DNA of 23,281 nt. Source: a virus. A program made the position numbers and the translations under genes. Location of the stretch: positions 1 through 23,281 of the IMG/VR virus record IMGVR_UViG_3300042261_002388; one strand, given 5' to 3'. The notes beneath the pieces were generated by a model that saw only the letters and a program-made list of their open reading frames with translations, made no database searches and was not told where the DNA came from. The first letter of the stretch is position 1, and each line of letters opens with the position of its first letter. Below are positions 1-23,281 of this stretch, one piece after another.

Positions 1-375
1 ATGGTAGGAAAATCAGTATCAGAGAAATTAAAAGAGAAGGCCGCAAAGGCCCCAGAGCAGAACATTATGACAGATGACGGCTTTGCCCCAGTTGGGCAGA
101 AGGCTGGTGGGGATTACAAGTTCTTCTCCATTAGCAAGACAGAAGAGGGGTTTGCACTTATCGGCAAGTTCCTTGGAGTCACCGAAGGCAAATTCGGAGA
201 CAACGCACGCATCCTCACGGACGATGGAGAAGTTAGGTTCACCATCACCGCAGGCATGAAGGACCTCCTCGCAGTCGAGGAAGGCGCTATTGTTCGCGTC
301 AAAAACGCAGGACTCGCCAAGGCCAAGAATGGTCGCGAGTTCCGCAAGTATGAGATTGCAGTAAAGAAGGCATAA
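1..375 (+). CDS. OB-fold-like protein, candidate ssDNA-binding protein
   Basis: Predicted 124 aa, acidic-to-neutral with a Lys-rich first 15 residues. Residues about 38-122 alternate short beta strands and end in a pattern (KNGREFRKYEI, about 109-119) that I associate with small viral OB-fold proteins that bind single-stranded DNA; the segment GKFGDNARIL (62-71) fits the same plan. A role in replication or recombination is inferred from this pattern and from the nuclease gene 300 bp downstream. Codons are mostly C-ending (GTC, CTC, AAG), as in the capsid genes, suggesting strong expression. The ATG is the first base of the window, so the true start could lie further upstream. The function is tentative; the reading frame is secure. 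Confidence 0.68.
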   Translation: MVGKSVSEKLKEKAAKAPEQNIMTDDGFAPVGQKAGGDYKFFSISKTEEGFALIGKFLGVTEGKFGDNARILTDDGEVRFTITAGMKDLLAVEEGAIVRVKNAGLAKAKNGREFRKYEIAVKKA

Positions 376-377
376 TC

Positions 378-545
378 ATGGGATGTCAGTTCGACAGGCA
401 GTGTGCCCATCTTACGGTCATGCCTGACGGACGCACATTTTTCTGCCAGCTTAAATGCGAAGGGGTTTCAGAAGAACTTCTGGCCAGTGCGACGCAAGCG
501 TGCCACGTCCCCATCGGGTTCAAAGACCAAGTGTTCTTACGATGA
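378..545 (+). CDS. Small Cys-rich protein (55 aa), possible zinc binder
   Basis: The ATG lies 2 bp after the previous stop, and the stop overlaps the next gene in an ATGA junction, so the frame sits in a compact operon. The protein has five cysteines (C3, C9, C23, C27, C42), with C23-x3-C27 directly after an aromatic pair (TFFCQLKC). This spacing suggests metal binding, but I do not recognise a family. It is the first of several Cys-rich mini-proteins in this window. No signal peptide or membrane segment is visible. The function is unknown. Confidence 0.6.
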   Translation: MGCQFDRQCAHLTVMPDGRTFFCQLKCEGVSEELLASATQACHVPIGFKDQVFLR

Positions 546-673
546 GCGACGATGAATGGGGAGTAGTTGACCGAGACGCGGAGATGAAGAATCCCCCGCC
601 TAGAACTTTATTCTGTCATTTAAATTATGAGGCCCTGTTAGAAGGGCGGATTGAATGGGTTGACCCATGGTGA
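542..673 (+). CDS. Small acidic hypothetical protein (43 aa)
   Basis: It starts at the ATG of an ATGA overlap with the upstream stop, which indicates translational coupling; there is no separate strong ribosome site. The protein is acidic and Trp-rich (MSDDEWGVVDRD at the start, EWVDPW at the end). The frame is open further upstream to 455, but that extension would overlap the previous gene by 90 bp and has no ribosome site. The stop overlaps the start of the VRR-NUC gene. I recognise no domain; existence rests mainly on the tight gene packing. Confidence 0.5.
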   Translation: MSDDEWGVVDRDAEMKNPPPRTLFCHLNYEALLEGRIEWVDPW

Positions 674-1161
674 AGTTGCAGAAGGCCAGCATCGGGCATG
701 ACACCGCGGAAGGCGAGTGGGTAAATACCTACGTGCCGAGTGAGCGGGAAGAACAGACGGCCTTGGTAAAGTGGTTACTCAAAGAGTATCCGGACCTCGT
801 TTTCTTCTCTGTGCCCAATGAGGGGAAGCGCACTGACTTCATGAAATTTCACATGCGGGCCACAGGCCTACTGTCTGGCGTGCCCGACTTAATTCTTTTA
901 TTTGACGTGCCTCTGTTCGTGGAGATGAAGCGCACAAAAGGCGGTGCCTTGTCTGACAACCAGAAGCAGGTCATTGCGTGGATACGAGCAGCAGGTTACA
1001 CAGTTGTGGTATGCCGTGGGTTCGGAGAAGCAAAAGCAGCAATTCAGGAGTTCGCGTTATCGAGACGCGACCGACAACTATTACGAGAACCGCAGACTGG
1101 AGAACCGCACGAACAAGATGCGACGCCTGCGAAGAAAACAAGGAGACACCGCAATGCTTGA
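667..1161 (+). CDS. VRR-NUC domain nuclease (164 aa)
   Basis: A PD-(D/E)XK nuclease of the VRR-NUC family, found in many viruses and acting on branched or recombining DNA; metal-dependent phosphodiester cleavage is family knowledge. The core is visible in order: E28-E29-Q30 on the first helix, N51-E52-G53, the G71-V-P-D74 motif, E86-M-K88 (catalytic ExK) and L95-S-x-x-Q99 on the following helix. All key positions are present, so an active enzyme is expected. About 35 residues after the domain (130-164) are charged and low in complexity (ending KKTRRHRNA) and may be a DNA-binding tail or simply overlap filler. It overlaps the preceding gene by 7 bp and the next by 8 bp. It probably serves viral recombination or replication-intermediate processing. 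Confidence 0.87.
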   Translation: MVKLQKASIGHDTAEGEWVNTYVPSEREEQTALVKWLLKEYPDLVFFSVPNEGKRTDFMKFHMRATGLLSGVPDLILLFDVPLFVEMKRTKGGALSDNQKQVIAWIRAAGYTVVVCRGFGEAKAAIQEFALSRRDRQLLREPQTGEPHEQDATPAKKTRRHRNA

Positions 1162-1330
1162 GCATTTAGTTTTTACAGTTGAAGAGGAGAACGAATACTT
1201 CAGGAAGAATCCAGGCGTTCACCTTGTCAAGGCCATTGTTATCGGCGACAAGATTCACCTCTGGGTGTCCGAGTCCCGCAGGTTCAATGGTCAGCACATG
1301 ACCCCTGGGGGCGCGGACAATGGAAACTAG
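1154..1330 (+). CDS. Hypothetical protein (58 aa)
   Basis: The ATG at 1154 is preceded by a good ribosome site, AGGAG at 1141-1145 with 8 nt spacing, lying inside the end of the nuclease gene. A longer frame back to 944 is open, but those codons sit under the nuclease and give unlikely protein. The product (MLEHLVFTVEEENEYF at the start, then IVIGDKIHLWVSES) looks like a small alpha/beta domain; no family is recognised. It overlaps the next gene by 11 bp. The function is unknown. Confidence 0.62.
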   Translation: MLEHLVFTVEEENEYFRKNPGVHLVKAIVIGDKIHLWVSESRRFNGQHMTPGGADNGN

Positions 1331-1505
1331 GCAGTTTACATTTGAATGTCTAAATGACCTGAAAGAGGAGATTATAGCTCTAAAATTTGAGAGGTATAAA
1401 CTCCGAATTAGGAATCTACAGCTAGAGGAGCGGGTTGGCGAACTTCAAGCCGAACTGGATGCTCTCCAGAAAGAGTACGATGTACTTGAGGCGCAGTATG
1501 ACTGA
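1320..1505 (+). CDS. Small coiled-coil protein (61 aa)
   Basis: Residues about 10-60 form an uninterrupted heptad-rich helix (EEIIALKFERYKLRI, then LEERVGELQAELDAL), a clear coiled coil likely to form a dimer or oligomer. It begins inside the last codons of the previous gene, with a G-rich stretch (GGGGGCG, ending 8 nt before the ATG) as a possible ribosome site. The last 8 bp overlap the next small gene, which also encodes a helical protein, so the two may act together. Candidate role: small regulator or DNA-replication accessory factor; nothing in the sequence decides this. Confidence 0.62.
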   Translation: METRQFTFECLNDLKEEIIALKFERYKLRIRNLQLEERVGELQAELDALQKEYDVLEAQYD

Positions 1506-1656
1506 CGTAAATACGCAGAGATACACAAAATCTCTTGAGACTTACATTGAACAGCTTAAGTCAGAAATTGAGACATACCAGGTTGTTCTGGCCATGCAGA
1601 TAAACTTTCCAGAGTTCTACGAGCAGACCAAACTCGTCGATGAGAGCGACTATTAG
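1498..1656 (+). CDS. Small helical protein (52 aa)
   Basis: The start ATG at 1498 has GAGGCGCA at 1488-1495 as its ribosome site, lying in the last codons of the coiled-coil gene. The frame is open to 1435, but the extra residues have no ribosome site and overlie the previous gene. The product is largely helical (TKSLETYIEQLKSEIETYQ), with an aromatic, acidic end. No family is recognised. The 8-bp overlap suggests coupled translation with its neighbour. Confidence 0.58.
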   Translation: MTDVNTQRYTKSLETYIEQLKSEIETYQVVLAMQINFPEFYEQTKLVDESDY

Positions 1657-1682
1657 GGCGCTTGAGGCGAGGACGTAGAACC

Positions 1683-1991
1683 ATGGTTCGTAAAGCAACA
1701 GCAGAGACAATCAGTTATCTGACATTCGATGAGCCCGTTGAAGACCGCGCAGCAATCATCGCCGCTGTGAAGGATGCAGAGGCGAAGGAACTCTATGAGT
1801 ATGGAATGCTCACCCAGCGTTTCTTCATGATTATCCAGAACGGCATGATTAACTCGTCTATTAATAGGCAGTCGTTCGTTGCCACTCGTGAGAACATCGC
1901 AGCGATTCTCGGAAAGATGGACAGGGTAATGCCAAAAGTCATCTACGAGATTGCCAAGTTCAATGAGCAGGGCATGAAGAAAGAGGGATAA
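1683..1991 (+). CDS. Hypothetical protein (102 aa)
   Basis: A well-formed, mostly helical protein without Cys. I start at ATG 1683; a TTG at 1662 would add seven basic residues but has no better ribosome site, and GAGGA at 1668-1672 fits the ATG. Residues 20-60 form amphipathic helices (DRAAIIAAVKDAEAKEL, then TQRFFMIIQNGM), followed by a Ser/Asn-rich turn and further helices ending GMKKEG. I do not recognise the family. It lies 3 bp upstream of the next gene and is probably co-transcribed with it. Confidence 0.75.
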   Translation: MVRKATAETISYLTFDEPVEDRAAIIAAVKDAEAKELYEYGMLTQRFFMIIQNGMINSSINRQSFVATRENIAAILGKMDRVMPKVIYEIAKFNEQGMKKEG

Positions 1992-1994
1992 GCC

Positions 1995-2459
1995 ATGGCG
2001 CTTGTCCCAGTGACTGACCCCCAGACGGGAGCAGTTGCATTTGTAGACACTGCCCAGCCCAGTGCAGCCCCTGTGGGTAAGGGCGAGGCAGGTTACGACT
2101 TTGACCCCTATGACACACCAGGCGAACACGCCGAGGGGTTCTTTGTCGGCAAACTCGTGAACAGGTTCGTAAGTGACCCTGATGGGTTCTGTAGCACCTA
2201 CCGCGAGTGGCACATCATGTGGCGAGGAGCATATGCAGGATTCCGAGGTGCAACCCTTGGGGACGTTCCGAAGTGTCCTCCGCTCTGGCAGGATGAAGCC
2301 CAATACTTCGAGTCTGCAGCGATGGTTGCAAACGTCGTTAAGTGTCAGTGGCCTACTCTGGTGGCTGGTATTGCTGCCATTGCTGCTGGTTCTTATACTG
2401 GCATTATTCCTGCAGGCACTCTTGAATCTGTAACCCAGAACATTCTGGGATTACTCTAA
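1995..2459 (+). CDS. Hypothetical protein with a hydrophobic C-terminus (154 aa)
   Basis: GAGGGA at 1984-1989 precedes the ATG. The first 50 residues are Pro/Gly/Asp-rich and probably disordered; the middle (about 60-105) is aromatic and contains two Cys (C66, C94). Residues 110-154 are rich in Ala, Gly and Leu (TLVAGIAAIAAGSYTGIIPAG) and could form one membrane helix or a hydrophobic packing helix. It is followed by the only larger gap in the early block, so it probably ends a transcription unit. The family is unknown. A membrane-linked role is possible but not shown. Confidence 0.72.
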   Translation: MALVPVTDPQTGAVAFVDTAQPSAAPVGKGEAGYDFDPYDTPGEHAEGFFVGKLVNRFVSDPDGFCSTYREWHIMWRGAYAGFRGATLGDVPKCPPLWQDEAQYFESAAMVANVVKCQWPTLVAGIAAIAAGSYTGIIPAGTLESVTQNILGLL

Positions 2460-2596
2460 TCATTTTTGGGTGTAGCGTTCAATCGCAATTAGAGTCTCGG
2501 GTGACGGCGACCCCGCCTAAGCCCGCTGTAGGGGCCTCTGCCAGTATCTAGGCATGCTGCCTGCTACTTAAGGAAACGACTATGGTGTGTTGAAAC
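2460..2596 (+). other. Intergenic region with short GC-rich hairpins
   Basis: This 137-bp gap has no convincing gene. Visible short inverted repeats are GGGT 2499-2502 with ACCC 2510-2513, GCCC 2521-2524 with GGGC 2532-2535, and AGGC 2550-2553 with GCCT 2559-2562, giving three possible small hairpins in a row. A T-run (TTTTT, 2463-2467) directly after the previous stop could end transcription. No clear TATA box was found ahead of the 2597 gene. It may be a leader, a small RNA or just spacer. Confidence 0.35.
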
Positions 2597-2881
2597 ATGC
2601 GCTTCAAAGACAAAGATGATGGTGATGCGAACATTGAGCAAGCAGGTGGACTCCCCACAGAGTGGCCGTTTGCTGTGATTCTTGAGGACATGCAGTGCCC
2701 TACTGGCACTATGTATGTTACAACTCGAACCACAGTATATCGCATTAACACTCAGAAGTTCATGCGTTGGCTCGACATGTATGCCACCAAAATCCCAAAT
2801 GACGGCGACAACGTGCCAAGTCTTGAGAAAGTAGACGCGGCTTGTCGTGCCTTGATGGGTGCGATGAAAGTCGAACTGTAG
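2597..2881 (+). CDS. Hypothetical protein (94 aa)
   Basis: The ATG at 2597 is the first good start after the intergenic gap; GGTGTG at 2584-2589 is a weak ribosome site. The N-terminus is acidic (MRFKDKDDGDANIE), followed by a beta-type stretch (TGTMYVTTRTTVYRI) and helices up to the end (KVDAACRALMGAMKVEL). No domain is recognised. It lies 8 bp upstream of the nuclease-like gene and is probably in the same operon. Confidence 0.75.
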   Translation: MRFKDKDDGDANIEQAGGLPTEWPFAVILEDMQCPTGTMYVTTRTTVYRINTQKFMRWLDMYATKIPNDGDNVPSLEKVDAACRALMGAMKVEL

Positions 2882-2889
2882 GAGATTAA

Positions 2890-3354
2890 ATGGCGGTTAA
2901 TGGAACTATCCGTGACCGAGCCAAGACCAAGCAACTTGTCAGCTTTCACAACCTTGTCTGGGACGGAAAGTTCTGCCCAACAGACATCGATTTTATCTAT
3001 GAATGGAAAGACCGTTGGTTAGTATTGGGTGAATTTAAGCTGGCTGGGACCGATATACCCATTGGTCAACGCCTCGCACTTGAACGATTGTGCAAGAATA
3101 CAATCGCTGCAGGAAAGGCGTGCACCGTCTTTCTTGCGTGGCACTTCGTTAGCAATCCTGATATCGATGTGGATGCTGGCAGTTGTTTTGTTAAGTCCAT
3201 ATATAATGGTATAGCGTGGGCCGAGCCTCCAGAGGCAACCACGGTTCGCCAACTTATGGACTCTTACATGGTCGGCTACAAAGGCCCAGAGGCGGAACAC
3301 TTTCGCGCCCCAGTCGAACGCGTCTATGACGCTGATGGCTGGTCGGTGCAATAA
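2890..3354 (+). CDS. PD-(D/E)XK nuclease-like protein (154 aa)
   Basis: A strong ribosome site (AGGAG at 2881-2885) precedes the ATG. The likely catalytic core is TDID (31-34), then a beta strand ending G47-E48-F49-K50 (ExK motif), then a helix with Q60-R-L-A-L-E-R-L67. This layout matches small viral PD-(D/E)XK enzymes in which D34, E48 and K50 bind metal and cut DNA. I assign the fold by motif only; the exact family (resolvase-like, restriction-like or repair) cannot be settled. Residues 100-154 are Pro/Glu-rich and less typical. Together with the VRR-NUC gene it gives the virus two different candidate nucleases. It overlaps a possible small Cys-rich gene by 20 bp. Confidence 0.68.
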   Translation: MAVNGTIRDRAKTKQLVSFHNLVWDGKFCPTDIDFIYEWKDRWLVLGEFKLAGTDIPIGQRLALERLCKNTIAAGKACTVFLAWHFVSNPDIDVDAGSCFVKSIYNGIAWAEPPEATTVRQLMDSYMVGYKGPEAEHFRAPVERVYDADGWSVQ

Positions 3355-3445
3355 GTGTTCCATTGGGCCCTGTATCACCAACCTTGGCTCGGATGAAGAT
3401 GGAAATTGTGGTTATTATGACAGAGCATTACGAGGGGCAGATTGA
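3335..3445 (+). CDS. Possible Cys-rich mini-protein (36 aa)
   Basis: A 36-codon frame starting with ATG inside the end of the nuclease-like gene and running into the start of the DUF3310 gene. The product begins MAGRCNKCSIGPC and has a fourth Cys about ten residues later (CNxC-x4-C-x10-C), which is unlikely by chance and resembles a metal knuckle. In the same stretch, upstream extensions of the DUF3310 frame do not look like protein, which supports this frame. There is no clear ribosome site, so translation would rely on coupling to the upstream gene. Confidence 0.4.
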   Translation: MAGRCNKCSIGPCITNLGSDEDGNCGYYDRALRGAD

Positions 3446-3701
3446 GCCCATAGAGTATATAGCGGCGACGTTCAATGACGACGAATATCGCGGCTTTCTT
3501 AAAGGAAACGTCATCAAGTATATCAGCAGAGCCGGTAAGAAAGGTGACGCTATAGAAGACTTCCTCAAGGCAAAGAAATACCTTGAGTGGCTGATTGAAG
3601 ACGCGGCAGAAGATGCGTCTGATATTCCCAACAGGGCCCAGGAGATAGCGGACAGGCAGGCAGAGTGGCTTCGTTCGCGCGACCGCATGGGGTGGACATG
3701 A
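3417..3701 (+). CDS. DUF3310 family protein (about 94 aa)
   Basis: The segment from EPIEYIAATF through FLKGNVIKYISRAGKKG to FLKAKKYLEWLIE is the hallmark of DUF3310, a small viral family that I recall as including the T7 gp1.7 nucleotide kinase; a role in nucleotide metabolism is therefore possible but not proven. The start is uncertain: family members usually begin a few residues before the PIEYI motif, which favours ATG 3417; ATGs at 3393 and 3399 are in frame and would add 6-8 residues. The C-terminal 30 residues are charged and family-variable. The stop overlaps the next ATG (ATGA), continuing the coupled layout. Confidence 0.82.
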   Translation: MTEHYEGQIEPIEYIAATFNDDEYRGFLKGNVIKYISRAGKKGDAIEDFLKAKKYLEWLIEDAAEDASDIPNRAQEIADRQAEWLRSRDRMGWT

Positions 3702-3745
3702 CCGAGCAGCAGCCCGTTCCCGCCAGGCGCGAGGCGCACCAGTGA
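3698..3745 (+). pseudogene. 15-codon mini-ORF resembling both ends of the 3924 gene
   Basis: The frame begins MTEQQP and ends REAHQ, while the gene at 3924-4433 begins (GTG) MTEQQP and ends HEAHK. The first 18 bases after the initial base match at 16 positions, and the last 18 match at 15. GGGGTGG just upstream is a good ribosome site. It may be the scar of a paralogue that lost its middle, or a chance result of reusing the same GAGGCGCA ribosome-site motif at gene ends. A functional 15-aa peptide is not expected. Confidence 0.3.
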
Positions 3746-3756
3746 GATGAGCAGCG

Positions 3757-3927
3757 ATGACAGCACAAGAATTATACAATAAATTTATAAAAGAGCATGG
3801 GTGCAGATCACAATCGTGTTCTTATTGTCATTGTGCATTTGATTTCAACAAAGAAACAAAGAACTTCAAATGCATTATTGTCGTACTTACAGAAGCGCTT
3901 GGGCTAGAAGCAGGTGAAGCCTCGTGA
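3757..3927 (+). CDS. Small Cys-rich protein (56 aa)
   Basis: The product has five Cys in a tight group (C16, C21, C24, C26, C39; core CSYCHC), flanked by helical sequence, typical of a small metal-binding domain. Base composition is clearly more A+T-rich than the neighbours (AAT, AAA, TTA codons), which suggests a separate origin. The ribosome site is weak. The stop overlaps the GTG start of the next gene, with AGGTGA of that gene's ribosome site inside this frame. The family is not recognised. Confidence 0.62.
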   Translation: MTAQELYNKFIKEHGCRSQSCSYCHCAFDFNKETKNFKCIIVVLTEALGLEAGEAS

Positions 3928-4433
3928 CCGAGCAGCAACCTGAAGAAATTGTGCTATCGTTGAACATTAAAGAATATGCGGCAATCCGTTTATTCGTTGA
4001 TGTTCCGACAGTAAGGAACAAACATAATGCACTAGAAGCACTACGAGAAGCAGAATACCGTAAAGGTTCCCGCCCCGCCCCGGAAACGGAAAGAACCAAT
4101 CAATGTCAGACCTGTGCTTTTGCGGGTTCTCGTAGGTGTACATCACATGGTTATCCAGAATCAGAAATACCGAAATCCTGTCAGTATAAGATTGGGGAAT
4201 CTGCGCTATTCGCTCAGGAAAATTTTAAAGGAACGCATTTGGAATGGTCTGCTCTCAAAGAGCATGACGCCGCTATCGCATCTAAAGCCAGTGAGGACGT
4301 GCTTATACGCCTTCGTAATCACTTCAAATCATTTGAAGACCAGAAGCGGTTTGCGTATAGTGCTGCCGACATAGTAGAATATGTTGAGACTTTCATGAAA
4401 CGCGAATCCCTCCAGCACGAGGCGCACAAATGA
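3924..4433 (+). CDS. Hypothetical protein with central Cys motif (169 aa)
   Basis: The GTG start is supported by AGGTGA at 3912-3917, six nt upstream, matching the archaeal anti-Shine-Dalgarno. Residues 1-45 look like an alpha/beta domain (EEIVLSLNIKEYAAI), and C61-x2-C64-x7-C72-x13-C86 forms a likely zinc or Fe-S knuckle (CQTCAFAGSRRC). The last 70 residues are helical and charged. No family is recognised. The stop overlaps the next ATG (ATGA). Like the previous gene, it is more A+T-rich than the structural genes and belongs to the accessory block. Confidence 0.75.
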   Translation: MTEQQPEEIVLSLNIKEYAAIRLFVDVPTVRNKHNALEALREAEYRKGSRPAPETERTNQCQTCAFAGSRRCTSHGYPESEIPKSCQYKIGESALFAQENFKGTHLEWSALKEHDAAIASKASEDVLIRLRNHFKSFEDQKRFAYSAADIVEYVETFMKRESLQHEAHK

Positions 4434-4807
4434 ACCAAGACGAACACAAGTGTGACGGTAATTGTAAATGCCACAGTGAGCCCGAGGCAACGGGTGCATG
4501 CGGCAGTATCAACATGGATAACCTGTCCCCAGAGGAGCAGGAACTTCTCATGAAGATTATGACCAAGGTTGAGCCCGCATTAGACACCCTCGCAGAGGAC
4601 GATGGCGAGGAAGAAGAAGGCCCGGACCTTGGTGACCCTGCTGACCCTAAACGCCCATGTATCCACATGCGCGTAGTCATTACGTGCCATGCACAGGAAG
4701 GCGACATGAAACCCGCCAACTGTAGCATTACTACGTGCCCCGCCCGCATGCTGCAGGAAGAAGAGCGCAAGCAGCGTGAGGCCGAGCAGAAGAGGTATTA
4801 CGCATGA
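4430..4807 (+). CDS. Cys-rich acidic hypothetical protein (125 aa)
   Basis: GAGGCGCA at 4419-4426 serves as ribosome site. The N-terminus has C8, C12, C14 and C24 (CDGNCKCH core), then an acidic stretch (about 55-66, EDDGEEEEGPD), then a second Cys set (PCIHMRVVITC and NCSITTCPARM), and a charged helical end. Two separate Cys groups around an acidic linker suggest a metal-binding protein that may bind nucleic acid or protein partners. No family is recognised. It is the last gene before the terminase genes. Confidence 0.72.
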   Translation: MNQDEHKCDGNCKCHSEPEATGACGSINMDNLSPEEQELLMKIMTKVEPALDTLAEDDGEEEEGPDLGDPADPKRPCIHMRVVITCHAQEGDMKPANCSITTCPARMLQEEERKQREAEQKRYYA

Positions 4808-4837
4808 AACCCAGACGCCCGTGTAAGTAGGTGAATT

Positions 4838-5269
4838 ATGCCCAAGTGTAAAGCATGTGAGCACCCGAACCGCGATGCTATTGATGTGTGCCTGCTAAAA
4901 GGGGACTCAGTCCGTAACGTAGCCAAACAGTTTGGGCTTACGTCCACATGCGTGCACAATCATAAAACGAACCATATTCATCCGAAGGTTGCGGAAGTAA
5001 TGGAGCGCAAGGAAGAACGCCTTGCCGTCAAAACAGCCGAACAGTTGGATGCCACATTAAACCAATTGCTGGATAGCGCTATGGATATCCTTGAGTCAAC
5101 AAAAGGCAAGGACCATCGCGTTGCCCTGCAATCGATTAACGAAGCGCGCGCCTGTATTATGGCAGCACGCAAGATAGCCGACGGAGTTACAGTTAATGTC
5201 CAAATCAACAACGTCCTTACAGACGAAGACCTTATCGCGAGAGCAAAGGTCTATCTTGGAGGAACTTAA
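4838..5269 (+). CDS. terS: Terminase small subunit-like protein (143 aa)
   Basis: The small subunit recognises viral DNA and loads the motor. The N-terminus has C4-x2-C7-x-H9 followed by a helix-turn-helix (about 14-45: GDSVRNVAKQFGLTSTCVHNHK), a layout typical of small terminases and related DNA-binding proteins. Residues 50-125 are helical and probably oligomerise. AGGTGA at 4827-4832 gives a good ribosome site. It overlaps the large terminase by 74 bp, which fits coupled synthesis of the two subunits. The assignment depends on the HTH and this position, as small terminases are poorly conserved. Confidence 0.8.
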   Translation: MPKCKACEHPNRDAIDVCLLKGDSVRNVAKQFGLTSTCVHNHKTNHIHPKVAEVMERKEERLAVKTAEQLDATLNQLLDSAMDILESTKGKDHRVALQSINEARACIMAARKIADGVTVNVQINNVLTDEDLIARAKVYLGGT

Positions 5270-6491
5270 CCGTCGCTTTTTTATATCCAAGGCAAGAGAC
5301 AACCAGAAGCCCCCTCCGGGCGACTGGCAGTTCTGGCTATTGAATGCGGGCCGTGGTTTTGGAAAGACACGCGTTGGTGCGGAGTGGTGTATCAAGATGG
5401 CCAGGGAGGACCCTGGATGCCACATCGCACTCATTGGTCCTACATCCGCAGACGCACGAGACGTTATGGTTGAAGGCGAGAGCGGTATACTGGGCTGCTC
5501 CTTTGATGACTTTGCTCCTACCTATGAACCGAGCAAACGGAAACTAACATGGCCGAACGGTAGCACAGCGCACCTATACAGCGCTGAAGAGCCCGACCGT
5601 CTGCGTGGTCCGCAGCATCATTACGCATGGTGCGACGAGTTGGCCGCGTGGAAGTATACCGAGACCTGGGACATGATGTTGTTCGGGTTGCGTATGGGCA
5701 AGCAACCCCGTGCAATCATCACAACAACGCCCAGACCAATCCCCATTATTAAAGAGCTGATGAAAAATGAGAAGTGCGTTACGTCTCGGGGTTCCACCAT
5801 GGACAACGCTGCCAACCTCGCGCCCTCATTCATGGAGCATATTATCGCGAGGTATGAGGGCACGCGACTTGGTCGCCAGGAACTATACGCGGAGATACTC
5901 GACGATAATCCTGGTGCCCTCTGGACAAGAGGGGTTCTTGAACGTAGCCGTATACCCAGCCGTAAGGAACTCCATTTCGGCCGCATCGTGGTTGGCGTTG
6001 ACCCTGCTATCACTAGCACTGCTAGTTCTGACTATACTGGCATTGTCGTTTGTGGGATTCGTGACGATGGTCATTATTACGTGCTTGCTGACGAGTCTAT
6101 GCAGGGAACCCCCCTCCAATGGGCAGCCAAGGTAATCCAGGTATACAACGAGTGGCAGGCAGACAAGATAGTCGCTGAAGTTAACAACGGTGGCGATTTG
6201 GTTGAGACGACATTACGCACGGTCGATAACCGCATTAGTTTCAAAAAGGTCACAGCGTCGCGTGGGAAGGCTGTTCGTGCTGAACCTATCGCTTCGTTAT
6301 ATGAGCAGGGCCGCGTCCACCATGTGGGCAACTTAAGCGCCCTGGAAGACCAGATGTGCGAGTGGGTCCCGAACGACCCGAAGGTGAAATCGCCGGATAG
6401 AATGGATGCGCTCGTGTGGGCGCTAACAGAACTACACGGCAATCAAGGCGGGCCTGGCCGATTCATGATAGGTGGCGCGTCGAGGAGATAA
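5196..6491 (+). CDS. terL: Terminase large subunit (431 aa)
   Basis: The ATP-driven DNA packaging motor and nuclease. Walker A is G52-R-G-F-G-K-T58, Walker B and catalytic Glu are in AWCDE (D147, E148), and the coupling motif is TTTPR (176-180). The RNase H-like nuclease domain has D269 (VVGVDP), E328 (IVAEVN) and D401/D404 (SPDRMDAL). All key residues are present, so both activities are expected. Length is near the usual 400-550. The start is ATG 5196, with GGAG at 5183-5186; a TTG at 5256 would remove 20 residues that do not affect any motif. It is followed closely by the portal gene. Confidence 0.96.
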   Translation: MSKSTTSLQTKTLSREQRSILEELNRRFFISKARDNQKPPPGDWQFWLLNAGRGFGKTRVGAEWCIKMAREDPGCHIALIGPTSADARDVMVEGESGILGCSFDDFAPTYEPSKRKLTWPNGSTAHLYSAEEPDRLRGPQHHYAWCDELAAWKYTETWDMMLFGLRMGKQPRAIITTTPRPIPIIKELMKNEKCVTSRGSTMDNAANLAPSFMEHIIARYEGTRLGRQELYAEILDDNPGALWTRGVLERSRIPSRKELHFGRIVVGVDPAITSTASSDYTGIVVCGIRDDGHYYVLADESMQGTPLQWAAKVIQVYNEWQADKIVAEVNNGGDLVETTLRTVDNRISFKKVTASRGKAVRAEPIASLYEQGRVHHVGNLSALEDQMCEWVPNDPKVKSPDRMDALVWALTELHGNQGGPGRFMIGGASRR

Positions 6492-6495
6492 GAAC

Positions 6496-7794
6496 ATGTT
6501 CGAAGGGTTAAGACACTTAATTGCACCCCCGGTGCCTACAGCACCGGAGGCGCCCAAGCCAGTCACCCAAATCGTGGGCGGTGGCAATGCAGGGAAAGAG
6601 GAATACCGGCGCCTCGGTTTCATGGGTGACAAGAGCAGCCACATTACACAGGTAAAGAAGTGGCGTGGCATGTATCGCCGTGGTGGCCCAGCCGCTGCGT
6701 GTATTGACGCATTCCCGCAGTTCGTATTATCCAACGGATACGAGTTCTGTTGTGAAGAGGGGATGGAAGACCTTAAGGACAAGGTCGTTGAGTGGGCCGA
6801 CCAGCCCCATGTGAATCTAGACAGTATTATTTGGCAAGGTGTATTAGATGCAGTCATCTGTGGAACAGCATTCCAAGAAATCATCCCCGACTCTGGACAG
6901 CGCGGTGTCTGGGGTGTCATACCTCGCGACGCCTCCAGTTTCGAAATGGTGTATGACGACTACGGTCGAATTGCGCACTATATTCAAATCGTTGACGAAG
7001 GACTCTACGGTCTTGACCGTAGAATTATCCAAATACCAAAAGAACGGCTATTATCAATCTCACTCTTCCCAGTCCCTGGAGACATGTACGGTGCATCCCT
7101 TGTGGAGCGCGCCCATGACGACATAATGCGCGACTGTGACATGGTGGAATCCATCACCTGTGGTGTCCACCGTCACGGCACAGCCAAGAACCAGGTAAAG
7201 ATTGGACAGCCGGGTGACAACATTGCACCTGAGGACATGGATGCTGTGCGCCGTGAATACGAGCACGTGGGTCCAAAAAACGACTGGATTACTGGTCCCG
7301 ATGTCTCTATTACACCGGTCGACTCGACCTTATCGAACCTTGAGACGTATAGCAACATTACGCTGCAGAGAGTGGCAGCGGCGTTTGGTATCCCTGATGA
7401 ACTCCTCGGACTCGGTCGTGGAACTACAGAGGCTACAGCAACAGTTCGAATCCGTGCCTTTCACGGAATCATTACCACAATTCAGAACATTGTGGCAAGA
7501 ACCTATACCCAGGCAGTCATCGACCGCATAACTGGAGTGCCGGGTGCCGTGTGGCTTGAGTTCAACGAAGTCAGCCCAGACGACAAGGTTAAGGAAGCAC
7601 AGTGGATGGCAGCACTGCGCACGGGCATGGACCCCGATGCAGTAGTGCCCGCAGACTGGGCCCGCGAACATCTGGGTATCCCACCCGAGGAAGATATCCT
7701 GAAGCAGGGCGAAGAGGAGATGAAACCGTATGTCCCCAGCATTGAGGAAAGCCCAGAAGCCCCAGCCTATCAGGGCGGACCCAGCGGGCTTTAA
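6496..7794 (+). CDS. Portal protein (432 aa)
   Basis: Forms the dodecameric ring at the capsid vertex through which DNA passes. The position directly after the large terminase, the length and the C-terminal pattern (RVAAAFGIPDELLG, then a long helix around FHGIITTIQNIVARTYT) are typical of portal proteins. ATG 6496 is preferred because GAGGAG lies 7 nt upstream; a GTG at 6472 would add eight residues and overlap the terminase. The C-terminal 30 residues are Glu/Pro-rich. The start of the next gene lies inside its last 65 bp. Confidence 0.93.
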   Translation: MFEGLRHLIAPPVPTAPEAPKPVTQIVGGGNAGKEEYRRLGFMGDKSSHITQVKKWRGMYRRGGPAAACIDAFPQFVLSNGYEFCCEEGMEDLKDKVVEWADQPHVNLDSIIWQGVLDAVICGTAFQEIIPDSGQRGVWGVIPRDASSFEMVYDDYGRIAHYIQIVDEGLYGLDRRIIQIPKERLLSISLFPVPGDMYGASLVERAHDDIMRDCDMVESITCGVHRHGTAKNQVKIGQPGDNIAPEDMDAVRREYEHVGPKNDWITGPDVSITPVDSTLSNLETYSNITLQRVAAAFGIPDELLGLGRGTTEATATVRIRAFHGIITTIQNIVARTYTQAVIDRITGVPGAVWLEFNEVSPDDKVKEAQWMAALRTGMDPDAVVPADWAREHLGIPPEEDILKQGEEEMKPYVPSIEESPEAPAYQGGPSGL

Positions 7795-8503
7795 GGTTGT
7801 TGAGAAGGCCAATGCGCGAATACTCATTGGCCTAGTCGATGACTTTGCTGAACTGGTGATGCGCGGGGTCAAACAGCGTGACCCCCGCTCACTGGCCGAC
7901 CCAATGCCCGAGATGACGGCGTTCTCCTTACGCCTTGTGCAGGATGTCGAAAAGGTAATCGACGACTTGGCCGCACTGCCTGCCGCAAAGAAGATGACCG
8001 AGCAGGCAATGGCTCATGGGCGCAAGTGGGCAAACAAGAGCATGCGTGCTGTGGGGGTGCCCATTCCAGACACGCCAAGCCCCTTTCTTTTGCCTCCAGA
8101 GCAAAGATTGGTAGAACTATCTACGCAGAAGACTTACAGCGAAATAAAGGGCTTAACAAACGACGCATCGAAGAGATTGAGCCGAACACTGACGGAGGCA
8201 TACTCCAAAAGTGAAAACATCAACCAAATCGCCAAGCGCGTTAAGGTAGCCACTGATTTCAGCCGCAACAAGGCAATCACTATCGCCCGCACGGAATCGC
8301 TGCGTGCAGGCAACGAAGCAGCCGTTGCGCGGTATGAAGCGCACGGTATAGAACAAGTCGAATACGTTGCGGCACTCGATGACCGCGTGTGTGAAGAGTG
8401 CGAAAGCCTGCACGGTAACATTTACGAACTCGGTAGTGAGCCCGACTTGCCAGTTCATCCGAACTGTAGGTGCACTTACGTGGCAGTAGTAGAGAGGGAG
8501 TAA
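7730..8503 (+). CDS. Mu gpF-like minor head protein (257 aa)
   Basis: Minor head morphogenesis protein of the Mu gpF family, usually next to the portal. The C-terminal motif is clear: IARTES (about 186-191) and then C221-x2-C224, H228-G229, H243-P244-N-C246-R-C248, a probable zinc-binding site conserved in the family. The N-terminal 150 residues are helical. The start at 7730 lies in the portal gene and has GAGGAG at 7714-7719. The exact role in head assembly is not settled for the family. Confidence 0.92.
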   Translation: MSPALRKAQKPQPIRADPAGFKVVEKANARILIGLVDDFAELVMRGVKQRDPRSLADPMPEMTAFSLRLVQDVEKVIDDLAALPAAKKMTEQAMAHGRKWANKSMRAVGVPIPDTPSPFLLPPEQRLVELSTQKTYSEIKGLTNDASKRLSRTLTEAYSKSENINQIAKRVKVATDFSRNKAITIARTESLRAGNEAAVARYEAHGIEQVEYVAALDDRVCEECESLHGNIYELGSEPDLPVHPNCRCTYVAVVERE

Positions 8504-8504
8504 T

Positions 8505-9311
8505 ATGGCAAATACACCTTATAACCCACTGGGCGGCACAACGCGCACCGTTGACCCAACGATGGATTTCGGCAACGCAATCTCCCGCGGGTATGTATAC
8601 GGGCACTCGCGATTCAGCAAGAACGGCTACAACATGGACATCGACAATGCGGAGGAAGACATTTGGTTAGTCGGCGGCACATACGTCTGGCCAGCAGCAG
8701 CCCAGCAGATGGAGGTAGTGTCAGACAGTGCTTCTGATGCTGCTGCTGGCACAGGCGTTCGCTCGGTGCGTATCGGTTACCTTGACACTAATTACGTGGC
8801 TAGGACCGAAGTGGTTACGCTCAACGGCATAACCGCAGTGCCAACCGTGGCAACTAACATCCTACGTGTTAACACATTCCGCGTAGAGACAGTTGGAAGC
8901 GGCGGCAAGGCAGCGGGCAACATTGACATCAGACACTTGTCTGACACACCAATCTACTCGCGCATAGCCGCGGGCTACACCCGAGCGCGTAACACTGCGT
9001 ATTGCGTGCCTGATGGTTATGAACTTTACATCACGCAGATAACCTATGCGTCAAACGCAACGGCATCTGGGCACTTTACACGATTCACGTTACGCTCTGA
9101 TTACGATGAGTTAGACGATACAGTTAATGGCATCTTCTTCCCGTTCTCGGAAATCGTGGTTGGTGAGGGCACATTCACAATCCAGTACCCCATCCCAATG
9201 CGGTTCCCAGAGCACAGCCGATTAATTGTATCTGGCGTTGGCGAGGCGCCTAACGTTAACCTAGTGTGTGCTTCACAGTATCGCGGATACCTGGTGGCGC
9301 ATCATGATTGA
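8505..9311 (+). CDS. Virion structural protein of unknown role (268 aa)
   Basis: GAGGGAG just upstream gives a strong ribosome site, 1 bp after the gpF-like gene. The protein is beta-rich with little charge. Residues 50-115 (DIWLVGGTYVWPAAA, later AAGTGVRSVRIGYLD and VVTLNGITAV) look like repeated beta hairpins, and the second half (CVPDGYELYITQITYA, later IPMRFPEHSRLIVSG) like a jelly-roll or knob. I recall similar sequences in many virus contigs without a defined function. From composition and place it is probably on the outside of the head or neck, for example a decoration or fibre protein. Confidence 0.78.
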   Translation: MANTPYNPLGGTTRTVDPTMDFGNAISRGYVYGHSRFSKNGYNMDIDNAEEDIWLVGGTYVWPAAAQQMEVVSDSASDAAAGTGVRSVRIGYLDTNYVARTEVVTLNGITAVPTVATNILRVNTFRVETVGSGGKAAGNIDIRHLSDTPIYSRIAAGYTRARNTAYCVPDGYELYITQITYASNATASGHFTRFTLRSDYDELDDTVNGIFFPFSEIVVGEGTFTIQYPIPMRFPEHSRLIVSGVGEAPNVNLVCASQYRGYLVAHHD

Positions 9312-9441
9312 ATGGTTTAAGCAGTTGTTCTTGGGCTTTCCGCTTACGTGTAAGCATAAGTGGTCGATGCCCAAGCAGTTCGTAGTTGACGGTAGAGCAT
9401 TCATCGGGCACAGATGTAAACTGTGCGGCAAGGTTGAGTAA
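9304..9441 (+). CDS. Small zinc-ribbon-like protein (45 aa)
   Basis: Starts in an overlap with the end of the previous gene. After a hydrophobic start (MIEWFKQLFLGF), it has C16-K-H-K-W and, near the end, H36-R-C38-K-L-C41-G-K, so one half-site (C/H) and one CxxC knuckle form a plausible zinc ribbon. It is immediately upstream of another Cys-rich gene. No ribosome site is obvious. It is probably a small accessory protein; its function is unknown. Confidence 0.62.
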   Translation: MIEWFKQLFLGFPLTCKHKWSMPKQFVVDGRAFIGHRCKLCGKVE

Positions 9442-9442
9442 C

Positions 9443-9844
9443 ATGAAGATGCCAATGAAGTGCCGCAAGTGCGGAGGCGCCTGTTGCAAGCAGCGGACCT
9501 CGTTCCACCCAAAGGAGTGGGACACGCTGCACAAGTATGCAACGCAGGAACGTATAGACGCGAAGAATTTCACGTTTATTGGATTCGGGGATGATGGGTA
9601 TTGGTATTCGCTGAACGAAGGCGACTGCCCTGCCTTGACCGAGAACGGATGCGCAATCCCTTACGATGAGCGCGCTCTGTTGTGCAAACTCTATCCATAT
9701 GTTCCGTTCAAAGTTCAGGGCCCAGATGGCCACGTTGTCCAGGAGTTATTCCTGGCTACAAAGCAATGTCCCGCCTGGAAAGAGTTTGGAATGGCCAGAG
9801 AACAAGCAGAGGAGGAACTGAAATGCCACCTAGAAAACAGGTAG
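9443..9844 (+). CDS. YkgJ-type cysteine-cluster protein (133 aa)
   Basis: The pattern C7-x2-C10-x3-C14-C15 with later C62, C70, C81 and C109 matches the YkgJ/UPF0153 family, whose members bind a metal or Fe-S cluster; the biochemical role is not established. CxxCGGxCC near the start and NGCAIPYDERALLCKLYPY (69-87) are the recognisable pieces. I use ATG 9443, since upstream codons in the frame overlie the zinc-ribbon gene. Such a gene in the middle of the head module is unusual; it may modify a virion or host protein, or have been inserted as a passenger. Confidence 0.85.
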   Translation: MKMPMKCRKCGGACCKQRTSFHPKEWDTLHKYATQERIDAKNFTFIGFGDDGYWYSLNEGDCPALTENGCAIPYDERALLCKLYPYVPFKVQGPDGHVVQELFLATKQCPAWKEFGMAREQAEEELKCHLENR

Positions 9845-9984
9845 AACCAGAAGTAGAGGAGCCCGAGGCGGTGACAGAACTGCCCGAGGAATCCCAGATT
9901 GAAAAGCTTGAAAACCGCGTAGCCGTGTTAGAGCGTATAGTTGAGAAACTGTATGGTCATCACTATGGCGGTATCCGAGCGTAA
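9823..9984 (+). CDS. Small coiled-coil protein (53 aa)
   Basis: The ATG has a strong ribosome site (GAGGAGG at 9809-9815). An acidic, Pro-rich first half (EPEVEEPEAVTELPEE) is followed by a short heptad helix (IEKLENRVAVLERIVEKLYG), likely to trimerise or dimerise. It overlaps the YkgJ-type gene by 22 bp and is the last gene before the internal promoter. It could be a small connector or head accessory protein; the family is unknown. Confidence 0.68.
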   Translation: MPPRKQVEPEVEEPEAVTELPEESQIEKLENRVAVLERIVEKLYGHHYGGIRA

Positions 9985-9986
9985 CG

Positions 9987-9994
9987 TTTAAATA
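9987..9994 (+). promoter_or_regulatory. TATA-like box of a probable capsid promoter
   Basis: TTTAAATA lies in a 62-bp gap ahead of the protease gene, just after GTAACG, which could be a weak BRE. If archaeal spacing holds (about 25 bp from box to start), transcription would begin near 10016-10022, about 30 nt upstream of the ATG at 10047. No bacterial -35/-10 pair stands out. This is the only non-coding gap of this size inside the late gene run, so a booster promoter for capsid genes is plausible. Confidence 0.5.
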
Positions 9995-10016
9995 CCCACC
10001 CGGTACGTGTACTGTA

Positions 10017-10035
10017 CTATATACCATTATAGTGG
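10017..10035 (+). promoter_or_regulatory. Second TATA-like box and overlapping dyad
   Basis: CTATATA (10017-10023) lies about 27 bp upstream of ATG 10047, which would give a leaderless transcript; no ribosome site is visible before that ATG, which fits. It abuts an imperfect palindrome CCATTATAGTGG (10024-10035, 10 of 12 positions symmetrical), which could be an operator for a viral regulator. Three GTAC copies lie just upstream (10003-10017). Confidence 0.38.
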
Positions 10036-10046
10036 GATTTACGTCG

Positions 10047-11159
10047 ATGAAGCGTGGCATATGCCACGCATTGGAGGTCCAATTGCCGAAAGTTGAAGGC
10101 GGGCCGAAAGAGCTCAACGACATGCTCGAGACTGTGTATCAGGCAGCGCTGAAGGAATACGATGGCGACGAAGTCAAAGCATCCGCAGCGGCCTGGGCAG
10201 CAGCAGAGAAAGCTGGCTGGCACAAGAACGAGGATGACGAGTGGGTTAAGAAGGAACGCAAAAACGAAGAGGCTTCCCCCATGCGATTGCTGTCAAGTCC
10301 ATTCGACTCGAAGAACGAGAAGATTGAGATTGACGGAGACCTCTTGGTGAAAGGGGTTCGCATGTTAGCCTCTGGCACGTGGACAGACTCCGCAGTGCAG
10401 ACACCGTTGCATTACCCAGCCGCAACGCTGGAGAAGTATGCGCGGAACTGGTCTGACACAGCGGGCTGGACACGTCATACGGGAGGCTTCCCACGAGACG
10501 CTACCGACAAGGTAGCCGAGATTCTCAATCCGCGCTACGAGAATGGCGCGGTTGTAGCAGACATCATGATATACGGCGACACGTCCAAGGGCCGCGACAT
10601 GGCAGCCCAGGTTAAGAAAGGGCGCGTCAAGTATGTCAGCGTTGAGCACACGGGAGATGAAAGGTATAATGCCTCGACCCGCCAGTTGGAAGCGACGTCC
10701 ATTAACTTCTCTGGCTTTGCATTCGTCAACAAAGGCGCATGTAAACTCTGCAGAATTAATGAAGCCGCACCGCTGGAAGCAGTGCAAGATGCACCCGAAC
10801 CAGTGGTGCAGGTAGAAACAATGGACACGAAAGAGTTAGAAGCCAAGGTGGCGGAACCCGTCAAGGCGCCCGTAATCCCTACGGCTGTTGACAACTCTCG
10901 GGAACTTGAACAGGCTGAAGAAATCGCAAAACTTCGTTCTGACCTTGATGCCATGAAAAGCGTCAAGCAGGAACTTGAAGCGATGAAAGTCTTCAAGCAG
11001 GATGTAGAATCTCTTAGAGCGGAGCTCAAAGAGGTTAAGTCCCAGCCGGCAGCGGCACCCGTGGCTGTTGCAGTACCCGTTATCGAAAAGAAGGTTGAAC
11101 ACGTCCCTGAATTCCGTGTCAAGTTTGACAAGAGGGACCGTATAATTTCACAGGAGTGA
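10047..11159 (+). CDS. ChaB-like / prohead protease / scaffold fusion (370 aa)
   Basis: Three parts are visible. Residues 20-70 (PKELNDMLETVY, then ASAAAWAAAEKAGW, then DDEWVKK) match the ChaB-like fold seen in some viral proteins. Residues 95-236 look like a herpes/HK97-type prohead protease: H144 in TRHTGG and S198 in YVSVEH are the likely catalytic pair, with GRDMAAQVKKGRVKYVS giving the typical strand order; the domain ends in C232-x2-C235. Residues 284-332 are a coiled coil suited to scaffolding. The enzyme would cut scaffold and capsid proteins during head maturation. GTG 10032 is an alternative start, but it lies in the promoter dyad. Confidence 0.82.
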   Translation: MKRGICHALEVQLPKVEGGPKELNDMLETVYQAALKEYDGDEVKASAAAWAAAEKAGWHKNEDDEWVKKERKNEEASPMRLLSSPFDSKNEKIEIDGDLLVKGVRMLASGTWTDSAVQTPLHYPAATLEKYARNWSDTAGWTRHTGGFPRDATDKVAEILNPRYENGAVVADIMIYGDTSKGRDMAAQVKKGRVKYVSVEHTGDERYNASTRQLEATSINFSGFAFVNKGACKLCRINEAAPLEAVQDAPEPVVQVETMDTKELEAKVAEPVKAPVIPTAVDNSRELEQAEEIAKLRSDLDAMKSVKQELEAMKVFKQDVESLRAELKEVKSQPAAAPVAVAVPVIEKKVEHVPEFRVKFDKRDRIISQE

Positions 11160-11166
11160 ATAACAT

Positions 11167-11604
11167 ATGACCGCAACAACCCCAGCAGCATTTGACCCCA
11201 AGCCTCGTCAGCTTGGAACCGTAATTGATTGTATCGCAGGCTCTGCAATCCTTGCAGGCCAGGCAGTAGTTATCCCCGCCACTGGCGTGGACTATACCGT
11301 AATTCCGTGCGACTCCGACACCTCCGTTGTCGAGAAGTTCGTTGGCGTTGCACTGTATTCCCAGGCAACCACCGGCGGACACGTCGCGGTTGCATCAGTC
11401 GGCTCTGTAGTCAAGGTCTGCGAGTCTGCAGGCAATGCAATCGACGCTGGCGACAACCTCATGGCTGGTGCAGCAGCAGGCTGTGTCATCACCGCACCCG
11501 ACACCGCAGACTGCGAACTCCTCGGATTCGCCCTCACTGACTTCGCGGCCAACAGCGCAGGCTATGCCGTAATTCAGCCCGGCTACTCACCCAAGGGGGC
11601 CTAA
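11167..11604 (+). CDS. Capsid decoration protein candidate (145 aa)
   Basis: Placed between the protease/scaffold and the major capsid gene, where lambda gpD-type and DUF2190-type capsid-stabilising proteins usually lie. The product is small-residue-rich and beta-rich (AGSAILAGQAVVIPATG, later GNAIDAGDNLMAGAAAG), as in DUF2190 proteins; the G-D-N-L-M-A motif is a good fit. Strong ribosome site AGGAGTGA just upstream. Its codons are as strongly C-ending as those of the capsid gene, implying a high copy number. The family is assigned by pattern and position only. Confidence 0.75.
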   Translation: MTATTPAAFDPKPRQLGTVIDCIAGSAILAGQAVVIPATGVDYTVIPCDSDTSVVEKFVGVALYSQATTGGHVAVASVGSVVKVCESAGNAIDAGDNLMAGAAAGCVITAPDTADCELLGFALTDFAANSAGYAVIQPGYSPKGA

Positions 11605-11610
11605 TCTAAC

Positions 11611-12600
11611 ATGACCGACTCAATGATTCACACCCGCAGGCTTGCACAGTTCCTTGCAATGGATGCAATGGGACCGGCCGAACTGAAACAGACTGCAGAG
11701 AAACTCCCGCGCGAACTCGCCTACCATGACTTTGATGGCAAGGTCCAGAACGCTCGTGAACTGCTCATTTCCGAAGGTATCCAGGGCTCAACCCTTATCC
11801 CGACCGAAATTCTCGCGACCGTCCTTGAGGGCTCCGAGCCCGCAAAGTGTTTCCGTGGCGTCCTCCCCATGTTCCAGATGGCTGGGCAGGTCCTCAAGAT
11901 TCCCTACGGAGAGACTGGCACCTACGCCCCCATCGTTGCAGAAGGCGCCGAGATTCCGATTGAATCCCAGACCTACAGTGTCAACACCCTGACTGCAGCC
12001 AAGTATGCAGTCCGCCCGATGATTACAAACGAGATGATTGAGGACTCCCTCTTCGACATCGTCGCTGGTGAAATCCGCAAGGCAGGGTTCCGCCTTGAGA
12101 ACACCCTCAACCAGGTTGCACTCTCGAAGATTCTCGAGCCCTCTGGCTCCGCGGTTGACTTCGGTGGCGCCGGTGCAAACCTCATGGCCAACACTGCAAA
12201 GGCAGTTGCACAGGTCCAGGGCTACGGCTTCATGCCCGACAAGATTGTTGTCCACCCAACCTTCCACGGTGCAGCAATTGGTGCAGTCTCAACCAACTAC
12301 TTCGATGCAGTCGGTGGCGCACCCTACCAGAACGGCCAGCTTGGCCGCATGCTCGGATGCGACATTCACATGTGCGGTGTTACCGACGACTCCAGCACCT
12401 ACACCTGGGGCTGGGGAACTGACAACTACATCGGTGGCCTCGTCATCGACTCCCGCTCTGCAGGTGCAATCGGCATGCGCCGTGACATCAGCGTAGAGCG
12501 CTTCGCTGACTCAATCCGCGACATGCAGGGCATGTCCGTCTCAATGCGGTTCGACGCCAACGAGACCCTCGCCTACGCAACCTGCAGGCTCCAGTACTGA
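11611..12600 (+). CDS. Major capsid protein, HK97 fold (329 aa)
   Basis: The main shell protein. The position after protease and decoration genes and the length fit. Characteristic parts are the N-arm (residues 1-50), the E-loop region (GETGTYAPIVAEGAEIPIE, 105-123), the P-domain helix (ITNEMIEDSLFDIVAGEIRKAG) and A-domain strands (KIVVHPTF, later IGGLVIDSRSAGAIGM, and near the end SVSMRFDANETLAYA). Codon choice is extreme: no TTA, TTG or CTA leucines, every Asn is AAC and nearly every Tyr is TAC. The ribosome site is weak (GGGGG, 11595-11599), so coupling to the decoration gene is likely. Confidence 0.93.
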   Translation: MTDSMIHTRRLAQFLAMDAMGPAELKQTAEKLPRELAYHDFDGKVQNARELLISEGIQGSTLIPTEILATVLEGSEPAKCFRGVLPMFQMAGQVLKIPYGETGTYAPIVAEGAEIPIESQTYSVNTLTAAKYAVRPMITNEMIEDSLFDIVAGEIRKAGFRLENTLNQVALSKILEPSGSAVDFGGAGANLMANTAKAVAQVQGYGFMPDKIVVHPTFHGAAIGAVSTNYFDAVGGAPYQNGQLGRMLGCDIHMCGVTDDSSTYTWGWGTDNYIGGLVIDSRSAGAIGMRRDISVERFADSIRDMQGMSVSMRFDANETLAYATCRLQY

Positions 12601-12614
12601 GCGGAGTGAGCCAC

Positions 12615-12869
12615 ATGCTCTGCTCCCAGAATTCAGGTAAATACCTTTCTGGGACTTGGCACAAGGACCGTGAACGCGCTGCACAAAATGCGGATGCGTT
12701 CACCTCCGCCGAACTATCCTTTTTAGAAATGGATGGAACCCAGTTAGGACCGAACGGTTACCTTAAGCGGTTTGATTCCACGATGAATGTCGGCACACAA
12801 CCGATTGACCCGCAGGACAGAGAACGTAAGAATTACGACTGGCGTGAGAACCCGGAGGTTAGTGGATGA
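12615..12869 (+). CDS. Small hypothetical head protein (84 aa)
   Basis: ATG 12615 follows GGAG at 12603-12606 by 8 nt; a GTG at 12606 would add three residues and is less likely. The product is polar and probably loosely folded (SGKYLSGTWHKDRERAAQN, later NGYLKRFDSTMNVGTQPIDP). It lies between capsid and connector genes and overlaps the next start by 4 bp. It may be a head-completion or internal protein; I recognise no family. Confidence 0.7.
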   Translation: MLCSQNSGKYLSGTWHKDRERAAQNADAFTSAELSFLEMDGTQLGPNGYLKRFDSTMNVGTQPIDPQDRERKNYDWRENPEVSG

Positions 12870-13240
12870 GCTATTGTTCTACAACAGAGTTGGCAACAGT
12901 TACCAACACAGCAACAAACCGCACGCCCACAGTTCTTCAGGCCATCATTGATGAGGCAGACCGCCAAATCAATGTTTACTGTAAGTCACGTGGAGTCACG
13001 CCTACGGCATGTGATGACACCAAGTCCGCGTCGCTCACGCTGTCTAAAGCGGGGCTTCTGGAACTCGGACTGCAAGAAGGAACACTTCAAATCAGCAATC
13101 AAGACTACTCCTCTAACTTCGACGTTTACTCCGCGGTGAAACAACTGCGAGACTACGCATTCAAAACGCTCGACGATTATATCGCCGACCAAGAGACACT
13201 CGATGAACCACGCCGAAGATTCGTAATGAAGGTGAACTGA
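12866..13240 (+). CDS. Head-tail connector / adaptor (124 aa)
   Basis: Small helical protein in the position of the HK97 gp6-type adaptors that form a ring below the portal. The start MSYCSTTELATVTN and the following helix (TVLQAIIDEADRQINVYCKSRG, 20-41) are typical of this family's first two helices. A strong ribosome site, GGAGGT, lies at 12854-12859 in the previous gene. C-terminal residues 85-124 form a further helix. The precise family is uncertain, but connector function is well supported by place and pattern. Confidence 0.82.
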   Translation: MSYCSTTELATVTNTATNRTPTVLQAIIDEADRQINVYCKSRGVTPTACDDTKSASLTLSKAGLLELGLQEGTLQISNQDYSSNFDVYSAVKQLRDYAFKTLDDYIADQETLDEPRRRFVMKVN

Positions 13241-13241
13241 A

Positions 13242-13556
13242 ATGTCACCTCCAATCTTCGAAGCCCACGTGTGCGAGGCGCACGAGGATTTAATGCGATA
13301 TGTCATTGAAACTCGCAACGATGTTAAGCACCTAGTGAAGAGCATCGACGAGTTACACGAGCACGACAAGCAGTCACGCAAAGAGTGGGAAGCCCGAGAG
13401 GCAGCCGCACTTTCCCGCGTGTCCGCGCTTGAGAAGGTCAACGACGAGAAGATTGGAGAAGAAAGGATTGCAGGTAAATTCAGCGCGGCGGTGGCGTTCA
13501 TAGTCTCACTTGTTGTGAGCCTTGTCGCCGTCGCTGTAGCATGGATTGCAAAGTAG
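13242..13556 (+). CDS. Membrane-anchored coiled-coil protein (104 aa)
   Basis: Residues 15-75 are a long amphipathic or coiled-coil helix (RYVIETRNDVKHLVKSIDEL, later SALEKVNDEKIGEER), followed by one C-terminal membrane helix (about 83-102, VAFIVSLVVSLVAVAVAW). The layout resembles XhlA-type small lysis-associated proteins, but no holin partner is next to it. Ribosome site AAGGTGA (13229-13235). The location between connector and tail tube is one where a membrane protein is not expected. It may be involved in lysis, DNA injection or membrane association of assembly. Confidence 0.75.
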   Translation: MSPPIFEAHVCEAHEDLMRYVIETRNDVKHLVKSIDELHEHDKQSRKEWEAREAAALSRVSALEKVNDEKIGEERIAGKFSAAVAFIVSLVVSLVAVAVAWIAK

Positions 13557-13566
13557 AGGTTATCAC

Positions 13567-14316
13567 ATGACGAACCAAGCAAAAATTACCCAGGGCATGT
13601 ACATGATGTACAACGGCACAGTCTATGCCGAGCTCACTGATATCAGTGCGCCGCCCTTCAGCGTCGAGAAGGTAGACGCCACTTCCCACGACTCGACATA
13701 CAAAGTGTCAGTTCCGGGACAGGGGTCCTTCGGAGATATGACTTTCAAGGGATATTTCGTAAACGATACTGCCCAGGCCGCCCTTCGCGTTCTTGCTCTC
13801 GCGAAGACCACCGGAACCTGGAAGATTGTTTACCCCTCGACATTCGGAACGCTGGCATACAGCATCCCCGGATTCATCTCATCATACTCGGTAATTACCC
13901 CCATGAAGGGTGCACCGGCCACGTTCAGCGTGACCATCACTCCCACAGAGTCCGTTACCGAGGTAACCACTGCAGGCGCTGCTCTCACCACTCCCTTCTG
14001 GAGTATGGACGATGAGCACGGCACGGAAATCACTTCTCTGTTCACAACGCCCGCAGCAGCAACCTATACAATCGACGGCACTATTTACGCCGACAATACA
14101 GGGTTCACGCTTAAACCCACTGCAACCGCTGGCACCATCTACGTGGATGGAACTGTTGTTACAACTGGGAATGATTCCAGTCTGATTAGCATGCCCCTCG
14201 CATCCTACCCGTCTGGAAGCATTAAGACAACCTTTATCGTGGTTGACCAGGGCGCGTCATACGTCCCGAAGATTTATCGGTTCCGCATTACCCGTGGCAC
14301 TGCCAACCACCCATAA
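13567..14316 (+). CDS. Major tail (tube) protein with C-terminal Ig-like domain (249 aa)
   Basis: The tube-forming domain covers about residues 1-135 (KITQGMYMMYNGTVY at the start, later FGDMTFKGYFVNDTA and ATFSVTITPTE). The second half (about 145-245) resembles the cadherin-like beta-sandwich repeat (GTIYVDGTVVTTG, later SYVPKIYRFRITRG). Such Ig-like domains decorate the outside of many tails. AGAGGT (13553-13558) lies 8 nt before ATG 13567, which I choose over TTG 13546. It is directly followed by the tail assembly chaperone genes. Confidence 0.88.
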   Translation: MTNQAKITQGMYMMYNGTVYAELTDISAPPFSVEKVDATSHDSTYKVSVPGQGSFGDMTFKGYFVNDTAQAALRVLALAKTTGTWKIVYPSTFGTLAYSIPGFISSYSVITPMKGAPATFSVTITPTESVTEVTTAGAALTTPFWSMDDEHGTEITSLFTTPAAATYTIDGTIYADNTGFTLKPTATAGTIYVDGTVVTTGNDSSLISMPLASYPSGSIKTTFIVVDQGASYVPKIYRFRITRGTANHP

Positions 14317-14337
14317 TCATTTTTTAAAGGAGTTAGC

Positions 14338-14793
14338 ATGTCTAGAGAAAGCATGCCCATTAAACTGGGCGAAGAGATGTATCACCTGCGGTTCACTATC
14401 CGCGACGTGTGCAACTATGAATCGCGCTTCGGGTCAATCTATATGGGGATTGACATGAACAAGTTTGGGTTTGACATAGCGTCCAAACTACTCTGGACTG
14501 GTCTTAAAGACCAGCAGAAAGATGGGTCGTTGGTCCGACACTTTGAACCAAACGAAAAAGGCCTTGAAGATGCGCAGGAGTTTACGAAGAAGTTCATCGC
14601 GCAATTCAAAGGATTGGGGGGCATATCGACGTTATACGTCACAATAACTATGGGTATGGTGGTGTCGGGTTGGATAACTTTACCAGAGCCACAGAACACG
14701 GATAAAACGCCCGCAAAACAGGGGGATGATACCCCAAACCCAAAACCGTCTCGGAAACGCTCACCGAGAAAGAAACCCAACGTAACATCCTGA
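14338..14793 (+). CDS. Tail assembly chaperone, short form (gpG-like, 151 aa)
   Basis: Located between tube and tape measure genes, as with lambda gpG. The start has a strong ribosome site, AAAGGAG. Residues 1-115 form the folded part (KLGEEMYHLRFTIRDVCNYE, later FIAQFKGLGGISTLYV). The end is a Pro/Lys/Arg-rich tail (KPSRKRSPRKKPN) made only when ribosomes do not shift. The chaperone coats the tape measure and recruits tube protein; the shifted form is described separately. No sequence identity with lambda gpG is claimed; the role rests on place and the frameshift. Confidence 0.85.
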   Translation: MSRESMPIKLGEEMYHLRFTIRDVCNYESRFGSIYMGIDMNKFGFDIASKLLWTGLKDQQKDGSLVRHFEPNEKGLEDAQEFTKKFIAQFKGLGGISTLYVTITMGMVVSGWITLPEPQNTDKTPAKQGDDTPNPKPSRKRSPRKKPNVTS

Positions 14794-15146
14794 AATCAAC
14801 AGGATGGACCCTCGATGAATTCTGGAAGGCCACCCACGCGGAGATAGAGGTCTGCGCTGGCATACAGAACGAGACCAACTTTGAGCAACTCAAATTGCTC
14901 GATTACATGTTCGCCAGTATTGGGCACAAGATTGTATCCGTTACCGGTGCAAAGGTAAAACTTGTTGATTGCCTCGTACTTAATCATGGTGGCGCCGACG
15001 GGACGGGCCATGGTTACAAGTATGGGCCAGGAGACACTCTGGTATCGGAAGAGCCAGGGTCTGAAGAAGAACTAATCGAACAAACAGCGCGTCTACAGGA
15101 AATGAAGAACAAGATGCGCGGATTCATAGGAGGGTCGAATGGCTGA
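14730..15146 (+). CDS. Tail assembly chaperone, -1 frameshift extension (gpT-like)
   Basis: Reading frame -1 relative to the 14338 gene is open from 14730, after a stop at 14727, and has no good start near its beginning. Its protein is clearly real (KSTGWTLDEFWKATHAEIEV, later GYKYGPGDTLVSEEPG), matching tail chaperone C-terminal parts. By a -1 shift at 14733-14745 it is joined to the first 136 codons of the upstream gene, giving a 269-aa protein. A later TTG (14895) is an unlikely start because conserved residues lie before it. It overlaps the tape measure start by 8 bp. Confidence 0.86.
   Translation, partial: YPKPKTVSETLTEKETQRNILKSTGWTLDEFWKATHAEIEVCAGIQNETNFEQLKLLDYMFASIGHKIVSVTGAKVKLVDCLVLNHGGADGTGHGYKYGPGDTLVSEEPGSEEELIEQTARLQEMKNKMRGFIGGSNG
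14733..14769 (+). promoter_or_regulatory. Programmed -1 frameshift signal with tandem slippery sites
   Basis: Two in-register heptamers share one base: C CCA AAC (14733-14739) and C CCA AAA (14739-14745). Zero-frame codons are CCA AAC CCA AAA. Slipping at either gives the same protein (TPNPKTV). Nine and three nt after the two sites is a perfect 6-bp stem (TCTCGG 14749-14754 with CCGAGA 14764-14769, 9-nt loop), which can act as a stimulator. Confidence 0.85.
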
Positions 15147-16497
15147 AGAAATGCAATACATGGCCAAATTAGGCATAGACGATGCCGACTTTCTTAAGGC
15201 ACTCACCGACATGGAAGGTGCCTTTAAGAGTTTCGTAACAGGGTCTACACTTGGGTTGGCAGCCGTTGGAACAGCGGCAATCGCGGCAACAGAACATCTA
15301 ATAGCGATGTCCAGGGCCGCAGAAGATATGATGGAATTATCCGAAGTTATTAACGTCAATGTTCAAGACCTTCAGAAGTTCCAGTATGCAGCAAAACTTG
15401 CTGGGGAAGAGGCCAACGCCTACGATAGCATGTTGGCAAAAATGGTACTCTCGGCTTCGCAGGCTTCAGACGCAACAAGCAAGCAGGCGGAAGCGTTCAG
15501 GAAGTTGGGGGTTGACCCAAGCGGTAAGTCGACATCTGAACTCTTTATCGATATTGCGGAGGCATTGAAAGGTGTAGACGATGCACAGACGAAAGCGGAA
15601 ATCTCGTCTGTGTTACTCGGCAAGTCGTGGGTCGAGGCAAATAAGTTAACTAACAACTACGTAGAGAACCTCGATAAGATTGAGAAACAGACTTACCTCA
15701 CGAACGAACAGGTGATGAAGCTCAACGAATCTAACGAGAAGATGAACGAGCGCTGGGCAAAACTTTCTAGCTATACAGACCGTGCCACAATGGCCGTCTT
15801 TGAAGTTACAGATGCTTTGAGTTTTCAGGCACGTGGCCTCGAATGGGTTATGGGTCTATGGGACCAGTACACTAGTAAGGCCGCTGCTGTTAGTGGAGCA
15901 ACGAAAACCGAGACGGCGTATAACCGTGATGCCGAAGCTCTTGTCGCGCAGATGTCCGTAGCTGACAAGGCTGGGAAAGCAGAGCAGTTGAAATACCTCA
16001 ATGACGAGTACAACGCGGGGAACCTCACTGCCGAACAGTATAACGCAAAACGGCTCGAACTGACAGGTGTTAAGGACGCCATGGTTGGCGGTAAGGTCGC
16101 CGACATACTCATGGGCCAGTCTTTCGGTTTTGACCAGAGTAGCCAGTCTGGTTACTACGCATCTGGCGTTAATGGCAGCATGGGTGTCAATGCTTCACCC
16201 ACGCAGGCAAACGCGTATCAGTTACAAGTTGCCGAAGGGCTTTACCAGAAATACTACGACCAACTCACTGGAGACAAATGGGGCCAGCAGGCTTACCGTA
16301 GCGAGATTGCCAGGCAGCTTGCATATAACGAGGCAGCCTCTGGCTACAAGTCACAGGATGAGGCGTGGGCTGCTGTTGGCTATAAGCAAGGGACCAATAT
16401 TACCATTATCAACTACAACAGCGGCAATGCCAGCCCAGAGGAGATTGCAAACGCGTCCGCGGAGAAAATGTCGCGCATTATTGCTGGAGGTGTCTGA
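15139..16497 (+). CDS. Tape measure protein (452 aa)
   Basis: Determines tail length and is largely helical. A hydrophobic stretch lies at about 36-58 (TLGLAAVGTAAIAATEHLIAM), and the central region holds long helices. It follows the chaperone genes directly (8-bp overlap, AGGAGGGT ribosome site). At 452 residues it is short; using the usual rule of about 1.5 A per residue, the tail would be near 68 nm (inference). Pattern VNVQDLQKFQYAAKLAG (74-90) is typical of tape measure N-terminal parts. The end has no lysozyme or peptidase domain that I can see. Confidence 0.9.
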   Translation: MAEEMQYMAKLGIDDADFLKALTDMEGAFKSFVTGSTLGLAAVGTAAIAATEHLIAMSRAAEDMMELSEVINVNVQDLQKFQYAAKLAGEEANAYDSMLAKMVLSASQASDATSKQAEAFRKLGVDPSGKSTSELFIDIAEALKGVDDAQTKAEISSVLLGKSWVEANKLTNNYVENLDKIEKQTYLTNEQVMKLNESNEKMNERWAKLSSYTDRATMAVFEVTDALSFQARGLEWVMGLWDQYTSKAAAVSGATKTETAYNRDAEALVAQMSVADKAGKAEQLKYLNDEYNAGNLTAEQYNAKRLELTGVKDAMVGGKVADILMGQSFGFDQSSQSGYYASGVNGSMGVNASPTQANAYQLQVAEGLYQKYYDQLTGDKWGQQAYRSEIARQLAYNEAASGYKSQDEAWAAVGYKQGTNITIINYNSGNASPEEIANASAEKMSRIIAGGV

Positions 16498-16892
16498 TGA
16501 AGATTACGTGGGACACGAGTATGATTGAAAGGGGCCTCATGGGCTTCATTGATGACGCCAGGAAAGCAGTGCAGGACCGCAAAGTCGAAGCCGTAACGAA
16601 AGCGGGAGACGCCTATGCAGCGGACGTGCAGAAAGTGGCACCAGTGGACACGGGTTTCTACAGAAGCCGCATCCGCTCGGAGGTTACCGCTGGAGATAGT
16701 CCCGTTGCGCGTATCGGGTCTCCTGTCAAGTATATGCATCGCCTTGAATTTGGGTTTCACGGAGCCGACAGACTTGGACGTAATTACAACCAAGCCGAAC
16801 GTGTTCACTGGCGGTCAATGTGGTATGTCCATCTTGAGGAATACAAGAATATCATTAACAGAATCATAATGCAGGATGTGCACTTGAAATGA
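16497..16892 (+). CDS. HK97 gp10-like tail completion/neck protein (131 aa)
   Basis: The motif A48-P-V-D-T-G53 with Y55-R-S-R-I-R, then Y79 and L83-E-F-G86, is the signature of the HK97 gp10-like family, which closes the head-proximal end of the tail. GGAGGTG is an excellent ribosome site (16486-16492). Its place after the tape measure is unusual; the family normally sits between connector and tube genes. It begins MKITWDTS, very like the next gene (MKITWQSS), perhaps by coincidence. Confidence 0.84.
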   Translation: MKITWDTSMIERGLMGFIDDARKAVQDRKVEAVTKAGDAYAADVQKVAPVDTGFYRSRIRSEVTAGDSPVARIGSPVKYMHRLEFGFHGADRLGRNYNQAERVHWRSMWYVHLEEYKNIINRIIMQDVHLK

Positions 16893-17749
16893 AGATAACA
16901 TGGCAGTCGTCCGCAGGGGTCCAGGTGGAATTCTCCAAGGACTCCGACACTTATAAACTGTTGAAGAACTACGACGGATTCTCGACTGCCTACATCGAGC
17001 ATCAGACAACCGTTGCTCCCTATCAGAACGGTTCGACGTATCTCGATACCCGTTTCGTGGAACGCCCGATAACGTTCAACGTTCTCGTAACGGCACCGAC
17101 CCTCACAGATGTTCAGGCAGCCGTCCAGTATCTATCCCGTCTACTCAATCCAATCGGTGGTCCAGGCATCCTTATATTTGAGTATGAGGATGGCACCACC
17201 TACTACATTAACGCTATTGGCCAGAACACCCCCGCGGTCAGCGCGGGCATGCGTGGGAACAACTACCAATTGGTAACTATCAACCTGATAGCCTACGACC
17301 CGTTTTGGTACTCAGACTCGCAGGCAGTAACCATAGGGTCGTCCACCACGGCAACATTCCCGCTGGTGTTCCCGTTCGTTCTGCCGTCCAACACAGCGAC
17401 AGTTGTCGCTAACAATACAGGAGACATAGAGGCACCAGTCACTATTGTCATCACGGGGGACGTAACCAATCCAGTGCTCACTAACACAACCACGGGTAAG
17501 GCAATCACCTTCGCAAAGGATATGGACGCGGGCGACACGATGACAATCACTACCGGCTTCGGAAACAAGACGGTATCCTATTACGACTCTAGCGCTGGCA
17601 CAACCGTCAACGGGTTCCAATATCTCTCCTCGTCTTCGGAGTTCTGGGGGCTTGTCCCTGGAGAGAACACGCTCACCTTTACTGCAACGTCAATTGATGC
17701 GGCAACACGAGCAATTGTTACGTGGCAGAATAGGTTTAGTGGGGTATAG
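16889..17749 (+). CDS. Distal tail protein (Dit-like, 286 aa)
   Basis: The hub at the tail tip. Position after the tape measure block, length and pattern (FVERPITFNVLVTAPT, later LSRLLNPIGGPGILIFEYE, then LIAYDPFWYSD) fit the siphovirus Dit/Sipho_tail family. The N-terminal ~150 residues form the ring domain and the rest a beta-rich galectin-like extension. The start overlaps the previous stop (ATGA). It should join the tube to the Tal protein that follows. Confidence 0.85.
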   Translation: MKITWQSSAGVQVEFSKDSDTYKLLKNYDGFSTAYIEHQTTVAPYQNGSTYLDTRFVERPITFNVLVTAPTLTDVQAAVQYLSRLLNPIGGPGILIFEYEDGTTYYINAIGQNTPAVSAGMRGNNYQLVTINLIAYDPFWYSDSQAVTIGSSTTATFPLVFPFVLPSNTATVVANNTGDIEAPVTIVITGDVTNPVLTNTTTGKAITFAKDMDAGDTMTITTGFGNKTVSYYDSSAGTTVNGFQYLSSSSEFWGLVPGENTLTFTATSIDAATRAIVTWQNRFSGV

Positions 17750-17751
17750 GT

Positions 17752-18975
17752 ATGGCAATTATTCAGCCATACCAGTCCGGTCGGGCCGACTATGGCGTAG
17801 ATGACTTCGCCGTTGTGGATACAGATTTCACGGTGGAGGGGTCAATCCACGTTCAGTCAGACCCGAAACCAACCGTCCCCATTCAGTTCTTTTCAGCCGC
17901 AATGGTGCTGGTCGCCGAAATCGACGACTACATCTACTTCACTTTCAACGAGAAGTGGTATGAGATTGACTCGTGGGAGATGCAGGTTAACCGCTACGCT
18001 GTGGGTGTAGATAAAATTGTAATTGGTGGGTTTGCCCGCTTCTACCATGGCAGCAAGGAACACATCGGCATCATTGAAAAGATAGAGTCTCCAGTCGGTC
18101 TTGGCGGGAAAGCCTCCGAGACTTGGAAGATATCTGGCCGTGGCGTGGAGGCCGCACTCTCGTTCCGTATCTGCATGACAGACACGGCATCGGGAACAGG
18201 TTACCACGCAACCAACGACAAGGCCGAAACAATTATGCGCCACTATGTGGACGCTGAATGCATAAATCCAACCGATGCCAAGCGTGTGATTACGGGGCTC
18301 ACATTAGCAGCCGATAGTGCACGCGGGGCGACAATCAAGTATAACGCTAGGTTACAGCCATTAACAGATGTGCTTTATGATATATGCACTGCAAGTGGGT
18401 TATCCTACGGTCTGGTGTGGTCTGGCTCTGGCCTTAATTTTACTTTTACCGTATATGCTGGCACCGACCGTTCGTCTACTGTGGTCCTGTCTCCAGAGTA
18501 TGATAACATCGAGACGATGAATTACTATCAGTCCAGCATTGACATGAAGAATGTCGCGTATGGCGGTGGCACTGGAGACGCTGCAGCACGAACAGTGAGA
18601 GAGTATTATAGTGGCACAGAGCCCGAGTATTGGGGTCGTAGAGAGTTGTTTATCGAGGCATCAGACTGCCTTGACAGTACTGCAATAGATGACCGCTCAA
18701 AGTCAGTTCTCGCGACCAAGTCGGTAGCGACTGCCTTCGAGGTTAACTATCTTGAGTCGAACACGTTCGTTTTTGGAACGGACTTTACCATTGGGGACAC
18801 CGTGAAAGTTGTCTTCCCGAACCTGGTAACCGCAAGTTATCAAATTGTATCGACATCACAAACTATCAACAAGGCGGGTGTTAAGACCGTCTTGGGATTT
18901 GGAAAGACTATTAAAAATTTACAGTCGGTGCTCATGGATTTAACCAAGGAGCAGTCGGCTACATTGAGGAGATAA
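17752..18975 (+). CDS. Tail hub / tail-associated protein (Gp37-like, 407 aa)
   Basis: Two bp after Dit. The pattern (FTFNEKWYEIDSWEMQ near the start, later GRGVEAALSFRI, then VNYLESNTFVFGTDF, then VKVVFPNLVTASYQIVS) matches the siphovirus hub proteins of the ReqiPepy6 Gp37-like family, which form the tail tip below Dit. No enzymatic domain is seen, so it is probably a short structural Tal. The end is helical and charged (MDLTKEQSATLRR). The ribosome site of the next gene lies in this end. Confidence 0.83.
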   Translation: MAIIQPYQSGRADYGVDDFAVVDTDFTVEGSIHVQSDPKPTVPIQFFSAAMVLVAEIDDYIYFTFNEKWYEIDSWEMQVNRYAVGVDKIVIGGFARFYHGSKEHIGIIEKIESPVGLGGKASETWKISGRGVEAALSFRICMTDTASGTGYHATNDKAETIMRHYVDAECINPTDAKRVITGLTLAADSARGATIKYNARLQPLTDVLYDICTASGLSYGLVWSGSGLNFTFTVYAGTDRSSTVVLSPEYDNIETMNYYQSSIDMKNVAYGGGTGDAAARTVREYYSGTEPEYWGRRELFIEASDCLDSTAIDDRSKSVLATKSVATAFEVNYLESNTFVFGTDFTIGDTVKVVFPNLVTASYQIVSTSQTINKAGVKTVLGFGKTIKNLQSVLMDLTKEQSATLRR

Positions 18976-18976
18976 A

Positions 18977-19807
18977 ATGACTGAAACATCTAGATTCCAC
19001 GATGTAACATCTAATACGGATGTCCACTTTGCCGAGACGTTCCGGACGGTCCACCTTGACGGCGTAGACCTTGCGGCGCTCAACGGGTTAAAGATTACCC
19101 AGAACAGCCCGCAGGCAATGAACGTTCTTATGGACACGGGTATCGCGTGGGTGCAGGGTCGTTGGTATAAAAATGACGCATCCAAGACCATATCGTTTGA
19201 TGCTGCTGATGCAACTTATACGAGGTATGATAGAATTGTTCTTAGAAGCACTGCTGCTGGTTCTCCTGGCACTGTTCGTGTGGCTGTTGTCAAGGGAACC
19301 GCCGCGGCCTCTCCCTCACTGCCTGCTCTTACGCAGACAGTCGACACAGTCTGGGAGATACCGATTGCCTACGTGACAATTGCTGCGGGGACTACGCAGA
19401 TTACTACTGCGATGATTACTGACCAGCGGGAGAACATGTCTTCTTCCGCTATCTCGTATGTCATCGACAATGGAGGAGCGGCAATCGGCACTGGCTCCAA
19501 GGGCTACATTCAGATTCCCTATGACTGTAAAGTTCTGGGGTGGACCGTAATCGGTGACCAGTCTGGCTCAATTGTGGTCGACATCAAGGCGGTTACAGTG
19601 TCATCATGGCCCGCATCGTCGCTAACAACTGCATCAATCGCGGGCACTGATAAGCCAACACTTTCGAGCAAGAAAGCCGCACGCTCGTTCGCCCTCACGG
19701 GCTGGACAACCGCGGTAACAGAAGGCGACATCTGGGAGTTTTACGTTGACAGCGCATCAACAGTAACGCGCGTCAGCATTATGATTCTTGTCGCTAGGAC
19801 GAATTAA
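18977..19807 (+). CDS. Tail appendage / baseplate protein (276 aa)
   Basis: Preceded by GAGGAG. Residues 1-155 (RFHDVTSNTDVHFAETF, then VLMDTGIAWVQGRWYKND, then YTRYDRIVLRS, ending MITDQREN) match an N-terminal module common to baseplate or fibre proteins attached to the Tal hub. Residues 157-276 (ISYVIDNGGAAIGTGSKGY, then DCKVLGWTVIGDQSGS) are a second beta-rich domain, like the knob of small phage fibres. It probably anchors or is one of the host-binding parts that follow. Confidence 0.76.
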   Translation: MTETSRFHDVTSNTDVHFAETFRTVHLDGVDLAALNGLKITQNSPQAMNVLMDTGIAWVQGRWYKNDASKTISFDAADATYTRYDRIVLRSTAAGSPGTVRVAVVKGTAAASPSLPALTQTVDTVWEIPIAYVTIAAGTTQITTAMITDQRENMSSSAISYVIDNGGAAIGTGSKGYIQIPYDCKVLGWTVIGDQSGSIVVDIKAVTVSSWPASSLTTASIAGTDKPTLSSKKAARSFALTGWTTAVTEGDIWEFYVDSASTVTRVSIMILVARTN

Positions 19808-19809
19808 TC

Positions 19810-20646
19810 ATGACCGTCGATACGTTTTACTCTCCGGGGAACTGGGTGTGTCCCTCGGGAGTACAATACGTTGACATCGTAGTCCAAGGTGGCGGAGGCG
19901 GTGGCCGCGCAGGTATCGGTTCAAGTGGTACTGGTGGCGCTGGGGGGATTGGTGGAACAACAACCACCGTGGCTAAAGTAGCCGTAACCCCCGGTAACTC
20001 TTACTCCATCGTCATTGGATATGGTGGAAGCGGCGGGTCAGATGGTCCATCGCCCAATGGCACCAATGGTGGCAGCAGCACCGCACTCGGTTACACAGGC
20101 GCAGGCGGTGCGGGTGCCACAGATATCAGCGGCACGGCTTACGGCAATGACGGCACGGGCACTGGCCACGGAACAGGGGGGTCGCCTCCGGGTGGCTCGG
20201 GCACTAGCGCCACTGGCTACAATGGTGGCGGTGGTGGTGGAGGTGCGGCCTACTTCACAGGTAGCGGAATTGGTGGCAATGGGGGTAACGGTGCACAGGG
20301 GAAGGTAACGATTACTTACGTGCTTCCAACCGTTGCCTTTAGCGGTTCTGGAACAGGTTCCACAGACCCACCTGCAGGCTCTAAACCTATGACGGTTACG
20401 TGGACCAACAACACCACCAACGGAACCACATTCTCTTGGCTTTTCCCAGGCGCTGGAACAACATCACAGAATATCGAGGACCCCGTAGATTCGGTATATT
20501 CCACATCTGGGTCGTACGACGTAACTCTTTACGCGTATAACGCATACGGCTGGTCCGCTCTTGTAAAGTCTGGCTACGTCACGGTTTACGGCGTCCCGTT
20601 CAACCAGTGTTGCATAATCGGGTCTGACCATCACAGAGGGAGGTAA
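19810..20646 (+). CDS. Glycine-rich adhesin-like protein with PKD domain (278 aa)
   Basis: Residues 1-26 and 46-71 are beta strands around a polyglycine region (VVQGGGGGGRAG), followed by Gly/Ser/Thr-rich sequence to about 163 (YNGGGGGGGAAYF) and a closing strand (GAQGKVTITYV). This layout resembles viral adhesins with polyglycine-II helices, such as phage S16 gp38. Residues 172-260 look like a PKD domain (FSWLFPGAG, then GSYDVTLYAYNAYG), a fold common in archaeal surface proteins. The end has a C-C pair. Likely role: binding the host surface or the fibre. Confidence 0.8.
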   Translation: MTVDTFYSPGNWVCPSGVQYVDIVVQGGGGGGRAGIGSSGTGGAGGIGGTTTTVAKVAVTPGNSYSIVIGYGGSGGSDGPSPNGTNGGSSTALGYTGAGGAGATDISGTAYGNDGTGTGHGTGGSPPGGSGTSATGYNGGGGGGGAAYFTGSGIGGNGGNGAQGKVTITYVLPTVAFSGSGTGSTDPPAGSKPMTVTWTNNTTNGTTFSWLFPGAGTTSQNIEDPVDSVYSTSGSYDVTLYAYNAYGWSALVKSGYVTVYGVPFNQCCIIGSDHHRGR

Positions 20647-20648
20647 TC

Positions 20649-21764
20649 ATGGCATGGGACGACACATTTGTTTATGGGGTTACTAAAATAACCTCGGCGC
20701 AATTAAACGCCATTATTGCAAAGATTAAGTCTATCGCGGAGTCCGACCTCTCGCTGTCAGACAACACGACAAACGACGTCAGCACCAGTAAGCATGGGTT
20801 CTTTCCGAAGTTCCCTGGTGGCTCTGGGTTCTTGCGTGCGGATGGACAGTGGGCCGCTACAGGTGCTGGTGACATCACTGGCAGTACTGGCAGTACCGAT
20901 GATGCAATCATCACTGCAGACGGGACGGGGGGTGCAACCTTCCAAGGGTCCCTAGCAACAGTAAACTCTAGCGGGTCTATTAACATTCCAAGTGGCCAGA
21001 AATACAAAATTAACGGCACTGCTCTTGCATACACCGACATAACGGGTGCGGGCTCGGGAACCGTCACCCACTCATCGGGTGCACTTACATCTGGTGGCGT
21101 GGTTGTCGGCAATGGAACCGACGATATTAAAATTGCCACAGATATTCCCACAGCAACAACTATCGGGTCGGCCTACATTTATCGCGCTGGTGGGACGGAC
21201 GTCCCCTATACTGATGGCGGTACGGGCATTAGCACCTATCCCAAGCGGACAATCTTCCTCTCGGGCGCGGGTGGGATTGCCTCTACAACTAGTGGCAACG
21301 ACTCGTTTACAACCACGGAGACCAGCACGAACAAGGTGAACTTCCGCGCCAGCAAGTTCATAGCAAGTGCAAGCGACGCATCGCACGAATGGGGCTTTGT
21401 GCTTCCAGCAAACTATGATGGCGGAACCGTCACGGCAACGCCATACTTCCACTGTGCAGCGGGCACTGAAGCCAGTAGCCACACGGTTATCTGGAACGTC
21501 CAAGGTGTGTGCTTTGCGGACGGTGAGACAATGGACACAGCCTATGGCACGCTCCAGACGTCTACTACAACCTTCGCATCGAGCAAGGCCGGTAAGCTGA
21601 TTGTTGGCGCAACCACATCAGCCATCACGCTCGGGGGCACGCCCGCGGGTGGCGAGTGGTGCCAGATACGTGCACAGCGTGAAGGTGACGACACGAACAC
21701 GGATGCCCAGTATCTTCTGGGAATCAAGATTGTATACCAAACCAACGGAACTTCGGACGAGTGA
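20649..21764 (+). CDS. Tail fibre protein (371 aa)
   Basis: Strong ribosome site GAGGGAGGT. The first 60 residues are helical (ITSAQLNAIIAKIKSIAES) and probably attach to the tail; residues 65-220 have short G/S/T/D repeats (GDITGSTGSTDDAI, later TSGGVVVGNGTDDI), typical of fibre shafts. Residues 225-371 form a conserved-looking knob (ASDASHEWGFVLPANYDGG, then GGEWCQIRAQREGDD), the probable receptor-binding tip. It is placed between the two polyglycine proteins. Confidence 0.83.
   Translation: MAWDDTFVYGVTKITSAQLNAIIAKIKSIAESDLSLSDNTTNDVSTSKHGFFPKFPGGSGFLRADGQWAATGAGDITGSTGSTDDAIITADGTGGATFQGSLATVNSSGSINIPSGQKYKINGTALAYTDITGAGSGTVTHSSGALTSGGVVVGNGTDDIKIATDIPTATTIGSAYIYRAGGTDVPYTDGGTGISTYPKRTIFLSGAGGIASTTSGNDSFTTTETSTNKVNFRASKFIASASDASHEWGFVLPANYDGGTVTATPYFHCAAGTEASSHTVIWNVQGVCFADGETMDTAYGTLQTSTTTFASSKAGKLIVGATTSAITLGGTPAGGEWCQIRAQREGDDTNTDAQYLLGIKIVYQTNGTSDE
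20877..20894 (+). repeat. Direct 9-bp tandem repeat in the fibre gene
   Basis: ACTGGCAGT occurs twice in direct succession and encodes the GST-GST repeat in the shaft part of the fibre. Such repeats can change copy number by slippage and so alter shaft length. Only two copies are present. Confidence 0.7.
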
Positions 21765-21769
21765 TTTAG

Positions 21770-22624
21770 ATGGTAACCAAAAATCCAGACACGACAGACA
21801 CGACAACGGTTCCAGGGTCTACCATTTATATATGGACAACCACTGGCACTGGTGATTGGACTGTTCCCGCTGGAGTGACATCGGTTGATTACCTGGTCGT
21901 CGGTGCAGGTGGTGGGGGTGGGGGTTACACCGCAGGTGGTGGGGGTGGTGGGCAAGTTCGAACCGGCACACTGACCGGACTCACGCCGTCCTCTACTGTT
22001 ACTGTAACTGTTGGCACTGGTGGCACTGGCGGTAAGCAAAGCACCTCGACAATAGCTACTGACGGTGGCGACTCCACTTTTAGCACCATAACCTCCGACG
22101 GTGGCAGCAAGGGCGGCAGTTTTATTTCCGGAAACTTCGCAGGTGGAGGTGGCACAATCGGTGGTGGCTCGTCCTATACTGCTGCTGGTGGCGACGGTTC
22201 ATTGTATGATGGTGGTGCCGGTTCCGGTGGCGGGGAACAGGGTGGAGGTGGCGCTGGTGCTGGTGCCAACGGTACTGCAGGTAACGTTACTCGTTCAGCC
22301 GGACAGGGTGGAGCCGGTGTCTCTAGCACTATCACGGGGTCTTCCGTGGGTTACGGTGGAGGTGGCGGCGGTAGCACTGCTGCCACCGCTTTCATCGGAA
22401 CCGGTGGGCAGGCTGCCTCTGGATACGGTGGTGGTAACGGCTCTGATTCTACCACTGGTGGCGCGGGAACTGCCAACACTGGTGGTGGTGGCGGGGGTTC
22501 CGGTTCAATTACAACTTTTGGTGGCGCCGGTGGCTCAGGTATCGTTGTAATCAGATACACTTCCGATACAAATCAAACGGCTGGAGTTTCACTTGCCTCT
22601 GCCAATATGTGTTGGGTGGAGTAA
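21770..22624 (+). CDS. Glycine-rich adhesin-like protein (284 aa)
   Basis: Begins with a short Thr-rich stretch (PDTTDTTTVPGST), then a beta start (IYIWTTTGTGDWTVPAGVTSV), then polyglycine runs (GAGGGGGGYTAGGGGGGQ) repeated several times, and closes with a conserved strand (GGSGIVVIRY). This is the same plan as the glycine-rich part of the 19810 gene but without PKD. The polyglycine-II layout is that of adhesin tips on phage fibres. It is the last + strand gene; codons are GGT/GGC-rich, so DNA repeats are frequent and slippage could vary the runs. Confidence 0.82.
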   Translation: MVTKNPDTTDTTTVPGSTIYIWTTTGTGDWTVPAGVTSVDYLVVGAGGGGGGYTAGGGGGGQVRTGTLTGLTPSSTVTVTVGTGGTGGKQSTSTIATDGGDSTFSTITSDGGSKGGSFISGNFAGGGGTIGGGSSYTAAGGDGSLYDGGAGSGGGEQGGGGAGAGANGTAGNVTRSAGQGGAGVSSTITGSSVGYGGGGGGSTAATAFIGTGGQAASGYGGGNGSDSTTGGAGTANTGGGGGGSGSITTFGGAGGSGIVVIRYTSDTNQTAGVSLASANMCWVE

Positions 22625-22645
22625 CCCACTCTTTTTTTATTTGAT
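22625..22645 (+). terminator. T-run terminator of the late operon
   Basis: TTTTTTT (22632-22638) lies just after the last + strand stop, followed by ATTTGATT. In archaea an oligo-T run on the non-template strand is sufficient for termination; a bacterial-type hairpin before it is not seen. The minus-strand genes begin to face it 80 bp further on. Confidence 0.6.
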
Positions 22646-22647
22646 TG

Positions 22648-22691
22648 AGTAAAACCGAGTCTCTAGAACAGAGTGTAATTGTGAAACTCGG
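22648..22691 (-). terminator. Hairpin terminator for the minus-strand cluster
   Basis: Read on the minus strand, CCGAGTTTC (22691-22683) pairs with GAGACTCGG (22663-22655), with one mismatch in nine, and is followed at once by TTTTACTC. It lies 33 bp beyond the stop of the minus-strand membrane protein gene. This is a classic intrinsic-type terminator and separates the two converging operons. Confidence 0.65.
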
Positions 22692-22724
22692 GCAGTATTA
22701 AACAGGTTTAAAATAGTAGCGACT

Positions 22725-22964
22725 CTATTGAGTCATCTTCCAGTGCATCCACAGTCCGTATGACGACGTGCTAAGGAAGAATACATACATTGCAACCGTG
22801 CTCCAATTGCCTGTCTGGGAGCCCCAGTAGGCCATAAGAGCGTTGCTCACGAACCAAGTTGCAAATCCTGCAACCTTGTTTCGAATGCTGGTTGTGCAGT
22901 TAAGAGCACCACCAAGGATACCCAACACACAACCAACCAGTTCAATCAGCGGGAGTGGGACCAT
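22725..22964 (-). CDS. Small membrane protein with three helices (79 aa)
   Basis: Three membrane helices are visible at about 5-25 (LIELVGCVLGILGGALN), 30-50 (KVAGFATWFVSNALMAYW) and 55-75 (STVAMYVFFLSTSSYGLW). The layout, with short loops and W-x-V-S-N in the second helix, resembles a family of three-helix viral proteins and the half-transporters of the SemiSWEET/PnuC type. A holin function is possible in this setting but not shown. It overlaps the upstream coiled-coil gene by 23 bp and is the last in its cluster. Confidence 0.78.
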   Translation of the reverse strand: MVPLPLIELVGCVLGILGGALNCTTSIRNKVAGFATWFVSNALMAYWGSQTGNWSTVAMYVFFLSTSSYGLWMHWKMTQ

Positions 22965-23103
22965 AGCGTGTCAGGTCTTTCTCCTTGCGGTCCTCTTTCT
23001 CGATTAACGCGATGAGGAGTCTCGCGCGGTCGTTCAGCATATCTATTTCATTTAAGATAACTTGCAAGCGGTCAACCCGCTCATTAATGGAACTCTTCAT
23101 CAT
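22942..23103 (-). CDS. Small coiled-coil protein (53 aa)
   Basis: A minus-strand frame beginning MMKSSINERVDRLQV, with a continuous helix (LQVILNEIDMLNDRARLL) and a polar end (LTRYGPTPAD). Its end overlaps the start of the membrane protein, and its start overlaps the upstream gene by 20 bp, which suggests a coupled three-gene unit. A coiled coil next to a small membrane protein is a common lysis-type pairing, but no family is recognised. Confidence 0.6.
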   Translation of the reverse strand: MMKSSINERVDRLQVILNEIDMLNDRARLLIALIEKEDRKEKDLTRYGPTPAD

Positions 23104-23281
23104 AACGATTCATTGCCTCCTTGCACTGTAACTCTAACCGTGCTTTACGCCACATGTCAAAGTCGCTGTAGTCCCCCGTGAAGATGCGCTGGGGGTTGGA
23201 CTTCATGTAGAAGTAATAGGAGTCCCCCTCTGCACCTTGGAACTCAATCACGTAATATTGCTTGGGATACATAGTGCCCAT
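23084..23281 (-). CDS. Hypothetical protein, possibly cut by the window edge (at least 65 aa)
   Basis: The minus-strand frame has an ATG exactly at the window edge, so it could begin further right. The product is aromatic and mixed in charge (YPKQYYVIEFQGAEGDSYYFY, then DYSDFDMWRKARLELQ), suggesting a compact alpha/beta domain. The second half is helical, and the end is His/Glu-rich. No family is recognised. It is the first gene of the minus-strand cluster within the window. Confidence 0.65.
   Translation of the reverse strand: MGTMYPKQYYVIEFQGAEGDSYYFYMKSNPQRIFTGDYSDFDMWRKARLELQCKEAMNRYDEEFH

What the first reader, a model, noticed from the sequence alone, without database searches (positions are those of the whole stretch)
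14733..14769. Tandem, product-neutral slippery sites and a stem-loop drive a -1 frameshift in tail chaperone genes
Seen: two overlapping heptamers, C CCA AAC and C CCA AAA, both in the correct register. A -1 slip at either gives exactly the same junction (TPNPKTV), so the signal is doubled without changing the protein. A perfect 6-bp stem-loop begins 9 nt after the first and 3 nt after the second. The -1 frame has no own start near its beginning and encodes a convincing chaperone C-terminus. Known: frameshifting between gpG and gpGT is common in tailed phages. A doubled neutral site, perhaps in an archaeal virus, is to my knowledge not a standard feature.
Basis: partly seen in the sequence, partly recalled or inferred. 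Interest (0 to 1): 0.82.

Follow-up and report, generated by a model that had tools for sequence, protein, structure and literature searches.

The report
Tail chaperone frameshift with doubled slippery site
This tailed virus, probably one that infects archaea, very likely makes its long tail-assembly helper protein by the well-known trick of a ribosome slipping back one base; the slip site happens to be doubled, but related viruses manage with one, so the doubling looks like a small local variation.

Summary
Gene G (14338-14793) contains ACC CCA AAC CCA AAA, with C_CCA_AAC (14733-14739) and C_CCA_AAA (14739-14745) both in register and a weaker in-frame A_AAC_CCA between them. A -1 slip at any of them gives the same 269-aa G-T fusion. 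A programmed -1 frameshift between tail chaperones is strongly supported: homologues of G with a -1-frame T occur in two related viral genomes (L106, L108) with the same gene order, their T evolves under selection in the -1 frame, and more distant phrog_2115 phages show the same layout. The doubled site is not conserved: L106 and L108 share a single A_AAA_AAC at the corresponding place, and a Syntrophomonadaceae phage has one CCCAAAC. The 6-bp hairpin was not seen after the relatives' sites; a Shine-Dalgarno-like stretch upstream recurs. Product neutrality is automatic, because CCCAAAA reads Pro-Lys in both frames, and once one site exists a second arises in 11% of synonymous resamplings. -1 frameshifting in archaeal tailed viruses is already published. 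I rate it a new member of a known kind with a mildly unusual doubled site.

The parts
14338..14793 (+). gene G: tail assembly chaperone, short product (151 aa)
   Evidence: phrog_2115 'tail protein' E 1.3e-6; BLASTP 1e-15 to L090/L106 G; lies between major tail protein and tape measure gene
14720..14726 (+). Shine-Dalgarno-like stretch AGGGGGA, 6 nt before the first heptamer and 12 nt before the second
   Evidence: anti-SD duplex -8.9 kcal/mol; 4.75% of random window positions reach -7.5; relatives L106/L108 have -8.0 at 13 and 10 nt; a role is inferred
14733..14739 (+). slippery heptamer 1, C_CCA_AAC
   Evidence: in frame; 9 nt before the hairpin; same heptamer at the end of G in L053/L057
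14736..14742 (+). overlapping in-frame heptamer A_AAC_CCA (weak, Y = C)
   Evidence: a slip here gives the same product (direct reading)
14739..14745 (+). slippery heptamer 2, C_CCA_AAA
   Evidence: in frame, same fusion product; 3 nt before the hairpin
14749..14769 (+). hairpin TCTCGG-(9 nt)-CCGAGA, possible stimulator
   Evidence: -7.6 kcal/mol, z about -1.6; no equivalent seen in relatives
14786..14806 (+). second hairpin CATCCTG-(7 nt)-CAGGATG across the G stop codon
   Evidence: role unknown
14745..15146 (+). T region in the -1 frame (133 aa after the junction); with G gives a 269-aa GT fusion
   Evidence: open 14730-15146, no ATG/GTG/TTG before 14895; short shared motif with T of relatives
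15139..16497 (+). tape measure protein gene, directly downstream
   Evidence: phrog_9483 and phrog_8462 tape measure, E about 1e-11
13546..14316 (+). major tail protein gene, directly upstream
   Evidence: phrog_158 E 3.8e-12

Best explanation
G and T are the tail assembly chaperone pair of a tailed virus. Most ribosomes finish G. A minority slip back one base in the run CCC-AAA-CCC-AAA-A, where every codon (CCA AAC CCA AAA) can re-pair one base back as CCC AAA CCC AAA, and go on to make the G-T fusion needed to load the tail tube onto the tape measure. Shown: sequence, register, open -1 frame, homology of G, gene order, and the same arrangement with coding selection on T in relatives. Inferred: that slippage occurs, its rate, and what stimulates it. 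The doublet is most likely a local hexamer duplication that may raise the slip rate modestly; it is not required in the family.
For: Site and frames. G in phrog_2115 and homologous to G of L090/L106/L108, which have the same order MTP-G-T-TMP and an in-frame A_AAA_AAC with T in -1. T of L106 versus L108: 9 of 12 differences at third positions, 8 synonymous versus 2 non-synonymous codons in the -1 frame, 1 versus 10 in the 0 frame. More distant phrog_2115 relatives: 11 of 17 loci scanned (not all independent) carry an in-frame X_XXY_YYZ (Y = A/T) heptamer in an overlap with a -1 ORF. Paenibacillus phages Bob and LincolnB are annotated with a joined 'tail assembly chaperone' / 'tail assembly protein'. 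Lambda-type mechanism and archaeal virus cases: PMC5009743, PMC7911831.
Against: No protein or ribosome profiling data. The window's T is only weakly similar to T of relatives (one 18-residue motif, hhalign E 0.0065, probability 6%; no BLAST match to the partial L090 T). The predicted G model finds no chaperone structure in the PDB. The near-identical sister contig has no substitutions in this region, so selection on T cannot be tested in the window's own species.
Confidence: 0.88

Rival explanations
1. The doublet is a selected dual-site cassette: heptamer 1 is served by the hairpin 9 nt downstream and heptamer 2 by the Shine-Dalgarno-like stretch 12 nt upstream, so that the total GT yield is raised while the protein stays the same.
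For: Hairpin spacing fits the published 5-9 nt range for heptamer 1 only (PMC8211752); Shine-Dalgarno-like spacing of 12 nt for heptamer 2 lies within the 10-13 nt of relatives L106/L108. Two in-frame sites occur in only 3.6% of synonymous resamplings. L063 carries overlapping CCCAAAA/AAAAAAC in frame.
Against: Not conserved in L106, L108 or L053/L057; a second site given a first is expected in 11%. L106's extra upstream site is absent from L108, as expected of incidental sites. L057 has a Shine-Dalgarno-like stretch at 6 nt, so spacing does not single out heptamer 2.
Confidence: 0.2
2. T is translated separately by re-initiation after the G stop, not by frameshifting.
For: T contains ATG 14907 and TTG 14895; a hairpin spans the G stop.
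Against: These starts lie 100 nt or more past the G stop and after the motif shared with relatives' T; relatives keep a slippery heptamer in frame.
Confidence: 0.05
3. RNA polymerase slippage rather than ribosomal frameshifting makes the fusion.
For: Relatives have runs of 6-7 A.
Against: The window's site has no homopolymer longer than 4; slippage on a CCCAAA repeat would move by 6, which keeps the frame.
Confidence: 0.02
4. Assembly or sequencing error split one gene.
For: Metagenomic contig.
Against: Sister contig identical over this region; the same split in independent relatives.
Confidence: 0.01

Closest known systems
Lambda gpG/gpGT -1 frameshift and its conserved counterparts in dsDNA phage tail genes (Xu, Hendrix and Duda 2004, as described in PMC5009743)
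   Same: Gene order major tail protein - G - T (-1) - tape measure; heptamer near the end of G; T without its own early start
   Different: Lambda uses a single G_GGA_AAG site (own knowledge); here C_CCA_AAC and C_CCA_AAA overlap in tandem
Archaeal tailed virus chaperone frameshifts: HCTV-1, -2, -5, HVTV-1 (PMC5009743) and Hardycor1 (PMC7911831)
   Same: -1 frameshift of the same pair in archaeal viruses, including AAC-ending heptamers
   Different: Haloarchaeal hosts, single sites reported; the window's host is probably a methanogen
phrog_2115 tail chaperones: Paenibacillus phage Bob (OP503972), Syntrophomonadaceae phage IMGVR 15540650 (PV036453)
   Same: Same G family and -1 T; PV036453 has CCCAAAC at the very end of G
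   Different: One in-frame heptamer only; shorter G tail
Viral contigs L106/L108 (IMGVR_UViG_3300035659_001054 and IMGVR_UViG_3300037339_000175)
   Same: Closest relatives with complete G and T; same gene order
   Different: A_AAA_AAC in place of the CCCAAA doublet; no matching hairpin after it

Membership tests
Frameshifted tail assembly chaperone pair (G/GT) | G homologous to a known tail chaperone family | tested here: met
   phrog_2115 E 1.3e-6; hhalign to the family 91%, E 9e-7; family members annotated as joined tail assembly chaperones
Frameshifted tail assembly chaperone pair (G/GT) | Position between the major tail protein and tape measure genes | tested here: met
Frameshifted tail assembly chaperone pair (G/GT) | In-frame X_XXY_YYZ in the G/T overlap | tested here: met
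Frameshifted tail assembly chaperone pair (G/GT) | T under coding selection in the -1 frame | tested here: met
   met in relatives L106/L108; not testable in the window's own species because the sister contig is identical here
Frameshifted tail assembly chaperone pair (G/GT) | T of the window homologous to known T domains | tested here: inconclusive
   only a short motif, GWTLDEFWKATHAEIE; Pfam Phage_tail_T E 0.032, below cut-off
Frameshifted tail assembly chaperone pair (G/GT) | Fusion protein made in cells at a set ratio | not testable with these tools
   needs mass spectrometry or a reporter
Conserved tandem (doubled) slippery cassette | Both heptamers kept in relatives | tested here: not met
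   L106, L108, L053/L057
Archaeal tailed virus | Closest relatives infect archaea | tested here: inconclusive
   for: among phage records MCP matches only haloarchaeal viruses, best Dit and Gp37 matches are Methanoculleus virus Blf4, the only TMP match is a Methanomicrobiales virus; against: MTP's only match is a Syntrophomonadaceae phage, terminase relatives are bacterial phages, and no direct host link was tested

The most novel reading that the evidence does not exclude
A tandem, product-neutral slippery run in an archaeal (probably methanogen) virus in which the two heptamers use different stimulators (upstream Shine-Dalgarno-like stretch and downstream hairpin) to set the G:GT ratio.
Probability: 0.15. 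Interest if true: 0.45.

Novelty: new member of a known kind. Interest (0 to 1): 0.25.

Why it matters
It adds a probably methanogen-infecting virus to the chaperone frameshift rule and gives a natural test case for whether two stacked, product-neutral slip sites add up, which is hard to test where the two products differ. It also shows that the slip site itself turns over (CCCAAA repeat versus AAAAAAC) while the frameshift is kept.

Tried and rejected
Direct searches with G, T and Gp37 in viral contigs gave only the 99.98% identical sister contig or nothing. Portal and terminase relatives either end before G (L034/L049: the contig stops inside the major tail protein) or have no -1 heptamer in the corresponding gene (L048/L087). 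vir524 (L051) has no in-frame -1 heptamer; its extension is in the +1 frame. BLv36 and HFTV1 regions were fetched but not analysed for G/T. The structure model of G (pLDDT 75) matched nothing informative in the PDB. Five literature searches with phrases such as 'tandem slippery', 'two slippery', 'second slippery' found no description of doubled sites in tail chaperones; the library lacks most subscription papers, so absence is weak evidence.

Full report
What is there. Gene G occupies 14338-14793, between the major tail protein (13546-14316, phrog_158) and the tape measure gene (15139-16497). Near its end it reads ACC CCA AAC CCA AAA CCG. Two in-frame heptamers, C_CCA_AAC (14733-14739) and C_CCA_AAA (14739-14745), lie in the 64-nt stretch where the -1 frame is open (14730-14793). 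Slipping at either gives the same 269-aa protein. Allowing Y = C there is a third in-frame heptamer, A_AAC_CCA at 14736, also with the same product. In effect the site is a 13-nt run, CCCAAA-CCCAAA-A, in which four consecutive codons can all re-pair one base back. Neutrality is built in: the second heptamer reads Pro-Lys in the 0 frame (CCA AAA) and Pro-Lys in the -1 frame (CCC AAA).

Is it more than chance? In-frame heptamers are rare in this genome (8 in 6983 codons; 0.018 expected in the overlap when these two are left out), so the presence of one just here is meaningful. The doubling is less so: holding the protein fixed and drawing synonymous codons from the window's usage gives a second site in 11% of the draws that have a first. 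The hairpin (14749-14769) is real but modest: -7.6 kcal/mol, z about -1.6; a perfect 6-bp stem starts 5-9 nt after 1.4% of positions in the window. A second hairpin across the G stop (14786-14806) makes the pair jointly unusual (z -3.2), but it begins 40 nt after the second heptamer and its role is unknown.

Relatives. The only near relative found directly is a contig 99.98% identical over 15.9 kb (3 mismatches), uninformative here. Working outwards through the capsid protein gave L090, and a two-sequence G profile then gave L106 and L108. These share MTP, G, TMP, gp10-like and (L106) Dit genes with the window. G of the window and of L090 align at 28% identity, E 1e-15. In L106 and L108, T lies in the -1 frame and the overlap has A_AAA_AAC at the corresponding place. 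L106 has a second in-frame A_AAA_AAA 27 nt upstream, which would give a different product and is missing from L108. T differs between the two at 8 synonymous and 2 non-synonymous codons in the -1 frame, against 1 and 10 if read in the 0 frame. So the frameshift is kept while the site is not. More distant phrog_2115 relatives mostly show single sites: CCCAAAC in Syntrophomonadaceae phage IMGVR 15540650, AAAAAAC in Paenibacillus phages annotated with joined tail chaperone genes, AAAAAAG, AAAAAAT or CCCTTTC in bacterial genomes, and one overlapping CCCAAAA/AAAAAAC (L063); 6 of the 17 loci scanned had none. Methanoculleus virus Blf4 has AAAAAAC with a -1 extension in the gene before its tape measure gene, not annotated as a frameshift.

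How it most likely works (inferred). A -1 slip of two tRNAs in the CCC/AAA run during translation of G. A Shine-Dalgarno-like AGGGGGA (anti-SD duplex -8.9 kcal/mol) sits 6 nt before heptamer 1 and 12 nt before heptamer 2; in L106/L108 the similar GAGGAGC sits 13 and 10 nt before the shared site. The hairpin sits 9 nt after heptamer 1 and 3 nt after heptamer 2; the published range for hairpins is 5-9 nt (PMC8211752). So heptamer 1 fits the hairpin better and heptamer 2 fits the upstream stretch better. Sequence alone cannot choose, and a shared role is possible but unproven.

Host. Among the phage records, the capsid protein matches only haloarchaeal viruses, the best Dit and Gp37 matches are to Methanoculleus virus Blf4, and the tape measure's only match is a Methanomicrobiales virus. 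The major tail protein's only match is a bacterial (Syntrophomonadaceae) phage, and the terminase matches bacterial phages.

Known or new. Chaperone frameshifting is standard in tailed phages and has been described in haloarchaeal viruses (PMC5009743; PMC7911831). The first of these reviews also lists C_CCA_AAG as shift-prone in E. coli. I found no published doubled site in these genes, in an open-access library only. The doublet is a real but small local variation.

Noticed in passing
   Followed up: partly
L052:3616-4219 (Methanoculleus virus Blf4, MZ171369): The gene before the tape measure gene ends with an in-frame A_AAA_AAC and a long -1 extension; the record annotates only separate hypothetical proteins, so a chaperone frameshift is probably missed there.
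   Followed up: partly
L051:11129-11800 (Caudoviricetes vir524, BK063669): The corresponding gene has no -1 heptamer; a plausible extension is in the +1 frame after ...GKVPP, as in the +1 case reported for HSTV-2.
   Followed up: partly
L063:2779-2788: Overlapping in-frame CCCAAAA and AAAAAAC (CCCAAAAAAC) at the end of G in a Clostridium metagenome contig; the two slips differ by one residue (K or N).
   Followed up: partly
L096, L097, L098 (e.g. L098:3993-4415): A 141-aa ORF after the capsid gene ends with in-frame GGGAAAC, followed by a -1 frame of about 725-750 codons; may be simple gene overlap.
   Followed up: no
L088:5483-6336: The major tail protein query matches twice in tandem, suggesting a duplicated tail tube gene.
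   Followed up: no
L047:12825-13868 (same contig as L049): The major tail protein homologue carries a long Pro-Thr-Pro repeat and an extra C-terminal domain that the window's protein lacks.
   Followed up: no
19810-20646 and 21770-22624: Two late proteins with long glycine-rich stretches, possibly tail fibre or receptor-binding parts.
   Followed up: no
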